Below, piece by piece: positions 1 through 64,000 of a stretch of 64,000 nt of DNA. Positions within the stretch are counted from its first letter, which is position 1, and every line of letters starts with the position of its first letter. Origin of the DNA: Phycisphaeraceae bacterium D3-23 (GTDB lineage Bacteria; Planctomycetota; Phycisphaerae; Phycisphaerales; Phycisphaeraceae); assembly GCA_039555135.1 (NCBI GenBank), contig CP114179.1, positions 3,906,001-3,970,000 on the forward strand, read 5' to 3'. The notes below the pieces were generated by a model. It saw only the letters and a list, made by a program, of their open reading frames with translations, searched no databases and had not been told where the DNA came from. A program made the translations under genes and the position numbers.

Positions 1-563
1 AGCGCCGGCGCAACCGGCCGTTGTTTATGATCGACATGGCCGTGCCGCGCGACATCGACCCCGCGATCGGCGCGATGAACAACGTCTACCTCTACAACCT
101 CGACGACCTGCAGCAGGCGGTCGGCGTCACCACCGATGACCGCCACGCCCAGCGCGATCATTGCGAACGCATCCTCCACGACGCCTGCGCACGCTGCATG
201 GGCGAGATCCGCCACCGCGACTTGGGGGCACTGGTCAAGCAGCTCCGCACTCGACTGGAGCGGATCGCCGACGACGAACAGCAACGCACCCAGCGCAAGC
301 TTGCGGCCCAAGGCGTCGAGAACGAACGCCACGACGCCGTCATCAAAGAGCACAACCACCGGCTGATCAGCAAGATCCTCCACCTCCCCCTGTCGCAGCT
401 CGACCGCACCGACCCCGACGCGCCGCTGGGCTTCTACGCCGCGGCGCTTCGCCGTTTGTTTGATCTGGAGGACGAGCCGACGCTGCCGGATGCCCCGAGC
501 AATGAGCGTCCTGCGTCGACGCCCGAAGACGGCTCTACCCCGGCGCGTGAGGAAAGCACATGA
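1..563 (+). CDS. hemA: Glutamyl-tRNA reductase, C-terminal part (5' cut by window edge)
   Basis: The reading frame is open from base 3, so the gene begins before the window. The visible part starts RRRNRPLFMIDMAVPRDIDP, which matches the end of the NADPH-binding domain of glutamyl-tRNA reductase (known pattern: LID.AVPRDIDP followed by N.YLYN.DDLQ). The rest is the helical dimerisation tail. The enzyme reduces glutamyl-tRNA to glutamate-1-semialdehyde, the first committed step of tetrapyrrole synthesis by the C5 route, in the cytoplasm. The last 30 residues are acidic and poorly conserved. The stop codon overlaps the ATG of the next gene (ATGA), which suggests translational coupling, although the two functions look unrelated. 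Identification is firm; the full length cannot be judged. Confidence 0.9.
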   Translation, partial: RRRNRPLFMIDMAVPRDIDPAIGAMNNVYLYNLDDLQQAVGVTTDDRHAQRDHCERILHDACARCMGEIRHRDLGALVKQLRTRLERIADDEQQRTQRKLAAQGVENERHDAVIKEHNHRLISKILHLPLSQLDRTDPDAPLGFYAAALRRLFDLEDEPTLPDAPSNERPASTPEDGSTPAREEST

Positions 564-1492
564 AGGCTTGGCTCGCCCTGTTTCTGACGATGCTTCTTTC
601 CGATGCGCCCGACATCGAGGCGCAAGCCTCTCCGGCCGCGCCGCCGGTCGTCGCGGGTTACGCGCCCCATGGCCGGGGCGATTGGTCGGTTGACGAGACG
701 CTCCCGTTGACCGACATCCTCTACTTTTCCGTCGAGCCGACACCCGATGGCGGCGTGGATACACGCTACCTGTCCGATCAGGTCGGCGAAGAGATCGCCC
801 GGCTGCACACGGCCTATGCCGAGGGCGGCGGCGTCCGTATCTTGCTCTGTGTCGGGGGCTGGGGGCGGTCGGAGCACTTCGCGGCCGTGACCGCCGACGA
901 TACACTTCGAGCGCGTTTGGTTGCGGAGCTTGCCGCGCTGTGCGAGACGTATGGTTTCGACGGTATCGATTTCGACTGGGAGCACCCGCAAAACGCAGAA
1001 CAACTCGCCGACTATACCCGGCTGCTCGTCGAGTCGGCCGCGGCGCTCCACCCCGACGGCCGGATGGTGACAGTCGCGCAGGCCGGCTGGCAGGACCTCG
1101 GGCTGGACGCCTACGACGCGCTCGGCCGTGTCCACCTGATGTCATACGACCACGACTTCCCGCAGGCGACGTTTGAGGAATCAACCGCCGAGGTTGAGCG
1201 GCTGATCGCGTGGGGCTGCCCGCCCGAGAAGATCGCGCTGGGGCTCCCGTTCTACGGCCGAAACGAAGCGCGCGACGCTATGCCCTACCGCGCCCTGGTG
1301 GCGCGGTACGCGCCCGAGTCCGATGACGATCTGGTCGCCGGTTTTGCGTGCAACAGCCCGGCCACCGTCAGCGCTAAGACGCGCTACGCGCTGGAGCGGG
1401 GGCTCGCGGGTGTCATGGTCTGGCAGGTGTATCAGGACGCCGAGGGCGAGCGTTCTCTGCTCGGCGCGATTGCCGAGGCACTCGCTGAGTAG
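560..1492 (+). CDS. Glycoside hydrolase family 18 (chitinase-like) protein, secreted
   Basis: This 310-residue protein has a short hydrophobic N-terminus that looks like a signal peptide ending near residue 22. It then carries a GH18 TIM barrel. The SxGG-type strand appears as LLCVGGWG (residues 95-102) and the catalytic DxxDxDxE motif is intact as DGIDFDWE (134-141), with Glu141 as the expected acid. Later barrel strands include MSYD and LGLPFYGR, both typical of the family. GH18 enzymes cleave beta-1,4 N-acetylglucosamine polymers such as chitin; some members act on peptidoglycan or are lectins. No carbohydrate-binding module is present, so the substrate is uncertain. It overlaps hemA by 4 bases. 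Family assignment is firm, exact substrate is not. Confidence 0.88.
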   Translation: MKAWLALFLTMLLSDAPDIEAQASPAAPPVVAGYAPHGRGDWSVDETLPLTDILYFSVEPTPDGGVDTRYLSDQVGEEIARLHTAYAEGGGVRILLCVGGWGRSEHFAAVTADDTLRARLVAELAALCETYGFDGIDFDWEHPQNAEQLADYTRLLVESAAALHPDGRMVTVAQAGWQDLGLDAYDALGRVHLMSYDHDFPQATFEESTAEVERLIAWGCPPEKIALGLPFYGRNEARDAMPYRALVARYAPESDDDLVAGFACNSPATVSAKTRYALERGLAGVMVWQVYQDAEGERSLLGAIAEALAE

Positions 1493-1519
1493 GGGGCAAT
1501 CGGGTTTCCCAGTTCAACA

Positions 1520-1547
1520 CCGGCGGATTCTTCTTGCAATCCGCCGG
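1520..1547 (+). terminator. Hairpin after the GH18 gene, possible terminator
   Basis: CCGGCGGATT pairs perfectly with AATCCGCCGG across an 8-base loop, 27 bases after the GH18 stop codon. No clear T-run follows, so it may be an attenuator or another small palindrome. A second pair, GGGTTTCCC near 1502 and GGGAAACCC near 1595, encloses it. Confidence 0.35.
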
Positions 1548-1607
1548 ACGATTCACCATGATGGTGTTCCCGCCTGATCCTCCGGAACGCCAAAGGGAAA
1601 CCCAAAG

Positions 1608-2996
1608 ATGTTGCACAAGCTTTACCCGTGCCTGATGACGCTGTCCGTTTCGGCCGCGCTGTTCGCCTGCACCACAACCGCGCCGCCCGCCGCCGCGGGG
1701 CCGACGGATGACGAACTGGGTGACCTGGCCGAGCCGCTTCAGACGCGCGTGACGACGGAGTTTCTGGATACGCCGATGGATCGTGTCGTCGAGTATTTTC
1801 AGCGCGAGACGGGCGTGACGTTTGTGCTCGACCCGCGAGAGGATGTGTTCCTCGAAGATATCCCGGTTTCTTTGAAGCTAAACGACCAGAGTGTTTACGA
1901 TGCCTTGGAGCTTGTTGCGCTCGCGACCGATGTGGACTGGGTGATTCGCGGGCAGGTGGTGATGGTCTCCACCGATACGGAGATCATCCGCCAGCGCGTG
2001 GTCAGCGGGACGTACAATCTGCGCGGGCTGATGGTGCATGTGCCGAACTTTGATAACAGCCCCAACATGGACCTCGACGAAACGCTATCGAACACCAACA
2101 CCGGCGGAAGCGCTGGGGGCGGCGGCGGCGGAGGTGCCGGCGGGGGTGGTGGCGGCGCTTTGTTCGGCGATGATTCTGATGTGCGCAATGTTGGGTCGGC
2201 AGAGGATTTCTTGAAGTTCATCGTCGCACTGGTCAAAGATACGACGGGCACGCCGGAGCTTTGGTTGGATGGCGTGTTTGCGATCCGGTCTGTGCAGAGC
2301 ACGCTGATCGTCCGTGCGACTCCCGAGGTCCATGCCGAGGTCGAGTCGCTTCTGACGCAGCTTGACCGGTCGCTCTCGACAATGCTCGCCGTTGAGGCGC
2401 ACTATCTCGTGGTCCCGCGGACCGCGATTGATGAGCTTGAAGGCGACTACATCCTCAACAAGGCCGACTGCGACGCCTTCCTCGCGGGGCTCGACAACGG
2501 CAATGTACGCAGACTCGGTTCGATGCGTACCGTCTGCCACAACGGCCAGCGCATCTATACTTTCTCGGGGGAAAATACGGGTTTTATCAGTGACGCCGAG
2601 CCCATCCCCGATACGACGAGCGTCGATCCGACCGTCAGTGTCTCGCGCAGCGGTGTGTCCACGGACCTGACCCCCACGGTCGCGTTTGACGGTGAACATA
2701 TCGAGGTCGCGGTGCGGTCGGATATGGTGCATGCAAGCAAGATTGCAACGACGCCTGTACCCGTCGCGTCGTATGCCGAGGCGGGGGCCGAGGTTGAAAA
2801 TGCGGCTGTGGGCGAGGTTCAGGTCGGGCTTGTGACCCAGCAGCTCACGCGATTCCGGACGAACGTCCGGGTACACAACGGCGGCGGGGTGGTGCTGACT
2901 GCATCGACGAATGTCTTTGAAGGCATCGACGCCGACCAGTTCGAAGTGATCTTGCTTGTTCGCACGCACATCCTTGTGGATGACGAAGACGAGTAG
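1608..2996 (+). CDS. STN/secretin-like lipoprotein with a poly-glycine linker
   Basis: The 462-residue product starts with a lipoprotein signal peptide whose lipobox is SAALFAC, giving Cys21 as the predicted lipidated residue. Residues about 45-135 resemble the STN (secretin/TonB short N-terminal) fold: TTEFLDTPMDRVVEYFQRET, a predicted beta strand, then SLKLNDQSVYDALELVALAT. A glycine-rich linker follows at about 160-188. The C-terminal half ends in a secretin-like pattern of beta strands (GGGVVLTAST, then VILLVRTHIL) but is too short to be sure of a pore-forming secretin domain. The likely location is the outer membrane or periplasm. It stands alone, without other type II or type IV pilus genes nearby, so the partner system is unknown. 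Confidence 0.6.
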   Translation: MLHKLYPCLMTLSVSAALFACTTTAPPAAAGPTDDELGDLAEPLQTRVTTEFLDTPMDRVVEYFQRETGVTFVLDPREDVFLEDIPVSLKLNDQSVYDALELVALATDVDWVIRGQVVMVSTDTEIIRQRVVSGTYNLRGLMVHVPNFDNSPNMDLDETLSNTNTGGSAGGGGGGGAGGGGGGALFGDDSDVRNVGSAEDFLKFIVALVKDTTGTPELWLDGVFAIRSVQSTLIVRATPEVHAEVESLLTQLDRSLSTMLAVEAHYLVVPRTAIDELEGDYILNKADCDAFLAGLDNGNVRRLGSMRTVCHNGQRIYTFSGENTGFISDAEPIPDTTSVDPTVSVSRSGVSTDLTPTVAFDGEHIEVAVRSDMVHASKIATTPVPVASYAEAGAEVENAAVGEVQVGLVTQQLTRFRTNVRVHNGGGVVLTASTNVFEGIDADQFEVILLVRTHILVDDEDE

Positions 2997-3142
2997 AATG
3001 CGACTCACACTTTACAACGCGATCGTTCAATCGCCGCGTTGCGACGCAACGTTGGTGCGTTGTGCTTGACGCTCTATCGCGCGTAAGACAACCGTGAAAC
3101 CGGCACCGCGTAGCGATGCGGCGATTCCAACGCGCGCTTGCG

Positions 3143-3638
3143 TCAGCCCTCGGGCCTGCCCTGCTCGAACAGCGTCTTCGCCTCGGGCTTGCTCAGCAGG
3201 ATGATGGTGAAGATGCCCAGCGCCATGCCCAGCGGGAAGTTGATGCAGTGGATGCCCGCAACAATCATGCAGAACACGCGCCGGCGGTGGCGCATCAGGT
3301 CCCGCGCGGTCATCGCCGTGAGCAGCGTGAGTGTCCCCGTGAAGAGTAGTACGAACGCGCCCGGCGCCGACGATGATCCAGCCCACCATCGTCGGCGGCA
3401 TGGCGTTCGGGTCGGTCTGGGCATGCTGAACCAGCTCGGCCGGCGGGTTGGTGACGAGGTAGATGCCGGCCCCGGCGTAGATCAATCCGAACAGCACGCC
3501 GACCAGTTCAAGCCCGGCGTAGACCCAGGTCAGGATGCCCAATAGCCGGAGGTGCTCGGCGGCCTTCTGCTCAGGGTCGGGTGCCTGGAGGCGATGCGTT
3601 GGGTCGGGAGTCGTCGGGGGCGGGGCGTGCGACATCAC
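3143..3638 (-). pseudogene. Small multi-spanning membrane protein, frameshifted
   Basis: Two overlapping reading frames make one sensible protein. The N-terminal frame reads MMSHAPPPTTPDPTH and continues through two hydrophobic segments to MVGWIIVGAG. There the frame must move by one base to continue as AFVLLFTGTLTLLTAMTARD and on to LSKPEAKTLFEQGRPEG. Removing one G from the CCC run (plus strand) at 3360-3362 restores a product of about 165 residues with four predicted membrane helices. I do not recognise the family. Either the gene is genuinely broken or the base is a sequencing or assembly error in a GC-rich run; the good coding character on both sides argues for an error or a very recent mutation. 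Confidence 0.6.
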
Positions 3639-3681
3639 TACAGCATACCGCCGCTGGACCGCCCGGATTTGCGAGCCCGAA

Positions 3682-3705
3682 GCCCGCAGATTCCATCTGT
3701 GAGGG
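3682..3705. repeat. Short dispersed hairpin (CAGATTCCATCTGTG family)
   Basis: The sequence GAAGCCCGCAGATTCCATCT, followed by GTGAGGGC, forms an imperfect hairpin. A near-identical unit with a perfect stem lies at 56245-56267, so this is a dispersed intergenic element. It lies in the 293-base gap between the frameshifted membrane gene and rpsF, upstream of the proposed rpsF promoter. Confidence 0.5.
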
Positions 3706-3751
3706 CATGAAGGAGGTTGTCATCCACGGCCCCGATGCCGCCCGCCCGGCG

Positions 3752-3780
3752 TTGCCCGCCCACGCCACACCGGCTACACT
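3752..3780 (+). promoter_or_regulatory. Candidate promoter of rpsF-ssb-rplI
   Basis: TTGCCC and TACACT are separated by exactly 17 bases, a good sigma-70-like arrangement on the strand of rpsF. Transcription from here would give a leader of roughly 145 bases before the rpsF ATG. The leader contains a small hairpin, GGCTCC-GCTGT-GGAGCC. Many bacteria regulate rpsF through an S6:S18-binding leader, but I cannot demonstrate that structure here. Confidence 0.45.
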
Positions 3781-3931
3781 ACGCGGCTCGCCAACGCCGC
3801 CCGGCCGGGGCTCCGCTGTGGAGCCAACCGGACCCAGGCCCCACCGATCCGCGAGTCGGCGGGGGATACCGGGCGCAAGCACCCCACAGCCCACGACGCC
3901 AAACGCGCCGCACGGGCAGGAGACCCTCGCG

Positions 3932-4351
3932 ATGTCTGACACCGACAAGACCCACCTCTACGAAGGCCTGTTCCTGATCGACCAGGGCGCGCTCGCCAGC
4001 GACCCCGCCGGCGCCGCCCAGCACGTCCAGGACATGCTCGACCGCGCCGAAGCCACCACCCGCGTGATGCACAAGTGGGAGGAGCGCAAGCTCGCCTACC
4101 CCATCGCCGGCCAGAAGCGCGGCACGTTCTTCCTCGCCTACTTCGACGCCCGCCCGACCCAGATCGCCAACATCGAACGCGACTGCAACCTCTCCGAGCA
4201 GGTGCTCCGCGTGATGATGACCCGCTGCGACTTCATGGGTGACGAAGAGATCGCCCGTGCCCTCGCTGGCGAGCCGCTGCACAAGGAAGAAGAGCAGCCC
4301 GCCGAGGCCGGCGAGAACGCCGAAGCCAAGGCCGAGACCGCGGACGCCTGA
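3932..4351 (+). CDS. rpsF: 30S ribosomal protein bS6
   Basis: The ATG at 3932 follows a GCAGGAGA ribosome-binding site and gives 139 residues. The frame is open further upstream, but that extension is proline- and arginine-rich noise. The protein starts MSDTDKTHLYEGLFLID and has the S6 core (KWEERKLAYPIAGQKRGTFF, then YFDARPTQIANIERDCNLSE). bS6 binds bS18 in the platform of the small ribosomal subunit. The acidic, alanine-rich tail after about residue 110 is an extension seen in many bacterial S6 proteins. It is the first gene of a set with ssb and rplI. Confidence 0.95.
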   Translation: MSDTDKTHLYEGLFLIDQGALASDPAGAAQHVQDMLDRAEATTRVMHKWEERKLAYPIAGQKRGTFFLAYFDARPTQIANIERDCNLSEQVLRVMMTRCDFMGDEEIARALAGEPLHKEEEQPAEAGENAEAKAETADA

Positions 4352-4441
4352 TCGCCCAGCCCGCATCGATAGAACAATGATTGCTGTGCGACACACCTGT
4401 CGCGAACCGTACCCACACCTTCCAAAGAAAGGCACAGCACC

Positions 4442-4927
4442 ATGGCCGCCAACTACAACCGCGTCATCCTGATGGGCAACCTGACCCGTGACCCCGAGAT
4501 GCGCATGCTGCCCAGCAACATGCCCGTCGCGTCGTTCGGGCTGGCCGTCAACGACCGCTTCAAGAACAAGCAGACCGACCAGTGGGAAGAACGCCCCAAC
4601 TTCATCGACTGCGAGGCCTTTGGCCGCACGGCCGAGAACATCGGCAAGTTCTTCAGCAAGGGCAAGCCCATCTTCATCGAGGGAAAGCTCCGCTTCGACC
4701 AGTGGGAAGATAAGCAGTCGGGCCAGAAGCGCAGCAAGCTCAAGGTCGTCGTCGATACCTTCCAGTTCGTCGGCGGACGCGACGGCGGCGGGCAGCAGGG
4801 CGGCGGTGGCGGATACAACCAACAGAGCAGCCAAGGCAACTCCGGCGGCTGGGACAACAGCCCCGCTTCGGCACCGGCAGCCGCCGGCGGCCACGAGCCG
4901 GTCAATGAAGACGATATCCCGTTCTAA
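4442..4927 (+). CDS. ssb: Single-stranded DNA-binding protein
   Basis: The 161-residue protein begins MAANYNRVILMGNLTRDPEM, the standard SSB opening, followed by a complete OB fold to about residue 112. A glycine- and glutamine-rich linker then leads to the acidic tip ending DDIPF, the peptide that recruits repair and replication partners. SSB coats single-stranded DNA during replication, recombination and repair. It lies between rpsF and rplI, its classical place. AAAGAAAGG lies upstream of the ATG as the likely ribosome-binding site. Confidence 0.96.
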   Translation: MAANYNRVILMGNLTRDPEMRMLPSNMPVASFGLAVNDRFKNKQTDQWEERPNFIDCEAFGRTAENIGKFFSKGKPIFIEGKLRFDQWEDKQSGQKRSKLKVVVDTFQFVGGRDGGGQQGGGGGYNQQSSQGNSGGWDNSPASAPAAAGGHEPVNEDDIPF

Positions 4928-4933
4928 TCAACG

Positions 4934-5033
4934 GTAGGACAGGCATTCCTGCCTGTCATTCGGCGAAGCCGAAACAGATGCAACGTGATACACAGGCCTT
5001 CGGCCTGGCGACAGGCAGGAATGCCTGTCCTAC
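4934..5033. repeat. Palindromic element with perfect 24-base terminal inverted repeats
   Basis: GTAGGACAGGCATTCCTGCC followed by TGTC (4934-4957) returns as an exact reverse complement at 5010-5033. Each arm is itself nearly palindromic (GACAGGCA / TGCCTGTC). The interior holds two more small hairpins, TTCGGCGAAGCCGAA and AGGCCTTCGGCCT. The whole can fold into a cruciform-like structure. It codes for nothing and sits between ssb and rplI, where rpsR is commonly found. A shorter related hairpin is at 47171-47189. Confidence 0.85.
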
Positions 5034-5111
5034 GAATCGAACCCGCTGGTGTACCGCCGACCGCACGTCGCGGACGGGCCGACGCCTAACTTTCCAACAA
5101 AGGACAGCACC

Positions 5112-5681
5112 ATGAAGACCATCGAACTCCTCCTCCTCGACACCATCGAAAACCTCGGCATCATCGGCGACGTCGTCAAGGTCAAGCCCGGCTACGCACG
5201 CAACTACCTCCTGCCCCACGGCCTCGCGGACGTGCCCTCGGACGAAAAAATCCAGGAACTCGCCGCCCGCCGCAAGGAAGTCGAAGCCGAGCTCAAACAA
5301 CTCCGCACCGAGCAGGAGGCCATGATCGAGAAGCTCGAAGAGTTCGAGCTCACCCTCGAGCGCGCCTCCAACGAGCAGGGCGCCCTGTTCGGCGGCGTGA
5401 CGCAGCACGACATCGCCGAGGGGCTTCGGGCCGAGGGCTTCGCCATCGAAGACCGCCACGTCCGCATCGGCGAGCGCATCAACCGCCTCGACACATACAC
5501 GATCCCCGTGCAGGTTGCCAAGGACCTTAAGGCCGAGATCAAGCTCTGGGTCGTGAGCGATAAGCCGATCGAAGCCGAAGAAGAAAACGAAGACGACGGC
5601 GAGCAGGCCGAAGAACAGCCCGCCAAGCGCGAGCGGGAGTTCAACTCCCCCGTCAACGCCATCGACGGCGTCGACGAGTAA
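5112..5681 (+). CDS. rplI: 50S ribosomal protein bL9
   Basis: The ATG at 5112 gives 189 residues beginning MKTIELLLLDTIENLGIIGD and continuing VVKVKPGYARNYLLPHGLA, the hallmark N-terminal RNA-binding domain of L9. A long charged connecting helix (EIQELAARRKEVEAELKQLR region) and a C-terminal domain (GALFGGVTQHDIAEGL, IGERINRLDTYTIPVQ) follow. The C-terminus is extended by about 35 acidic residues beyond the usual 150. The protein binds 23S rRNA at the base of the L1 stalk. It ends close to a strong bidirectional hairpin. Confidence 0.95.
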   Translation: MKTIELLLLDTIENLGIIGDVVKVKPGYARNYLLPHGLADVPSDEKIQELAARRKEVEAELKQLRTEQEAMIEKLEEFELTLERASNEQGALFGGVTQHDIAEGLRAEGFAIEDRHVRIGERINRLDTYTIPVQVAKDLKAEIKLWVVSDKPIEAEEENEDDGEQAEEQPAKREREFNSPVNAIDGVDE

Positions 5682-5716
5682 GCCACGCTCCCAACAACTG
5701 CATCGAACCCACCAGG

Positions 5717-5738
5717 CGGGGCGGCTTCAGCCGCCCCG
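5717..5738. terminator. Bidirectional terminator between rplI and the methyltransferase gene
   Basis: CGGGGCGGC and GCCGCCCCG form a perfect 9-base stem with a TTCA loop, followed on the plus strand by TTCTTT. It can end transcription of rplI. The TGA stop codon of the leftward methyltransferase reading frame lies in the loop, so it may serve both directions. Confidence 0.7.
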
Positions 5739-6576
5739 TTCTTTGCGCGCACAAACCACTTCATACAAAACCGGCGTCCCCGGGATCAAGCGAAACCCCA
5801 CCCGGTCCTCGACCTCAAACCCCATCCCCACAAGCAGTGGCACGTAGTCATAGATCGGGTGCAGCGCACACATGCCAAGCCCCCACCCCGCGAGGTTCAC
5901 CGGCCGGTAGTACGCCGCACGCAGGATGCAGTTCCATTTCGCGCTTTTCGAGATTACTTGGTGTGTCTTGGCTCCCCCTCCCTGCTGGGAGGGAGGGGGC
6001 TGGGGGGAGGGTCGGGCGCTGCCTGCTGAGGTGCGATGGTGTCTAGAGTCTGACTGCCGACCCCCACCCCAGCCCGCGCCCTCCGAGGGGGAGGGAGCCG
6101 GAGTCGGCGTGCTCACTACGTGTTGCACCCGGTCGGCCTGCCGCAAAATCCGCGACCACCATCCGCCCGCCGGGCTTCACGTGCGACGCCGCCATCGCCA
6201 ACACACCGGGCATCGTCGCCACATCGAATACGTTGAAAAAGAAGTGACCGCAGACCCAATCGAACGCCCCTGGACCCTCCGCCGCACGCAGCGGCTGTTC
6301 GGCAATCGTCACCCGCTCCGCCCAGGGCGCAAGCCGCTTGTGCAGCCGACGCGCCATCGCTGCGCACGGCTCCACACACACCGCCTCCGCCCCCGCCGCG
6401 CATGCGAGCGCCACCTCCCGCCCCGTCCCGGCCCCGACATACAGCACCCGGTCCCCCGGCCGCAATCGCCCGACATGCCAGCGCTTCGCCCGCCCGATCG
6501 CCCCCAGCGAATACGCCGACGCCACCGCGTCGTAGCACCATGCAACGTGTTGGTAGTGGCTTGTTGGCGTGTGCAT
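5727..6576 (-). pseudogene. SAM-dependent methyltransferase interrupted by a repeat element
   Basis: The N-terminal part (from the ATG at 6576) reads MHTPTSHYQHVAWCYDAVAS, followed by a class I SAM-binding motif VLYVGAGTGRE and a motif-III-like GGRMVVADFA. The reading frame then runs into a repeat element and stops at 6043. The missing C-terminal portion (KSAKWNCILRAAYYRPVNLA to VVCARKERGG) is encoded on the far side of the element in another frame, ending at 5727. The gene was therefore an ordinary UbiE-like methyltransferase of about 240 residues, now broken by about 130 bases of inserted palindrome. A GTG start at 6609 is an alternative. Substrate is unknown. Confidence 0.75.
5970..6099. 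repeat. Palindromic element (GGCTCCCTCCCCCTC family) inside the methyltransferase gene
   Basis: The plus strand begins GGCTCCCCCTCCCTGCTGGG and ends CTCCGAGGGGGAGGGAGCC. The two arms, each about 45 bases and purine/pyrimidine biased, are imperfect reverse complements around a short unique centre (GCGATGGTGTCTAGAGTC region). It carries in-frame stop codons for the host gene and has no coding potential. Its position inside an otherwise continuous protein family shows that it was inserted there. Confidence 0.8.
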
Positions 6577-6695
6577 CCCGAAACGATACTCCCTCTTCGC
6601 CGGTGACACGGTGTTGTTTCGTGGTCGCCACGAACCGCGGCAAGACCGCTGCTAAGATACTCGGCAACCCGCCTGCCCCCGGACATTCTGGCCCC

Positions 6696-7805
6696 ATGCG
6701 TACTTTCACCTGTCTATGCAACGAGACCCTGTTCTTCGACAACACGCGCTGCGTGTCGTGCGAGCGCGAGGCCGGGTTCTGCCCGGCCTGCCAGCAGCTC
6801 GTCGCGCTGGTCGAGGTGGAGGAAGGGCAGTACCGCTGCGGCAACCCGGCGTGCTGCGCGACGCTGGTCAAGTGCGACAACTACCGCATCGAGCGCGTCT
6901 GCAACCGCTGCATCGTCCTACCCAACGCCGGCGGCTCGCTGTGCGACTGCTGCCGATTCAACGCGGTCATCCCGAACCTGAACGTCGGCGACAACCGCAG
7001 CAAGTGGCGCCGGATCGAGTCTGCCAAGCGTCGGCTGTTCTACCACCTCGACCTGCTGGGGCTCCCGCTCGGCGACGCGAAGGACGGGTTTGACCCGCCG
7101 CTGTCCTTCGACTTCAAGGAAGATACCGGGCCGATGTGGTCCTTCGATGACAACGGCAACAGCGAGATGCTCAACGCCCATGAGGTTGTGATGACCGGTC
7201 ACTTCAAAGGCAAGGTCACCATCAACCTCCGCGAAGCCGACCCCGTCGAGCGTGAACGGCTCCGCGTGCAGTTCGGCGAGCTCAACCGATCGCTGATCGG
7301 CCACTTCCGCCACGAGATCGGGCACTACTACTGGGAGCTGCTGGTTAAGGGGCAACGCGAAGACGGCTTCAAGGCCGTCTTCGGCGACCACAACACGCCG
7401 ACCTACGCCGAGTCGATGCAGGCGTACTACCAGCGGGGCCCGCACGCGAACTGGAGCAACTACTTCGCCAGCGCCTACGCCTCGATGCACCCCTGGGAGG
7501 ACTTCGCCGAGACGTTCACGGCCTACCTCGAGATGGTCGCCGCGCTGGACACCGCCCAGCACATGGGCATCGACCGGATGAACGAGCTCGACGCGGTCCC
7601 CTCGGACGACCTCGACGCGATGTGCCGGGTGTACGCGCGGGTGGGTATCGCGTTCAACGAGCTCAACCGCACCATGGGGCTGAAGGATGTGCTGACCCGG
7701 CCACTGACCCGGCCCGTGATCGAGAAGATGGCGTTTGTCCACAAGCTGATCGCGGAGGTGCGCGGCCCGGCGAGCCCCGCGCCGACCTCGTGCCCGACAA
7801 GCTGA
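6696..7805 (+). CDS. Zinc-ribbon protein with putative zinc metallopeptidase domain
   Basis: The ATG at 6696 gives a 369-residue protein. The first 90 residues hold many CxxC pairs (CLC, CVSC, CPAC, CGNPACC, CNRC, CDCC), consistent with zinc ribbons. The second part carries HEIGHYYWE (His206, His210), a zincin-type HExxH-like motif with Ile/Gly spacing, and downstream acidic residues around HPWEDFAETFTAYLE that could supply a third ligand. I assign it to the family with a zinc-ribbon plus putative zinc-binding metallopeptidase (Peptidase_Mx type); this is from memory of the pattern. It converges with the alpha-E gene, with only 4 bases between stops, and members of this family are often found beside ATP-grasp/alpha-E pairs. 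Confidence 0.75.
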   Translation: MRTFTCLCNETLFFDNTRCVSCEREAGFCPACQQLVALVEVEEGQYRCGNPACCATLVKCDNYRIERVCNRCIVLPNAGGSLCDCCRFNAVIPNLNVGDNRSKWRRIESAKRRLFYHLDLLGLPLGDAKDGFDPPLSFDFKEDTGPMWSFDDNGNSEMLNAHEVVMTGHFKGKVTINLREADPVERERLRVQFGELNRSLIGHFRHEIGHYYWELLVKGQREDGFKAVFGDHNTPTYAESMQAYYQRGPHANWSNYFASAYASMHPWEDFAETFTAYLEMVAALDTAQHMGIDRMNELDAVPSDDLDAMCRVYARVGIAFNELNRTMGLKDVLTRPLTRPVIEKMAFVHKLIAEVRGPASPAPTSCPTS

Positions 7806-7809
7806 CGGA

Positions 7810-8775
7810 TCAGGCGGGCAGCTTCGGCATCACGCTGACATCGAAGAACGTCTCGAAGACGGCCTGTCCCAGGTCGTTGAGCCTGCCCTGGAACGTGTCG
7901 ATGTATTCGTGCAGCCCCATATCCAGCACGTCCTGGATATGCGCGTAGTCCATCTCGCCGCGGAGCCGGCCGATCTGCTGCTCGACGGGGTTGGTGTAGG
8001 TCCCGCCCGGCGTGCCGGTGATCGCGTGGATCGATTCCTCGGCCTTGATGACGCAGTAGTGCATCGAGCGCGGGAAGTGGCTGTCGAGGATCAAAAACTC
8101 GGCGACGTTCTTTGGGATGATCTGCTGGTAGCGTTTGCGGTACATCTCGAACGCGCTGATCGACTTGAGCAGCGCCGCCCACTGCAGGTTGTCGTAGGGT
8201 GAGCCCACATAGTCAAGCCGGGGCAGGAGGACGTAGTACTTGACGTCGATCATCCGCGAGGTCATGTCGGCGCGTTCGAGCAGCCGGCCCGCGCGGCCGA
8301 AGTGCCAGCCCTCGCCGTGGGTCATCGTCGTGTCCGTGATGCCCAGGAACAGGTGGCAGGACTTCTTGAAGTGGCTGAAGAACGCGGCCGGGTCTTCCTC
8401 GACCCGCGCGGGCGCGCCGGCGTCCTTGACCATCAGGTAGGCCCGGTTGATCTGCTCCCACATCTCCGAGGAGATCACCTCGCGGACCGAACGCGCGTTC
8501 TCCCGCGCGGCCCAGAGGCACGAGGCGATCGAGTCCGGGTTCTCGCGGTCAAAAGTGAGGTAGCGGATGACGTTGGCCATTGTCGCCTCGCCATACTGCT
8601 GGGCGAACAGCTCCTCGGCACCCGCGGCCTGGACCAGCGACTCCCACTGGTTGCCCGCCTCGTCCGGCAAATCCAGCACGAGGTGACGCACCACATCCAC
8701 AAACCGCGCGACGTTCTCCGCCCGCTCGATGTAGCGGCTCATCCAATAGATCGAGTTGGCGACGCGGCTGAGCAT
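7810..8775 (-). CDS. Alpha-E domain protein
   Basis: The 321-residue protein begins MLSRVANSIYWMSRYIERAE, the diagnostic start of the alpha-E (DUF403) family. It is predicted to be all helical and cytoplasmic. Alpha-E proteins nearly always occur with a circularly permuted ATP-grasp enzyme and are thought to work with it in forming amide bonds on an unknown peptide or small molecule. Here the two genes are 2 bases apart (ATP-grasp stop, then this ATG), so they are surely co-translated. No transglutaminase-like gene, a frequent third partner, lies next to them. Confidence 0.88.
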   Translation of the reverse strand: MLSRVANSIYWMSRYIERAENVARFVDVVRHLVLDLPDEAGNQWESLVQAAGAEELFAQQYGEATMANVIRYLTFDRENPDSIASCLWAARENARSVREVISSEMWEQINRAYLMVKDAGAPARVEEDPAAFFSHFKKSCHLFLGITDTTMTHGEGWHFGRAGRLLERADMTSRMIDVKYYVLLPRLDYVGSPYDNLQWAALLKSISAFEMYRKRYQQIIPKNVAEFLILDSHFPRSMHYCVIKAEESIHAITGTPGGTYTNPVEQQIGRLRGEMDYAHIQDVLDMGLHEYIDTFQGRLNDLGQAVFETFFDVSVMPKLPA

Positions 8776-8777
8776 GG

Positions 8778-10262
8778 TTACTCCGACTGCTGCTGGGACT
8801 GGGTCACCAAGACGTCGGCCGTCTCGGGTGCATCATCGATCACCCAGGTGTCCTTGCTGCCCCCACCCTGCGAGGAATTGACGACGAGCGAGCCCTTGCG
8901 CAGCGCGACACGCGTCAGCCCGCCGGGCATCACGTGGATGTCTTCGCCGTACAGGACATACGGCCGCAGGTCGACATGGCGGCCCTCGAAATGGTCGCCC
9001 ACAATCACCGGCGAACGCGACAGCGACACGACGGGCTGGGCGACGAAGTTGCGGGGCTTGGCCTTGATCTTCTCGGCGAAGTCGTCGCGCTCCTGCTGAG
9101 TCGACGCGGGGCCGATGAGCATACCGTACCCCCCCGACTCGTTGGCGGACTTGACCACAAGCGTCTCAAGATTGCCAAGCACGTGCTGCCGATCTTCATC
9201 ACGCCAGCAGAGGTACGTCGGCACGTTGGGCAGGATCGGGTCCTCGCCCAAGTAGTACTTGATCATGTCGGGGACGAAGGCGTAGACGACCTTGTCGTCC
9301 GCGACGCCCGCGCCCGGCGCGTTGGCCAGCGCGACCCGGCCGTTGCGGTAGACCTCCATCAGCCCCGGCACGCCGAGCATCGAGTCTTCGCGGAACGCAC
9401 GGGGGTCGATGAAGTCGTCGTCGATCCGTCGGTAGATGACATCGACCCGCGCGAGCCCGCGCGTCGTCCGCATCATGACAAACCCGTCCGACACGACCAG
9501 GTCCTTGCCCTCGACCAGCTCGACGCCCATCTGCTGGGCCAGGAACGAGTGCTCGAAGTAGGCCGAGTTGAACGTGCCGGGCGTGAGGACGACGGTGGTC
9601 GGGTCTGCCACGCCGTCGGGCGCGAGGTGTTCGAGTGTCCTGACCAGCCGGTTGGCATAATCATCGACGGGCCGAACGCGGGACTTCTCAAAGACCTTGG
9701 GGAATGTGCGCTTGAGCAGCTGGCGGTTTTCGAGGACGTAGCTGACGCCCGACGGGCAGCGGAGGTTGTCTTCGAGGACGTAGATCTGCCCATCCCGGTC
9801 GCGGATGAGGTCGGTGCCGGTGATGTGGCACCAGAGGCCTTTGGGCGGCTTGAGCCCGACGCACTGCTTGCGGAAGCTGTCGGCCGAGCGGATGACGTCC
9901 TCGGGGATGGCCTTGTCCTTGAGGATTTTCTGTTCGCCGTAGATGTCGCCGATGAACAGGTTGAGCGCGGTGATGCGCTGCTTGAGCCCCTGTTCGATGC
10001 GTCGCCAGTCGTCGGCCTCGATGATGCGGGGGATGATGTCGAAGGGGATGATTTTCTCGGAGCCCTGCTCGTCGCCGTAGACGGCGAAGGTGATACCGAG
10101 GTTCATCATCGCCGCCTCGGCCGCCTGCTGCCGCCGCACCAGGTCGCCCGAGGGCAGCTTCTCGATCTTCTGGATCAGCAGCGCCGCCCCGGTGCGGGGT
10201 CGGCCCGATTCATCAAACAATTCGTCGTAAAAACCGTCGGTGTTGTAGCCGCGAAAATTCAT
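8778..10262 (-). CDS. Circularly permuted ATP-grasp type 2 protein
   Basis: From the ATG at 10262 the product has 494 residues starting [20 protein letters not shown]. Signature stretches are [20 protein letters not shown], then [36 protein letters not shown] and [16 protein letters not shown]. These match the CP_ATPgrasp_2 (DUF404/DUF407) family, predicted ATP-dependent amide or peptide ligases with the ATP-grasp lobes in permuted order. An upstream extension in the same frame (to 10388) is not convincing, because it overlaps the SRPBCC gene. It is followed directly by alpha-E. The product of the pathway is unknown in any organism I can name with certainty. Confidence 0.88.
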
Positions 10263-10287
10263 GGGTGCCGTCCACCCTAGCACAGAA

Positions 10288-10785
10288 TCAGGGCGATTGC
10301 TGCTCCGGCCCGGCAACGAGATAGCGTTTCCACCGCTCCGACTCCGCGGTTTCTTTGAGGACACGGCTGCGCTCAAACAGGAATCCACGCATGTACCGCG
10401 TGAGGAAAAGCCGTTCCGTCAGCCACCCCAATGGGCCCAGCGGTGCGGCGAACTCGAACGTATCGGTCATGCGCGTGCCGCCCGCATGCGCGGTGAACTC
10501 GTGCGTGTGTCGCATGGATTTGAATGCGCCACGGAGCATGACATCTTCAAACACATACGGCCGATCAAGCCGTGTGACCTTGACGGTCAGGCGTTGACGG
10601 ACGCCGAAGTGTCGGGCTTCCCACGTCACCTGTTCGCCGAGTTCGATCAGGCCGGAGGTTTTGCCCGCGACGGCTTTTTCGCCGGTGGATGCGGTGCTGT
10701 CGATGTGCGCATCGATGCTGCGTGCGAGGTCGAAGACGCGCTCGATGGGTGCGGCGATATCAGTGTCGAGTTGGATCGTGGGCAT
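10288..10785 (-). CDS. SRPBCC (START-like) family protein
   Basis: The ATG at 10785 gives 165 residues: [20 protein letters not shown] at the start, [20 protein letters not shown] in the middle, and a C-terminal helix [16 protein letters not shown]. This is the helix-grip fold of SRPBCC ligand-binding proteins (polyketide cyclase/START-like), whose ligands are diverse hydrophobic molecules. An in-frame start at 10836 is possible but less typical. It lies 26 bases upstream of the ATP-grasp start and 62 bases downstream of the pgpH stop, so it may belong to either unit. Function cannot be stated further. Confidence 0.75.
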
Positions 10786-10847
10786 GCGGCAGTCCCCGCC
10801 GCGTGAGACGCGTCGGCTGTTTGTCGGAGCGTTCAATGTCGCGTGTC

Positions 10848-13172
10848 TTACCCCGCCGACGAGCGGCTCGCGTGGACGGCCTTCATGTCGATGATCTGGG
10901 TCTTCTCGTCCTCGGGGTACTTGATCCGGCTGTGGTACATCGCGCAGAGCGACTTGGTCACGGCCTGTTCGATGCGGGAGAGGTCTTGCAGGGTGAGGTC
11001 GCAGTCGTCGAACTGGCCGTCCATGAGACGTTTGTTGGCCATGGTCTTGACGAGGGTCTCGAGCCGGCTGGCATTGGGGTCGTCCATCGCGCGGGCGGCA
11101 CCCTCGACGGCGTCACAGATCATGAGGATCGCGGCCTCCTTGGTCCTGGGCTTGGGGCCGGGGTAGCGGTACTCGAACTCGCTGGGGCTGGGCTGGTCCT
11201 CGGCCTCGGTGCGTTTGCGGGCCTCGGCGAAGAAGTACTCGACCAGCGTCGTGCCGTGGTGGCTCTCGATGAAGTGGCGGATGACGGGCGGCAGCCCGAA
11301 CTCGCGGGCCATCGCCACGCCGTCCTTGACGTGGCCGACGATGATGAGCAGCGACATCGCGGGGGTGAGCTTGTTGTGCTTGTTGGGGCCGCCGGCCTGG
11401 TTCTCGATGAAGTACATCGGCTTGATCGTCTTGCCAACGTCGTGGTACATCGCGCCCACGCGGCAGAGCAGCCCGTCGGCGCCGATCGACTCGGCGGCGG
11501 TCTCGGCCATGTCGGCGATGCGGAGCGAGTGCTGGTAGGTGCCGGGCGATTCCTGCGCGAGCTGTTTGAGCAGCGGGTGGCTCGCGTCGTTGAGCTCCTT
11601 GAGTGTCATCGCGGTAGTGACGTTGAAGGCGCGCTCGATAAGCGGGAGGATGCCCTGCACCAGGAGCCCGGCGAGGAAGCCGGAGAAGAACGCGAGCCCG
11701 GCGTCGATAAAGATCAGCCAGGGGACGCCTTCGAGGTGGACCGGGCGGGTCGCGAAGCCGACGATCGTCGCGGCACCCGCCATGGCGAGCCCGGCGTAGA
11801 TGCCGACAAGGACGAGCTTGGATCGGCTGCGGATATCGCGTAGCTGCATGACCGCGACGCCGAGCCCCGCGAGGACGACGAGCGTCGACGAGAGCGGCAT
11901 CTTCAGCATGATGCCTTCGAGCAGCGCGAGGATGACACCCATCGCCAGCGCGAACCGCTGGTCGTAGGCGATCGCGAGCACGACCGAGGCGAAGAGCGCG
12001 GGGAAGGTGAACGCGAGCACCGTGAACTCGGGCTTGAGCGCGGCGGTGGTGATCGACGCAGCCAGGCAGAGGAGCATCAGCCCGGTGATGGCGAGCCCGC
12101 GCATCGGGTTGGCGACGATGCGCGGGGCGTAGACGAAGAAGTAGGCCCACATGCCTGTAGCGATCATGAGCATGAGCCCGAAGAGGCCGAGCCGGGGGAA
12201 CCACGCCTCGCCCGTGGTGCGGGTGTCGAGATATGCGTCGTGCTCGGCCTCCACCAACGCGAGCTGCTCGGTGGTGATCTCGTCACCTGTCGCGACCAGG
12301 ACCCGGCCGGCGGGTAGCTCGATCCGACGCGGCTGCACGGCGTCGGCGGCCTGCTGCTGCGCAGCGAGGGTCTCGGCCTCGCTGTAGGTATAGGTCGGCC
12401 CGATGATCGACATGAGGTGGTCGACCAACAGCGCACGGATCGGCGGGCGGAAGCGGTGCAGGATCGCGGTGAGTTCGGCGCGGACCTGGGCGTCGTCCTG
12501 CGCGCTGAGGATGGTTCGCCCCTGCTGGATACGGTTGGCCGAATTCTTGTCACGCGGGTCGGGGTGGGTGAAGGCGATCCGTACGGGGTCACCGGTCAGG
12601 CGTTTGGCGGCGAGCAGGTCGTCGCCGGTGATGATCGCGGTGTCGAACAGGTCGCGGATCGACTCGGTCGTGGCGATCCGCCAGTAGTCGGTCGGCTGGC
12701 CGCTCGCCGTGTCGATATTGCGCAGCAGCTCGTCGAAGGCCTCCTGGGCTAGTCCCAGCTCGGTGCGGGTCTGCTCATCGAGGTCGGCGTAGGTCTGCGC
12801 GTCGCGCACGATCGCGGGCAGCAGCGACATCGTCGACTCGACCTCGCGCTTGAGGGGTTCGTTACATTCGAACTGCGGGAGTACGGCCCCTGCGCGTTGT
12901 CGGCGGTCAAGCTCGGTCGCGTCTTCGTCAATGATCTCGAAGCCGACCCGGCTGACGATCGGCTTGACCGCGAGTTGGCCGGCCTCAAGTGGGCGCTGGC
13001 GGTCGAGGATCGGGAAGGCGATCAGCGCGGCGATCGTCGCGAAGCCGACCGCGAACAGCGCGGCCCAGGCGACCTCGCGCCGGCTCAGCAGGTCGCGCCA
13101 GGCCGCGGTCGGCTTGTGGAGGTTGCGTCGGACCTCGCGTCGTCTTGCGGTAGAGGATTTGCCGTTGGCCAT
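10848..13172 (-). CDS. pgpH: HDIG-domain membrane protein (7TM-HD; PgpH-type c-di-AMP phosphodiesterase)
   Basis: The ATG at 13172 yields 774 residues. After a basic N-terminus (SSTARRREVRRNLHKP) comes one membrane helix. A large extracytoplasmic 7TM-HDED region follows (FEIIDEDATELDRRQRAGAV), then about seven hydrophobic helices, and finally a cytoplasmic HD domain with HDVGK at 577-581 and a second ESHHGTT region. This order matches PgpH/YqfF, which hydrolyses cyclic di-AMP. It follows phoH, its usual neighbour. A TACAAT hexamer (minus strand, 13293-13288) lies in the 146-base gap and could be a -10 element. The usual third member, ybeY, is absent here. Activity toward c-di-AMP is inferred from family. 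Confidence 0.88.
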   Translation of the reverse strand: MANGKSSTARRREVRRNLHKPTAAWRDLLSRREVAWAALFAVGFATIAALIAFPILDRQRPLEAGQLAVKPIVSRVGFEIIDEDATELDRRQRAGAVLPQFECNEPLKREVESTMSLLPAIVRDAQTYADLDEQTRTELGLAQEAFDELLRNIDTASGQPTDYWRIATTESIRDLFDTAIITGDDLLAAKRLTGDPVRIAFTHPDPRDKNSANRIQQGRTILSAQDDAQVRAELTAILHRFRPPIRALLVDHLMSIIGPTYTYSEAETLAAQQQAADAVQPRRIELPAGRVLVATGDEITTEQLALVEAEHDAYLDTRTTGEAWFPRLGLFGLMLMIATGMWAYFFVYAPRIVANPMRGLAITGLMLLCLAASITTAALKPEFTVLAFTFPALFASVVLAIAYDQRFALAMGVILALLEGIMLKMPLSSTLVVLAGLGVAVMQLRDIRSRSKLVLVGIYAGLAMAGAATIVGFATRPVHLEGVPWLIFIDAGLAFFSGFLAGLLVQGILPLIERAFNVTTAMTLKELNDASHPLLKQLAQESPGTYQHSLRIADMAETAAESIGADGLLCRVGAMYHDVGKTIKPMYFIENQAGGPNKHNKLTPAMSLLIIVGHVKDGVAMAREFGLPPVIRHFIESHHGTTLVEYFFAEARKRTEAEDQPSPSEFEYRYPGPKPRTKEAAILMICDAVEGAARAMDDPNASRLETLVKTMANKRLMDGQFDDCDLTLQDLSRIEQAVTKSLCAMYHSRIKYPEDEKTQIIDMKAVHASRSSAG

Positions 13173-13318
13173 GCGGAAAACTGCGTGGGATCGGTCGGCC
13201 AGGGCGGTGCCCGGCACCCGACTGCTCGCGGCAACGGCCGCTTGTCTTAGATCATCGACCAGTCAGCGGGCCGACTCTCCGACCGATATTGTACCCGGCG
13301 GGGGCGATGAAAACCGCA

Positions 13319-14362
13319 CTAACGTGTGGATTCGGTTGAAAATGAGTCGCTCATAACCTGTTGCACCACAGGGTCTTGCGGTCGGCCGTCCTGCTCGCCG
13401 TAGGCCTCGACGACCCGCTGGACCAGCGAGTGACGCACGATGTCGGCCCCGTCCAGAGCGCACATCGCGATGCCCTTGACCCGGCGAAGCCGGCGGACCG
13501 CGTCGATCAGCCCCGAGTCGCGCGGGTCGTCCAGGTCGATCTGGCTGGTGTCGCCCGTGACGATCAGTTTCGAGCCATGCCCCATCCGCGTGAGCAGCAT
13601 GAGCATCTGGCTGCGGGTCGTGTTCTGCGCCTCGTCGCAGATGATGCACGCGTCGTTGAGCGTCCGCCCACGCATGAACGCGAGCGGGACCATCTCGATC
13701 AGGTCGACGGCCATGAACCGCTCGATCTGCTCGAAGGGCATCATGTCGTGCAGCGCATCGAGCAGCGGGCGCAGGTACGGGTTGACCTTTTCCTGCATCG
13801 TGCCCGGGAGGAAGCCGAGCTTCTCGCCGGCTTCGACAGCGGGGCGGACGAGGACGAGCTTGCGTACATCCCCGCGCTTGAGCATGGAGACGGCGACCGC
13901 GACGGCGAGGTAGGTCTTGCCCGTGCCCGCAGGCCCGACGCAGAACGTGAGGTCGTTGTGTTGGATGCTCGAGAGGTAGTGGCGCTGTCCGGCGGTGATC
14001 GGCTTGACGCGCCGGCCGTCGAGGTAGACGTCGAGCGACTGGCTGGGCATCCCGTTGCCGGCCGGCTCGTCGCCCTGCGCGGCGGGGCGGTCGGCGTGGT
14101 TGGCGTTGCTGCTCGCTGCGGCGATGAGCTCGAGGAGTTGCTCATGCGAGACGGGGCGGTCGTGACGCGCGGCCTCGCCCAGCCGATCGATCACATGCGC
14201 GGCCCGCCCGACGGCGTCGGACTTGCCCGACAAACGCAGCGCATCGCTGCGCGCACTGATCGCGACCCCCATCGCCTCGCGGATGATCTTGAGGTGGCGC
14301 TCGCCGGGCCCGGTCACGCCGACCCGCTCGGGGCCGTCGGGGATTTTGATTGTGAGTTCCAT
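13319..14362 (-). CDS. phoH: PhoH family ATPase
   Basis: The 347-residue protein has a KH-like N-terminal region (about 1-110) and a P-loop ATPase domain with Walker A GPAGTGKT (143-150), the conserved VRPAVEAGEKLGFLPG stretch, Walker B/DEAQN (243-247) and VTGDTSQIDL. These are diagnostic for PhoH, an ATPase linked to RNA processing and ribosome metabolism. It is the first gene of the phoH-pgpH pair. It is separated from its upstream neighbour by a palindromic repeat, so a promoter probably lies in 14363-14421. Confidence 0.93.
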   Translation of the reverse strand: MELTIKIPDGPERVGVTGPGERHLKIIREAMGVAISARSDALRLSGKSDAVGRAAHVIDRLGEAARHDRPVSHEQLLELIAAASSNANHADRPAAQGDEPAGNGMPSQSLDVYLDGRRVKPITAGQRHYLSSIQHNDLTFCVGPAGTGKTYLAVAVAVSMLKRGDVRKLVLVRPAVEAGEKLGFLPGTMQEKVNPYLRPLLDALHDMMPFEQIERFMAVDLIEMVPLAFMRGRTLNDACIICDEAQNTTRSQMLMLLTRMGHGSKLIVTGDTSQIDLDDPRDSGLIDAVRRLRRVKGIAMCALDGADIVRHSLVQRVVEAYGEQDGRPQDPVVQQVMSDSFSTESTR

Positions 14363-14421
14363 GAGTCAGTTGCTTCGAGGATTTGGCGGGGTCAGGACAG
14401 GTGATGAATGAAGGGAGAACT

Positions 14422-14506
14422 TGTTTAACCGACCGCCCAACGGGCGGTGCGGGTCGGGGCGGCTGCCTTGGCTTGACGCGCCGCCCGTTGGGCGGTCGGC
14501 TAAACG
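14422..14506. repeat. Palindromic element, copy 1 (GACCGCCCAACGGGCGG family)
   Basis: The left arm TGTTTAACCGACCGCCCAAC + GGGCGG (14422-14447) matches the reverse complement of the right arm (14481-14506) at 24 of 26 positions. The spacer is 33 bases. A second, diverged copy with the same arm core lies at 16314-16392, on the other side of the intervening gene. Confidence 0.85.
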
Positions 14507-14532
14507 TGTGTCATGGCCGATCCGTTCGCGCT

Positions 14533-16212
14533 TCAATCCCGCGGCAGCCGGACGTTCCAGATGCGGGCGAGTTCTTCGCGGGTGGTCTGCACCATCGACC
14601 GGCCGTCGGGGAAGAGCCAGCGGATGAGCTCGCCGTTGGCGTCGAACTCCATCGCCTGCTCGGCGAGGTCGATGGTGGGGCGGACGTAGACGATCTTGCC
14701 CCCGCCCTCACGCAGCTCAACGCGCATCACGCGGATCGCCAGGCGCGACGACTCGGGGTGGTAGACGAAGAAGCCGTAGGTTTTTTCTTCGGCCGGGAGC
14801 ATGGCGGGCAGGAGCTGCGCATCGACCTGCGAGAGGTAGCCGCGGTCGGGCGTCTGCCACTGCAGGGTGCTGATGTCGCCCGACAGCGCGGAGCCCGGAG
14901 TGGCCGAGGGGAAGCGCAGCCGGCGGCGGGGGTCGCGCTCGCGGGCCAGGACGTACTCGGCGATCTGGCGGGGGGGCGTGCCCTCGCGCACGACCTGAAT
15001 CCGGTTGAGGCGTTGCCGGCTGACCGTGCCCTCGCCGACGGTCAGGTCGTCGCGCACGCCGGTCTCGACCCAGATGCCCTCGTCTTTGCCAAAGCGCCGT
15101 TCGCCGGGCTGGCGCAGCTCGGTGGTGAAGTTCCAGAGCTCCTGGATGTCCAGTTCCTGGTCGGCTGCAATGTACTCTTGGAGCCGGGTGATCTCCGAGC
15201 CCTGGGCGCGGTAGAAGGACTGGACCACGACGGCGTTGCCCTGGGTGCGGAAGCTATCGATGCCGTCGAGACGGGCATCGGGGTTACGTGTTTCTCGGCG
15301 GAGGGTGTCGAGCAGTTCGTCGTAATAGTCTTCATCCTGGTAGCGCTGCCAGATGCGCATGTAGCCGATGTCGGGGTCTTCGACCTGGCCGTTCCGGCCC
15401 GGGCGCAGCTCGCGGATGCGGTAGAGCCGGTCGGGCTTCATCGCGTCAAGGCGGTCTTCCTGGGTGAGCTGCGACAAGAACGCGTCGCCGGCCGTCATCC
15501 ACGTACGTAGCCGTTCACGGACCTGGTCGGAGGTTTCGATCTCGATGCTGTGCAGCATGGATTCGAGGGTGCTGGTCCCGGACTCGGCACTTTCGAGCGG
15601 GCACTCGAGCCGGAGGACCAGGACGTTGTACGGATCAAGCTGGAGTAGCGCGATGCCGTAGAGCCAGGGCACGTCGCCACTACGCGGGTAGACGGCAAAA
15701 TAATTGACATAGCCGATGTTCTCGCCGACCTCGACCCACGCATCGAGTTCGGAGTTGATGATGTTCCGCTCACCCAGCGATTCGAGCGCGCCCGTGAGGT
15801 CCAGGATGAGTTCGTTGAGTTTGAGCTGGTGGTGTTCGTTGAACGCGCCCCCGCCGGCCCCTCCGACGGCGCCGTCGTCGTGCTCGATATCGCGGTACAG
15901 CCGGCTGTCGGCCATCATGCCCTGGTGGGTTTCCAAGCTGATGCGGATCTCGCCGGGCATGACCCAGCGCGCGATCGCCCGGTCGGGCGGCTGTTCCATC
16001 CGCAGTGAGTCGATGGGCTGGCGGATCGAGAGCCCGTAGCGGTCCTCGCTCCAGCGCGTTTCGAGCAGCCATTCGTCGGGGTTCGCCGCCGGGTCTTCGC
16101 TACGGCCGTCGACCTGGCCGTATGCAACGGGCGCGGGGACGAGCGACAGCAGCAGCGCCGAGAGTAGCAGCACGGTCGGCGACAGGCGGAACAACAGGCG
16201 GTCGGGATTCAT
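14533..16212 (-). CDS. Secreted protein of unknown function
   Basis: The 559-residue product has a clear signal peptide (LLFRLSPTVLLLSALLLSLV, then PAPVAYGQ) and no other membrane segment. The rest is a mix of predicted strands and helices with many Trp, Tyr and acidic residues. I see no catalytic motif and do not recognise a family. Recognisable blocks include WSEDRYGLSIRQPIDSLRME near the N-terminus and VYVRPTIDLAEQAMEFDANG near the C-terminus. It is transcribed alone and is flanked by two copies of one palindromic element, which hints that the gene and its borders moved or rearranged together. The start at 16212 is the only ATG giving a signal peptide. Confidence 0.7.
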   Translation of the reverse strand: MNPDRLLFRLSPTVLLLSALLLSLVPAPVAYGQVDGRSEDPAANPDEWLLETRWSEDRYGLSIRQPIDSLRMEQPPDRAIARWVMPGEIRISLETHQGMMADSRLYRDIEHDDGAVGGAGGGAFNEHHQLKLNELILDLTGALESLGERNIINSELDAWVEVGENIGYVNYFAVYPRSGDVPWLYGIALLQLDPYNVLVLRLECPLESAESGTSTLESMLHSIEIETSDQVRERLRTWMTAGDAFLSQLTQEDRLDAMKPDRLYRIRELRPGRNGQVEDPDIGYMRIWQRYQDEDYYDELLDTLRRETRNPDARLDGIDSFRTQGNAVVVQSFYRAQGSEITRLQEYIAADQELDIQELWNFTTELRQPGERRFGKDEGIWVETGVRDDLTVGEGTVSRQRLNRIQVVREGTPPRQIAEYVLARERDPRRRLRFPSATPGSALSGDISTLQWQTPDRGYLSQVDAQLLPAMLPAEEKTYGFFVYHPESSRLAIRVMRVELREGGGKIVYVRPTIDLAEQAMEFDANGELIRWLFPDGRSMVQTTREELARIWNVRLPRD

Positions 16213-16313
16213 GCGTCACATCCAGGCGGGGAAACGGGCAACGCGGATTATACCCCGACACAGCCGAAACCCGGCGGGGAATCCAGAGGTTCTGTCGATT
16301 GCCGGCCCGACCC

Positions 16314-16392
16314 GTTCAGCCGTCGCCCAACGGGCGGCGTGCTGCACGCATGGCGAGGAGATGACGCGCCGCCCGCTGGGCGACGGCTAAAC
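16314..16392. repeat. Palindromic element, copy 2 (GCCGTCGCCCAACGGGCGG family)
   Basis: The left arm GTTCAGCCGTCGCCCAACGG + GCGGCG (16314-16339) pairs with the right arm (16367-16392), whose reverse complement begins GTTTAGCCGTCGCCCAGCGG; 24 of 26 positions agree. The core is the same as the element at 14422-14506, allowing for substitutions at two positions. Confidence 0.85.
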
Positions 16393-16408
16393 AGCATCTC
16401 GCACTTGT

Positions 16409-16579
16409 TTAGGGTGACGCGTGGTCCGCTGGCGCGTCGGACGCCGCCCCGCCCCGCAGCAGCGGCGCACCGGTCAACACTACGACCAACAACAGACTGC
16501 CCGTCAAGATCAGACCCATCAATACCGCGATCGCGATCTCGCGCTTCTTCGGATCGGCAATCAGGGCAGACTTAGGCAT
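16409..16579 (-). CDS. Small single-span membrane protein, 56 residues
   Basis: The frame from ATG 16579 to TAA 16409 encodes MPKSALIADPKKREIAIAVL, followed by a hydrophobic helix (MGLILTGSLLLVVVLTGAPLL) and a short Ala/Asp-rich tail. A charged start followed by one helix suggests a small inner-membrane protein with its tail outside. It lies 51 bases downstream of the tyrosine-kinase gene on the same strand, so it is probably the last gene of the exopolysaccharide operon. The coding evidence is composition and context only; no homologue is known to me. Confidence 0.5.
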   Translation of the reverse strand: MPKSALIADPKKREIAIAVLMGLILTGSLLLVVVLTGAPLLRGGAASDAPADHASP

Positions 16580-16630
16580 CCCAGCATGCTACGGCCGGCA
16601 ACGCATCCGGGCAAAGCGCGAGCGCAGTTG

Positions 16631-17675
16631 TTAGGCCGCGCGGCGTGACTTTTTGCGCGATGAGCGTTTGCCGCCGGTATACGAGTAGTGGTAGCCGTAC
16701 CCATAGCGGTAGCCGTACCGGTAGCCGTAGCCCCGGCCGCGCGAGCGCGCGGGTTGTCGGTCGCGATCATGCCGTGGACCTCGGCGTTGTAGCTCGTCAG
16801 GGTGCGCACGGCCTGCTCGATCAGCGGGCGCGGCGTGCGGCGCATCCGCGCGACCAGCAGCACCTCGTCGCTCTGCGCGCGCCGAGGATGCCGGCGTCCG
16901 CCAGTTCGAGGACCGGCGGGGTGTCGATGATGACGTGGTCAAACTTCGCGCGCAGCGCCTGGATCAGCCGGCCCATGCGTGGGCTCGACAAGAGCTGCAC
17001 CGCCTCGTCACTGACGCGGTCGCCGGCGGTGATGACGTGGAGCCCGCCCTGGTCGACCTTGCAGATCGCCTCGTCCAGCGTGCAATCGCCACGCAAGTAG
17101 GGGATCAGTCCGGCCGGGTGGTCGAGCCGGAGCAGCTTCTCAAACGTCGGCAGCCGGAGGTCGCACTCGAGGATGACGGTCGTGCGGTTGCGCAGTTCGG
17201 CGAACGCGAGGCCGAGGTTGACGCAGGTGATGGTCTTGCCTTCCTGTGGCGTCGCGCTGGTGATGGTGTGGACGATGTGGCGTTCCTGCTGATGCCGCGC
17301 GAGGATCGAGGTGCGGATCGAGCGGTATTCCTCGGCCATTGACGAAGCGGGGCTCGTCTTGGTCACGAGACGATCGTCGACCTTCCCGGCCTTGTCGCGC
17401 CGCCAGAACTGCCACCACGGATGGCCTTTCATCGGCACGATAATGCCTGCGGTCGCCGGGGCGGGCTCGGTGTCGAGCGTGTCGTTGGCAAAGCTCAGGA
17501 CGGGCGGGGGCTCGGCGTCGCCTTGCTCATCGGAAGTGTCTAGCCCACCGGGGAACAGGAGCGGCTCGTCACTTAGCGTTCCGTCGCCGGGTGCCGCATC
17601 GTTGAGGGTTGAGGTCGGCGTGGACGTTGTGTTGCCGGCGTTTTGTTTGTTGATCGCGTCAAAGATGTAGCCCAT
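16631..17675 (-). pseudogene. CpsD/CapB-type tyrosine-protein kinase, two frameshifts
   Basis: The ATG at 17675 overlaps the end of the Wzz gene by 17 bases and opens MGYIFDAINKQNAGN. The kinase core is intact: Walker A SATPQEGKT (140-148), Walker A' ILECDLRLP (168-176) and Walker B VIIDTPP (248-254). After ELADAGILGA the frame breaks in a GCGCGC run (16875-16882) and the annotated frame stops at 16821. The expected sequence resumes in a second frame (EVLLVARMRRTPRPLIEQAV to MIATDNPRAR). It breaks again at a C run (16731-16734) and continues in the third frame as a tyrosine-rich tail, YGYRYGYRYGYGYHYSY, then KRSSRKKSRRAA and a stop. Such tyrosine clusters are the autophosphorylation sites of BY-kinases. 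Both breaks sit in GC-rich low-complexity runs, so sequencing error is possible. Confidence 0.75.
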
Positions 17676-19350
17676 CGTTTTCGCCCTCCGTGTCGGGTCG
17701 GCCGGTGATGGCCGAGTCGCTGCCGGGGATGAGCCCGCCGACCCAGTCGCGGGTCTGGACTTTGAGTTTGAGTAGGGTGTCGGGTTTTTCGAGGTCCATG
17801 TAGAGCAGCCCGCCGACGATGAGGAGTACGCTCGCCATCGCGGTGCCGTAGCACGGGTAGAGCAGGTAGCGGCGTGTCTTTCGTGCGCGGCGGTGCTTGC
17901 GGGTGATGAGTTCGCTGACCGAGCCCAGCAGCGGGAGCGAGAATGCGTCGTTGAGCGAGCTGGCGTTTCGGAACGAGTCGTCGGTGCGGTGTGCAAAGAA
18001 GACACTCAGCGCGCCGCAGGCACAGCCCAGGAACAGCGAGGCCAGGAGCGCCTGCGCGAGGTTAGGCGAGACCGGGCGTTGGCCCGACTCGGCGCGGCGG
18101 ATGAAAGTGAGCTGCACGCCGTGCTGCCCGCTCTCGGCGGTCTGCGACATCTCGACCCCGCGCAGCCGGTCCTCCCAGTACGCGATATCGCGGTGCGCGG
18201 TTTCGACGGCCGTTTCGAGCCGGCGGTAGTCGCTGCGCACAGGCAGGAGCTGCGTCGAGGACGCGTTGAGTTCATCGATCCTGCGACGCCGTAGCGCGAC
18301 CTGCTGGCTCAGGAGGTCACGGTCGGCCAGGACAGAGGTCAGTCGGACCTCGAGGTCCGCGCGTTTCGGGTTGGGCTCGTGGCTGGTGGAGGTCACGACG
18401 TCGGTATCGAGCGCTGCGATTTCAGTGCGCACCTGCCGGGCCTGCTCGCGCAGTGCGACGACATCCGGGTGCGTCTCGCGCATCCGCAACACATCGACGT
18501 GCTCGGTGATCTCATCCTCGATCGACCGGAGCTTCGCGCTTAGCCGTTCGAGTTCCGGGTTGCGCCCGCGCATCACGGACGGCAGCGTCTGGGGCTCGAG
18601 CTCGATCGCCTCGCGCAGCGCCGCCACACGCAGGTCGGTGCCTTCGAGGTCCGTCAGCAGGCCGGACAACTCTTCCTGCGCGGAGGTGAGCTGGCTCTGG
18701 ATGCTGTGTGGGTGCTCGGGCAGTAGCTCGGCGTGGTCGATCTCAAACGCGAGCAACTCGTTTTCAAGCGTCTCCAGATTTTCTCGGTGTGCATCGGCCT
18801 GGACGCGGAAGGTGTCCGCCATCTTTGAGAGTCGGCCCGTATGTTCGGCCCGAGTCTTGGCCATGTACGCCTCGACGAGCCCGTTGACGATCATCGCCGC
18901 GACGTCCGGGTCGTCGAGCACGAGTTCGAGACGGACCTGCACGCGTTGCTGGTCGGCGTATTCACGGTGTACGACGAGCTGCTGCATCACGGCCTGTCGC
19001 AAGTCGACGAGGTCGGATGCTGCCTGGAAGTAGCCGCGTTCGTAGAGTTTCGGTTCGAGTTCGTCGACGACGTCGGCGATCGCCGGGCCGCTGGCGATTT
19101 CTTTCATCAGCGAGCCGGTCGGGTCCATATAGGAGCTGACGGCGCCGCTGTTGGTCATCTCCATCAGGATGGGGTCGTTGCGGCGCTCGAAGTTGGCCGA
19201 GGCCTGGTACTTGCGGGGCAGCAGGAGGCAGACGCCGATGACCAGCGCGGTCATTAAGAACGCGGGCAATACAAACCGCCAGCGATGCTGCAGGGCGATA
19301 TCCCACAGCTCGTAGATGGCGTTGGCTTGTTGTTCCTTGGTCTTGTTCAT
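17659..19350 (-). CDS. Wzz-type polysaccharide chain-length determinant protein
   Basis: The 563-residue protein has a membrane helix near residues 28-46 (FLMTALVIGVCLLL). A long periplasmic part follows, rich in coiled coil (about 180-420, with GRLSKMADTFRVQADAHREN and many heptad-like stretches). Two more hydrophobic segments lie near 440-462 and 500-522. This is the polysaccharide co-polymerase layout, in which the periplasmic coiled coil sets polymer length and the protein pairs with a BY-kinase. It overlaps the kinase gene and follows the Wza-like gene by 41 bases. The extra third helix places its C-terminus on the other side from most Wzz proteins; the topology should be treated as a prediction. 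Confidence 0.85.
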   Translation of the reverse strand: MNKTKEQQANAIYELWDIALQHRWRFVLPAFLMTALVIGVCLLLPRKYQASANFERRNDPILMEMTNSGAVSSYMDPTGSLMKEIASGPAIADVVDELEPKLYERGYFQAASDLVDLRQAVMQQLVVHREYADQQRVQVRLELVLDDPDVAAMIVNGLVEAYMAKTRAEHTGRLSKMADTFRVQADAHRENLETLENELLAFEIDHAELLPEHPHSIQSQLTSAQEELSGLLTDLEGTDLRVAALREAIELEPQTLPSVMRGRNPELERLSAKLRSIEDEITEHVDVLRMRETHPDVVALREQARQVRTEIAALDTDVVTSTSHEPNPKRADLEVRLTSVLADRDLLSQQVALRRRRIDELNASSTQLLPVRSDYRRLETAVETAHRDIAYWEDRLRGVEMSQTAESGQHGVQLTFIRRAESGQRPVSPNLAQALLASLFLGCACGALSVFFAHRTDDSFRNASSLNDAFSLPLLGSVSELITRKHRRARKTRRYLLYPCYGTAMASVLLIVGGLLYMDLEKPDTLLKLKVQTRDWVGGLIPGSDSAITGRPDTEGENDGLHL

Positions 19351-19391
19351 GGCGGTTAGCGCCCCATCCGGGGTGCGTAGGTGTTGGTGTG

Positions 19392-20165
19392 TTACTCGGT
19401 GCCGTAAGGGCGCTGGCCGGTCGCGGCCTGGCTGATGTCGGCGGGTCGCTGCACGGTTTCAAGGATCGGCTGGAGCGGCAAGAGCAGCTGCTGGAAAGCG
19501 AGCCCGACCTGGGCCATGCTGTTGGGCGGAACGAACAGGATGTCGCCGTCTTCGAGCACGGCGTTGAGCGAGGTGTCGCCCTGCTGGACCATCTGGTCCA
19601 AATCGATCGTCATCCGCGCGACCATCTCGCCGTCGCTGCCGGGCCGGAGCACGAGCACGCGGGCCGGGTCGGCCAGGTGCGTCGGCCGCGCCTGGGCGAG
19701 CGTGTTGAGCACGGTGTTGGAACCATCAAAAAAGTATGCGCCGGGCGAGGCGACCTGCCCGAAGACATAGAACCGTTTGCTCGCGTAGCGCACGATTTGC
19801 ACGTTGACATCGGCGTCTTCGTAGTAGAACTGCGCCTTCTCGATCAGCTCCTCGCGGACCTCGTCGATCGTTCGGCCCGCGGCGTCGACCGGCCCGAGCA
19901 GCGGGAGGTGCAGCCGGCCGTCGGGGCCGATGGTTTCTTTGTGCCCGTTGATTTCACGGACTCGGTACGACGAAATCTGCACCACATCCGGCGGGCCCAT
20001 GTAGTACTCGTTGAGCCCGCTCGCCTCGCTCGGCTGGCTGATCGTAAATGACTCAAGGTCGGCGAAGCGCTGCTGCTGGCAGCCCGTGCTGGTGAGCAGG
20101 ACGACCAGGGCCGTCACGATACCCAGCGGGATGCGCATCGAATGCAGGGTGTGTTGCAGGGTCAT
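19392..20165 (-). CDS. Polysaccharide export lipoprotein (Wza-like, SLBB)
   Basis: The 257-residue product has a lipoprotein signal with TGC at the lipobox (Cys29). A polysaccharide-export domain follows, with YYMGPPDVVQISSYRVREIN and IGPDGRLHLPLLGPVDAAGR as its usual signatures. A SLBB-like segment comes next: VNVQIVRYASKRFYVFGQVA, GAYFFDGSNTVLNTLAQA. The C-terminus has DILFVPPNSMAQVGLAFQQL. It should form the outer-membrane and periplasmic export channel for the exopolysaccharide. An AGAAGAG ribosome-binding site precedes the ATG. The gene is 19 bases downstream of the sugar transferase. Confidence 0.88.
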   Translation of the reverse strand: MTLQHTLHSMRIPLGIVTALVVLLTSTGCQQQRFADLESFTISQPSEASGLNEYYMGPPDVVQISSYRVREINGHKETIGPDGRLHLPLLGPVDAAGRTIDEVREELIEKAQFYYEDADVNVQIVRYASKRFYVFGQVASPGAYFFDGSNTVLNTLAQARPTHLADPARVLVLRPGSDGEMVARMTIDLDQMVQQGDTSLNAVLEDGDILFVPPNSMAQVGLAFQQLLLPLQPILETVQRPADISQAATGQRPYGTE

Positions 20166-20184
20166 ATCTCTTCTCGTAGTACGC

Positions 20185-20844
20185 TTAGCAGGACGAGCGG
20201 TCCCAGAACAATGGCAGGGTCATGAGGATCAGCCGGAGGTCGAGCCCGATGGAGCGCGAGCGCAGGTAGTCGAGGTCGAAGTCGAGCTTGCGTCGCATGC
20301 CGTCCATGTCGTTGGAGTAGCCGTTGCGGACCTGTGCGAGCCCGGTGAGGCCGGGCGTGGCGTGGAGGCGCTGCTCGAAGTCGGGCAGTGTGTCGCGCAT
20401 CTGTTCGATGAGCTCGGGCCGTTCGGGGCGTGGGCCCACGAGCGACATCTCGCCGCGCAGGATGTTGAGGAGTTGGGGCAGCTCGTCGATGTGGCTTCGC
20501 CGGATCCACTTGCACCCGCGGAGGATACGCGGGTCGTCGTGCGTGGCGAGCTGCGGGCCGTTGAGTTCGGCGTTGGGCCGCATCGTGCGCAGTTTCCAGA
20601 TCTGGAAGTGCTTGCCGTGTCGGCCCACACGGGTCTGTCTATAGAACACCGGCCCGCCGTCGGTCCACTTGATCCAAAGGCAGCAGCCCAGCAGCACCGG
20701 GCCCAGCACGACCAGCGCGACGGCCACACCGGCCAGGTCGATCAGCCGCTTACTGGCCTCAAAGACGACGCCCGGCGAGCGGACGGGCTTGCGCGGGGCG
20801 TTGGTCGGGGACCAGTTGTCCCGGGGTGTGTTGAGTACGGTCAT
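20185..20844 (-). CDS. Sugar transferase initiating exopolysaccharide synthesis
   Basis: The 219-residue protein is a minimal bacterial sugar transferase (PF02397 type): one N-terminal hydrophobic segment (LIDLAGVAVALVVLGPVLLG), then KLRTM, DELPQLLNILRGEMSLVGPR and PGLTGLAQVRNGYSND. These enzymes transfer a sugar phosphate from a UDP-sugar to undecaprenyl phosphate at the inner membrane. It lacks the long multi-spanning N-terminal half of WcaJ-type proteins. It is the first gene of the leftward exopolysaccharide operon. The 248 bases before it, up to the tRNA, probably hold the promoter; I see no convincing hexamer pair. Confidence 0.9.
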   Translation of the reverse strand: MTVLNTPRDNWSPTNAPRKPVRSPGVVFEASKRLIDLAGVAVALVVLGPVLLGCCLWIKWTDGGPVFYRQTRVGRHGKHFQIWKLRTMRPNAELNGPQLATHDDPRILRGCKWIRRSHIDELPQLLNILRGEMSLVGPRPERPELIEQMRDTLPDFEQRLHATPGLTGLAQVRNGYSNDMDGMRRKLDFDLDYLRSRSIGLDLRLILMTLPLFWDRSSC

Positions 20845-21092
20845 GGTCGAGAGTCTCAGTGTCAGCCTGCGTACCGCCCCTTAGAGGTAGCGCGTCGAAA
20901 TCCACAGGGGATATCGTCGTGCCGGGAACACGGCTTAAGCCCTTTGTGCGGGTTGTGAGACGGCTGCCGAGTCGCCGGTCTGGGCGGGCTGGGAGACGCG
21001 ACGTTATCGGCGTCTTAGGGAAGAACCGCCGTGATTTTTCGCGGCCCGACCCCCCGCGCACCGCCCCCGTCTGCGTTACAATCCCGCCCACA

Positions 21093-21166
<74 letters not shown>

Positions 21167-21178
21167 TCGGGACAGTGC

Positions 21179-22603
21179 CTAGCGATAGGTGCTGTTTTTT
21201 TCTGCGCCCAGTGCCGTCAGCATCGCGCTGGCCTTGGCCATCGTCTCTTCGTACTCGCCGGTGGGGGTCGAGTCGGCGACGATGCCGCCGCCGACGGAGA
21301 AGTCGACGCGTCCCCCCCGGAAAGCAAGATCGTTGCCGCTGTCGGCGTCATCTGCGCCGATGGCTGTCAAGGATTCCGTGGGCTGTTCGATCAGCATCGT
21401 TCGGATGGCGATGTTCATGCGCATCGCGTCGCCGTGGATCATGCCGAGCGTGCCGCAGTAGGGGCCGCGTCGGACGGGTTCGAGTTCGTCGATGATCTGC
21501 ATCGCGCGGACCTTTGGCGCGCCGGTGATCGAGCCGCCGGGCATCGTTGCGCGGAGCAGGTCGACTAGGTCTTTGCTGGGGTGGAGCCGGCCCGCGACGG
21601 TGGCGACGCCGTGGTGGACGGTGGGGTGCGACTCGATGGTGCGTGGCTGCGCGACCTGGACGCTGCCGTAGGTGCAGACCCGGCCCAGGTCGTTGCGCAT
21701 CAGGTCGATGATCATGTTGAGCTCGGCCGCGTCTTTGGCGCTGTTGCGCAGTTCATCGGCGGGGGTCGTGCTGGGACGGGTGCCCTTGATCGGCCGGGTG
21801 ACGACGCCGCCATCGTGATCGAGTTCGAGGAAGAGCTCGGGCGAGGTGCTGGCGATCGCGTGGGCGGGTTCGTGGTCGTTGAAACGTGTGAGTTCGCCGT
21901 AGCAGCCATACCACGCGGGGGAGACCCGCGCGAGCGCGGCGAAGAGCGCGCGGGGGTCGCCGGCGAACGCACTCGTGAGCCGCTGGGTCAGGTTGACCTG
22001 GAACACGTCTCCGGCCGCGATGTAGTCAAGCACGCGCTGCACGCCTTGCTCGTAATCGGCGCGCGGCTGCTGGGGCTGCGGCGGGCCGGCGGAGAATCCC
22101 GGCGTGTCTTGCGTTGCGGCCGGTGGGTCATCGAGCCTCGGCGGGCCGTCCTCGGCGTAGCTGCCGTGCGCAGTCCAGATCCGGTGCAGCCCGTCGTAGA
22201 CCAGCCAGCCCGTGCAGCGCTCAAACTGCATCACCGGCCAGCCCCGATCGTCGGTGGGGCCGGCGGGCAGGTGTTCGATCCATCGGCCCGTGTCGTAGCC
22301 GAGGTAGCCCAGCCAGAGCGACCGCCCGGCGTCGTGCCGGAGCGCCTGGCGCAGGTCCGTCAGCGGGTGGTCGCGCCAGACGGTATGCGTGAAAGGGTCG
22401 CCGGGCCCAATGTGCTCGGTGCGCTCGCCTGTGAATCGCAGGGCACCAACGGGTTGGGCGAGCACGCTGTACCGGGACCAGCGCGGGTCGAGCCGGCCCG
22501 AGTGCATTAGGAAAACAGGCAAATCCGCCGGCCAGCGCGCCATCGCGTCGAGCGGGGTCAATCGCCAGTCGATCTGGAGGCCTTCACCGAACACGGCGGG
22601 CAT
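21179..22603 (-). CDS. pabB: Aminodeoxychorismate synthase component I
   Basis: The ATG at 22603 gives 474 residues. The C-terminal chorismate-binding domain holds VFQVNLTQRL, PIKGTRPSTTPADELRN, NMIIDLMRNDLGRVC, MPGGSITGAPKVRAMQIIDE and GRVDFSVGGGIVADSTP. The PIKGT motif is the mark of PabB rather than anthranilate synthase (PIAGT). The enzyme converts chorismate and ammonia to aminodeoxychorismate for folate. No pabA or pabC gene is adjacent. An upstream extension of the frame to 22771 lacks conserved character. The TAG stop lies 12 bases from the convergent tRNA. Confidence 0.9.
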   Translation of the reverse strand: MPAVFGEGLQIDWRLTPLDAMARWPADLPVFLMHSGRLDPRWSRYSVLAQPVGALRFTGERTEHIGPGDPFTHTVWRDHPLTDLRQALRHDAGRSLWLGYLGYDTGRWIEHLPAGPTDDRGWPVMQFERCTGWLVYDGLHRIWTAHGSYAEDGPPRLDDPPAATQDTPGFSAGPPQPQQPRADYEQGVQRVLDYIAAGDVFQVNLTQRLTSAFAGDPRALFAALARVSPAWYGCYGELTRFNDHEPAHAIASTSPELFLELDHDGGVVTRPIKGTRPSTTPADELRNSAKDAAELNMIIDLMRNDLGRVCTYGSVQVAQPRTIESHPTVHHGVATVAGRLHPSKDLVDLLRATMPGGSITGAPKVRAMQIIDELEPVRRGPYCGTLGMIHGDAMRMNIAIRTMLIEQPTESLTAIGADDADSGNDLAFRGGRVDFSVGGGIVADSTPTGEYEETMAKASAMLTALGAEKNSTYR

Positions 22604-22934
22604 CTTAGGACAAGCGTTGGCGGTCGGCGAAAGTCCCTGGCGCCTGGGCGACCATCGCGCTGGTTTTACCGGGAAAATACGAGATAAGTATTGAAACGAT
22701 AATAGCTTTCTCCGTTCCGCCCCGCGTATGTCCGGGTCGGCCGACGGCGATGGTACTGCCCAGGATGCCAAGGATCAGGCCCGGAAAGGGCCCCCGATCT
22801 TCTCGTCCAAGCACGAGTCGAGCGATCGGGGAGGGGCGTCAATCTGCTCATGCGATATTAGCAGATGTGATACAAGACGCCAAGTAATATCTCAGCATTA
22901 CGGGAAAATTTCTAGTGTGTATGCCCTAGCGTTT
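22604..22934. other. 331-base gap between pabB and the ABC ATPase gene
   Basis: No convincing gene is seen. The middle is clearly more AT-rich than its surroundings (ACCGGGAAAATACGAGATAA region) and contains several -10-like hexamers, such as TATTAT on the minus strand at 22704-22699, so it probably carries the pabB promoter. ACGGGAAAAT-like words occur twice (near 22670 and 22905). A 69-codon minus-strand frame (22605-22814) has a short hydrophobic run but no other support. Confidence 0.4.
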
Positions 22935-24023
22935 TTAGCCCACCAGCGGGTTGCCCGTCAGCTTGAGGTAGGCGTCCTCGAGGGTCGGCTTCGCGACCTT
23001 GATGCTGTCCGCCTGCTCGCCGAGGAGTTGGGCGACGCCGGGCACCGCCGAGGCGGCGTCGGGCAACTCGGCCCGGATGCCGTCGGCATTGATGCTCACG
23101 CCCTGGCTGTCGGGATCGACATCGAGGTGCTCGGCGACTCGCCGGCCCAGCGCGATCCCCTCGGTGGGGTTCTCGACCGACCAGCCCGCTTCGAGTACCT
23201 GCCCGCCGACCTGCTCGATGAGGCCCGCCGGCGTGTCGATCGCGACGACCCGGCCCGCGTCGAGGACGGCCAGTCGGTCGCACTGCTGGGCCTCGTGCAT
23301 CAGGTGCGTCGTGAGCAGGACGGTGAGGCCGTGCTGGTCGACCTGCTCGCGCAGGGTCTGCCAGAGCGTTCGCTGCGCGGCGGGGTCGAGCCCGGCCGAG
23401 GCCTCGTCCATCAGCAGCAGCTTGGGCTCGGTGAGCAGGGCCTTGGCGATCTCGACGCGCCGACGCATCCCGCCGCTGAACGACGCGACGTGGTCGGCCG
23501 CGCGGCCGGTGAGCCCCGCGTGTTGGAGCGCATCGTTGCATCGTTGCGTGAGTGTGTCGCCCGTGAGCCCGTGTAGCATGCCGTGGTAGCGCAAGTTCTC
23601 GAACGCGGTGAGTTTGTCGTCGAGCGACGGGTGCTGGAACACGACGCCGATCTGTCGGCGGACCCGCGCGGGCTGTTCGACAACATCGACGCCGAAGACC
23701 TCGGCCGTGCCCGGCGCTTTGCCGACGGGGACTTTGGCGGCCTGGACGGTGGCGAGGATGCGGAAGAGGGTGGACTTGCCGCTGCCGTTGGGCCCGAGCA
23801 GGCCGAAGACCTCGCCGGGCTGGACGTCGAGCGAGACCTTGCGGAGCGCGACGCGGTCGTCGTGGTCGGGGGCGGTGCGTTTGCGGTTGCCGCGGCGTTT
23901 TCGGGCGGGCGGGTAGACGTGCGACAGCGATGCGACACTGACGGCCGGTCTGGCGGGCGACGCCTCCGTATCGGGCTGGGGCGTGTCGGTCGGCGTGAGT
24001 GACGGCGTGGTGGTCGTGGTCAT
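22935..24023 (-). CDS. ABC transporter ATP-binding protein, next to heme A genes
   Basis: The 362-residue protein has a 30-residue Thr/Pro-rich start and then a standard ABC ATPase: Walker A GPNGSGKST, Q-loop VFQHPSLDDKLT, signature FSGGMRRRVEIAK, Walker B LLLMDEASAGLD and switch His in TTHLMHEAQQC. A C-terminal extension of about 100 residues follows (ENPTEGIALGRRVAEHLDVD). It matches exporters of the DrrA/CcmA-like group. No permease gene follows in the window, because the next gene leftward is convergent-side pabB. The start overlaps ctaB by 4 bases, suggesting it serves assembly of the oxidase or its cofactors. That role is an inference from position. Confidence 0.85.
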   Translation of the reverse strand: MTTTTTPSLTPTDTPQPDTEASPARPAVSVASLSHVYPPARKRRGNRKRTAPDHDDRVALRKVSLDVQPGEVFGLLGPNGSGKSTLFRILATVQAAKVPVGKAPGTAEVFGVDVVEQPARVRRQIGVVFQHPSLDDKLTAFENLRYHGMLHGLTGDTLTQRCNDALQHAGLTGRAADHVASFSGGMRRRVEIAKALLTEPKLLLMDEASAGLDPAAQRTLWQTLREQVDQHGLTVLLTTHLMHEAQQCDRLAVLDAGRVVAIDTPAGLIEQVGGQVLEAGWSVENPTEGIALGRRVAEHLDVDPDSQGVSINADGIRAELPDAASAVPGVAQLLGEQADSIKVAKPTLEDAYLKLTGNPLVG

Positions 24024-25063
24024 GCGCGGTCGATCAGCATTGCGGCCATGACGACCGGGAGGTAGATGAGTGAGGCGAAGAAGAGCTTGCGTGCGTTGGC
24101 ACGGGTGGGCCTGGCGACCAGCGCGACGGCGAAGGCGAGGAAGCCCAGCCCGCAGGCGAGCGCGACAAAGAAGTAGATTCGGCCGCTGACGCCCAGCGCG
24201 GTGGGCAGCAGCCCGATGGGGAGCAGTAGCAGGCAGCCGATGAGGGTCTGCCGGAAGGTGCGTGTGCCGGTGGGGTCGATGACGGGGAGCATGGCGAGGT
24301 CGGCCTTGGCGTACTCATCGCGGTAGAGCCAGGCGATCGCGAGGAAGTGGGGGATCTGCCAGACGAACATGACGGCGAAGAGGAGCCAGGCCGCGGGCCC
24401 GAGCGTGCCGGGGGAGTCGGTCGCGGCGGCGTAGCCGATCATGGGCGGCATCGCGCCGGGGACTGCGCCGACGATGAGCGCCAAGCTCGTGGTGCGCTTC
24501 ATCGGCGTGTAGACCCACGCGTAGCTCACGATCGTAAAGGCGCACAGCGCGGCGGCGAGGGTGAGCCCGAACGCCGCGAGCAGGCCGACCCCCGCGACCC
24601 CGAGCAGGACGCCGAGCTTGTTCGCATACGCCGCGCTGACTCGGCCTGCCGCGACGGGGCGGTTGCGTGTGCGGGTCATGAGCGCATCGGTGTCGCGTTC
24701 GTAGGCCTGGTTGAATGCGCTGGCGGACATGCACGACAGGGCGGTGCCGACCATCGCGATCGCAAACGTGAGCCAGGGCACATCACGCCAGCCGTTCGCC
24801 AGGACCGCAGGGGCCATGAAGTATCCGATCGCCGCGGTGATGACGACCATGCGCGTGATGCGGGGCTTGGTGAGTTGTTTGAGGTCGTCGAAGCGTGAGG
24901 GCTGCGCGGCCGAGCCGGGCTGGTCCTCCGCCGCGCGCGAGGGCTCGGCCGGCGGGTCGACCGGGTCGAAGGGCGAGGGCACATGCGCACCGCTGTCGGC
25001 CGCGTCGGCGTGCGCCGCCGACGGGTCGTCGTACAGCCGGGTTGTGTCGGCGGCCTGGCTCAT
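24020..25063 (-). CDS. ctaB: Protoheme IX farnesyltransferase (heme O synthase)
   Basis: The 347-residue protein begins with about 65 low-complexity residues. It then enters the UbiA-type fold: DDLKQLTKPRITRMVVITAA, followed by the prenyl-binding motif NQAYERDTDALMTRTRNRPV. About eight membrane helices follow, with the second Asp-rich loop WLYRDEYAKADLAMLPVIDP. It attaches a farnesyl group to heme B in the inner membrane. The cytoplasmic N-terminal extension, rich in Ala, Asp and Pro, is unusual for the family. It overlaps both ctaA (start side) and the ABC gene (stop side) by 4 bases, so the three form one translation-coupled unit. Confidence 0.93.
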   Translation of the reverse strand: MSQAADTTRLYDDPSAAHADAADSGAHVPSPFDPVDPPAEPSRAAEDQPGSAAQPSRFDDLKQLTKPRITRMVVITAAIGYFMAPAVLANGWRDVPWLTFAIAMVGTALSCMSASAFNQAYERDTDALMTRTRNRPVAAGRVSAAYANKLGVLLGVAGVGLLAAFGLTLAAALCAFTIVSYAWVYTPMKRTTSLALIVGAVPGAMPPMIGYAAATDSPGTLGPAAWLLFAVMFVWQIPHFLAIAWLYRDEYAKADLAMLPVIDPTGTRTFRQTLIGCLLLLPIGLLPTALGVSGRIYFFVALACGLGFLAFAVALVARPTRANARKLFFASLIYLPVVMAAMLIDRA

Positions 25064-26379
25064 GCGGTGGTACGGGGTAGCAGCGTACTAGGCGTCGTAT
25101 CGGGTGTATGGGTTTTGTCGCTGGGCGCGGCGGAAAACGCGGGCGTCGTCGCCGGCGGGTACCCCGCTAAGTGTACCCGGATCGACAGCCAGGTGGCGGT
25201 CGCCAGCAGCAGCGCGCCCGTCGCCTGGTGCATCGTCGCGGCGAAGATATCGGTCTGTGTCATCACCGTGATCGCCCCGAGCGAGACCTGCAATACAAAC
25301 AGCGACAGCAGCGTCATCGCCGGCGTCATGAGCAGGCGTTTATCCAGCGCGCTCCGCATCGTCAAGACAATGAGGGTGACGCCCGAGACGAAGAGTGAGT
25401 ACCCCCAGACGCGGTGCGCGAACTGCAGGTGCGCCTTCCAGGCGGGGATGACGATGTCTCCGTTGCGCGGCGAGCGGTTGCTCCACCCGCCCGCGCGGGC
25501 CTGCTCCAGCGTGAGCCCGGCCTGCTCCGCGTGATAGGCGAGGTACGCCTCGTCGTACGCTTCCTGGTTGCTTGGCGGCAAGACCTGCCCAAAATGCAGC
25601 GGGAAATCGGGGATCGCCTTGTCGGCTTTGTAATGACGCACCGCCGCGCCCAGCGTGAGCTGTACCAAGAGCGCCACCAGCAGCGCGAGCGCAAAGAAGC
25701 GCAGCCAGCTCGGCGAAACAGTGGGCGTCTTCTGTTTGATCGCCAACACCCGCTCGACCCAGGGCCTGCTCAGCGCCGCCGCGATCAGCACCCAGAAGCA
25801 GAGGATCATCTGCCCACTGATGCCGTGGAAGAACGCGAGCGTGATGGAGACCTCGTCGACCCGGAACGCGCCCAGCGCGCCTTGGGCGCAGACCCAAAGG
25901 AGCATGAGGACACCCGCCCAGCGCAGCCAAGGGCGCTTGCCATGAACCAGGACAACCGATCGAAACAACTTCGAGAGCTTGCCGCGCTTCCCGTGAGGGT
26001 CTTCAAGCTGATCCCAGTCCGTATAGGCAACGTACAGCCAGATCGCCATCGCGATCGACAGCATGCCGACGACGTTGCCTTGGAGGCGGTGCGAGTGTTC
26101 CCAGAAGGTGCCGAAGTTATGCCACCACTCCGAGGGCGGCGCGAAGAGCGACCACCAGCCAAACGTGTACCACCCGTCGGGCACCGCCATGCCGGACTCG
26201 GTGCTCGTGACGTGCCCGCCGATCGCGACGAGTGCGAACGTCGCGGCGAGCGCGACGAAGCTGAAGCGGTGCAGCCACGGCCGATAGGCCGGCGCGTCGC
26301 GGACGTCTTCACACGCAGTGTTGTCGAGGGTCGGGGCGGGCATGTCGGCAGGCCTGTGTCGGTCGGGCGAGCCGGGCAT
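25060..26379 (-). CDS. ctaA: Heme A synthase
   Basis: The ATG at 26379 is placed six bases after a strong GGGGAGG ribosome-binding site and gives 439 residues. The protein has eight or so membrane helices, with the conserved heme-ligand region GTFWEHSHRLQGNVVGMLSI, a second histidine in FFHGISGQMI, then AHRVWGYSLFVS and MHQATGALLLAT. It oxidises heme O to heme A for cytochrome c oxidase. A long loop before the sixth helix (PPSNQEAYDEAYLAYHAEQA, about 60 residues) is larger than in Bacillus CtaA and resembles planctomycete forms. It is the first gene of the ctaA-ctaB-ABC unit. Confidence 0.92.
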   Translation of the reverse strand: MPGSPDRHRPADMPAPTLDNTACEDVRDAPAYRPWLHRFSFVALAATFALVAIGGHVTSTESGMAVPDGWYTFGWWSLFAPPSEWWHNFGTFWEHSHRLQGNVVGMLSIAMAIWLYVAYTDWDQLEDPHGKRGKLSKLFRSVVLVHGKRPWLRWAGVLMLLWVCAQGALGAFRVDEVSITLAFFHGISGQMILCFWVLIAAALSRPWVERVLAIKQKTPTVSPSWLRFFALALLVALLVQLTLGAAVRHYKADKAIPDFPLHFGQVLPPSNQEAYDEAYLAYHAEQAGLTLEQARAGGWSNRSPRNGDIVIPAWKAHLQFAHRVWGYSLFVSGVTLIVLTMRSALDKRLLMTPAMTLLSLFVLQVSLGAITVMTQTDIFAATMHQATGALLLATATWLSIRVHLAGYPPATTPAFSAAPSDKTHTPDTTPSTLLPRTTA

Positions 26380-26397
26380 TATACCTCCCCAAAGGAC

Positions 26398-26473
26398 AGC
26401 CGGCGGCCTATGGACGCCGGACGTTTTTGTTTATCTGGACGCAACAAGTCCGACGTCCGTAGGCCGCCGGCTG
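26398..26473. repeat. Palindromic element (CAGCCGGCGGCCTAYGGACG family)
   Basis: The arm at 26398-26423 and the reverse complement of 26448-26473 agree at 24 of 26 positions (CAGCCGGCGGCCTATGGACG vs CAGCCGGCGGCCTACGGACG at their starts). The spacer is AT-rich (GTTTTTGTTTATC). It lies between the divergent-side start of ctaA and the end of the PilZ gene and has no coding potential. Confidence 0.85.
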
Positions 26474-26505
26474 CACAATCTATCGAACGGTTTATAGCTG
26501 TCGAT

Positions 26506-26841
26506 CTACGCCGCGAGATAGCACGACGGGCTCACGCTTTCCGCGTGGGCGAGCTCGATCAGACGACGGATTCCCCCGAGTTCATTCACATCGACGGCCG
26601 TAAACTCGACGCCGATCTCGTGACGAAAAAGCCCGAGTGGTTCGATGCGGATGACAATGCCTTTGAGCGATGCCTCGGCCTGCTCGTGCTGGACGACGAG
26701 GTTCACCGTCTGGCCGACGGCGAGTTCCAGCTTGCCTTTGCGGAAGATGCACAGCCCCGCATCGGAGATGTTGGTGACCTGGCCAAACGGCGTGGTCAGG
26801 CCGAGGGTCGAGAAGCGTGGCTTCTGTCGGCGGTCTTGCAT
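26506..26841 (-). CDS. PilZ domain protein
   Basis: The 111-residue product starts MQDRRQKPRFSTLGLTTPFG and contains VTNISDAGLCIF. It therefore has the RxxxR-like basic start and the (D/N)xSxxG motif of PilZ domains, which bind cyclic di-GMP. The second half (EQAEASLKGIVIRIEPLGLF) is the beta barrel. It has no other domain, so it would act as a small c-di-GMP-responsive adaptor. The basic motif is RRQKPR rather than a textbook RxxxR, so ligand binding needs a test. It is transcribed alone. Confidence 0.75.
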   Translation of the reverse strand: MQDRRQKPRFSTLGLTTPFGQVTNISDAGLCIFRKGKLELAVGQTVNLVVQHEQAEASLKGIVIRIEPLGLFRHEIGVEFTAVDVNELGGIRRLIELAHAESVSPSCYLAA

Positions 26842-27030
26842 CGTCTTGCTCCAGAGCGGCGTCGCGGGTCGCCCACGGTCAGGGCCGGTGGGACACTGGA
26901 TTTATCGACCAACGTTGCCGCCGACTGAGTCGGCGTCCAAGGTGCAAGCCGTAAAAATCCGGGCTCGCGGCATTTTCCTCCGTCTGATGCACGTTTCGAG
27001 GGCGATATGGAGCCAACCTGCGACCTACCA

Positions 27031-27058
27031 TTGCTAATCGAGCCGTCGCCGATAGACT
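27031..27058 (+). promoter_or_regulatory. Candidate promoter of the PEP-CTERM protein gene
   Basis: TTGCTA and TAGACT are spaced by 16 bases, 58 bases before the ATG at 27117. The ATG itself is preceded by an excellent ribosome-binding site (AGGAGGAAGAA). The rest of the 275-base divergent gap (26842-27116) contains a small GCCGAC-TGA-GTCGGC hairpin near 26930 and nothing else I can name. Confidence 0.45.
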
Positions 27059-27116
27059 GCATGAGTTATCCGGCTCAGTTGGATCATGATTCTCGGCCCA
27101 ACCTCAGGAGGAAGAA

Positions 27117-28028
27117 ATGGCTTTGCGCACGACCCTGTTTGCCGTCTCGCTTTGTGTCTCGGCCGCGCCCGCGTTGGCGGATTCGGTGCAGATCGATGCC
27201 GCGTTTGATGCGAGTTTCCACGACGCCATCACCAACCGCAACATGGGGGGTCACAACCATGTCGCCTCGGGGGTGACCAACTCCGGCGTGATGCTCCGCG
27301 CGATCTTCTTTATGGATATCGCCGCGTTTGTGCCCGCCGGCGCAACGATCAACAGCGCCGCGTTCGAGTTCGATGTCACTCGGCAGGGCGGACCCAACGG
27401 CAGCGTTGGCAACACCTTCGCGCTGCAACGCGTCCTAACCGATTGGGACGAGGGCACCGGGACCGGCAACCTCGGCTCCGCCACCAACGATGGCGCGACC
27501 TGGGACAACGCCACCGCCACGACGGCCTGGTCGACCGCCGGCGGGGACGTCGCGCCCACGAGCAGCGGGCAGGCCTTCATCGACTACTCGGGCCCGGGGT
27601 CGCAGACCTTCTCGATGGGCAACGCCCAACTCGCGGCCGATGTCCAGGCCATGCTCGATGGCTCGGTAGACAACTTCGGCTTCCTGCTCTCCCCCGTCAA
27701 CGCCGCCGCGCAGGGCTCCGCCATGCGCATCACCTCCCGCGAGGGCAACAGCGCCGCGCGGCTGGTCATCGACTTTACCTTCGTCTCGGGCGACCTCGAC
27801 GGTGACGGCTTCATCGGCGCGGCCGACCTCGACCTCCTCCTCGCCCACTGGGGCACCAATGACGCGATGTCCGACGCGGACGGCGACGGAACCGTCGGCC
27901 AGGGCGACCTCGATATCGTCATCAGCCAGTGGGGAGACGGCACCCCGCCAGACGTCAACATCCCCGAGCCCGGCTCGCTGGCGCTGCTGGCCCTGGGCGG
28001 CTTGCTGCTGACGAAACGACGACGGTAG
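27117..28028 (+). CDS. Secreted DNRLRE-like protein with dockerin-like repeats and PEP-CTERM tail
   Basis: The 303-residue protein has a signal peptide cut near ALA-DS (residue 22) and a beta-rich central domain with the DNRLRE-type opening (IDAAFDASFHDAITNRNMGG) and paired tryptophans. Two EF-hand/dockerin-like calcium loops follow: DLDGDGFIGAADLDLLLAHW and SDADGDGTVGQGDLDIV. The end is PEPGSLALLALGG, then a hydrophobic stretch and KRRR, a PEP-CTERM sorting signal read by exosortase. It is probably anchored at or released from the cell surface. Exosortase is not in the window. An RBS of AGGAGG and a strong terminator frame the gene as a single unit. Confidence 0.85.
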   Translation: MALRTTLFAVSLCVSAAPALADSVQIDAAFDASFHDAITNRNMGGHNHVASGVTNSGVMLRAIFFMDIAAFVPAGATINSAAFEFDVTRQGGPNGSVGNTFALQRVLTDWDEGTGTGNLGSATNDGATWDNATATTAWSTAGGDVAPTSSGQAFIDYSGPGSQTFSMGNAQLAADVQAMLDGSVDNFGFLLSPVNAAAQGSAMRITSREGNSAARLVIDFTFVSGDLDGDGFIGAADLDLLLAHWGTNDAMSDADGDGTVGQGDLDIVISQWGDGTPPDVNIPEPGSLALLALGGLLLTKRRR

Positions 28029-28079
28029 CCCACGGAACCGGATCAGACCGGCATCATCAGCTGGCCATGCTGCACGAAA

Positions 28080-28110
28080 AAGCCCGCCTCCGGCGTTCCG
28101 GGAGCGGGCT
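28080..28110. terminator. Bidirectional terminator between the PEP-CTERM gene and tRNA-Arg
   Basis: AAGCCCGC pairs with GCGGGCTT with an inner TCCGG-CG-TTCCGG-like stem. TTCTTT follows on the plus strand and an A-run precedes it (TTTTTCG on the minus strand). It can end both the PEP-CTERM protein mRNA and the leftward tRNA-Arg transcript. Confidence 0.75.
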
Positions 28111-28117
28111 TCTTTGA

Positions 28118-28191
<74 letters not shown>

Positions 28192-28265
28192 CGGTGAGCC
28201 CCGGATGATAGTCAGCCAAGGGCCCCGTTGCAAACTTCCCCAATCTCCGGAATCGGTCGGCTAAG

Positions 28266-29138
28266 ATGGTAGCGATGTCCGAAACACCCGCCAATACACC
28301 CCGGGCCGTGGACGCCGGCGACCCGCTGGCCAAGCTCGAACGCGCGATCCAGCCGCGCGGGCGGGTGATGACCGCTTACAGCGGGGGGGTGGACTCCACC
28401 CTCGTCGCCGCGGTCGCCCGGCGGGTTTTGGGTAAATCGGCCGCCCCGGCGGTGATCGGGGACTCGCCCTCGCTGCCGCGTAGCGAGCTGCGCGACGCCG
28501 TTGAGTTGGCCAAGCAGCTCGACTTGGAGCTGCACATCGTCCAGCCCGCCGAGCAGGGCGACGCGGGCTACATCGCCAACGCGGGCGACCGCTGCTACTA
28601 CTGCAAGACCCACCTCTACGACACGCTCCAACGCGCCGCGAAAACGCTCGGCGTGGATTGGATCGCGAACGGCACGAACACCGACGACCTGGGCGACCAC
28701 CGCCCGGGGCTCAAGGCCGCAGATGAGGCACAGGTCATCAGCCCGCTGCTCGAGGCCGGGCTCGACAAGCAAGGCGTCCGCGCTCTCGCGCTGCAGCTTG
28801 GGCTGGCCAATGCCGATAAGCCCGCCGCGGCCTGCCTCGCAAGCCGGATCCCGTACGGCACCGAGGTCACGCCCCAACGCCTGACCGAGGTCGAGCGGGC
28901 CGAGGAATCGCTCAAGGCGTTGGGCTTCACCGGCTTCCGCGTCCGGCACCACGGACAGGTCGCGCGTATCGAGATTCCCGAGGACCAGATGCAACAGATC
29001 CTCCTGCCAAACGTCCGACAAGAGGTGGTGGCGGCCATCGAACAGGCCGGGTTCCTGTTCGCCGCGATCGACCTCGCCGGTTTCCGCAGCGGCAGCGGCA
29101 ATATCGCGCTGACCGTCGGCCAAAGCACCACCGCCTAG
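28266..29138 (+). CDS. larE: LarE-type ATP-dependent sulfur transferase
   Basis: The 290-residue protein is a PP-loop ATPase with SGGVDS (39-44). It also has CYYCKTHLY near 110 and ACLASRIPYG with Cys190, which matches the position of the sacrificial cysteine of LarE. LarE adenylates and then adds sulfur to the pyridinium dicarboxylate mononucleotide precursor of the nickel-pincer cofactor of lactate racemase and related enzymes. The start at 28266 or the ATG at 28275 cannot be separated, since neither has a clear Shine-Dalgarno. No larB or larC lies nearby. Family is sure; substrate is by homology. Confidence 0.85.
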   Translation: MVAMSETPANTPRAVDAGDPLAKLERAIQPRGRVMTAYSGGVDSTLVAAVARRVLGKSAAPAVIGDSPSLPRSELRDAVELAKQLDLELHIVQPAEQGDAGYIANAGDRCYYCKTHLYDTLQRAAKTLGVDWIANGTNTDDLGDHRPGLKAADEAQVISPLLEAGLDKQGVRALALQLGLANADKPAAACLASRIPYGTEVTPQRLTEVERAEESLKALGFTGFRVRHHGQVARIEIPEDQMQQILLPNVRQEVVAAIEQAGFLFAAIDLAGFRSGSGNIALTVGQSTTA

Positions 29139-29148
29139 GAGAACGACC

Positions 29149-30132
29149 ATGCCACCGTTTTCACGCACAATGACCGCCGGGCTCGTCGCGCTGGCCGCGA
29201 CCGCCGTCGTCGCCGACCCGCCGGCGAACACCGAGCTCAACGGCGACCCGGTCGACGCCCGGACCTACCGCGCCTGGGCGGGCAACTACCGCCAGCTCGC
29301 GCAGTACTGCGCCGAGTTCGAGGACGACTTCATGGTAATCCCGAACTACAACCGCCGGGTCCCCAGCTCGCGCGGCCTGACCCGAGCCCAGGCGGTCGAC
29401 GAGCTCACCATCACCTGGCGCGAGACTACCGGCGGCATCAGCCAGAACCGCATGCGCGAGCCCCAGCCCGAGGAGGCGCACGCCTACGCCTACGCGCTGC
29501 CCGACCTCGAGGTCGGCACCTACGGCCACCTCCACTCGGTCGAGATCGTCGAGATCCTCGGCCCCGAAGAAATGCTCGTCAAAGAGCTCTGGCTGATCGA
29601 TATCGACCAGGTCTCCGATGACTACGACCGCGACAACGCCCGGGCGCGGGCTAACGGCGCACGCAACATCCGCGAGCAGCTCAACCAGCTCTACGAGCAG
29701 CGACTCGCGCTCAAGGAGCTCCAGGAAGATGAGGACGCCTACGACCAGACCCACCGGCTGGTGGGCTACGAAACGCTCGGGCTCAGCGCCGGCGAACGCT
29801 GGGCGGGCCCCGACCCAGACGAGGGGTTCCAGGTCGCGCTGGTGCGGTGGGAGCTCCCGCCCGATCCCGAGGCCGAAGAGGGCGAGGACGCGCCGCGTCG
29901 GCGGCGCGGCGACGACGACCCGAGGCTGGTGATGGTCAACCCCGAAGGACTAATGCGTCGCCCGCTTGATGAGCAGGCGATGATCCGCCTGCTCGATGCG
30001 CGCGGCTACACCATCGCGAGCTTCGTCGAAGTGATGCGGGGGATCCGAGAGCGATTCCGTGACCGTGATGAGGCCGAGCAACGCCTGATCCGCACGCTGC
30101 AGCCGCCGATGCCCGAGGTAGAAGAGGATTGA
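29149..30132 (+). CDS. Secreted or periplasmic protein of unknown function
   Basis: The 327-residue product has an N-terminal signal-like segment (MTAGLVALAATAVVADPP). The middle holds a charged helical region (about 155-195: NIREQLNQLYEQRLALKELQ, likely coiled coil). The acidic and Arg-rich C-terminus ends PPMPEVEED. No motif points to a function. It starts 10 bases after larE on the same strand (AGGAGAACGACC precedes the ATG), so the two are probably one transcript, which gives a weak link to LarE. Nothing else can be said. Confidence 0.65.
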   Translation: MPPFSRTMTAGLVALAATAVVADPPANTELNGDPVDARTYRAWAGNYRQLAQYCAEFEDDFMVIPNYNRRVPSSRGLTRAQAVDELTITWRETTGGISQNRMREPQPEEAHAYAYALPDLEVGTYGHLHSVEIVEILGPEEMLVKELWLIDIDQVSDDYDRDNARARANGARNIREQLNQLYEQRLALKELQEDEDAYDQTHRLVGYETLGLSAGERWAGPDPDEGFQVALVRWELPPDPEAEEGEDAPRRRRGDDDPRLVMVNPEGLMRRPLDEQAMIRLLDARGYTIASFVEVMRGIRERFRDRDEAEQRLIRTLQPPMPEVEED

Positions 30133-30281
30133 GCGGTGCACACGGTCTACGCTGCCGATTCGTCGGCGATTTCAGTGATCTTTTCTGCCTCCGCATTGAA
30201 CCCGCCGCCCTCGCAACCTAGAATCAATCGGTGCGGCCTTCGGCGGGCCGCGCCGCCCCTTGCAGCCGGCCCGGAGACGCG

Positions 30282-30914
30282 GTGAAGTACAAGTGCGACA
30301 AATGCGACCGGCCGGCGACCCACCACTCGGTCGAGATGGTCAAGGGCAAGCCCAACGAGATGCACCTCTGCGAGCAGCACGCCGCAGATGCGGGCCTCTC
30401 TGTCTCCGCATCGCACGCGCCGATCAACGAGCTGCTCACCCATTACATCAAGATGACCGACAACAAGGGCGGCCCCAAGGGCAAGCCCGGCGGCGTCGCG
30501 CGGGTCGACCGCAAGTGCCCCGACTGCGGCCTCAAGTTCAGCGACTTCCGCGAAAAATCCCTGCTCGGCTGCCCGGGCTGCTACACCGCCTTCAAACGCC
30601 CGCTCATCACCCTGCTCGAACGCGCCCACGAAGGCGGCAGCCAGCACGTGGGCAAAGTCCCGAGGCGCTCCGGCGGCGGGGAACAACGCCAGCTCCTCAT
30701 CGCACGGATGCGCAAGCGTTTGGATAACGCCATCGCCGCCGAGAACTACGAGCTCGCCGCGCAGCTCCGCGACGACATCAGCGGCATGGAACGCCCCGAC
30801 GCGCCTGCGAAACCCAGCGCCGCCAAGCCCCGCACCGCCGTCACCGACCCGTCGCCCGCGCCCGGCGGTGTAACCGACACCCCCGGCTCCACGGACAAGG
30901 AAGACCGCGCGTGA
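30282..30914 (+). CDS. mcsA: McsA-like activator, UVR-domain zinc protein
   Basis: The GTG at 30282 gives a start of MKYKCDKCDRPATHHSVEMV and 210 residues. It has CDKC and a further C..H pair near the start, and a second set CPDCGLKF and CPGCYTAF, i.e. two zinc-binding clusters. A UVR motif comes next (RMRKRLDNAIAAENYELAAQ, LRDDI). A Pro/Ala/Lys-rich tail (about 40 residues) is an extension compared with Bacillus McsA. McsA binds and activates the protein arginine kinase McsB. The stop overlaps the mcsB GTG by 4 bases. A longer upstream in-frame start (30231) exists but is weak. Confidence 0.88.
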   Translation: MKYKCDKCDRPATHHSVEMVKGKPNEMHLCEQHAADAGLSVSASHAPINELLTHYIKMTDNKGGPKGKPGGVARVDRKCPDCGLKFSDFREKSLLGCPGCYTAFKRPLITLLERAHEGGSQHVGKVPRRSGGGEQRQLLIARMRKRLDNAIAAENYELAAQLRDDISGMERPDAPAKPSAAKPRTAVTDPSPAPGGVTDTPGSTDKEDRA

Positions 30915-31975
30915 CACTCCGAGGCATCAGCAGCGGGGCGGGCGAGTGGCTGCGCGGCTCGGGCCCGCACAGCGATGTCGTCATCTCCTCCCGCATCCGC
31001 TTTGCGCGCAACCTCGCCGGCTTCCCCTTCGTCAACCGCGCCAACCGACGCCAGCGCTACGAGGTACTCGAGTCCTGCCGCGCGCAAATCATGACCAATC
31101 GGCTGGCGGACAACACCCTCTGGGTCCAGCTCGCCGACAGCCCCGCGATCGACCGGCAACTGCTCGTGGAGCGCCACCTCATCTCGCGCGACCTCGCGCG
31201 CCACAAAGCCGACATCCCACGGGCCGTCGCGATCGGCGCGGACGAGACGTTCGCCATCATGGTCAACGAGGAAGACCACCTCCGCATCCAGGTCCTGCGC
31301 AGCGGGATGCAGCTTTCCGAGGCCTACGACCAGATCAACCGCATCGATGACATCCTCGAAGAAAAACTCGACTACGCCTTCTCCAAACGCTTCGGCTACC
31401 TCACCGCCTGCCCGACCAACGTCGGCACGGGCGTCCGCGTCAGCGTGATGATGCACCTGCCGGCGCTCAAGCTCACCGGCGAGATCGAGAAGGTCAAACG
31501 CGCCGCCCGCGACATGCACCTCGCCGTCCGCGGGTTGTTCGGCGAGGGCTCCGAGGCGCTGGGCGACCTCTACCAGATCTCGAATCAGACGACGCTTGGC
31601 CGGACCGAGAAGGAAAAGCTCGCCGACTTCGAGAAGTCCGTCATCCCGCAGATCATCGCCTACGAGCACCAGGCCCGGCAGGCGCTCCTGCGCCAGCGCG
31701 AGAAGCAGCTTGATGACAAGGTCTGGCGGGCCTGGGCGACCCTCACCCACGCCCGCGTGCTCGGCACCGACGAGACCCTGCAACTCCTGAGCCACGTCCG
31801 CCTGGGCGTCCACACCGCCCGCCTCGAACGCGTCGACATCCGCACCGTCAACGAGCTGTTACTCCTCTGCCAGCCCGCGCACCTGCAGAAGGTGACGGGC
31901 CAGGAGATGACCCCGGCCGCGCGACGCATCGCACGGGCCGACCTGATCCGCCAGCGGCTTGCGCCGCGTGGATAG
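30911..31975 (+). CDS. mcsB: Protein arginine kinase McsB
   Basis: The 354-residue protein starts with GTG and has the phosphagen-kinase-like signature SSRIRFARNLAGFPF, then NEEDHLRIQVL (catalytic Glu pair) and the ACPTNVGTGVRVSV loop. These match McsB, which phosphorylates arginines on misfolded proteins and marks them for ClpCP degradation. Its own activator gene mcsA overlaps it. In Firmicutes the pair sits with ctsR and clpC; here neither gene is nearby. The C-terminal region (RVDIRTVNELLLLCQPAHLQ) is the usual phospho-arginine-binding end. No kinase-killing change is visible. Confidence 0.95.
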   Translation: MTLRGISSGAGEWLRGSGPHSDVVISSRIRFARNLAGFPFVNRANRRQRYEVLESCRAQIMTNRLADNTLWVQLADSPAIDRQLLVERHLISRDLARHKADIPRAVAIGADETFAIMVNEEDHLRIQVLRSGMQLSEAYDQINRIDDILEEKLDYAFSKRFGYLTACPTNVGTGVRVSVMMHLPALKLTGEIEKVKRAARDMHLAVRGLFGEGSEALGDLYQISNQTTLGRTEKEKLADFEKSVIPQIIAYEHQARQALLRQREKQLDDKVWRAWATLTHARVLGTDETLQLLSHVRLGVHTARLERVDIRTVNELLLLCQPAHLQKVTGQEMTPAARRIARADLIRQRLAPRG

Positions 31976-31995
31976 TTTTCTCTAATGGGTTTCTA

Positions 31996-32598
31996 ATGCT
32001 GACAATAACAGAGGACTGGATTTACGACACGCCCGATGCGTTTGCTAAGGCGGTTGTTGTTTACATCGATGATATTGTTTACTTCCTTGTTCCTATGCGC
32101 GATGCTCGGACTGTCGGTAAGTTTGGTGGGCCGATTAATGCCGAGATTCATGGTCTCGCGGAAGGGGCACGTATTCACAAGTTTATCGAGTTCGATGGCC
32201 TATCTGATAAAGTGAATATGCTGCCACTGCTGTACGGTATCTGTCACGACGGCTGCACGATGTCTTACCATCAAGAAGACCAAGCCATAGTGATTGACAA
32301 TATTCGACCTCCAGCTGCGCATCGTGATTGGCCATACAGCGATTACCCGCCGCACTACCCAACTCATCGTCTCGGGGTGCTGGGACAAGGCCGATGTGAA
32401 TTTGATTTGTTCAAGCATTTTTTGATGCAGCAAGAGGTCGCACAAGGTGATGAACGTTGGAGCCACGTGATCGTTCCCCCTTCTGAGGGGTGGAGGGTGT
32501 CGTTATGGGGAAAGTGGGGGGATGCGGAAGAAGTTCAGACAGTTTTTAGCATTGATCCGATTCAACGGCGTGTGTTCGTAGAAAACCAATGCACTTAG
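31996..32598 (+). CDS. AT-richer orphan protein, unknown
   Basis: The 200-residue frame begins MLTITEDWIYDTPDAFAKAV and contains CHDGCTMSYHQEDQAIVIDN and VIVPPSEGWRVSLWGKWGDA. It looks like a globular cytoplasmic protein with no signal peptide or membrane helix. The codon composition is visibly richer in A and T than all neighbours, suggesting recent acquisition. I do not recognise a family. It is separated from mcsB by 20 bases, but the composition change argues against a shared origin. It ends just before a palindromic element. Confidence 0.6.
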   Translation: MLTITEDWIYDTPDAFAKAVVVYIDDIVYFLVPMRDARTVGKFGGPINAEIHGLAEGARIHKFIEFDGLSDKVNMLPLLYGICHDGCTMSYHQEDQAIVIDNIRPPAAHRDWPYSDYPPHYPTHRLGVLGQGRCEFDLFKHFLMQQEVAQGDERWSHVIVPPSEGWRVSLWGKWGDAEEVQTVFSIDPIQRRVFVENQCT

Positions 32599-32601
32599 CA
32601 A

Positions 32602-32715
32602 GTAGGGTGGGAAGAGTGCGTCCGCGAGCGATACATTGCCTTGCGCGGCCAATCGCTTGTTTCATCGCGGTGGGTATCGCTCGTATCGCTCGCGGACTCG
32701 CTCCACCCACCCTAC
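32602..32715. repeat. Palindromic element (GTAGGGTGGG family)
   Basis: The 32-base left arm begins GTAGGGTGGG and ends GTCCGCGAGCGATA. It matches the reverse complement of 32684-32715 at 28 of 32 positions, and a 50-base spacer separates the arms. It starts 4 bases after the orphan gene. Its right end contains the TAG stop codon of mutY. Confidence 0.85.
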
Positions 32716-33863
32716 GGGAGGTGCTTGATTGCGGTGCGTTGCGGGTTGGGCAGTGGCAGATCGTCCAGTTGGTTGAGCTTTAACCAGCGGCCGGTGTTGG
32801 GGCGTGTTCGGCCACTCTTCGCGTCGGCGACTAGCACGACAAACAGGATCGTGCGGTGTGTGGTCTGATGCGGGAATCCATGCACACGGCGGAATGCCCC
32901 GGGAGTAATCCCAAACCGTTCGGCGAACCACGCGGCGACTCTTTGCGATGCGGCAGCATCGTCGGCGTCTTCCATCGTCGGCAGCTGCCACATGTTCGAC
33001 CACAATCCTTGCGCTGGCCGCTGCTCAAACAGGTACTTGCCCCCACGCCGTACCGCTACGACCACATGCGTCACCTGCTTGGGCTTCTTCTTGGGCAGCT
33101 TCACCGGCAACGCCTCGGGCTCGCCCGAACCCACCGCACCGCACTGACCACGCACCGGACACATCAAACACCCCGGCTTCTTCGGCGTACACACCAACGC
33201 CCCGAGCTCCATCAACGCCTGATTGAAATCGCCCGGCGAACGCTCCGGCACCAGCGCCTCCGCGATCGACCACAAACGCTTCACGACATCCGACCGGTCT
33301 ACCGGCTCCGTGATCTCAAACACCCGCGCAAACACCCGCGCCACGTTCCCGTCCACGATCGGCGCAGGCACCCCATGCGCAATCGACGCGATCGCACCCG
33401 CCGTGTACCGGCCTACCCCCGGCAGCTTCAACAGCGACGCCACATCCCCCGGCACCCGACCCCCAAACTCCGACACCACCATCTTCGCCGCCGCGTGCAG
33501 GTTCCGCGCCCGACGGTAATACCCCAGACCCTGCCACAGCCGGAGAACACGCTGCTCCTCCGCACCCGCCAACGCCTCCACCGTCGGCAGCTCCCCCACA
33601 AAACGATCAAAGTAACCCAGCACCGTCGACACCTGCGTCTGCTGCAGCATCGCCTCGCTCACCAGCGAGTAGTACGGATCCACCAGACCCGCGTTGCCCT
33701 CACCCGGCGGGGGCCGCCAGGGCATCTCCCGGTGGTGCGCCACATACCACGCCAACAGGCCACGACGAAACGCCTCGACACCCGCCGAACCCAGCCCCAC
33801 GCCCGTGTTGTCCGCTTCCTTCGCTTGCGACTGCACCGCCGAATCATACCACCCACAAAACAC
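32712..33863 (-). CDS. mutY: A/G-specific adenine glycosylase
   Basis: The 383-residue protein has the MutY core: [22 protein letters not shown] (Glu70), the helix-hairpin-helix [15 protein letters not shown], and catalytic Asp171 in VDGNVARV. A complete [4Fe-4S] ligand set follows, C225-x6-C232-x2-C235-x5-C241. The C-terminal Nudix-like domain ([20 protein letters not shown]) recognises 8-oxoguanine. The enzyme removes adenine mispaired with 8-oxoG. The N-terminus is uncertain: a TGGTATGAT extended -10 lies inside the first codons, so a GTG start further in is possible. The stop codon lies within the adjacent repeat. Confidence 0.92.
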
Positions 33864-33993
33864 AAAACACCCCCGACCCCGACACGATTCTCACGCTAAA
33901 CTAACTCCGTCCCCCCAACACACCCGACCCCCAACACCCCAAGCCCCGCGACCGGCCACGACACAACGCCTCGGCCAAACGGAGAGTCCCTTT

Positions 33994-35529
33994 ATGTGCG
34001 GTATCGTCGGCATGGTCGCCCAGGAACGCGTCAACCAACGCATCTACGACGCGCTGCTCGTCCTCCAACACCGCGGGCAGGACGCCGCAGGCATCATGAC
34101 CTGCGACCGCGGCCGCTTCCACCTGCGCAAGTCCAACGGGTTGGTGCGCGACGTCTTCGACCAGGAACACATGGACCGCCTCGCGGGCAACATGGGCATC
34201 GGCCATGTCCGCTACCCGACCGCCGGGTGCGCCTCGACCGCCGAGGCCCAGCCGTTTTTCGTGAACTCGCCCTACGGCATCGCGCTCGCGCACAACGGGA
34301 ACCTGACCAACGCCGACCGGCTGCACGACGAGCTCTTCCGCTCGGACCTTCGCCACATCAATACGACCTCGGACAGCGAGGTGCTGCTCAATGTGTTTGC
34401 GCACGAGCTCGCGGAGGTCGGCAAGCTCAAGCCCGAGCCCGACGACATCTTCGAGTCCGTCCGCCGGATGTACGGCCGATGCCGCGGTGCGTTCGCGGTC
34501 GTGTCGATGATCTCGGGCTACGGCGTCGTGGCGTTCCGTGACCCGCACGGCATCCGCCCGCTGGTCTTGGGCCGACGTAACCGTGACCTCTGGGGGACCG
34601 AGTACATGGTCGCGAGCGAGTCGGTCGCGCTGGCGACGCAGGGCTTCGAGGTCATGCGCGACGTCGCCCCGGGCGAGGCGGTCTACATCACGACGCAGGG
34701 CCAGCTGCACACGCAGGTCTGCGCGCCCGAGCCGCGCTGCACGCCGTGCATCTTTGAGCACGTCTACCTCGCGCGTCCCGACTCGATCCTCGACGGGGTC
34801 TACGTCTATAAAGCTCGTCTGCGCCAGGGCGAAAAACTCGCAGAAAAAGTGAAGCGTCTCCGGCCCGACCACGATATCGACGTCGTCATGCCCATCCCCG
34901 ACAGCGGGTTTACCGCGGCGCGTGCGATGGCGGAGACGCTGGACCGGCCCTTCCGCGAGGGGTTTGTGAAGAACCGTTACATCGGCCGGACGTTCATCAT
35001 GCCCGGCCAGGCCGTGCGGCGCAAGAGCGTTCGGCAGAAGCTCAATCCAATCGACCTGGAGTTTAAGGACAAGGTGGTTTGCCTCGTAGACGACTCGATC
35101 GTGCGCGGGACGACGTGCCAGCAGATCATCCAGATGGCCCGCGAGTCGGGCGCGAAGAAGGTGTACTTCTGCTCGGCCGCGCCGGGGGTGCGCTACCCCA
35201 ATGTCTACGGCATCGACATGCCCTCTGCCGACGAGCTTGTTGCGCATGGTCGGACAGACGAAGAGGTCGGCCGCATCATCGGCGCGGACTGGCTGGTGTA
35301 TCAAGACCTCGACGACCTCGTCGCGTGTTCGACGGCGGGGAACCCGGACTTGACGGACTTCGACTGCTCGGTGTTCAACGGCCGCTACATCACGGGTGAT
35401 GTCGACGACGCCTACTTCGCCCGGCTGTCGGTCGAGCGCAACGACGCCGCGAAACACGAACGCGACAACGGCGGCGGGGCGGGCGTCGCGCGTGGCGGCG
35501 TGCCGATCGATATGCACAACGACGCGTGA
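33994..35529 (+). CDS. purF: Amidophosphoribosyltransferase
   Basis: The ATG at 33994 gives [15 protein letters not shown], so Cys2 becomes the N-terminal nucleophile of the glutaminase domain once Met is removed. There is no propeptide. The glutaminase core has [20 protein letters not shown] and HNGNLTNA. The phosphoribosyltransferase domain has [14 protein letters not shown] (361-374), the PRPP-binding loop. The enzyme makes 5-phosphoribosylamine, the first step of purine synthesis. The longer in-frame upstream extension is low-complexity noise. Length (511) is normal. The last 25 residues are Gly/Asp-rich. Confidence 0.95.
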
Positions 35530-35535
35530 GTCCGG

Positions 35536-36954
35536 CTATGAGTTGCCGTCTCGCTCGATGAGTGCTTCCTTCACTTCAAGATCGCCAAGCTGCTCGAAAG
35601 CGATCCACGGGATGAGCATCCCCCGCGTCTCACTTTCGCGGATGGCGATGACGTGTTGCTCGCCGGCCTCGTTTGCGAGCTGCGGGGTGCTGTCCCAGTA
35701 GTAGAACGTCACGCGCTCGGCGGGCCGGCCCAGCGTCGGGACGACGGAGATCGTGACGGGCGGGTAGGGCTCGGCATCGACCTCTGCGGGGTCCATGTAG
35801 CCCTTGGCGTTGGCGGTGACCAGCGCGGTGACGCGCTCGCGGAGCAGGGCCGCGTCGCCGCTGATCGATCGGCTGGGGGTGATGATGCTGCCGCGTTCGT
35901 CGGTCAGATTGATCGCCCAGTTTTCTTCACCCCGGACCTCGATGCGTTCGATCTCTAATGGAGGTGTCGTGAAGAGCCGCGGGTCGCGGAAGTCGTCCGC
36001 CGACTTGGCCATCACGATCGAGAACTCGGCGGGGAGGACGAAGACGACGGGGCGGGTCTCGCCTTCATGGAAGTAGGTGGCGAAGTAGCTGGTGCGCTGC
36101 GCATCGGTCGGCGAGCCGATGAGCAGCGTGCTCGTGTCGGTCTCGCCGTCGAGGCCGGGCGTTTCGTAGTCGATGCGGACGCTGGGCCGGCGCAGGCCGT
36201 AGGGCGAGAGGTCTGCGCCGGGCTGGACGACGAAGCGTTCGATAGGAGTGGCGCTGGGGATATTGAGGTAGCCCGCGATGTCGGCGTAGCCGGCGACCGG
36301 GTGATTGAGCGCGGGCTGGGCGGTGTCGCCGTCGATGTACCACTGGTCGTCGATCTGTTCGAGGTGGGTAGTGGCTTGGGGTGTGGTGACGGTGAAGCGC
36401 GTGGTGCCGTAGGCGGTGGGCGTGGCGAGTTGTTTGGAGAGCAGGTCGGTGGGGTCGTAGCGCTCGAAGAAGCCGTGGAGCGTGTCGGCGACGAGGCGCG
36501 GTGATTGATTGCCCCGGAGGATCGACCCCATGCCGCCGCCGACGCGCGGGCCCAGGAAGACGGTGTGTGTTGTGTCGCTGCCGGTGAGGACGAGCTGTGC
36601 GATCGCGTCGCTGCCGTCGACCGCCGCGCCTTGTGCCGGGCCGAGGTCGGCGAATGCGGCGAGGGTTGCGATGAGTTGATTGATCGTCTTCGCATCCGCC
36701 TCGAACGCGATCGGCTCGGTCATCCGCCATCGGCCGCGCACTTGTTCCAAGACGACGTCGGGCCTGCCTGGCTGTGTGATTTCGATCCGATCGATGCGTT
36801 GTGGTTTTAGCACATCGGCGGGGAAGATCGGCGTGGGCCCGTCGTCCGTTTGTGTCGACGGGGCTGGGGTGTCGGGCAGCGAGCGCGTCAGCCACCAGCC
36901 GGCGCCGACCGCGAGCAGGACGATGAGCAGGACGAGGGTGGTGCGGAGGTTCAT
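35536..36954 (-). CDS. DUF4340 membrane-anchored protein
   Basis: The 472-residue protein has one N-terminal helix (TTLVLLIVLLAVGAGWWLTR) and then a beta-rich extracytoplasmic region with the DUF4340 pattern: PQRIDRIEITQPGRPDVVLE, then EPIAFEADAKTINQLIATLA. It lies directly downstream (5 bases) of the GldG-like gene on the same strand. In many planctomycetes and other bacteria DUF4340 proteins follow a GldA/F/G set. Its role is unknown; it may act as a periplasmic partner of the transporter. It converges with purF, 6 bases apart. Confidence 0.8.
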   Translation of the reverse strand: MNLRTTLVLLIVLLAVGAGWWLTRSLPDTPAPSTQTDDGPTPIFPADVLKPQRIDRIEITQPGRPDVVLEQVRGRWRMTEPIAFEADAKTINQLIATLAAFADLGPAQGAAVDGSDAIAQLVLTGSDTTHTVFLGPRVGGGMGSILRGNQSPRLVADTLHGFFERYDPTDLLSKQLATPTAYGTTRFTVTTPQATTHLEQIDDQWYIDGDTAQPALNHPVAGYADIAGYLNIPSATPIERFVVQPGADLSPYGLRRPSVRIDYETPGLDGETDTSTLLIGSPTDAQRTSYFATYFHEGETRPVVFVLPAEFSIVMAKSADDFRDPRLFTTPPLEIERIEVRGEENWAINLTDERGSIITPSRSISGDAALLRERVTALVTANAKGYMDPAEVDAEPYPPVTISVVPTLGRPAERVTFYYWDSTPQLANEAGEQHVIAIRESETRGMLIPWIAFEQLGDLEVKEALIERDGNS

Positions 36955-36959
36955 GGCGT

Positions 36960-39326
36960 TCAGGCCTTGCGACGCACGAGCCAGACCGCGGCGCCGATGA
37001 GGAACACGGCCAGCGGCATGCCGCCCGTGAGCAGGACCCAGTAGCGTTTGATCGTTGCGTCGCTCATGGGCGGGACGCGGCGGATGTCCTGGGTGCGCGG
37101 GCTCGCGGCGATGAGGTCTTCGTTCTCGGTGAGCCAGAAGATGCTGCTGAGGAACAACTCGCTGTTACCGGGGTATTGGATGTACGCGCCGGGGTGGTCG
37201 GCGAGGCGCGGCATGACGCGGCCGTCGGGCATGACGCCGAGGGTGGTCGTGCCGTCGGTGGCCCAAAGGCGATCGCTGATCACGATGAGTCGGGTGTCAT
37301 CCCGCTCGGCCGCAACGCCGATGAGCACGCGGTCGCGCTTGGCATCGTCGGGGATGTTGAGGGGTTGGCCGCGCACCTGCTGCGGACCCGGCGCGTCCTG
37401 CACCCAGGCCGTCGGGTCGGTGACCTCGATCAGCGGGGTATGGATGACACCGGATGTGTCGGTAAGCTCCAGCGGGTAGACCTCTGCGAAGTAGGTCGCG
37501 ATGCCGTCGAGTGCCTGCCCCATGATGCCGTCATCGGGCCACTGCGTGACCGTAAACGAAGAAGATGCAGGCGCGATCGGCCGGCCCTCGCTGTCTTCGG
37601 TCGTGACGCGGTAGGCGCTGCGGTAGATCTGCGCTTGGATACCCCAGCCGGACAGGAGCGCGAGGATCGGGTCGTCGGCGAGCCCGGCGTCCTCGATGCC
37701 CGGCAGCGCGAGCAGCTCGTCGCGGCGCTCGGGGTTGGCGTAGGGGTTGGGGCCCAGCGCGAACAGCGCGCTGTCGCCCGCTTCAAGCCGCTGGTTGATG
37801 TAGCGCATCACGCTGGCCTTGAGCGCCTGGCTCATGGTCTGGGGGTGCTGGGGTGCCGGCATGGCGTACGGGACAATGACCCACACGACGCGCTGCCCGG
37901 GCCGGCGCGGCGGGGCCTTGGAGTGGTGCGGGTCATAAGTCCAGTCCGCGACTTCGATCCCGACCGCGCGCAGACGCTGCGCGACGTGGCTGTAATCGCC
38001 CAGCGTGCGGTTTGCGCCCGAGCCGATACTCAGCGAAGGCCGGCCCGTGTTGCTGCGCACGAAGACCACCAGCGGCGGGGGCTCGAGCGACAAGCTCACG
38101 AGTGCGCCGGTCAGTTGTTCTTCGCCCAGGAACTGTTCCTGCGCATCGCTCTCGGTGGATTCGAGTGTGGCGATGCCGCGGTACATCAGCCCGGCCGGAA
38201 TGACGCGGGCCTGGGTCTCGCTCGTCACCAGGACGCAGGCCTGGTTGCTCAGGACTTCGCGTGCATCGTTGTAGCGTTGGGGCACCTGGTCGGCTCGGAC
38301 TTGCAACGCGTTGGCGACCTCGCCCGCGCGGTTGAGTAGCGACGGCTGTTCGCCGATCGGCTCGCGGATCAGCCGCTCGATCTGAACGAGCTTGTCCCTC
38401 GCCATCAGCGTGCGGTTGCGCAGGTCGGGCGAATCGACGCGGCTGCCGCGCACCCGGCCGCGGATCGCCTGCGCCGCGTTGTACGTCGTCGGCAAAAGCT
38501 CCTGATGCACCGCGAGCTGCCAACGCTGCAGGTGCGCGAGCAGCAGCACATAGTCGGGCAGGTCTTCGCCCGCGCCGGCCGAAATCAGCCCGTCGTCGGT
38601 GAGACGCCCGCGCCAGCCCTCGCCGAGCTGCTCCATCCGCATCGCGACGATCTTGTTGTATTCTTCCTGCGCGAGGTCGTTGCGGCTCTTGAGTTGGTAG
38701 AGGAACTGCAGTGTGTCGTCGGTCACGACCTCGCTGTCGATCACGCCCTGGAGCAGGTCCTGGATCGAGACCAGCTCCGCGAGCAGTCCCGGTTCACCGC
38801 CTGCTTCGCCTTCGATCAACTCGAACCCGGTCGCCAGCACATCGCGCACCGCGCGGGTGTCGTCCGCGTAGAGCGCCGCCATCTCGCCAAGCAATTCCGC
38901 CCGGCGTTCGGTGTCGCTCGCAAGGTCGAGGTGCTCCTGCTCGAGCAGCTTGCTGGCCCGGGCGTACTCGTCGACCAGGTCGTGGACCTCCTGGGTCTGC
39001 GTCGGGTCGGCCTCCGCACCGCCGAGCATCGTGACGATGGTGTGGCGTTCGTCGAGCGACTTGAGCACGCCGCGCGTCTGGTCGGAAAGGCTGTATCGGC
39101 GGGTCGAGGTCAGGTCGTAGCGGACCCACTGCCGGCTGTCGGGCGACATCGCGCGGTACTGCCGGTAGACCAGCCAGTTGAGCAGGATGCAGATGCCGAC
39201 CGCGGCGGCGACCATGACACCGACGTTGAGCCCATAGCGCAGCCGGCGCTGCATCGCCGAGGCGACGGTGCGCTCGTCGGCACGGGTGTGCGCGGGCGGC
39301 TGCGGGTTCTTGCCGGGCTTGGCCAT
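36960..39326 (-). CDS. GldG-type ABC transporter auxiliary protein
   Basis: The ATG at 39326 gives 788 residues: a basic, Pro-rich start, a membrane helix (YGLNVGVMVAAAVGICILLN) and a large extracytoplasmic part. The C-terminus is a second helix (YWVLLTGGMPLAVFLIGAAVW) followed by LVRRKA. This is the layout of Gldg (PF09822) proteins, with recognisable VVFVRSNTGRPSLSIG and LFALGPNPYANPERRDEL regions. It sits between the permease (TGATG overlap with the permease stop) and DUF4340. The frame continues upstream to 39755, but that part belongs to the permease in another frame. Confidence 0.85.
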   Translation of the reverse strand: MAKPGKNPQPPAHTRADERTVASAMQRRLRYGLNVGVMVAAAVGICILLNWLVYRQYRAMSPDSRQWVRYDLTSTRRYSLSDQTRGVLKSLDERHTIVTMLGGAEADPTQTQEVHDLVDEYARASKLLEQEHLDLASDTERRAELLGEMAALYADDTRAVRDVLATGFELIEGEAGGEPGLLAELVSIQDLLQGVIDSEVVTDDTLQFLYQLKSRNDLAQEEYNKIVAMRMEQLGEGWRGRLTDDGLISAGAGEDLPDYVLLLAHLQRWQLAVHQELLPTTYNAAQAIRGRVRGSRVDSPDLRNRTLMARDKLVQIERLIREPIGEQPSLLNRAGEVANALQVRADQVPQRYNDAREVLSNQACVLVTSETQARVIPAGLMYRGIATLESTESDAQEQFLGEEQLTGALVSLSLEPPPLVVFVRSNTGRPSLSIGSGANRTLGDYSHVAQRLRAVGIEVADWTYDPHHSKAPPRRPGQRVVWVIVPYAMPAPQHPQTMSQALKASVMRYINQRLEAGDSALFALGPNPYANPERRDELLALPGIEDAGLADDPILALLSGWGIQAQIYRSAYRVTTEDSEGRPIAPASSSFTVTQWPDDGIMGQALDGIATYFAEVYPLELTDTSGVIHTPLIEVTDPTAWVQDAPGPQQVRGQPLNIPDDAKRDRVLIGVAAERDDTRLIVISDRLWATDGTTTLGVMPDGRVMPRLADHPGAYIQYPGNSELFLSSIFWLTENEDLIAASPRTQDIRRVPPMSDATIKRYWVLLTGGMPLAVFLIGAAVWLVRRKA

Positions 39327-40039
39327 CAGCGCCACCTCCGGCTTTCCACGATCTTCACCGCGAGGAAGAGGAACAGCGCCGTGCCCGTCAGGAAGTAGAC
39401 GAAGTTGCGGATATCGATCAGCCCCTTGGCGAAGTCCTGATACTGCGCGTTGACGCTGAGGTACTCGACCAGGTGCCGCTTGGCCGGGCTCAGCGCCGCG
39501 CCGTCCGCGAGGAAGAACGCGGCGAACGTCGGCAGCGCGATGATGAACACCGTCAGCAGGAACGCGATGATCTGGTTGCTCGTCCACGCCGAGGCGAACA
39601 CGCCGATCGCGAGGTAGAGCCCGCCCACGAGGATGAGACCAACGATGCCCGTGAAGATCGGCCCAAGCTCGGGCTCGGCGACGATCTCCAGCACCAGCAC
39701 ATGGACCAGCAGCGGCGACAGCAGCATGCAGAAAAACGCGAGCGCGCCCAGCCACTTACCCAGCACGACCTGAAGGTCGTTGACCGGGCTGGTCATCAGC
39801 CGTTCGTACGTCCCGCTGCGCAGCTCCTCGCTGATGAGCCGCATGCTGATCGCGGGCACGAGGAACACGAGCAGCCAGACCATCATGTCCAGCGTCCCCC
39901 GCATCGTCGCGGGCCGGCCCGGCTGGAAACCCTGCATGAAGAACACCGACGAGCCGATCGCGAACCCGCCGATCACGACATAGCCGATCGGCGAGAAGAA
40001 CAAACTCTGGAGTTCGCGTTTGGCGATCGTGAGCGTCAT
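39326..40039 (-). CDS. ABC transporter permease (GldF-like)
   Basis: The ATG at 40039 gives 237 residues with six predicted membrane helices: IGYVVIGGFAIGSSVFFMQG, MMVWLLVFLVPAISMRLISE, LGALAFFCMLLSPLLVHVLV, then three more. The conserved loop RLISEELRSGTYERLMTSPV is typical of ABC-2 type permeases such as GldF. The ATPase gene overlaps it by 4 bases. The upstream in-frame extension is antisense noise over the ATPase gene. The transported substrate is unknown, as for most Gld systems outside Bacteroidetes gliding. Confidence 0.88.
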   Translation of the reverse strand: MTLTIAKRELQSLFFSPIGYVVIGGFAIGSSVFFMQGFQPGRPATMRGTLDMMVWLLVFLVPAISMRLISEELRSGTYERLMTSPVNDLQVVLGKWLGALAFFCMLLSPLLVHVLVLEIVAEPELGPIFTGIVGLILVGGLYLAIGVFASAWTSNQIIAFLLTVFIIALPTFAAFFLADGAALSPAKRHLVEYLSVNAQYQDFAKGLIDIRNFVYFLTGTALFLFLAVKIVESRRWR

Positions 40040-40971
40040 GCCTGCCTCCTGGCCACGGCCTCGACGAAGTAACGCTCCAGCGTCGGCGCCTCCAGGTGCA
40101 TCTCGCGGATCGTGTAGCCATTCGCATTGAGCGCCTGGGCCACGGGCTCGCGCAGGTCGCTCTCGTCCTTGCTCTCGATCACCGCCCGGCACCAAGCGCC
40201 CTGTTTCTCCGTCCGCACGCCGCGCACCTGCTTGATCGCCTGCAGCGTCTGCGTCACCTGCTCGGGGGTGGCCTTGGCTTCGACGAGGACTGCGCCGCCC
40301 TGGCTCGCGCGGTCGCGCAGCTCGGCGGGGGTGCCCTGCGCGACGATCCGGCCGCCGGCGATGATGATGACGCGGTCGGCGCTGCGCTCCACCTCGGGCA
40401 GGATGTGGCTCGACAGCATGATCGTGTGCTGGCCCCGCAGGTCGGTGACCAGCTCACGGAACGCCAGCGTCTGCTGCGGGTCCAGCCCGCTGGTGGGCTC
40501 GTCGAGGATCAGCACCGGCGGGTCGTGCAAGAGCGCCTGCGCGATGCCGACGCGCTGGCGGTTGCCCTTCGAGAGCTGGCCGATGACGCGACGTTTGTTG
40601 TGCGCGAGCCCGCAGCGGTGGGTGACCTCGTCGATGCGTTTCACGCGGTCGGGCCGGGGCATGCCAAACAGCTTGCCGCAGAAGTGCAGGTACTCGCTGA
40701 CGCGCATCTCGGTGTAGAGCGGCGTCGACTCGGGCAGGTAGCCGATCTTCCGCCGCGCGGCCTGCGAGTCGGTGAGCATGTTGTGCCCGGCGATCGTCGC
40801 GCTGCCCGCCGTCGGCGGGAGGTAGCCCGTGAGCATGCGGATCGTCGTGGACTTGCCCGCGCCGTTGGGCCCGAGGAACCCGACGACCTCGCCCTGCGGG
40901 ATCTCAAAGCACAGGTCGTCGATCGCCTGGACCGGGCCGTACCACTTCACCAGGTGCTGGGCTGAGATCAT
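40036..40971 (-). CDS. ABC transporter ATP-binding protein (GldA-like)
   Basis: The 311-residue protein contains Walker A GPNGAGKST, Q-loop-like YLPESTPLYTEMRVSEYL, signature LSKGNRQRVGIAQ, Walker B VLILDEPTSGLDP and the switch SSHILPEVE. The C-terminal region of 90 residues is a regulatory-type extension. It is the first gene of the four-gene leftward Gld-like unit (ATPase, permease, GldG, DUF4340). The 92 bases upstream run into a palindromic element at 41064, so the promoter must lie in 40972-41063. Confidence 0.92.
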   Translation of the reverse strand: MISAQHLVKWYGPVQAIDDLCFEIPQGEVVGFLGPNGAGKSTTIRMLTGYLPPTAGSATIAGHNMLTDSQAARRKIGYLPESTPLYTEMRVSEYLHFCGKLFGMPRPDRVKRIDEVTHRCGLAHNKRRVIGQLSKGNRQRVGIAQALLHDPPVLILDEPTSGLDPQQTLAFRELVTDLRGQHTIMLSSHILPEVERSADRVIIIAGGRIVAQGTPAELRDRASQGGAVLVEAKATPEQVTQTLQAIKQVRGVRTEKQGAWCRAVIESKDESDLREPVAQALNANGYTIREMHLEAPTLERYFVEAVARRQA

Positions 40972-41063
40972 GCGGCGTCAGGCGGGGAGGTAGGCGGGGC
41001 GGGGAGCGAGTGGGGTATTGTCGCGGATTGCGCGGTGGGGTCAAGGGGTGGGGAAGAATGCCC

Positions 41064-41193
41064 AATGCACGAATGGCGAATGTCGAAAAAATGATCCAAT
41101 GACAAAGTCCCAATGCCATGGAGGCCACGGGATCGCATTGGTCATTCGGGCTTAGGCATTCTTTCGCCATTCGCTATTCGGATTTCGTGCATT
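41064..41193. repeat. Large imperfect hairpin element (AATGCACGAATGGCGAAT family)
   Basis: The left part AATGCACGAATGGCGAATG and the right part ending CGGATTTCGTGCATT are imperfect reverse complements with gaps. Inner words CCAATGACAAAGTCCCAATG and CATTGGTCATTCGGGC pair too. The element is clearly AT-richer than its surroundings. It lies between the Gld-like operon and recQ, and its right edge (ATT) includes the recQ TAA stop. Confidence 0.75.
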
Positions 41194-43090
41194 ATTCACC
41201 GCCTGCCGCGTGTTCCCGCACCACACCCATAAACACCGGCCCGTACTGTTCGAGCTTCTTCTGCCCGACGCCGGAGATCGCGAGGAAGGCGGTGTCGTCT
41301 TGCGGGTGCTGCTGGGCCATCTGCACCAGCGCCTTGTCGCCGAACACGACGTACGGCGGAACACCCTGCTCGTCGGCGAGCTGTTTGCGGAGGGTGCGCA
41401 GCTTCTCAAAGAGCTGCTCGTCCACCGGCATGCCGTCATCGACCAGCGCGGATCGGCTGGGCGCGGCACGCTTGGCGACGCGCGACAACGCCAGCGACAC
41501 CGTGCGTTCGCCCACGAGTACCGCCCGGCTGGCCTCCGTCAGATGGACCGTGCGGTACTGGTCCGCCGAGGTCGCGACGAGATTTTCGTTGAGCAGGTGT
41601 TCTGCGAGTTGCCGCCAGTACGCCGCCGACTGGTCCGCGCCGATGCCGTACACCGTGAGCTGGTCGTGCTGGTAGTCGAGGATTTTCTGCGCCTTCGACC
41701 CGCGCAGGACGTTGATGACGTGCGAAAAGCCGAACCGTTGCCCGGTCCGCGCGATCGCGCTGAGTAGTTTTTGTGCATCGACGGACGCGTCGGTCACGTC
41801 CGGCGGCTTGATGCAGTTGTCGCAGTGCCCGCACCCGCCAGGGTGTTCCTGGCCGAAGTACGCCAGCATCGGGATCATCCGGCAGCCGGTGTGGTGCGCG
41901 AACTGCACGACCTGTTCGAGCTGCCAACGCGCGTGCTGGCGTTCTTCTTCGCTTTCCTTCTGCTCGATGAAGTACTCGACCCGCCCGCGGTCCCCGCCCG
42001 AGTAGAAGAAGATGCAGTCGGCGGGCAGGCCGTCGCGCCCCGCGCGGCCCGTCTCCTGGTAGTAGCCCTCCAGCGAGCGCGGCATGTCCGCGTGGAACAC
42101 GAACCGCACATCCGGCTTATCGACGCCCATCCCAAACGCGATCGTCGCGACCACGACCCGGGCGTCGCCGTGGATAAAGTCGTGCTGGTTGCTTTCGCGA
42201 TCGTGCGATTCCAGCCCGGCGTGGTAGGGCAGGGCCGCGACACCGTTGGCCCGCAGCTTCGCCGACAGTTCGTCGCAGCGCTTCCGGCTGTTGCAGTAGA
42301 TGATCCCCTCGCTCAGCGGGTTGTCACGCAGGTACGCCAGCACCTGCTCGAAGAGCTTTTGTTTCGGGCGTAGCTCGTAGATGAGGTTCTTACGCTCGAA
42401 GTCGCCTCTGTACTGCGCGGGGTTTTTGAGCGTGAGCTGGCCCAGGATATCCTGGTGGACGCGGGGCGTCGCCGTCGCGGTGAGCGCGATGACGGGCGTG
42501 TCGGCGAAGCGGCCGCCAAAGCCGGTGCGCAGCTGCGCGAGCATGCGGTACTCGGGCCGAAAGTCGTGGCCCCACTCCGAGATGCAGTGCGCCTCGTCGA
42601 TCGCGAATCGGCCGACGTCGAGCTGGTTGAGCAGCCGCGTGCCGGCGGCGCTGAACAGCCGCTCGGGCGCGAGGTACAACAGGTCGTACTCGCCGTGGAG
42701 CGCCGCCTGCTCTCGGCGGTAGGCCTCATCCAAGTCCAGCGTCGAGTTCAGGTACGTTGCGCGGATGCCGTTGTGCTCAAGCTGCGTGACCTGGTCCTGC
42801 ATCAGCGCGATCAACGGCGACACGACGACGGTCGTCCCCTCGGTCACGAGCGCGGGGAGCTGGAAGCACAGCGACTTGCCCCCGCCCGTCGGCATGAGCA
42901 CGAACACGTCCTTTCCCGCCAGGGCGTCGTCGATAATCTCGCGCTGCATCGGGCGGAACGTGCTGTGCCCGAAGTGGCGTTTGAGCAGGGCTTCGAGCCC
43001 CGCCGGCTCGCCGGGGTCGGCCAAGCCGTGGGGCTCCTCGGCGGGGGCCGGGCCCGGGCCAGGGTCGTCGCTTCCGTGCAAAACGCTCAT
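41192..43090 (-). CDS. recQ: ATP-dependent DNA helicase RecQ
   Basis: The ATG at 43090 gives 632 residues. Helicase motifs are Walker A TGGGKS (68-73), DEAH (165-168, in FAIDEAHCISEWGHDFRPEY), ALTATATPRV and ETGRAGRDGLP. The RQC domain has the zinc cysteines (CRMIPMLAYF, then GGCGHCDNC). An HRDC domain closes the protein (QLADEQGVPPYVVFGDKALV). It unwinds DNA in recombinational repair. A GTG start further upstream (43192) is open but adds no conserved sequence. The stop codon lies at the edge of a palindromic repeat. Confidence 0.95.
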   Translation of the reverse strand: MSVLHGSDDPGPGPAPAEEPHGLADPGEPAGLEALLKRHFGHSTFRPMQREIIDDALAGKDVFVLMPTGGGKSLCFQLPALVTEGTTVVVSPLIALMQDQVTQLEHNGIRATYLNSTLDLDEAYRREQAALHGEYDLLYLAPERLFSAAGTRLLNQLDVGRFAIDEAHCISEWGHDFRPEYRMLAQLRTGFGGRFADTPVIALTATATPRVHQDILGQLTLKNPAQYRGDFERKNLIYELRPKQKLFEQVLAYLRDNPLSEGIIYCNSRKRCDELSAKLRANGVAALPYHAGLESHDRESNQHDFIHGDARVVVATIAFGMGVDKPDVRFVFHADMPRSLEGYYQETGRAGRDGLPADCIFFYSGGDRGRVEYFIEQKESEEERQHARWQLEQVVQFAHHTGCRMIPMLAYFGQEHPGGCGHCDNCIKPPDVTDASVDAQKLLSAIARTGQRFGFSHVINVLRGSKAQKILDYQHDQLTVYGIGADQSAAYWRQLAEHLLNENLVATSADQYRTVHLTEASRAVLVGERTVSLALSRVAKRAAPSRSALVDDGMPVDEQLFEKLRTLRKQLADEQGVPPYVVFGDKALVQMAQQHPQDDTAFLAISGVGQKKLEQYGPVFMGVVREHAAGGE

Positions 43091-43280
43091 GCAGGTAGGG
43101 TAGCAGGGCGGTAGAGATTGGGCCGCGATTTTTGGTTGTCCCGGCCATGGGACCGGGGTATGCTTGCAGGTTGCGATGTCCGGTGCATGCACTGCCAGTT
43201 AGCACGTTCGGACATCGGAATGAACCCACCTACCCTGGGGGTGCCGCTCGCCGAGCCGCCCCGCAGCAGCCGGAGCCGAT

Positions 43281-43751
43281 ATGCGTCTGACCGAGATCCT
43301 CAAGCCCGCGTGTGTGAAAGTCCCGCTCGACGCGGCCGACAAAGAACACGCGCTCTACGAACTGGTCGACCTGCTCGCCGGGCAGTGCGACATCGCCGAT
43401 GTCCAGCAGCTCAAGGACGCCGTCTGGCAGCGCGAGCAGACCCGCACGACCGGCATCGGCCACGGCATCGGCATCCCCCACGGCAAAACCGCGGGCCTCA
43501 CCGAGCTCAACATGGCCATCGGCCTGCCCGCGAGCCCGATCGAGTTCGGGGCGATCGACGGCAAGCCCGTCGAGCTCATCATCCTGCTCGCCTCACCTGC
43601 CGACCAGACCGGCCCGCACATCCAGGCGCTGGCCAAGATCAGCCGCCTCCTCACCGACGACGACTTCCGCAACGCGATCAAAAAGGCGGAGTCGGCCGAA
43701 CAACTCTACGACATGCTCGCCCAGCAGGAAGCAGCGATCGCGGGGGCGTGA
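43281..43751 (+). CDS. PTS EIIA-type (fructose/nitrogen) protein
   Basis: The 156-residue protein has the EIIA(Fru/Ntr) fold: MRLTEILKPACVKVPLDAAD, the active-site histidine region GIGHGIGIPHGKTAGL (His in IPHGK), and a C-terminal KISRLLTDDDFRNAIKKAES. EIIANtr proteins take a phosphoryl group from NPr and regulate potassium, nitrogen or envelope functions. No EIIB, EIIC or HPr gene is adjacent, so a stand-alone regulator similar to PtsN is more likely than a sugar transporter part. The ATG is preceded by GGAGCCGAT. Confidence 0.85.
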   Translation: MRLTEILKPACVKVPLDAADKEHALYELVDLLAGQCDIADVQQLKDAVWQREQTRTTGIGHGIGIPHGKTAGLTELNMAIGLPASPIEFGAIDGKPVELIILLASPADQTGPHIQALAKISRLLTDDDFRNAIKKAESAEQLYDMLAQQEAAIAGA

Positions 43752-43793
43752 GAAGCTCGCGCCGATAAGATGGAGCAGAGTTTTCTCGGCGTC

Positions 43794-44279
43794 TTACCGG
43801 GTAGTTTGGTTCTTGACGGCGAATTTATGTAGTAACGCTTTCCCTTCTGATCGGCGCCCATGCTTTTCAAAAAATGCGGGCAAATCTTTCAGCTTGCTAG
43901 GGGGAACATAACCAACGTAGCAACCACATCCGTGGAAAGAGAATCCGTTTTCATATAGGAGTTTGATGACAGTCCATTGTTCAACCTCCGTCTTCTTTGG
44001 AGCCTTGAAGTCAAGGCCCATAGGTGACATTGGCTTTCCGCAATCGGGACAGGTAGCGACATCAGCTAGATAAGAATCCCTCATCTCGATGTAGCTCATT
44101 CCCAATTCTCGCTCTAGCTGATTCGCGATTTTTCCGAGCGGAGCATTTATCAGTTTTTTATAGGCGTAATCGAGTCCTTTTTGCTTTGCCCAATCAACTA
44201 TAGCGGTCTTCTTGAATGCTTTGTGGCAAGAAAAGCATGCAAATCTCGACTTGTACTCTTTTCTTGCGTATCTGCACAT
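43794..44279 (-). CDS. AT-rich zinc-ribbon-like orphan protein
   Basis: The 161-residue frame reads MCRYARKEYKSRFACFSCHK, with a Cys pair there, and CPDCGKPMSPMGLDFKAPKK in the middle, plus FHGCGCYVGYVPPS near the end. It therefore has three Cys clusters that could bind zinc. The composition is far richer in A and T than the surrounding genes, so it appears foreign. It lies between the EIIA gene and a broken toxin-antitoxin locus. The function cannot be named. Confidence 0.6.
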   Translation of the reverse strand: MCRYARKEYKSRFACFSCHKAFKKTAIVDWAKQKGLDYAYKKLINAPLGKIANQLERELGMSYIEMRDSYLADVATCPDCGKPMSPMGLDFKAPKKTEVEQWTVIKLLYENGFSFHGCGCYVGYVPPSKLKDLPAFFEKHGRRSEGKALLHKFAVKNQTTR

Positions 44280-44343
44280 AAGTAAGCTCGAATCATGACA
44301 GTGTATTGGGCGGATCAGCTACGTTTTGGCAAACTTGTATTTT

Positions 44344-44409
44344 TTACGTGTCGTAGTAGGCGACCGCGTCGTTGAGTTCTTGCAAGGCTTCGGGCAGGAA
44401 GATCGTCAT
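44344..44409 (-). pseudogene. Truncated RelE/ParE-type toxin remnant
   Basis: The frame starts at ATG 44409, overlapping the antitoxin stop by 4 bases, and reads MTIFLPEALQELNDAVAYY, then DT and a TAA stop at 44344. This is the typical N-terminus of RelE/ParE toxins, which are normally about 90-100 residues. Immediately after the stop the sequence becomes AT-rich, so the rest of the toxin appears to have been replaced by the foreign segment. Confidence 0.6.
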
Positions 44410-44642
44410 GTCGACTTGTGTCGGTTGCGCAGTTCCTCGAAGACTTCCTCGGCTGGGCGTGTCTCGGTTTCGCCACGCTCGTAGGCCGACCAACGGCGTT
44501 CGCACTCGGCGATCCACGCCTTCTCGATCTCGGGATCGATCTTGTCGTGCAGACTCTCTGAGAGCTGGGCGATCAAGATCGTCCGCTCATCGACATCCAG
44601 CGCGAGGGCGGCGTCGAGGACTTGCTTGGCTTTGTCAGTCAT
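44406..44642 (-). CDS. Antitoxin, addiction-module family
   Basis: The 78-residue protein has the pattern of putative addiction module components (PF09720/TIGR02574): ALALDVDERTILIAQLSESL, then DPEIEKAWIAECERRWSAYE, and ETRPAEEVFEELR. It should form a small helical antitoxin for a ParE/RelE toxin encoded immediately after it. Only 21 codons of that toxin remain. The antitoxin is therefore an orphan. It is separated from pth by 41 bases on the same strand. The ATGA overlap with the toxin remnant is typical of such loci. Confidence 0.8.
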   Translation of the reverse strand: MTDKAKQVLDAALALDVDERTILIAQLSESLHDKIDPEIEKAWIAECERRWSAYERGETETRPAEEVFEELRNRHKST

Positions 44643-44683
44643 CGTGGGTCTCCCAAGGGCTTACCCAAGTATATCGGCCCAAC

Positions 44684-45283
44684 CTACCCCTCGGCCGCCT
44701 TCGCGTTAAACAAACTCGCCGCCTTCTCCAGACCCTCGCTCAGCCACATCTCGATGCACTTGACGCCGCGGTCCAAGGCCGGGTCGGTGCGGTCCCATTG
44801 CTCGGGGGTGAACCTGCCCAGGACGTAGTCCTTCTGCGGGACACGGCCCTTGGGGTCGACGCCGATGCGGAGGCGGGGGTAGTCACGTGTGCCCAAGGCG
44901 CGTTCGATGTCGGTGAGCCCGTTGTGCCCACCGGACGAGCCGCCGGCGCGGAGGCGTATGACGCCGCAGTCCAGCGCGATGTCGTCGACGAGCACGAGCA
45001 CATCCGTTGTCGGTTCGAGCTTGTAAAACCGCACGGCCTCGGCGACGGCGAGCCCCGAGCGGTTCATGTACGTCATCGGCTGCATCAGCAGGCAGCGGTG
45101 CGGCGACATTGTTCCGTCGGGCCCGCAGAAGATCTCGCCGTCGAGCACGCCGCTGTGGAACTTGTGTTTCGCGCCGGTGAGGTTGTGGCGCGTGGCGAGG
45201 CGGTCGACGAGCATGAAGCCGACGTTGTGGCGGGTCTTGGCGTATTCGGGGCCGGGGTTGCCCAGGCCAACGATGAGTTTCAT
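44684..45283 (-). CDS. pth: Peptidyl-tRNA hydrolase
   Basis: The ATG at 45283 gives 199 residues. MKLIVGLGNPGPEYAKTRHN contains the catalytic His, and QPMTYMNRSG, VLVDDIALDCGVIRLRAGGS and SGGHNGLTDIE are the standard Pth motifs. It recycles peptidyl-tRNA released from ribosomes. It follows rplY in the conserved order glmU/gcaD-prs-ctc-pth. The open frame continues upstream to 45487, but that part is a low-complexity terminator region, not protein. Confidence 0.94.
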   Translation of the reverse strand: MKLIVGLGNPGPEYAKTRHNVGFMLVDRLATRHNLTGAKHKFHSGVLDGEIFCGPDGTMSPHRCLLMQPMTYMNRSGLAVAEAVRFYKLEPTTDVLVLVDDIALDCGVIRLRAGGSSGGHNGLTDIERALGTRDYPRLRIGVDPKGRVPQKDYVLGRFTPEQWDRTDPALDRGVKCIEMWLSEGLEKAASLFNAKAAEG

Positions 45284-45291
45284 TTCGTAGC

Positions 45292-45322
45292 CAGTAAACA
45301 GTGAATAGTGAACAGTCAACAG
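45292..45322. repeat. Short tandem-like AACAGTGAA repeat
   Basis: CAGTAAACAGTGAATAGTGA followed by ACAGTCAACAG consists of roughly 8-10 base units (CAGTGAA, TAGTGAA, CAGTCAA). It lies between the rplY terminator and the pth start on the leftward transcript. It has no coding potential. Confidence 0.5.
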
Positions 45323-45342
45323 CGGAACCGGAAAGATAACAG

Positions 45343-45373
45343 ACAAGCCCGCGGCGCGGGGCCGCGGGCTTGT
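45343..45373 (-). terminator. Terminator-like hairpin after rplY
   Basis: ACAAGCCCGCGGC pairs perfectly over 13 bases with GCCGCGGGCTTGT, with a 5-base GCGGG loop. On the minus strand the stem is followed by CTGTTATCTTTCC, only moderately T-rich. It lies between the stop of rplY and the start of pth, so pth may use its own promoter or depend on read-through. Confidence 0.7.
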
Positions 45374-45398
45374 TGTGGGTCGTAGGAATCGTGCGGGT

Positions 45399-46073
45399 TT
45401 ACGCGCCCTTGTCTTCGCCTTCGGCGTCTTCGTCCTTGCCGATGACTGCGGGCTCGGCTCCGTCTTCGGTGGCTTCGGTTGCGCCACCTTCGAGGGCCTC
45501 TTCGACCGAGGCAGAGACCTTCACGCCGGAGATCTGGCAGATCAGCTGCTCGGGCGAGCTGGTGATTTCAACGCCGGCGGGGGGGGTGAGGTCCGCGACG
45601 GTCACGGGGTCGCCCATCTCGAGGCTGGCGATGTTGTGTTCCAGGTGGGAGGGGATCTGGTCGGCGCGGCACTTGATGCCGACCATCGTCGTCGGGTGGT
45701 CGAGCACGACGCCCGACTGGTTGAGCGCCTTGGGCTCGCCGATGAGGACGAGTTCGACCTCGACCTCGACCGATTCGGACAGGTTCACGCGCTCGAGGTC
45801 GACGTGCACGACGAAGCGGCTGAAGGTATCCCACTGGAGGGCCTTGATCAGGACGTGCTCGCTCTTGCCGTCGACGCTGACGTCGATGAGGTGGGCTTCG
45901 CCGTGGAGGACATCGTTGAACGCGCGGGAATCAACGGTGACATGGACGGGGTCCTGCTTGTGGCCGTAGATCACTGCGGGGGTGCGTCCGGCCTCGCGTT
46001 CGCGTTTGGCGTAGCGGGTGCCGAGCTTTTCGCGGGCCTGGGTATCGAGGGTCGGGATCGTTGCGGTGGCCAT
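45399..46073 (-). CDS. rplY: 50S ribosomal protein bL25 (CTC family)
   Basis: The 224-residue protein starts MATATIPTLDTQAREKLGTR, followed by AGRTPAVIYGHKQDPVHVTV. It then has the L25 beta-barrel (HVLIKALQWDTFSRFVVHVD) and a C-terminal TL5/CTC domain (KALNQSGVVLDHPTTMVGIK, then PSHLEHNIASLEMGDPVTVA). The last 35 residues are acidic. It binds 5S rRNA. Its length and two-domain form match CTC rather than the short E. coli L25. It lies between prs and pth in the order seen across many phyla. Confidence 0.92.
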   Translation of the reverse strand: MATATIPTLDTQAREKLGTRYAKREREAGRTPAVIYGHKQDPVHVTVDSRAFNDVLHGEAHLIDVSVDGKSEHVLIKALQWDTFSRFVVHVDLERVNLSESVEVEVELVLIGEPKALNQSGVVLDHPTTMVGIKCRADQIPSHLEHNIASLEMGDPVTVADLTPPAGVEITSSPEQLICQISGVKVSASVEEALEGGATEATEDGAEPAVIGKDEDAEGEDKGA

Positions 46074-46135
46074 GGTGTGTTTCCTTTCGGGGTTCTGTTT
46101 CGTTTGGAAGGTTTGGTGTTAGGGGAAGGTGGGCT

Positions 46136-47119
46136 TCAGCGTTTGCCGCCGCCGGTCTGGAGCAGCGAGGAGACGCTGCGTTTGTGGTGGATACGGTGGA
46201 TGGCTTCGCCGATCAGTTCGGCCACGGAGAGGACGACGAGCTTGTCGCGGATCGGGGCGTAGCGGTCGGACTCGGGGATCGTGTCGGTCACGACGACCTG
46301 GTCGATCGGTGCCTCGGCCAGGCGCTCCATCGCAAGCCCGACGAGCACGGCGTGCGTACACGCGACGACCACGCTTTTGGCCCCGCGTTCTTTCACGAGC
46401 AGTGCTGCCTGCTGGATCGTCCCGGCGGTCGAGATCATGTCGTCGATCATGAAGACGCTCTTGCCGTCGACGTCGCCGATGATGTTGGTCGAGGTGACCT
46501 CGGTGCCGGAGGTGCGCCGCTTGTCGATGATGGCGATGTCGATGCCCAGGTGGTTGGCGAAGACGGACGCCATCTTCGCGTTGCCGGCGTCGGGGCTGAC
46601 CATGACGATCTCGCCTTGAGTTGTTGCCTGGAGTTTTCGGAAGTACTCGAGCAGGACGGGCCCGGCGTGGAGGTGGTCGACGGGGATGTCGAAGAAGCCC
46701 TGGATCTGCGCGGCGTGCAGGTCCATCGCCAACACACGGTTGGCCCCGGCCGCGGTGATCAGGTTCGCCACGAGCTTCGCGGTGATGGGGACCCGGCCCT
46801 CGTCCTTGCGGTCCTGACGGGCGTAGCCGAAGTAGGGGATGACGGCCGTGATCTGCCCGGCCGACGCGCGGCGGAGCGTGTCGATATAGATCAACAGCTC
46901 CATCAGGTGCGCGTTGACCGGGTCGTGCGTCGACTGGACGACGTAGCAGTCCCGGCCGCGCACGTCCTCGTCGATCTTCACCATGATCTCGCCGTCGGGG
47001 AACATCCGGGTGGTGGCCTTGCCGATCGGGAGCGTGAGGTAGTCGCAGACCCCCTCGCACAGGTCGCGGCTGGCGCGGCCGTGGAAGATCTTGATGGCGT
47101 CGGCGTCGGAGGCGCTCAT
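46136..47119 (-). CDS. prs: Ribose-phosphate pyrophosphokinase
   Basis: The ATG at 47119 gives 327 residues: IKIFHGRASRDLCEGVCDYL at the start, then RMFPDGEIMVKIDEDVRGRD, the ATP-binding YARQDRKDEGRVPITAKLVA and the PRPP loop VFMIDDMISTAGTIQQAALL. PRPP made here feeds purF (encoded elsewhere in the window), pyrimidine, His and Trp synthesis. It lies 62 bases upstream of rplY and 83 bases downstream of the glmU-like gene; a small hairpin at 47171 falls in that gap. A longer upstream in-frame extension is not conserved. Confidence 0.94.
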   Translation of the reverse strand: MSASDADAIKIFHGRASRDLCEGVCDYLTLPIGKATTRMFPDGEIMVKIDEDVRGRDCYVVQSTHDPVNAHLMELLIYIDTLRRASAGQITAVIPYFGYARQDRKDEGRVPITAKLVANLITAAGANRVLAMDLHAAQIQGFFDIPVDHLHAGPVLLEYFRKLQATTQGEIVMVSPDAGNAKMASVFANHLGIDIAIIDKRRTSGTEVTSTNIIGDVDGKSVFMIDDMISTAGTIQQAALLVKERGAKSVVVACTHAVLVGLAMERLAEAPIDQVVVTDTIPESDRYAPIRDKLVVLSVAELIGEAIHRIHHKRSVSSLLQTGGGKR

Positions 47120-47170
47120 GTGGAGGTTCCCAATGCGGGGCGTTCGCGTCGCGGGTTGGTCACAAGGTGG

Positions 47171-47189
47171 GGCAGGCATCTTGCCTGCC
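47171..47189. repeat. Short hairpin related to the 4934 element
   Basis: GGCAGGCA-TCT-TGCCTGCC forms a perfect 8-base stem with a 3-base loop and recalls the GACAGGCA/TGCCTGTC arms of the element at 4934-5033. It sits between the glmU-like stop and the prs start and might modulate expression between them. Confidence 0.6.
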
Positions 47190-47202
47190 GGAGTGCAGTC
47201 AG

Positions 47203-47970
47203 TTACGCCGTCGCCAGTCGGTCTTGCAGGATCCGATCCACTTCCGCGAGTTGTTCGAGCGTGTTGATCGACAGCACGTCCTCGGGCGGCACGGCATCGA
47301 CGACGGTCACGGTCTGGCCCTGCTGCTTGAGCAGCCCCGGGGCGTCGGTGATGTAATACTCGCCCTGGCTGTTGGCGCTGCCGACCTGGTCGATGGTTTT
47401 GAAGAGCGCATCGCCGCGGAAGCAGTAGTAGCTCGGGTTGACCTCGCGGATGGCGAGCTGGTCGGGGGTCGCGTCTTTCTGCTCGACGATCGCGCTGAAG
47501 CTGCCGTCGGCTGTGCGGACGATCCGGCCGTAGCCCGTGGGGTCGTCGATGACGGAGGTCGCGAGGGTGGAGGCCGCGCCGGTCCGGCGGTGGACTTCGA
47601 GCAGCCGGGCGAGCGTCTTGCCACGGATGAGCGGGCCGTCACCCGCGAGGACGAAGACGTCGCCGACGGCTCGGCCTTCAAAGACCGGCTCGGCCATCTG
47701 CGCGGCGTGCGCGGTGCCGAGCTGCTCGGTCTGCTCGACAAACGCGACGCCGGTTTCCTCGGCGAGCGCTTCGCGGACGAGCTCGCCCTTGTAGCCGACG
47801 ACGACAACACACAGGTCGGCCCCCGCCTCCTTGCAGGCCTGAACGACCCACCAGACCATCGGCCTGCCCGCGACCTCGTGGAGCACCTTGGGCAGGTCGC
47901 TCTTCATGCGCGTGCCTTTGCCGGCGGCCAGGATGATCGCGGCGGGGGGGGTGGGCTCGGCGTGGTTCAA
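47203..47970 (-). CDS. Nucleotidyltransferase (GlmU N-terminal-domain-like; no acetyltransferase)
   Basis: The TTG at 47970 follows an AAGGAGA ribosome-binding site and gives 255 residues. The protein has AAIILAAGKGTRMKSDLPKV, QLGTAHAAQMA and VFVLAGDGPLI, which are the signature sequence and substrate loops of UDP-N-acetylglucosamine pyrophosphorylase (GlmU N-terminal half). Full GlmU is about 450 residues and also has a left-handed beta-helix acetyltransferase; that half is missing. Either glucosamine-1-phosphate acetylation is done by another protein or the substrate differs. Its position before prs-rplY-pth matches gcaD. The gene lies downstream of tRNA-Gln on the same strand. Confidence 0.82.
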   Translation of the reverse strand: MNHAEPTPPAAIILAAGKGTRMKSDLPKVLHEVAGRPMVWWVVQACKEAGADLCVVVVGYKGELVREALAEETGVAFVEQTEQLGTAHAAQMAEPVFEGRAVGDVFVLAGDGPLIRGKTLARLLEVHRRTGAASTLATSVIDDPTGYGRIVRTADGSFSAIVEQKDATPDQLAIREVNPSYYCFRGDALFKTIDQVGSANSQGEYYITDAPGLLKQQGQTVTVVDAVPPEDVLSINTLEQLAEVDRILQDRLATA

Positions 47971-48020
47971 GGCCGTCTCCTTCGGGGCGCGGGGGCCCCG
48001 GTCACAACAGAAAAAAGAAG

Positions 48021-48092
48021 TTGGCCCACCAGGACTTGAACCTGGAATGGCTGGATCAAAACCAGCTGTGTTGCCAATTACACCATGGGCCA
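48021..48092 (-). tRNA. tRNA-Gln (anticodon UUG)
   Basis: On the minus strand TGGCCCA pairs with TGGGCCA, the D arm is GTGT-AATTGGC-AACAC, the anticodon stem-loop is GCTGG-TTTTGAT-CCAGC giving UUG, and the T arm is CCAGG-TTCAAGT-CCTGG. Discriminator A is present and CCA is not encoded. It is 50 bases upstream of the glmU-like start and may be co-transcribed with it. Confidence 0.95.
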
Positions 48093-48320
48093 AACAAGGT
48101 CATCCCCGCCGTTTCGGGCGAGATGGCCCCGTTGGCTGGCCGCAGGATCGCGGCACAGAGAGGGGGCCGACCACCCCGCCAAGGTTCGGTGTCAGGCCAG
48201 GTCGGCGGCCAACACCCCAGTCCGCGCCTCGGCATACGCCTCGTCACGATCGACCCAAACGGGAGCCCCATATCGTACCAGAGCGCGGGGGCGTGTCAAA
48301 GGGTGGGGGGTGGCCCGGAT
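48093..48320. other. Gap between tRNA-Gln and the NADAR region
   Basis: No gene or RNA is recognised. The sequence is high GC. The long open frames that cross it on both strands have no conserved content and run through the tRNA. It should hold the promoter of tRNA-Gln; no hexamer pair stands out. Confidence 0.5.
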
Positions 48321-48340
48321 TTAACGCCAAGACGCCAAGG
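48321..48340. repeat. Left copy of an inverted repeat flanking the NADAR gene
   Basis: TTAACGCCAAGACGCCAAGG carries TAACGCCAAGACGCCAAGG, which matches the reverse complement of 48872-48890 at 18 of 19 positions. The pair encloses the NADAR gene, with 32 bases on the left and 40 on the right between gene and repeat. Confidence 0.75.
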
Positions 48341-48372
48341 GGGGAAGCGGTCGCCAAGGCGGGGAAATGCGA

Positions 48373-48831
48373 TCAATCTCCTTGGGCGGATGCTTCGGCG
48401 AGTTTGGCGCGGACTTCCATCAGGATCCGCCCGAGCATGTTCTTCCCGGAGCCGTCTCCGCCGTCTCCCCAATAGCTGTCGTTCTCGGTGTGCTCGATGA
48501 GTTTGCAGTCGCCGGTGGACAGCAGCAGGGCACGCAGTTCGTCATGCTGAGAGAATTTTGCGAGCACGGCTTCGCGCATCACACCCACACGGCAAGCGTC
48601 CCAGTTACGCCTGAGCTTCTTTTTCCGGTCTCGCCCCAGGCGGGCCGCGATCATGGGGCTGTTGGCTTTGCGGATGGCTTCGCAATGTTTCGGGTCGTCA
48701 AACTTCTGTGCCTGGAAGTAGTGTTCGACGGTGGGCCAGATTTTCTTCTTTAGTTTTACGGGGTACGGCGCGAAGTTCGAGAACTCGCCGAACGCTTCAT
48801 TGACGCTGTAGAAACGGATGGGTTGCGACAT
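48373..48831 (-). CDS. NADAR family protein (YbiA-like)
   Basis: The 152-residue protein has the NADAR pattern: IRFYSVNEAFGEFSNFAPYP, WPTVEHYFQAQKFDDPKHCE, then LRRNWDACRVGVMREAVLAK, and a final GDGGDGSGKNMLGRILMEVR. NADAR proteins bind or cleave ADP-ribose-related N-glycosides. E. coli YbiA acts on riboflavin intermediates, and others reverse ADP-ribosylation of DNA. No ADP-ribosyltransferase gene is adjacent, which argues for the housekeeping type. It is flanked by an inverted repeat pair. Confidence 0.88.
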   Translation of the reverse strand: MSQPIRFYSVNEAFGEFSNFAPYPVKLKKKIWPTVEHYFQAQKFDDPKHCEAIRKANSPMIAARLGRDRKKKLRRNWDACRVGVMREAVLAKFSQHDELRALLLSTGDCKLIEHTENDSYWGDGGDGSGKNMLGRILMEVRAKLAEASAQGD

Positions 48832-48871
48832 CGGTGTTTTCTGTGGGAACAGCTTTGGCTTACTCGTCTTC

Positions 48872-48890
48872 CCTTGGCTTCTTGGCGTTA
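48872..48890. repeat. Right copy of the inverted repeat flanking the NADAR gene
   Basis: CCTTGGCTTCTTGGCGTTA is the reverse complement of TAACGCCAAGAAGCCAAGG, one base different from the left copy. It ends 7 bases before the stop codon of the neighbouring Gfo/Idh-like gene. Confidence 0.75.
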
Positions 48891-48897
48891 GAAACGA

Positions 48898-49917
48898 TCA
48901 TCCCTTGCTCATCTGCATCACGCGCTGCGGGCTCTCGGGTTGGCCGGTCTTGGCGCTGAGGAGGGTGGCGAGCGTGCAGGCGAGGGCGGCTTGTTCTCGG
49001 CGGGTGCCGGGCTCGTCGGTGGAGGCGCGCTGGTCGATGAGGCGCCGCCACTGGTTGGCGGTCTGGTCGATGCGGGGGGGGGCTGGCGTCGATTCTTTTT
49101 CGTCTTCGACGGTGCCGTCTTGACGGGTGAGGCGGTAGCCGGTGGGTGTGGCAGTGAGTTGGCCGTGGTCGCCCAGGACGGTGAGGGACTGGGCGGGCGC
49201 GGGGCTGTGGTCGGTTGCGAAGAGGAGGACGCCGCATCCGCCGGGGCACTGGGCGTGGGCGCTGACCCGGCCCGAAAGCATGCGCGGGCCCTCGATGGTC
49301 GTGCCGGGCGGGCCAGCGATGGAGGCGTGGATGGTCTCGGGCAGGTCGCAGAAGACGAGTGCGGTAGCCCATGCGTCATGGAGGCGCATGAAGAGCGATC
49401 CGTCACCTTCGCCGCCGATGGCGGTGAGCGAGAGGGAGCGCCGGTCGCCGAGGATGTCGTGCGAGTCGGCGGCGGCGGCGAAGCCGGGGGTGTGGGTGAA
49501 ACGCGGTAGTTCGATGAGTCGGCCGGTGTAGGTGGCGGCGTCGTCAGCGGCGCGTGTCGGGCGGTCGAGCTCGGCGTAGCCGGCGAGCGTGGTGCTGGCG
49601 GGCTCGAGTGAGACAACCGTTGTGCCAGCGGCGAGCGCGGCGGCGAGGTCGGAGGGGCTTTCGTCCTGCGTACACGCGAGCAGCAGGAACGCGCCGGGGT
49701 ACTCCACGAGCATCTGGCGCAGGTCGTCGAAGCCAGGGACGCCCAGCGATTTCGCGAGGTCGGCCGGGGCGCCGCCACGCGGCCCGCCCACGGCGATCGG
49801 GCGGACGGACTGGCCCATCAGGTCGAGCAGCCGGGCGGCCTCGTCGGCGTGGTCGTCGTCGGCCCAGACGGTGACCTCGGGGGCGTAGGGCGCGGCGCTG
49901 ATATCGGAGGCGGGCAT
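48898..49917 (-). CDS. Gfo/Idh/MocA-like protein, divergent
   Basis: The ATG at 49917 gives 339 residues. The N-terminal half has alternating strands and helices with DLRQMLVEYPGAFLLLACTQ, the position of the usual Rossmann-fold dehydrogenase helix. The start (VTVWADDDHADEAARLLDLM) lacks the canonical GxGxxG nucleotide loop. The C-terminal half (GGEGDGSLFMRLHDAWATAL to VLGDHGQLTATPTGYRLTRQ) resembles the beta-sheet domain of Gfo/Idh/MocA oxidoreductases. It may be a non-catalytic member. Assignment is by pattern only and could be wrong. The frame continues upstream to 50571, but that part reads across rnpB. Confidence 0.5.
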   Translation of the reverse strand: MPASDISAAPYAPEVTVWADDDHADEAARLLDLMGQSVRPIAVGGPRGGAPADLAKSLGVPGFDDLRQMLVEYPGAFLLLACTQDESPSDLAAALAAGTTVVSLEPASTTLAGYAELDRPTRAADDAATYTGRLIELPRFTHTPGFAAAADSHDILGDRRSLSLTAIGGEGDGSLFMRLHDAWATALVFCDLPETIHASIAGPPGTTIEGPRMLSGRVSAHAQCPGGCGVLLFATDHSPAPAQSLTVLGDHGQLTATPTGYRLTRQDGTVEDEKESTPAPPRIDQTANQWRRLIDQRASTDEPGTRREQAALACTLATLLSAKTGQPESPQRVMQMSKG

Positions 49918-50307
49918 CCGGGCAAGATAGCAGGGACGGGGGGGGTGAGCTTCCTTGTGTACAGAGAGATACGCATCCCAGTTGATTCGCGCGTTTCTTC
50001 CGGGGTGCCACGCAACTGCCCGCAGGGCTGCTGTGTGCGACAACCCGATGCCATTTTCCGTCCCGGCACACAGCACGCATGCGGACAGGCCGTTGTGTGG
50101 CACCCCGGAGCGCGTGTTCTTTCGGGGATGCGCGTTATGCAGGGTTTGCCGTCGCCGCTGCGGTGATGCGGATCGATGCCGGCTGCACGACGAGTTGGCA
50201 CCTTCAGCACGGGGCGCGTTGTCGCGGCGACGGCGAAAGGAACGGATCTCAACCATGATGAACCCTACGTCTCGCTTGGCGATCGCGGTCCGGCTAACAT
50301 GTTGCTG
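49918..50307. other. 390-base gap before rnpB with a palindromic element
   Basis: No gene is supported. At 50000-50108 a long inverted repeat runs from CCGGGGTGCCACGCAACTGC to GTTGTGTGGCACCCCGG, with the inner parts GCTGTGTGC and GCACACAGC also paired. The last 60 bases before rnpB should hold its promoter. TAACAT (50295-50300) sits about 8 bases before the RNA start and is a possible -10 box, without a good -35. Confidence 0.6.
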
Positions 50308-50775
50308 TGATGCGGCTGTGGCGGCCGCGGCTTCGCTTTGGTGAAGACGAGGAAAGTCCGAGCACGACAGGACACGGTGGTGGGTAATACCCACCGGCTG
50401 GCGGGCGACGGCCAAGTCAGGGACAGTGCCACAGAAAACAAACCGCCGGGGGAGGGGCTTGAGGCCTGAGGCCTGCGTGAGGGTAGACGGCCTGCCCCCA
50501 TACGCAAGCCACAAGACCCAGGACTCAAGCCCCTCCCCGGGTAAGGGTGAAAAGGTGCGGTAAGAGCGCACCGGGCGTCGGGCGACCGGCGTCGCTTGGT
50601 AAACCCCACCGCGTGCAAGCCCAAGCAGCCCCAGGGAGCTTTGCTCCCGCCGCCGGTCCGGCGTGGGGCGGGTAGGGTGCTGGAGCCCGTCGGCAACGGC
50701 GGGCCTAGAGAAATGGCCGCACCGCGTCTGGCCTCGGCCCGGCGCGGAACAGAACTCGGCTTATGGGCCGCATCA
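50308..50775 (+). ncRNA. rnpB: RNase P RNA
   Basis: The RNA subunit of RNase P is recognised by its conserved core: GAGGAAAGTCCGAGC (50349-50363), ACAGAAAACAAACCGCC, GGTAAGAGCGCACCGG, TGGTAAACCCCACC, AGAGAAATGG and ACAGAACTCGGCTTAT (50749-50764). The outer stem pairs TGATGCGGC (50308) with the 3' GGCCGCATCA. In the P4 pair GTCCGAG and CTCGG both differ from the usual GTCCGGG/CCCGG in a compensating way, which supports the folding. It processes tRNA 5' ends. Exact ends are estimates to within a few bases. Confidence 0.95.
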
Positions 50776-50778
50776 CAA

Positions 50779-50812
50779 AACAAGCCCCGGACCGCAGGGT
50801 CCGGGGCTTGTT
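50779..50812 (+). terminator. Strong terminator of rnpB
   Basis: AACAAGCCCCGGACC and GGTCCGGGGCTTGTT form a perfect 15-base stem with a GCAG loop, followed by GTTTATT. It begins 4 bases after the RNA end. A further small hairpin (CACACAGC-TTC-GCTGAGTGTG, about 50838-50858) lies before the next, convergent gene. Confidence 0.85.
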
Positions 50813-50879
50813 GTTTATTGAGATTTTGAGGCACTCGCACACAGCTTCGCTGAGTGTGGCACCCGGCTTCGTCGCGGGC

Positions 50880-53039
50880 TTAGTTGCCGAGGATGAACCC
50901 GGTGGTGTCGCCGGTGGGGCGGTCGGTCAGGGCACCCAGCGCACGGGCGGCGGCGAGGGCGGTGTCGCCGTCGGCAGTCTGCACGAGTTCGACGAGTTGG
51001 CCGACCGCGTCGCGGCCGAGCATGTTCTGGAAGTCCTTGGCGGACTCGGCCAGGCTGTCGAGCAGCGCGATCTGGACGTCGCCGCGTCGGCTCAGTGCGG
51101 CGGCTGCGAGGCCCTGCTGCGCATCCGGGGTGTTGATGACGGCGAGGACGCGACCCGCGCCGATCGCGATGGTCGGCCGATCGTCGTCGAGTGCGCCGAT
51201 CAGCACGGCCTGGGCGTCGGCGATGTCATAGATCGAAGGCGTCGTCGCGATCGTGTGGAGCTGGCTCACGGCCGTCTCGGCAAACGCGAGCGACTCGTCC
51301 GCGCCGATCGGCTCGCCGCCGTAGGACAGCACGGCCTGCCCGGCGAGGCGTTCAAGGCGGTCGATCTCGTCCGACCCACCGTCTTCAGACAGCTTCGCGG
51401 TCGTGATGACCTCGGGGTGTTCGAGTTCGATCGCGGTGGCGACGCTGTCGCTGACCATCGCGAGGATCGGCGCGATGCTGAGCATGCCGTCGGCCTTCGC
51501 GCCCTCATAGAACGCGCGGAAGCTGAGCAGGTCGCCCGAGTAGACGATCACGTCCACGCCGGAGAACGCGCTGGACGCGGTTTCGTTGGCCTGGTCGAGG
51601 TTCGAAGAGCCCACGGCGTTGAAGTCGATCTCTTCGAGTGACGCGACGACGGTATCGAGCGTGCCGTCGGGGGCGACGACCATGGCGTTGAGCGTTTCGC
51701 TTTGGCGCAGCGCCTGGCCCAGCACGGGGACGACGCTGACCGAGCCGGGGTAGGTTTGGTCCGGTGCCGCCTGTGCGAGCGTGATCGCGGCGTTGTAGCG
51801 GACTCGGCGGTCGGCGTAGAAGAGCGACTCGAGCACGGGCTGGCGTGCACCGCTCTGGTCGAGCAGCACGGTGTTGCCCACGGTCTTGGACATGGCCTCG
51901 ATGGCGACGAGCGCCTGGGCCGAGTCTTCGTTGTCGAGGGCGCGTCCGAGCACAGCCTTCTGCTGGTTGGGCCCTGCGAGCAGCAGGTAGAACGACGCGG
52001 GGTTGGGCAGCTTGTAGCTGATGTCGGCTGCGCCGCCAAGGTTATTCTCGCGGCGGACGTTGGACGCGAGGTGGAGCGTCACGGCGTCGGTGAACTCGGG
52101 GTCAAGCATCAGCGCGAAACGTGCGTTCTGCATCGCCAGCACATCGGCGTGGACCGGCCGGGGCACGGGGATCATGACGAGCCCGGCGGTATCGTTGTAG
52201 CGCCAGATGATGCCCTGGTTGGTGGCGAGGTCGAGCCCGACGAGGTCGTCGCCTCGGGTGCCCGCGGCGTACTTGCCCTCGCCCAGCGAGAGGTGGAGCT
52301 GCGCGGCGGTGGCGTCGGCAGGGTAGTCGGTGTTGGCAAGGATCTGGCGGAACGCGCTGCCGCAGGTGGCCTTCATGGCTTCGTTGGCGTCGCTGCTCTC
52401 CATGACTTCGCGGAGGTAGGGCAGCGCTTCGGGGTAGCCGATGTCGCCCAGTACCACGGCTACTTTGCCCTGGGTCGCCGCATCAAGATGGGGCACCGCG
52501 AGAGCAAGCGGGTAGACGAGCTCGACGCCGACGGCCTTCATCGCGTCGATCAGACGCGGGTGCAGCGAGCGGTGTCGGTCGTTCTGCAGGTACTCGAGCA
52601 TGAGCGGTGCGGCGTACTGGCCGGTCACGCGCAAACGCTCCAAGGCGTTGTTGTAGGCACGCTGGCCCTTGCCCAGTTGCTCGATGTCGTAGCGGATCTG
52701 GGCTTCGTCGCGGCTGCGCTCGGTCAGCGCTTCTTCCCACTTCGTCTCAAGCTGACCCCACAGCTCACGCAACTGGTCGTTGCGCATCTGGTCACGCAGG
52801 TGTTCGATGTCATCGTGACTAGGGTTCGCTTCAATCGCATTGAGGAACTCCACATTCTCCAACGCCAGCAACTCTTCGCCCAGTGGGACGGCCAAGGTCG
52901 GCTGCGCCACCAGCACGAAGTGTGCGAACTGGTCCCAGAGCTTGTAGTTGTCGTCGTCCTGGGCAAAAGCACAGGGCGAACCAAGAAGAAGCGACAAGGC
53001 CACTGTCGGGGCCGCGAGTGAACGCAACGATACCACCAT
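50880..53039 (-). CDS. Secreted HEAT-like repeat protein
   Basis: The 719-residue product has a signal peptide (AAPTVALSLLLGSPCAFAQ, cleaved near residue 27). It consists mostly of repeated helix pairs, for example YAAPLMLEYLQNDRHRSLHP, LVYPLALAVPHLDAATQGKV, SVVPVLGQALRQSETLNAMV and QALVAIEAMSKTVGNTVLLD, consistent with HEAT/armadillo-type repeats in the periplasm. Such proteins are usually scaffolds. There is no catalytic motif. It stands alone, with convergent rnpB on one side and a divergent gene on the other. The function is unknown. Confidence 0.75.
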   Translation of the reverse strand: MVVSLRSLAAPTVALSLLLGSPCAFAQDDDNYKLWDQFAHFVLVAQPTLAVPLGEELLALENVEFLNAIEANPSHDDIEHLRDQMRNDQLRELWGQLETKWEEALTERSRDEAQIRYDIEQLGKGQRAYNNALERLRVTGQYAAPLMLEYLQNDRHRSLHPRLIDAMKAVGVELVYPLALAVPHLDAATQGKVAVVLGDIGYPEALPYLREVMESSDANEAMKATCGSAFRQILANTDYPADATAAQLHLSLGEGKYAAGTRGDDLVGLDLATNQGIIWRYNDTAGLVMIPVPRPVHADVLAMQNARFALMLDPEFTDAVTLHLASNVRRENNLGGAADISYKLPNPASFYLLLAGPNQQKAVLGRALDNEDSAQALVAIEAMSKTVGNTVLLDQSGARQPVLESLFYADRRVRYNAAITLAQAAPDQTYPGSVSVVPVLGQALRQSETLNAMVVAPDGTLDTVVASLEEIDFNAVGSSNLDQANETASSAFSGVDVIVYSGDLLSFRAFYEGAKADGMLSIAPILAMVSDSVATAIELEHPEVITTAKLSEDGGSDEIDRLERLAGQAVLSYGGEPIGADESLAFAETAVSQLHTIATTPSIYDIADAQAVLIGALDDDRPTIAIGAGRVLAVINTPDAQQGLAAAALSRRGDVQIALLDSLAESAKDFQNMLGRDAVGQLVELVQTADGDTALAAARALGALTDRPTGDTTGFILGN

Positions 53040-53302
53040 GGGGGGAACTCCGGCGTATGCGGGATCGGTCAGGTTAGGTGTGCAATCTACTTGGGCGGGG
53101 CTTGAGCGTCAAGGTTCGTTGTACGCATAGCTTGCGCGGATTATCGAGACGCGGCCGATCAAGCCCCACCGCGTTGCGTCTTAGGCGGTGTGAGACCATA
53201 ATCCAGCCGATAGAGTAGGTGGACCCCGGGCCGCCGACGCGACCCCCGCCAGACCTCGGCCACACCCCCGAACACCACCCCCGGCGACGAGATACCCCGC
53301 GC

Positions 53303-54877
53303 ATGCTCAGTTTTCAGGTGTTTGATGGCGATCGGCCGGCTGAAGATTGGCCGCTGCGCAACGTCTACCTCGTCGGGGCCGACGGCAACGCCATGCGCGC
53401 CGACATCACCTTCGCCGACGGCCTCATCACCGTCGACAAACGCGAGGTCGGCACCTCCGCACTCGCCCTCCAGCACCAGGTCGGCGACCTGGGCGAACTC
53501 ACCATCCAGACCTGCCTCCTGCCCGAACGCGACCAGCCCTACCTCCTCGGGCTCGAACTCGCCCGCCACCGGCTGATGATCCTCTACACCAAGCTCGAAG
53601 AGTGGGGGATGTTCGAGCTGGGCGAGGACCACCCCGTCACCCGCCGCTCCGAGCACGCCCGCGAGCGCTTCGTCGAAGCCCTCTGCATCCAGCACGACGA
53701 GCCCGCCCGCGCCTGCCGGCTCGCGCACGAGTGCCTCGTGGCTGCGCTCGACGGCACGGAAGAACTCGCGCTCGCCCACGCCGAGCTCCTGCTCAACAAA
53801 CGCAAAGAGACCGGCTCGCTGCCCAAATCGCCCATCGGCTGCGGCGTCACGATCGAACACAACGACGACCGGCTCAAGAACGGGCTCCAAGCGAATTTCG
53901 ACTACGTCCAGTTGCCGATCCCCTGGAAGATGGTCGCGCCCGAAGAAAACGACTACCAGTGGGACCGCATGGACGACTGGGCGCAGTGGGCCGGCAAGCT
54001 GCGCCTGCCCGTCATCGCCGGGCCGGTCATCAGCTTCGAGCCCTCGTGCCTGCCCGACTGGCTCTACATCTGGGAGCACGACTACGACACCGTGCGCGAC
54101 CTGATCTACGAGCACATCGAAAAGGTCGTCAGCCGATACCGCAACATCGTCACGATCTGGAACATCGTCTCCGGGCTGCATGTGAACAACCACTTCACGT
54201 TCAACTTCGAGCAGCTCATGGACCTGACGCGCATGGCCACCATGCTCGTCAAAAAGATCCAGCCCCATGCGCAGGTCATGGTCGAGCTCCGCCAGCCGTT
54301 CGGCGAGTACTACGCGCAGAACCCGCGGTCGATCCCGCCGATGATGTACGCCGACCTGATCGTGCAGTCGGCGATCGCGTTCGATGCGTTCGGGCTCCGC
54401 CTCCCGATGGGCCAGGCCGTGCAGGGCCAGTTCACCCGCGACCTGATGCAGGTCAGCTCGCTGTTCGATCAATTCGCCCACTTCGGCAAGCCCTTGTACC
54501 TGACGGTCTCGACCCCGAGCGAGCCCATCTCGCCGATGATGATCGCCGACCCCCAGCGCGAAGACCCGGTCGACGCGGTGAGCGGCTACTGGCGTCGGCC
54601 GTGGTCACAGGTGGTGCAGAGCCGCTGGGCCGAGGCCGTGTTCCAGATCGCGATCAGCAAGCCCTACGTCGAGGCGATCGCCTGGCAGGACCTGATCGAC
54701 TTCCCCAATATCGAGCTGCCGATGTCGGGCCTGCTGGACGAAGAGATCCGGATCAAGGACGTCTTCCGCAAGGTGGTGGGCTTCCGCAAGAACCTGCGCC
54801 AGATCGAGGCCTTGCAGCCCCCGCCCGGCACGGTGGCGCAGGCCGCGCATGACGATGTGGACGGCTCAGGGATCTAG
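53303..54877 (+). CDS. GH10-like (xylanase-fold) protein lacking catalytic glutamates
   Basis: The ATG at 53303 gives 524 residues with no signal peptide. The first 180 residues are an unknown, helix-rich domain (MLSFQVFDGDRPAEDWPLRN). From about 190 a TIM-barrel region resembles family 10 glycosidases: ANFDYVQLPIPWKMVAPEEN, YRNIVTIWNIVSGLHVNNHF and AFDAFGLRLPMGQAVQGQFT, ending with VEAIAWQDLIDFPN. In active GH10 enzymes the fourth strand ends WDVVNE; here it is WNIVSG (286-291). The nucleophile strand reads LYLTVSTPS with no Glu. The protein may be a non-hydrolytic binder or a different enzyme. Planctomycetes carry many such xylanase-like proteins. Confidence 0.65.
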   Translation: MLSFQVFDGDRPAEDWPLRNVYLVGADGNAMRADITFADGLITVDKREVGTSALALQHQVGDLGELTIQTCLLPERDQPYLLGLELARHRLMILYTKLEEWGMFELGEDHPVTRRSEHARERFVEALCIQHDEPARACRLAHECLVAALDGTEELALAHAELLLNKRKETGSLPKSPIGCGVTIEHNDDRLKNGLQANFDYVQLPIPWKMVAPEENDYQWDRMDDWAQWAGKLRLPVIAGPVISFEPSCLPDWLYIWEHDYDTVRDLIYEHIEKVVSRYRNIVTIWNIVSGLHVNNHFTFNFEQLMDLTRMATMLVKKIQPHAQVMVELRQPFGEYYAQNPRSIPPMMYADLIVQSAIAFDAFGLRLPMGQAVQGQFTRDLMQVSSLFDQFAHFGKPLYLTVSTPSEPISPMMIADPQREDPVDAVSGYWRRPWSQVVQSRWAEAVFQIAISKPYVEAIAWQDLIDFPNIELPMSGLLDEEIRIKDVFRKVVGFRKNLRQIEALQPPPGTVAQAAHDDVDGSGI

Positions 54878-54956
54878 CACCGCTCAGCCGTCGTCCGCTG
54901 GTCGATGGCAAAACAGGCATGTGCAAGTTGTCGGCCGATCGCCATATCATTGGCGT

Positions 54957-55277
54957 ATGCCGATCCCGTGCACCCAACTCGCGATCGCAGTTTTCACGCT
55001 GGCGATGCTCCTTTCGACCGTGCTTGTTGGTGCCGTGCGTTCGACGCCGATCGATCAGCTCGAACGCGAGCCGATGTCGCTCCTGATCGAGGCGAACCAC
55101 GCCGACGTCGATACCCTCTGCCTCCTGCCCGAGGTCGGCCCAAGCATCGCCCGCAAGCTCATCGCCTACCGCGAATCCCAAGGCCCGCTGCGCACCCCCG
55201 ACGACCTCGAAGCGGTCTCCGGCATCGGCCCAAAAAAACGCGCGGCGATCGAGCCGTGGGTCGTGTTCAACCAATAG
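54957..55277 (+). CDS. ComEA-like helix-hairpin-helix protein
   Basis: The ATG at 54957 gives 106 residues: an N-terminal membrane helix (LAIAVFTLAMLLSTVLVGAV) and a double helix-hairpin-helix (LCLLPEVGPSIARKLIAYRE, then AVSGIGPKKRAAIEPWV). ComEA-like proteins bind DNA outside the membrane during natural transformation. No other competence genes lie nearby. The helix-turn residues EVGPSIA and GIGPKKR are normal. The longer frame upstream (from 54849) overlaps the preceding gene and is not needed. Confidence 0.82.
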   Translation: MPIPCTQLAIAVFTLAMLLSTVLVGAVRSTPIDQLEREPMSLLIEANHADVDTLCLLPEVGPSIARKLIAYRESQGPLRTPDDLEAVSGIGPKKRAAIEPWVVFNQ

Positions 55278-55314
55278 CCGGTTGCGGCATAGCGCGGCGT
55301 TACCTGTTGCTTCT

Positions 55315-56202
55315 TCACCCCACCCGCTTCAGCACCGACTGCAGGTCTTCCCAGACTTTTTTGCGGTTGTCGGTGGTATAGCTGCGCAGGAGGTAGGCGG
55401 GGTGGAAGGTAGGCATGAGGTCGATGCCCGGGTCGGTGAAGCCGAAGGTGTGCCACTGGCCGCGGATCCGGGTGATGCCGGTGTGGGTCTGGAGCGCGAA
55501 CTTGGCGGCGGTACCGCCTAGCGCGACGATGGCTTTGGGTGCGACGACCGCGGCCTGCCGCGCGAGGTATGGCCCCGAGATCGCGGCTTCTTGCGGCGTA
55601 GGCACGCGGTTGCCGGGCGGGCGGTACTTGACGACGTTGGCGATGTAGACGTCCTGGCGGCTAAGCCCCATCGCGGTGATCATTTTGTTGAGTAGTTCGC
55701 CTGCCGGGCCAACGAAGGGGAGCCCCTCACGGTCCTCGACCTCGCCCGGGCCTTCGCCGATGAACATGATTTTGGCGTCGACACTGCCGTCGGACCAGAC
55801 GAGTTTTGTGCCGGTGGGGCGGGTCTGCTGAACGGCCTCGTCCTGCTCGAACTCGGCCTGTATCGCCGTGAGTTTCTCCCGCTTGTCCTGTGTCGAGAGC
55901 CCTTGCAGCACGGGGTATCGCTTCGAGAACATCGGCGACGCCGAGGCGGGAGTCGGGGCAGGTTTTGAACGCGGCGCGGGACGGGTTGGCGTCGGCTTGT
56001 AGCTGGGCCGCGCGGTTGGAATAGCCGCGTCGCCACGCGACGCCGGGGCCGGCCGGGCGGGTGCCTGCCGCGCTGACGCAGCCCCCGCCGACTGCGCTAA
56101 AGGCAACACAAACCCCTCGGGCACAGGCACCGCCTCGACCCCGAGCAGTCGGTCGGTCATCACGTGCTGTCTCAGGATGCGCGAAGGGTCGGGCTGCGAC
56201 AT
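55315..56202 (-). CDS. Uracil-DNA glycosylase family 4-like, without iron-sulfur cysteines
   Basis: The ATG at 56202 gives 295 residues. About 95 residues of Pro/Ala-rich sequence precede the UDG core: MFIGEGPGEVEDREGLPFVG, PAGELLNKMITAMGL, YIANVVKYRPPGNRVPTPQE and LMPTFHPAYLLR. The order of motifs matches family 4 UDGs. In that family four cysteines bind a [4Fe-4S] cluster, one being in VKCRPPG. Here the site reads VKYRPPG, the upstream Cys pair is absent (QQTRPTGTKLVW), and the whole protein contains no cysteine. The enzyme should still excise uracil from DNA if the fold is stable. The stop lies 37 bases from the ComEA-like gene, convergent. Confidence 0.8.
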   Translation of the reverse strand: MSQPDPSRILRQHVMTDRLLGVEAVPVPEGFVLPLAQSAGAASARQAPARPAPASRGDAAIPTARPSYKPTPTRPAPRSKPAPTPASASPMFSKRYPVLQGLSTQDKREKLTAIQAEFEQDEAVQQTRPTGTKLVWSDGSVDAKIMFIGEGPGEVEDREGLPFVGPAGELLNKMITAMGLSRQDVYIANVVKYRPPGNRVPTPQEAAISGPYLARQAAVVAPKAIVALGGTAAKFALQTHTGITRIRGQWHTFGFTDPGIDLMPTFHPAYLLRSYTTDNRKKVWEDLQSVLKRVG

Positions 56203-56244
56203 GACCGAAGAATACCACGGCAGCATGTCAGATCGCCGGGCGAA

Positions 56245-56267
56245 GCCCACAGATTCCATCTGTGGGC
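56245..56267. repeat. Short dispersed hairpin (CAGATTCCATCTGTG family)
   Basis: GCCCACAGA-TTCCA-TCTGTGGGC is a perfect 9-base stem with a 5-base loop, preceded by GAA. It matches the unit at 3682-3705. It lies in the 214-base gap between the divergent UDG and kinase genes. Confidence 0.65.
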
Positions 56268-56416
56268 GTCCCCTGCTTCAAGCGCGGGAACGAACTCCAT
56301 CCCGACAAAGATCGTTCATTTCATAGCCCCGGTACGATAAGATCAGGATACATCTGGCCTTACCGTCAGCCATACCGATTCATATCAGCTGACCCGCCCG
56401 CGGAGAAGAGCCCGCC

Positions 56417-58189
56417 TTGACCGAAACGCTCCCCACGCCGACCCCCGACGCGACGGAGTTGCAAGTGCCGTCGGACGGCGGGAGCGTGCCGCGTCGGTTT
56501 GGCAGATACCAGATCGAGCAGGTGACGGGGAAGGGCGCGATGGGCTGGGTCGTCCTTGCGCGCGACCTGACGCTGCAGCGGCCCGTTGCGCTGAAGTTGT
56601 TCCACGTGTCTGGCACCGAGGATGTCCAGCGCAAGGTCAAGAAACGCTATGTCGATGAGGCCCGTTCTGCGGCCGCGCTAGTCCACCCACACATCCTGCA
56701 GATCTACGAGGTCGGGCTCTTCGAGGGCTGGGTCTTCATCGCGATGGAGGTCCTGCCCGGCGGCGACCTGCGCGACCAGGTCCGCGCGCGCGGACCGATG
56801 GGCTGGCACGAGGCGTGTACGCTGATCCAACAGGCGGCCGACGGATTGTCCTACGCGCACCAGCAGGGCATGATCCACCGTGACATCAAGCCCGCGAACC
56901 TGATGCGGACGCAGCGTGGCGACTGCAAGGTCGTCGACTTCGGGCTCACCACGCGCGTCGACGCGCCGATCGGCGAGCCGGGCGCGGGCACGCCGAACTA
57001 CCAGTCGCCCGAGTCGGCGCGGGGGCACAACGGGCCGCAGAACGACGTGTGGGGGCTCGCGGCGTCGCTGTGGTTTTTGCTGACGGGGATGCCGCCGTTC
57101 GCGCTCGATAAGCCCAAGGATGTTTTGAAGATCCACGACGCATTGCTGCTGCCCGACCTGCGCACGCTTCGACCGGACGTGCCCGAGCCGGTCGTGCGGG
57201 TGATCGAGCAGGCGCTGGCGAAGAACCCGGGCGAGCGGTTCCATCTGGCCGAGGACTTTGGGCGTGTGCTGCAACTCGCAGTGGCGCACGCGACGCGGTC
57301 GTCGACGGACCCCATGCCCCCGGCGTTTACCCGGCCGGTCAACCCGGACCTGGTCGAACTCGCCAGCGCGATGGGCGATGTCGATCCGTCGGGCTCGGCG
57401 CTCTCGCACAGCCGGTCGATGAGCCACGCCCAGCAAGGCCATGCCCGGCGAAAAGAGGCGACGCCGGTCTGGGTCTACGGGCTCATCGCGTTCCTGGCGA
57501 CGGCTGCCCTGGTCGGCACCGCGCTGCTCCTGATGCAGGGGAACAGCGGTCGCCCTGCCCCGACCCAGACAGGGCAAAACGGCGGCGCGAGCGCTGGCGA
57601 GGGTATGGCCGACGGGCAGCAGCCAGCGCCGCTTTCGCCGAGTGACGCGTCGGCGGACAACGCATCGCAAGGCCATGCCACCGCTGACCGTAGGCGATCC
57701 GACGATGGGGATGCGCCCCGCAGTGATGCCGTGACCAGCGCCGACGTGGACTCGGACCATCTCACCGAGCAGTTCGGCGTCAAGCCCGGGCTGACCGAGA
57801 CGATCAACGGCGTCGCCATCACCGCCTCCAGTGCCGACGCCGCGTCCCCGCCCGGGCTCGCGATCGACGGCGACCGCGACACCGCCTGGCGAAGCGACTC
57901 CAAGGGTTGGGGCCGCAACACCCTCACCCTCGACCTGGGCGAGCCCGTGATGCTCGAGTCGGTCACGGTCTATTGGGGCGACCCGCTGCCCCGACAGGTG
58001 GTCATCCACATCTCGGTGGACGGCGACCTCTGGACGGTCTTCAGTAAGCCCCATGCGGTCGATGATCGAGAAGACGCGCACCGGCCACTGTTCATGGAGG
58101 AGGCGCGGTTCATCACGATCGAGACACGCGGCGAGCCGGCGGGCGAGCCGGACATCCGGGTGCGCGAGATTGACCTGGTTTATGAGTGA
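56417..58189 (+). CDS. Transmembrane Ser/Thr protein kinase with discoidin-like sensor domain
   Basis: The TTG at 56417 follows a GGAGAAGAG ribosome-binding site and gives 590 residues. The kinase domain has glycine loop GKGAMGWV (38-45), Lys60, HRDIKPAN (154-161), DFG (174-176) and GTPNYQSPES in place of the usual APE. One membrane helix lies at about 351-373 (VWVYGLIAFLATAALVGTAL). A Ser/Asp-rich linker and a C-terminal outer domain (about 465-590, ASSADAASPPGLAIDGDRDT then WGRNTLTLDLGEPVMLESVT) resemble F5/8 type C (discoidin) sugar-binding folds. The plan suggests a surface ligand signal to cytoplasmic phosphorylation. No known target is adjacent. Confidence 0.88.
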   Translation: MTETLPTPTPDATELQVPSDGGSVPRRFGRYQIEQVTGKGAMGWVVLARDLTLQRPVALKLFHVSGTEDVQRKVKKRYVDEARSAAALVHPHILQIYEVGLFEGWVFIAMEVLPGGDLRDQVRARGPMGWHEACTLIQQAADGLSYAHQQGMIHRDIKPANLMRTQRGDCKVVDFGLTTRVDAPIGEPGAGTPNYQSPESARGHNGPQNDVWGLAASLWFLLTGMPPFALDKPKDVLKIHDALLLPDLRTLRPDVPEPVVRVIEQALAKNPGERFHLAEDFGRVLQLAVAHATRSSTDPMPPAFTRPVNPDLVELASAMGDVDPSGSALSHSRSMSHAQQGHARRKEATPVWVYGLIAFLATAALVGTALLLMQGNSGRPAPTQTGQNGGASAGEGMADGQQPAPLSPSDASADNASQGHATADRRRSDDGDAPRSDAVTSADVDSDHLTEQFGVKPGLTETINGVAITASSADAASPPGLAIDGDRDTAWRSDSKGWGRNTLTLDLGEPVMLESVTVYWGDPLPRQVVIHISVDGDLWTVFSKPHAVDDREDAHRPLFMEEARFITIETRGEPAGEPDIRVREIDLVYE

Positions 58190-58210
58190 CCGCCGAAGCG
58201 TCGGTTGAGC

Positions 58211-59260
58211 TCACTCGTCTTCTTCGGCTTCATCCTCGGGGTCGATCCGACTGAGCAGCAGCTTGCCGCGGTCGGGATCGACATTGAAGGTGAAATGTGC
58301 CAGGAACGAGTTGCCCAGCAGGGCCGGGGCGGCGTGGAGTTCTTCGGGCAGGACGATGCAATCGACATCGCGGACGAGGAACTGTCCCACCTGCACAGAT
58401 TCAAGTGTCATCCGCCAGGCGTCAACGAGTTTGCCGTCGGCCATCTGGACCTGGATCTGTTCGGTGTTCTCGTCGGGCGTGATGCCCAAGTCATTCGCGA
58501 AAGCGTAGGGCAGACTCATCGAGCCGGCCCCGGTGTCGAGGATCATGCTGCGGATCGGGTTGCCGTTGATACGGACATCGATCATCAGGATGTTGCCTTC
58601 TTTACGCAGGTCGACAACACCGGCCGAGTATTCATCCGCCGACTGCGCAAGCTCGGTGCGCATCCGCTCGAAGCCACGGCTTGGGCCAAGTGCATAGCGG
58701 CGGTTGTCCGCTTCTGCCTTCGCGGCGATCGCCTGGGTCAGCGGCTCGTCATCTTCGAGCTGTGCATACTCGGCCGCGACGGCGTCGGCCTGGTCGACTA
58801 ACTCGAACAAGACCGTCAGGTAGGCCGCTCGGGCCTCGTCTATGAGCAACTGCTGCTCGTCTTCAAAGGCCTGGCGTTGCTCCTGCACCTCTTCGATCTC
58901 GGCGGCCTTGCGCTCGAGTGCCGTGGCCCTTCGGTCGTACTCACGCTGCGTGTCCGAGCGACGGAGCCGGCTTCGCAGCTCATCCATCTCGGCCTGGAGC
59001 CGGGCGATGTACGCCTGGGCCTGCGCGATCTGTCGTTCCGCGCGGCGGAAGTCATCCTCTGCGTCGGTCAGGTCGCGCTGGGCGGACTGGAGCGTGCGGC
59101 GTTGCCGGGTCACTTCCTGCTCGCCCTCGAGTACGTAGACGGCACCGGCGAGGGACAGCCCATGCTCCGCGATCAGCGCGTCGCCTGCTTCATCGGCTTG
59201 GCTAACCCCCGCAGGCAACAACGCCAATAGCAGGGCAACGAAGACGCTTTTGAGCAGCAT
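58211..59260 (-). CDS. Retropepsin-like aspartic protease with coiled-coil N-terminal half
   Basis: The ATG at 59260 (MLLKSVFVALLLALLPAGVS) gives 349 residues with a signal peptide. Residues about 50-160 are a strong coiled coil (DDFRRAERQIAQAQAYIARL, ALERKAAEIEEVQEQRQAFE). The C-terminal third has the aspartic protease motif DTGAGS, then MADGKLVDAWRMTLESVQVG and ALLGNSFLAHFTFNVDPDRG, the second strand typical of single-domain retropepsin-like bacterial proteases that act as dimers. A role in envelope protein processing is likely but not shown. It converges with the kinase gene, with 21 bases between stops. Confidence 0.8.
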   Translation of the reverse strand: MLLKSVFVALLLALLPAGVSQADEAGDALIAEHGLSLAGAVYVLEGEQEVTRQRRTLQSAQRDLTDAEDDFRRAERQIAQAQAYIARLQAEMDELRSRLRRSDTQREYDRRATALERKAAEIEEVQEQRQAFEDEQQLLIDEARAAYLTVLFELVDQADAVAAEYAQLEDDEPLTQAIAAKAEADNRRYALGPSRGFERMRTELAQSADEYSAGVVDLRKEGNILMIDVRINGNPIRSMILDTGAGSMSLPYAFANDLGITPDENTEQIQVQMADGKLVDAWRMTLESVQVGQFLVRDVDCIVLPEELHAAPALLGNSFLAHFTFNVDPDRGKLLLSRIDPEDEAEEDE

Positions 59261-59371
59261 GTTGATTCTCCACAAGTAAATGGTCAGCCGAAGTTCTCCT
59301 ACCCAATGCTCTGAGCCGTGAGACGGCGTCGGGATCGGAAGCCCGCAGTTTAGTCGATGGCGGCATCACAA

Positions 59372-60178
59372 TCACGTGTTCTCCGAAAAATCCTGCCGGC
59401 GGCGCAGCTCCTTACGTGAATGGACGCCGAGCTTGAGATAGATGCTTTTGACATGGGTATGGACGGTGTTTCTGGATTTCCCCAGGCGATCGGCGATGGT
59501 GCGCTCGGAATTGCGCTGGAGCAGGAGGGGGATGATCTCGCGCTCGGCCGCGCTCAGCGGGGTGTGGGTCCGGGCTCTTGCTTTCACGACGGGCGGAGCC
59601 ATCACTAGCGCAAGCCGACCCGTGATGGCGGGCAGGGCGGCTCGAAGGAGGTGTGCTTGCCGGCTCGGAGAAGTCTGTGCGAGCGGGCCCAGGAAGAGGC
59701 ATATGTGGAGGATCACAGCACCGACTTCGCTACGCGCCAGCACGGCATGTTCGCTTTCGAGTTGCCTAAACAACGCCATGTCGATGGTGCTGCCTGGGTG
59801 GAGGTTCTTAGCTGAATGCTTGATTACCTGTACCGGATTTTCGGGTGTGGGCCGATCCCGCCGCAGCCATCCGCCCAAGTACAACTGGCACCATTGGGTT
59901 AGCTGTTTGTTGTACACCCGCCCGGCGTAGCGTGCCCCAAGCGCGCAAGCCAACCCCGGAGCATCAGCCGGCCCTCGCTCAAGCAGTACCGCCGCTGCCT
60001 GCACGGGAAACTCGCAGGCGAGCCGGGCTGCCAGCAGGTGTCCGTACCCGGCAAGCGGATCAGACAAGGCGTCCCACGGTGACGCAACCGAGCGTGCGTC
60101 CGCCGGCAGCGAGGCGGCTGGGCTTGCCCGCTGCGACGGGCTAGTAGCCGGGGGATGTTGTCGTCGTTTGGCTTGCAT
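59372..60178 (-). CDS. LuxR-family transcriptional regulator
   Basis: The 268-residue protein has a C-terminal LuxR/FixJ-type helix-turn-helix: TPLSAAEREIIPLLLQRNSE, RTIADRLGKSRNTVHTHVKS and IYLKLGVHSRKEL. The N-terminal 190 residues have no recognisable response-receiver or autoinducer domain; they are mainly helical. It is probably a DNA-binding activator responding to an unknown signal. It is oriented away from the protease gene, so the 222-base gap (60179-60400) carries two divergent promoters. Targets are unknown. Confidence 0.85.
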   Translation of the reverse strand: MQAKRRQHPPATSPSQRASPAASLPADARSVASPWDALSDPLAGYGHLLAARLACEFPVQAAAVLLERGPADAPGLACALGARYAGRVYNKQLTQWCQLYLGGWLRRDRPTPENPVQVIKHSAKNLHPGSTIDMALFRQLESEHAVLARSEVGAVILHICLFLGPLAQTSPSRQAHLLRAALPAITGRLALVMAPPVVKARARTHTPLSAAEREIIPLLLQRNSERTIADRLGKSRNTVHTHVKSIYLKLGVHSRKELRRRQDFSENT

Positions 60179-60400
60179 AGTGCGGCCCGGGATTGATGTG
60201 GGCTCACGCTAGCACTGGCCGGTGACATAGGGCTGTCACGGGTGGGGCGTACCCGCTTCGATTGGCCCGGCTCCATGCAATGCCGGGGCGGGTGTGGGCG
60301 TATACCTCCTACGCCGAGATTTGCGCGAACAAAATCGTCGCTCACGGCGTTGTAACGCGGTATGCTTGAAGTGCTAATCGACCCCCAACGGAGTTCATGG

Positions 60401-61447
60401 ATGCGGACCCCTTTTGTGTATCGTCGGCTGATGGCCGCGGTGTTGCTGGGCTGCGGCTCGTCATTCGTGGCCTGTGCCTCGGCCCAGGCGGTCGAGGAGT
60501 CGGTTGTTGACACGGCCGTCGAGGCCGGCGTGGATATCGCTGAACTCCGCGAGCCCAAGACGCTGGAACAGTTGCAGGCGCTCGAAGCCCAGGTCGAGGC
60601 GGTGGTCGCGATGGCCGCGCCGGCGACGGTGTGCATCCGGGCGGGCGGCGGCTCGGGCAGCGGCGTGATCGTGTCGGAGGACGGGCTCGTGCTTACTGCC
60701 GGCCACGTCGCGATGCGGCCGGGCACGCGTGTGACTTTTATCTTCCCCGACGGCAGCACCGCACGCGGCGAGGCGCTGGGTATCAACGAAGGCATCGACT
60801 CCGGCCTGCTCAAGATCACCGACGAAGGCCCCTGGCCTTTCGTCGAGATGGGCGACCTGGACACCGTCGAACGCGGCGACTGGGTCGTCGCGATGGGCCA
60901 CCCAGGCGGGTTCGACGCCGAGCGGCCCGTGGTCGCGCGTCTGGGGCGGGTGCTCAACAGTCGGGACACCGTCGTGCAGAGCGACTGCACGATTATTGGT
61001 GGCGACTCGGGCGGGCCTTTGTTTGATTTGAACGGCCGCGTGGTTGGTATCCACAGCCGGATCGGCGGCGGGCTGACGGCAAACTTCCATGTGCCGATCT
61101 CGACATACACCGACACTTGGGATCGGCTCGCGGCCGGTGAAATGTGGAACCGCGCGATGCCCACTCGCGCACTGCGGGCGGGCGACGCCTATATCGGTGT
61201 CCGCCCCAACCGGCGGGGCGGGGCGGTTGTCGGTGAAGTGATCGACGGGCAGGCGGCGGACAACGCGGGGATGCGCCGCGGCGACCGGGTTGTGGCCGTG
61301 GCGGGGAAGCCGGTCGAGTCGTTCGGCGACATCGTCCATGAGATCCGTGCAGCAGAGCCCGGCGATGTCGTGGTGTTCTCGGTGGTGCGTGGCGACGACG
61401 AGCTCGACCTTGAGCTCGAGATGGGCGAGTACAACCCCGAAGAGTAG
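60401..61447 (+). CDS. Trypsin-like serine protease with PDZ domain (HtrA-like)
   Basis: The ATG at 60401, eight bases after CGGAG, gives 348 residues with a signal peptide. A complete catalytic triad is visible: His102 in LTAGHVA, Asp133 in GIDSGLLKI and Ser203 in GGDSGGPLF. A PDZ domain occupies the last 85 residues (YIGVRPNRRGGAVVGEVIDG, RRGDRVVAVAGKPVE). HtrA proteases survey protein quality in the periplasm. An upstream in-frame ATG at 60362 lacks a ribosome-binding site. It lies 62 bases upstream of a paralogue lacking the triad, on the same strand. Confidence 0.9.
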   Translation: MRTPFVYRRLMAAVLLGCGSSFVACASAQAVEESVVDTAVEAGVDIAELREPKTLEQLQALEAQVEAVVAMAAPATVCIRAGGGSGSGVIVSEDGLVLTAGHVAMRPGTRVTFIFPDGSTARGEALGINEGIDSGLLKITDEGPWPFVEMGDLDTVERGDWVVAMGHPGGFDAERPVVARLGRVLNSRDTVVQSDCTIIGGDSGGPLFDLNGRVVGIHSRIGGGLTANFHVPISTYTDTWDRLAAGEMWNRAMPTRALRAGDAYIGVRPNRRGGAVVGEVIDGQAADNAGMRRGDRVVAVAGKPVESFGDIVHEIRAAEPGDVVVFSVVRGDDELDLELEMGEYNPEE

Positions 61448-61509
61448 CGGCGTCTGCCGGTAGTTTACGTCTGTGACTTGAATCCATAACGACCCGAGTG
61501 AGATTGCAT

Positions 61510-62556
61510 ATGCCACGTTTTTCCGCATTGAATCGTACGTTTTTCAACCTGTCGGTAGCGGCGGGGCTGTCTGCGGTGTTGCTGGGGGCCGCGCTGCCCG
61601 CCGTGGCACAGGGCCGTGACCGGCGCGGCCGAACGGCCGACCGTGAGTTGCAGGAGCTGATGGCGCCCGTGATCGAAGATGTCCGGCGAAGCGTCGTGAC
61701 GATCGTCGGTGACGACGAGGTCCGCGCGCTCGGGACGGTCGTCGATGAGCGTGGTTACGTGCTGACCAAAGCCAGCGAGGTCGCCGGCAGCGAGGTCGTG
61801 GTTTGCCGGACGGATAGCGAGCTTGAATTCGAGGCACGAGTCGTTGCGCGCGACAACGTGAATGATCTCATGCTGCTGCACATCGATGGTGTGGAGCTGG
61901 TGCCCGTGACGTTGGTTGATGAAGAATTGGCAATCGGCGAGTGGGTGATTGTTGCCGGGCCCGAGGAAGCGCCGCGTCAGGCGGGGATCGTAAGCACCCG
62001 GCCACGTGCAGTGGCGCCCAACCGGCTGGTGCTGGGTGTGATGCTCGCGCCCGACGGCATGGGGCTTGTCGTCACCAACCTGACCGAAGGCTATGGCGCT
62101 GCAGACGCGGGTGTCGAGGTCGGCGACGTCATCACACACCTCATGGGCAAGAAGGTGATCGCGATCCAGCAGCTCGTCGGCGTGCTCCAGGAGAGCGCGA
62201 TGGGCGACAGCGTGACCATCTCCCTGCTGCGTGACGGCGAAACGATGGACCTCGACATCGAGCTGCGTGAGAATGAGCCTGATCCGCGTAGCCGGGGCGA
62301 GCGGATGAACCGGATGGGCGGCGAGGTCAGCGACCGCAACGTCGGGTTTGAGCGGGTCATCCAACACGACGCCGAGATCCGTCCGCGAGACTGCGGCGGG
62401 CCGCTTGTGAACCTGGAGGGCGAGGTCGTCGGCTTTAACATCGCCCGCGCGGGCCGGATCGCGACCTATGCGATCCCGGCGTCGCTGGTGCAGGAGAAGA
62501 TCGCCGAGCTCATCGCCGAAGATACTGAGGAGGCCGCGGTTCGGCCCGAGGGGTAA
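61510..62556 (+). CDS. Degenerate HtrA-like paralogue with PDZ inside the protease domain
   Basis: The ATG at 61510 gives 348 residues with a signal peptide (AAGLSAVLLGAALPAVAQG). The first protease half is recognisable, but the His site reads LTKASEV (His replaced by Ser89). Asp119 (NVNDLMLL) remains. A PDZ domain comes next (about 173-252, LVLGVMLAPDGMGLVVTNLT). Only after it does the sequence RDCGGPLVNLEGEVVGFNIA appear, which corresponds to GDSGGPL of the active paralogue with Ser replaced by Cys295. The order is H-D-PDZ-S rather than H-D-S-PDZ. The protein is probably not a working serine protease. Confidence 0.85.
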   Translation: MPRFSALNRTFFNLSVAAGLSAVLLGAALPAVAQGRDRRGRTADRELQELMAPVIEDVRRSVVTIVGDDEVRALGTVVDERGYVLTKASEVAGSEVVVCRTDSELEFEARVVARDNVNDLMLLHIDGVELVPVTLVDEELAIGEWVIVAGPEEAPRQAGIVSTRPRAVAPNRLVLGVMLAPDGMGLVVTNLTEGYGAADAGVEVGDVITHLMGKKVIAIQQLVGVLQESAMGDSVTISLLRDGETMDLDIELRENEPDPRSRGERMNRMGGEVSDRNVGFERVIQHDAEIRPRDCGGPLVNLEGEVVGFNIARAGRIATYAIPASLVQEKIAELIAEDTEEAAVRPEG

Positions 62557-62722
62557 ACCGCAGGTTCGCAGCCAGGCAACAGCCATCCTTGCCCAGATTT
62601 TGACGTAAGTAGAATAAAATCAAAGACTTGCGACTGATCGCTGTCTTTGCGATGCATTTAAGTATGCCCATCAATCACGTCGATAACACCTGTGTTACGC
62701 AAGTATGCAGGGAGCGATCGTT

Positions 62723-64000
62723 ATGGGCCAAATCACCACCGGCGTCGGCCTGATCAGCGGGCTGGATATCGCGGGGATCGTCGATCAGCTCGTCTCGATC
62801 GAGGCCCGGCCACGCACCCTCCTGCAGAATCGCAACGAGGTCCTGCGCTCGCAGCAGGTCGCGTTCCAGGAGATCAACGCCCGGCTGCTCTCGCTCAAGA
62901 ACGCCTCGTCCGGGTTCTCAGGCGATGCGCTCTTCAGCAGCACGGTCGCCAACAGCTCAAACGACAATGTCCTCACCGCGAGCTCCGGCGTCGGCGCAGT
63001 GCCCGGCACGTACAGCTTTATCGTCAACCGCCTGGTCGCCGCACAGCAGACGATCTCGCAAGGATTCGCGGACGCGAGTTCAACGCCCGTCGCGCCCTCC
63101 GGCACGACGCTCACCTTCGACCGAGGCGAGGCCCGGCTCGATTCACAGACCCGGCTCGCGAACCTCAACGGCGGGGCGGGTATCAACCGTGGCTTCATCC
63201 GCATCACCGACCGCTCGGGCGCGACGGCGCTGGTCGACCTGACCTCGGTCGTGACGGTGGACGATGTCATCGACAAGATCAACCAGACGACCGGCGCGAA
63301 TGTCTTCGCCGAGGTCGACGGCGACCGCCTCCGGGTCACCGACGCCTCGGGCTCAACCGCAGGCGACCTGCTCATCACCGACGTTGGTGTCACCGCCACC
63401 GCGACCTCACTCGGGCTCGCGGGCAACGGCTCGACCGACGGCGTCGGCGGGGACGATTCGCTCACCGGGCTCAAGATCAACACCGTCGGCGAAGACACAC
63501 TCCTCGCCTCGCTCAACGACGGGAAGGGCGTCCGCGGCGGTGTCGGCACGGCCTTCACTATCACCGCAGCCGGCGGCGCGACCGTCAACGTCGATCTCGC
63601 TAACGCCCTGACCCTCGGCGATGTGTTCGAGCAGATCGAGACCCAGTCGGGCGGTGTGCTCTCCGCGCTGGCGAACGCCGACGGCACGGGGATCCAGATC
63701 ATCGATAGCTCCGGCGGTGGCGGGGGGTTCGCGATCACCGCCGGCGGCGCGCCCAACGCGCTCGCCGACCTCGGGCTGGTCGTCGGGGCCGACAACGATG
63801 CCGACGGCGTCATCGCGGGCGGCCGGGTCATCGCGGGGATCAACTCCAAGCTGGTCGGCGGGCTCTTCGGCGGCCAGGGCGTCGCGGGCATCACCGGCGA
63901 GGGCCAGGTCCCCGTCACCACCGCGACCAACATCGCCGACCTGTTCCAAGGCACCGGCGCAAGCACGAACGGCGACGGCAACCGCGATATCCAGTTCGTC
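62723..64000 (+). CDS. fliD: Flagellar hook-associated protein 2 (filament cap), 3' cut by window end
   Basis: The ATG at 62723 follows AGGGAG and opens a frame that runs without stop to the window end (426 codons). It starts MGQITTGVGLISGLDIAGIV, then DQLVSIEARPRTLLQNRNEV, the FliD N-terminal pattern (GLxSGLDxxxIVxxLMxxE..P). The following Ala/Gly/Thr-rich region with repeated TAGGAPNALADLGLV-like blocks is the variable, surface-exposed part. FliD caps the flagellar filament. An ATG at 62705 is in frame but less well placed. Regulation cannot be judged; I see no convincing sigma-28 or sigma-54 site. Confidence 0.85.
   Translation, partial: MGQITTGVGLISGLDIAGIVDQLVSIEARPRTLLQNRNEVLRSQQVAFQEINARLLSLKNASSGFSGDALFSSTVANSSNDNVLTASSGVGAVPGTYSFIVNRLVAAQQTISQGFADASSTPVAPSGTTLTFDRGEARLDSQTRLANLNGGAGINRGFIRITDRSGATALVDLTSVVTVDDVIDKINQTTGANVFAEVDGDRLRVTDASGSTAGDLLITDVGVTATATSLGLAGNGSTDGVGGDDSLTGLKINTVGEDTLLASLNDGKGVRGGVGTAFTITAAGGATVNVDLANALTLGDVFEQIETQSGGVLSALANADGTGIQIIDSSGGGGGFAITAGGAPNALADLGLVVGADNDADGVIAGGRVIAGINSKLVGGLFGGQGVAGITGEGQVPVTTATNIADLFQGTGASTNGDGNRDIQFV

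Follow-up and report, generated by a model that had tools for sequence, protein, structure and literature searches.

What breaks a gene that related species keep whole, and by which route may the breaking element have arrived? These questions are raised by a SAM-dependent methyltransferase gene at 5727-6609 on the minus strand of the window, as we call the whole stretch of 64,000 nucleotides analysed (G000:C1:3906001-3970000, from a host genome that forms a single contig of 4.62 Mb). The gene, which adjoins what we take from its reading to be the gene for ribosomal protein L9, is split by about 190 nt (5928-6120).

The N-terminal part, whose codons run on the minus strand to 6121-6123, matches the Methyltransf_25, Methyltransf_12, Methyltransf_23, and Methyltransf_11 models across the full Pfam domain, with the complete Methyltransf_25 domain lying inside it and an alternative ATG start near 6576. 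From 5927 to 5727, the translation aligns with the C-terminus of methyltransferase homologues, in a frame that differs from that of the upstream part. Three genomes of the same genus encode the homologue in a single frame (78% amino acid identity in G002, 57% in G003, and 51% in G001), and the inserted segment is absent from all three, which have a few codons at this point versus 193 nt in the window. The first-pass annotation had described two methyltransferase halves in different frames flanking an element, and both Pfam and the alignment with the intact homologues bear this out; among these three genomes there is neither a shared insertion nor an equally long variable segment. Relative to G002, the net insertion amounts to +187 nt, which is 1 mod 3 and thus shifts the frame, and the element itself contains a TAG stop that is in frame with the N-terminal half. 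The product of the gene is truncated by this frameshift and stop.

The two halves have diverged from G002 to a similar extent (78% amino acid identity and omega 0.17 for the N-terminal half, 77% and 0.22 for the C-terminal one), and by these two measures no clear extra decay of the C-terminal half was found. Since identity and omega are approximately equal on both sides, the insertion is recent relative to the split from G002, and the break in the gene is, as dated by this divergence, recent on the genus scale. The low omega kept by both halves would also suit two separate functional genes, or an element that serves as a neutral linker. However, the homologues of the three sister genomes form one continuous frame without the segment, and the product of the window gene is truncated, so we consider this reading extremely improbable.

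Table 1. Features of the disrupted methyltransferase gene and of the inserted element (window coordinates).
Feature	Position	Strand	Basis
N-terminal part, disrupted SAM methyltransferase	6121..6609	-	Pfam; 78% amino acid identity to the intact G002 homologue
C-terminal part, same methyltransferase, other reading frame (ILRAAYYRPVNLAGWGLGMCALHPIYDY...)	5727..5927	-	Alignment with intact homologues L029-L031; 77% amino acid identity to G002
Inserted segment	5928..6120	.	193 nt between last shared codons; alignment with the intact gene
Left outer arm	5928..5969	.	Degenerate; corresponds to the MITE-like outer inverted repeat of sister copies; alignment with L002, L003, L008, L012, L013
Left REP-like hairpin and G-rich tail, GGCTCCCCCTCCCTGCTGGGAGGGAGGGGGCTGGGGGGAGGGTC	5970..6013	+	One-base difference to the REP beside the DUF559 gene (L018, L070)
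Spacer between the two REPs, 45 nt, partly conserved among copies	6014..6058	.	Multi-copy alignment
Right REP-like hairpin, inverted orientation	6059..6099	-	Multi-copy alignment
Right outer arm (GGAGTCGGCGTGCTCACTACG, continuing into TGTTGCACC)	6100..6120	.	Resembles the ...TCAAAACGTGTTCCGTAT arm of B-type copies; alignment

The REP-like unit of the insert reads CCCTCTCCC-loop-GGGAGAGGG, followed by the tail YYRGGGNGAGGG. Among the copies, the right hairpin takes two forms, CCCTCCCCC/GGGGGAGGG versus CCCTCTCCC/GGGAGAGGG, whose pairing, as read from the alignment, is kept by double changes, and the DNA fold of the element strand reaches z = -4.0 against shuffled sequences. Copies were counted by searches of the 4.62-Mb genome, as the first-pass annotation had proposed, and these returned 27 BLAST hits, corresponding to about 21 paired copies, and 37 matches to a motif pattern whose reversed control had 0. 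Two inverted REPs separated by a short (45-nt) spacer and dispersed in about 21 copies correspond to the definition of a REPIN, and the insert is a REPIN-like unit, that is, a head-to-head REP pair, probably sitting within a decayed MITE-like outer shell. The interruption originally delimited as 5970-6099 coincides exactly with the two-REP core, but the insert as a whole is larger, with about 42 nt to the left of the core and 21 nt to its right. Being a dispersed, multi-copy palindrome in a gene that is intact in sister species, the element is mobile or copied, as first proposed, and represents neither a linker kept by conservation nor a regulatory hairpin of old standing. A target-site duplication at the borders, also suggested at that stage, did not emerge cleanly at the window copy: the only border repeat is TGCA, at 5927-5930 and 6124-6127, which is short, palindromic, and unconvincing, and an excision at these TGCA borders would leave the methyltransferase frame unrestored.

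The same repeat is found in a very different setting elsewhere in the genome, where two REPs face each other around a strong DUF559 gene (C1:2030586-2030900), the only one of its kind in this genome. Nearly all copies of the motif are tandem pairs, with these flanks as the chief exception; the other unpaired motifs are a lone copy at C1:4123375 and a small number of singletons with a diverged partner. The C-terminal tail of the DUF559 open reading frame (L018/L070), PPPSPLPPSREGE, is read from the REP itself, which represents a trap for annotation.

Across 61 genomes of the order, the motif lies within 350 bp of 13 of 30 DUF559 loci, of none of 29 methyltransferase genes, and of none of 30 Y1_Tnp loci, which are flanked by other REPs. 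A motif-free test for inverted flanks in the order scored 19/20 strong DUF559 genes, 0/29 methyltransferases, and 13/30 RAYTs. The inverted palindromes at the DUF559 genes are almost all G-rich, and those at RAYTs are GTAG-type and other REPs unrelated to them; as RAYTs score with their own REPs, the test detects REPtrons in general and they act as its positive control. In a wider set of 80 DUF559 loci, inverted flanks were present in 60 of 79, versus 0 of 75 for distant flanks of the same loci, with about a quarter of the loci having no matching inverted flank. When flanks were swapped between loci, 53 of 300 combinations reached the threshold, because many loci share one palindrome type. Bracketed loci occur in at least five phyla (Planctomycetota, Pseudomonadota, Bacteroidota, Chloroflexota, and Acidobacteriota). 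Those of Caulobacter, Xanthomonas, Sphingomonas, and rhizobia follow the same plan with variations, often including a second hairpin before the GGGTGAGGG end, and the plan also holds for most of the extra DUF559 genes of genomes that have several, as well as for one from S. meliloti. A DUF559 gene of N. gonorrhoeae has G-rich palindromes on both sides, in direct rather than inverted orientation. The palindrome family is, then, specifically associated with DUF559 nuclease genes in many bacteria, and the association is strong. In the open-access subset of the literature, we found no report of an association between DUF559 and palindromic repeats, although it may have been described earlier elsewhere.

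The partner protein belongs to Pfam PF04480 (E 7.5e-33), and its structural model (pLDDT 86) has the PD-(D/E)XK fold of Vsr. Matches of this model include NGO0050 (3hrl; TMt 0.91), which is also found by sequence (E 5e-16), the catalytic domain of the homing endonuclease I-Bth0305I (3r3p; TMt 0.81), and Vsr. Invariant or nearly invariant positions of DUF559 include E28, D57, E68, D70, H74, D81, and R84 in the numbering of this protein.

The Vsr fold invites the interpretation of DUF559 proteins as host mismatch-repair enzymes, with flanking palindromes that are only terminators. This is how Caulobacter VsrA, a DUF559 protein, has been interpreted (PMC12907096), and the palindromes go unmentioned in the text of that paper. 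Terminators, however, would not take the form of a genome-specific dispersed repeat whose inverted copies flank a gene at either end, and inverted palindromes are found at none of the 29 methyltransferase genes whose flanks served for comparison, so that this interpretation appears improbable.

The abundance of the repeat follows DUF559 across genomes. In the 61 genomes, between 0 and 96 exact matches to the motif were counted per genome, with controls near zero, and at least 5 REPs are present in 13 of 17 genomes with a strong DUF559 gene versus 8 of 44 without one (p=3.7e-5, a value that is only a guide, since the genomes are related). The presence of a RAYT shows no relation to repeat abundance in the same genomes (p=0.5). 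The repeat also varies from genome to genome: the variant GGGAGGGGYYGGGGGAGGGTG, which was derived from the sequences flanking DUF559 in G018 and G030, was found in 5 of the 61 genomes, with most copies in G018 (40) and G030 (22). Apart from a single copy in G042, the G046 variant is limited to its own DUF559 flanks, which means that a dispersed family does not accompany every DUF559.

DUF559 could also be a passenger, inserting at REPs as a target or hot spot or simply tolerating them, with the REPs spreading otherwise, for example by means of RAYTs. DUF559 genes are indeed patchily distributed, and several genomes are REP-rich with no DUF559 detected, G013 among them, which is 99% complete and has 52 copies. 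Gene loss is one explanation for the latter; two REP-spaced stretches of G013 inspected by eye (L193, L194) contain no recognised transposase-like frame and read as ordinary host genes. Against a passenger role, the RAYT genes of these genomes come with REPs of another type, and the presence of a RAYT does not track the DUF559-type repeats; moreover, a homing nuclease that targets REPs and is seated between REPs would itself tend to spread them. We therefore regard a passenger role as rather unlikely.

The identity of the palindrome as a RAYT (GTAG) REP was rejected, given that RAYT flanks differ and that RAYT presence does not track copy number; the aligned copies of the element have neither a GTAG nor a GTGG foot. 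The window does contain sequences of that other type. The sequence GTAGGACAGGCATTCCTGCCTGTCGCC at 5005-5031 (minus strand) looks like a GTAG-type REP, and similar sequences flank RAYT genes in this genome (L183, L187). At 32602-32715 there is a head-to-head GTAG-type pair, GTAGGGTGGG...CCCACCCTAC, and a very similar REP flanks a RAYT gene in the sister genome G002 (L182).

That the same repeat brackets a DUF559 gene both here and in many bacteria points to DUF559 as the likely enzyme driving these repeats, a family for which no such engine had been known, and we infer that it acts as a homing-endonuclease-like driver of REP copies. In the mechanism that we propose, this Vsr-fold PD-(D/E)XK nuclease, close to I-Bth0305I, would recognise the palindrome, probably as a hairpin or cruciform, and cut at or beside it. 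Repair from an existing copy would then spread the REP or REPIN units, among which the DUF559 gene, itself bracketed by REPs, would resemble a homing element. At the window locus, the arrival of the element within the methyltransferase gene displaced the reading frame and left a truncated product. The explanation that we favour, and consider fairly likely, is thus a REPIN-like insert that belongs to a DUF559-linked palindrome family with homing-type spread by putative DUF559 cleavage. A wider proposal, to which we give an even chance, would make DUF559 proteins the dedicated mobility enzymes of a widespread G-rich REP-like superfamily in at least five phyla; this would be a second REPtron-like system, independent of RAYTs, in which homing-type cleavage and repair would take the place of HUH strand transfer.

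Movement may also depend on the outer shells. In many copies, the REP pair is itself enclosed by another inverted repeat, which starts with CTAGAGCAACTTGCA in one set and with TNATACGGAACACGTTTTGA in another. The second set shows apparent 3-bp TNA duplications (TTA in L008, TCA in L013), and L295 has a TCA duplication around a single hairpin and no REP pair. In G005, the shell is a 22-bp terminal repeat, GGGTGCATGACACGCGCCGCGG, with 291 ends in the genome. Short forms of 87-99 bp have one hairpin and mostly exact 9-bp target duplications, and the REP pair is present in long forms of about 240-265 bp; since the two forms differ by the segment between two hairpins, they could be related by the insertion of a REPIN at a hairpin or by a deletion between hairpins. 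The loci L309-L338 of G005 illustrate about 145 MITEs with one 22-bp terminal repeat and differing palindromic cores, from which shells and cores seem to exchange.

The window also contains other inverted repeats. A 29-bp inverted pair at 14423-14505, GTTTAACCGACCGCCCAACGGGCGG, forms another MITE-like dimer, with similar CGCCCGTTGGGCG strings close to further copies of the element. Two strong inverted-repeat pairs of 30-31 nt are located at 26397-26473 and 50446-50541, and an inverted repeat of 71 nt, 86% complementary, links 21098-21168 with 28116-28186, about 7 kb apart.

A REPIN inside a MITE could be moved whole by a DDE transposase recognising the outer repeats, and this may be the route into the methyltransferase gene. 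MITE shells with target duplications show that a DDE transposase moved some of the copies, and the window insertion therefore does not require any action of DUF559. In the strict version of this account, the window copy would be no more than a MITE that an ordinary DDE transposase moved in trans, with the REP pair as passive cargo and DUF559 uninvolved. This is quite possible, if short of probable: related copies do have terminal repeats and duplications (22-bp and exact 9-bp ones in several G005 copies, TCA or TTA in the B-type copies of the host), and short MITEs with a single hairpin exist. However, at the window copy only the right arm is B-like, the left one being degenerate, and a clean target duplication is missing; searches of the host genome found no autonomous element sharing the ends of the shell, and a MITE-only account covers the shell and leaves unexplained both the bracketing of DUF559 genes across phyla and the variant matching. 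DDE transposases acting on the outer shell are thus a second, supported route of movement that may explain the window insertion. This route and the DUF559 route, which we continue to favour for the REP family, are compatible and not exclusive.

REP-like palindromes without a GTAG foot have been puzzling, their partner enzyme being missing, as Di Nocera et al. stated in 2013 for CGTC REPs (PMC3733652). DUF559 is now offered as the candidate enzyme for another large REP class, which suggests a role for a common protein family of unknown function and an alternative reading of those DUF559 proteins described as mismatch-repair enzymes. The window gene provides an example, recent on the genus scale, of a host gene broken by such an element.

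Among known systems, the element resembles the REPtron of RAYTs (TnpA_REP) and REPs or REPINs of E. coli, Pseudomonas, and Stenotrophomonas (PMC8266576, PMC6006769) in its short palindromes, its head-to-head pairs with a spacer, its dispersed copies, its partner gene flanked by repeats, and its genome-specific repeat variants. In contrast to that system, it has no GTAG or GTGG foot, its partner is a Vsr-fold nuclease and not an HUH/Y1 protein, and RAYTs of the same genomes come with other REPs. GTAG and CGTC REPs have both been described, and the latter, which lack a dedicated transposase (PMC3733652), are likewise a REP superfamily with head-to-head dimers in multiple phyla; however, they have a CGTC foot, found in none of the aligned copies of the element, and AT-edged stems. 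DUF559 as the missing partner of CGTC REPs found no support, since there is no CGTC palindrome near the 80 DUF559 loci and the Neisseria DUF559 flanks are G-rich. Caulobacter VsrA (CCNA_02930) is also a DUF559 protein, for which there is in vivo evidence that it causes DNA damage, but it was read as a mismatch-repair enzyme and repeats were not considered there (PMC12907096). Bacterial MITEs are comparable in that some copies lie within units of 88-260 bp with terminal repeats and 9-bp or 3-bp duplications, whereas the REP core also occurs with no evident shell (at DUF559 flanks and in numerous copies of G013) and the ends of the window copy are not clean. The Vsr-like homing endonuclease I-Bth0305I has the same fold as DUF559; it is not known to be flanked by palindromic repeats or to spread them. 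NGO0050 of Neisseria gonorrhoeae, of the DUF559 type, is related in both sequence and fold, and a DUF559 gene of this species is bracketed by palindromes, which differ from those described here in being direct and not inverted.
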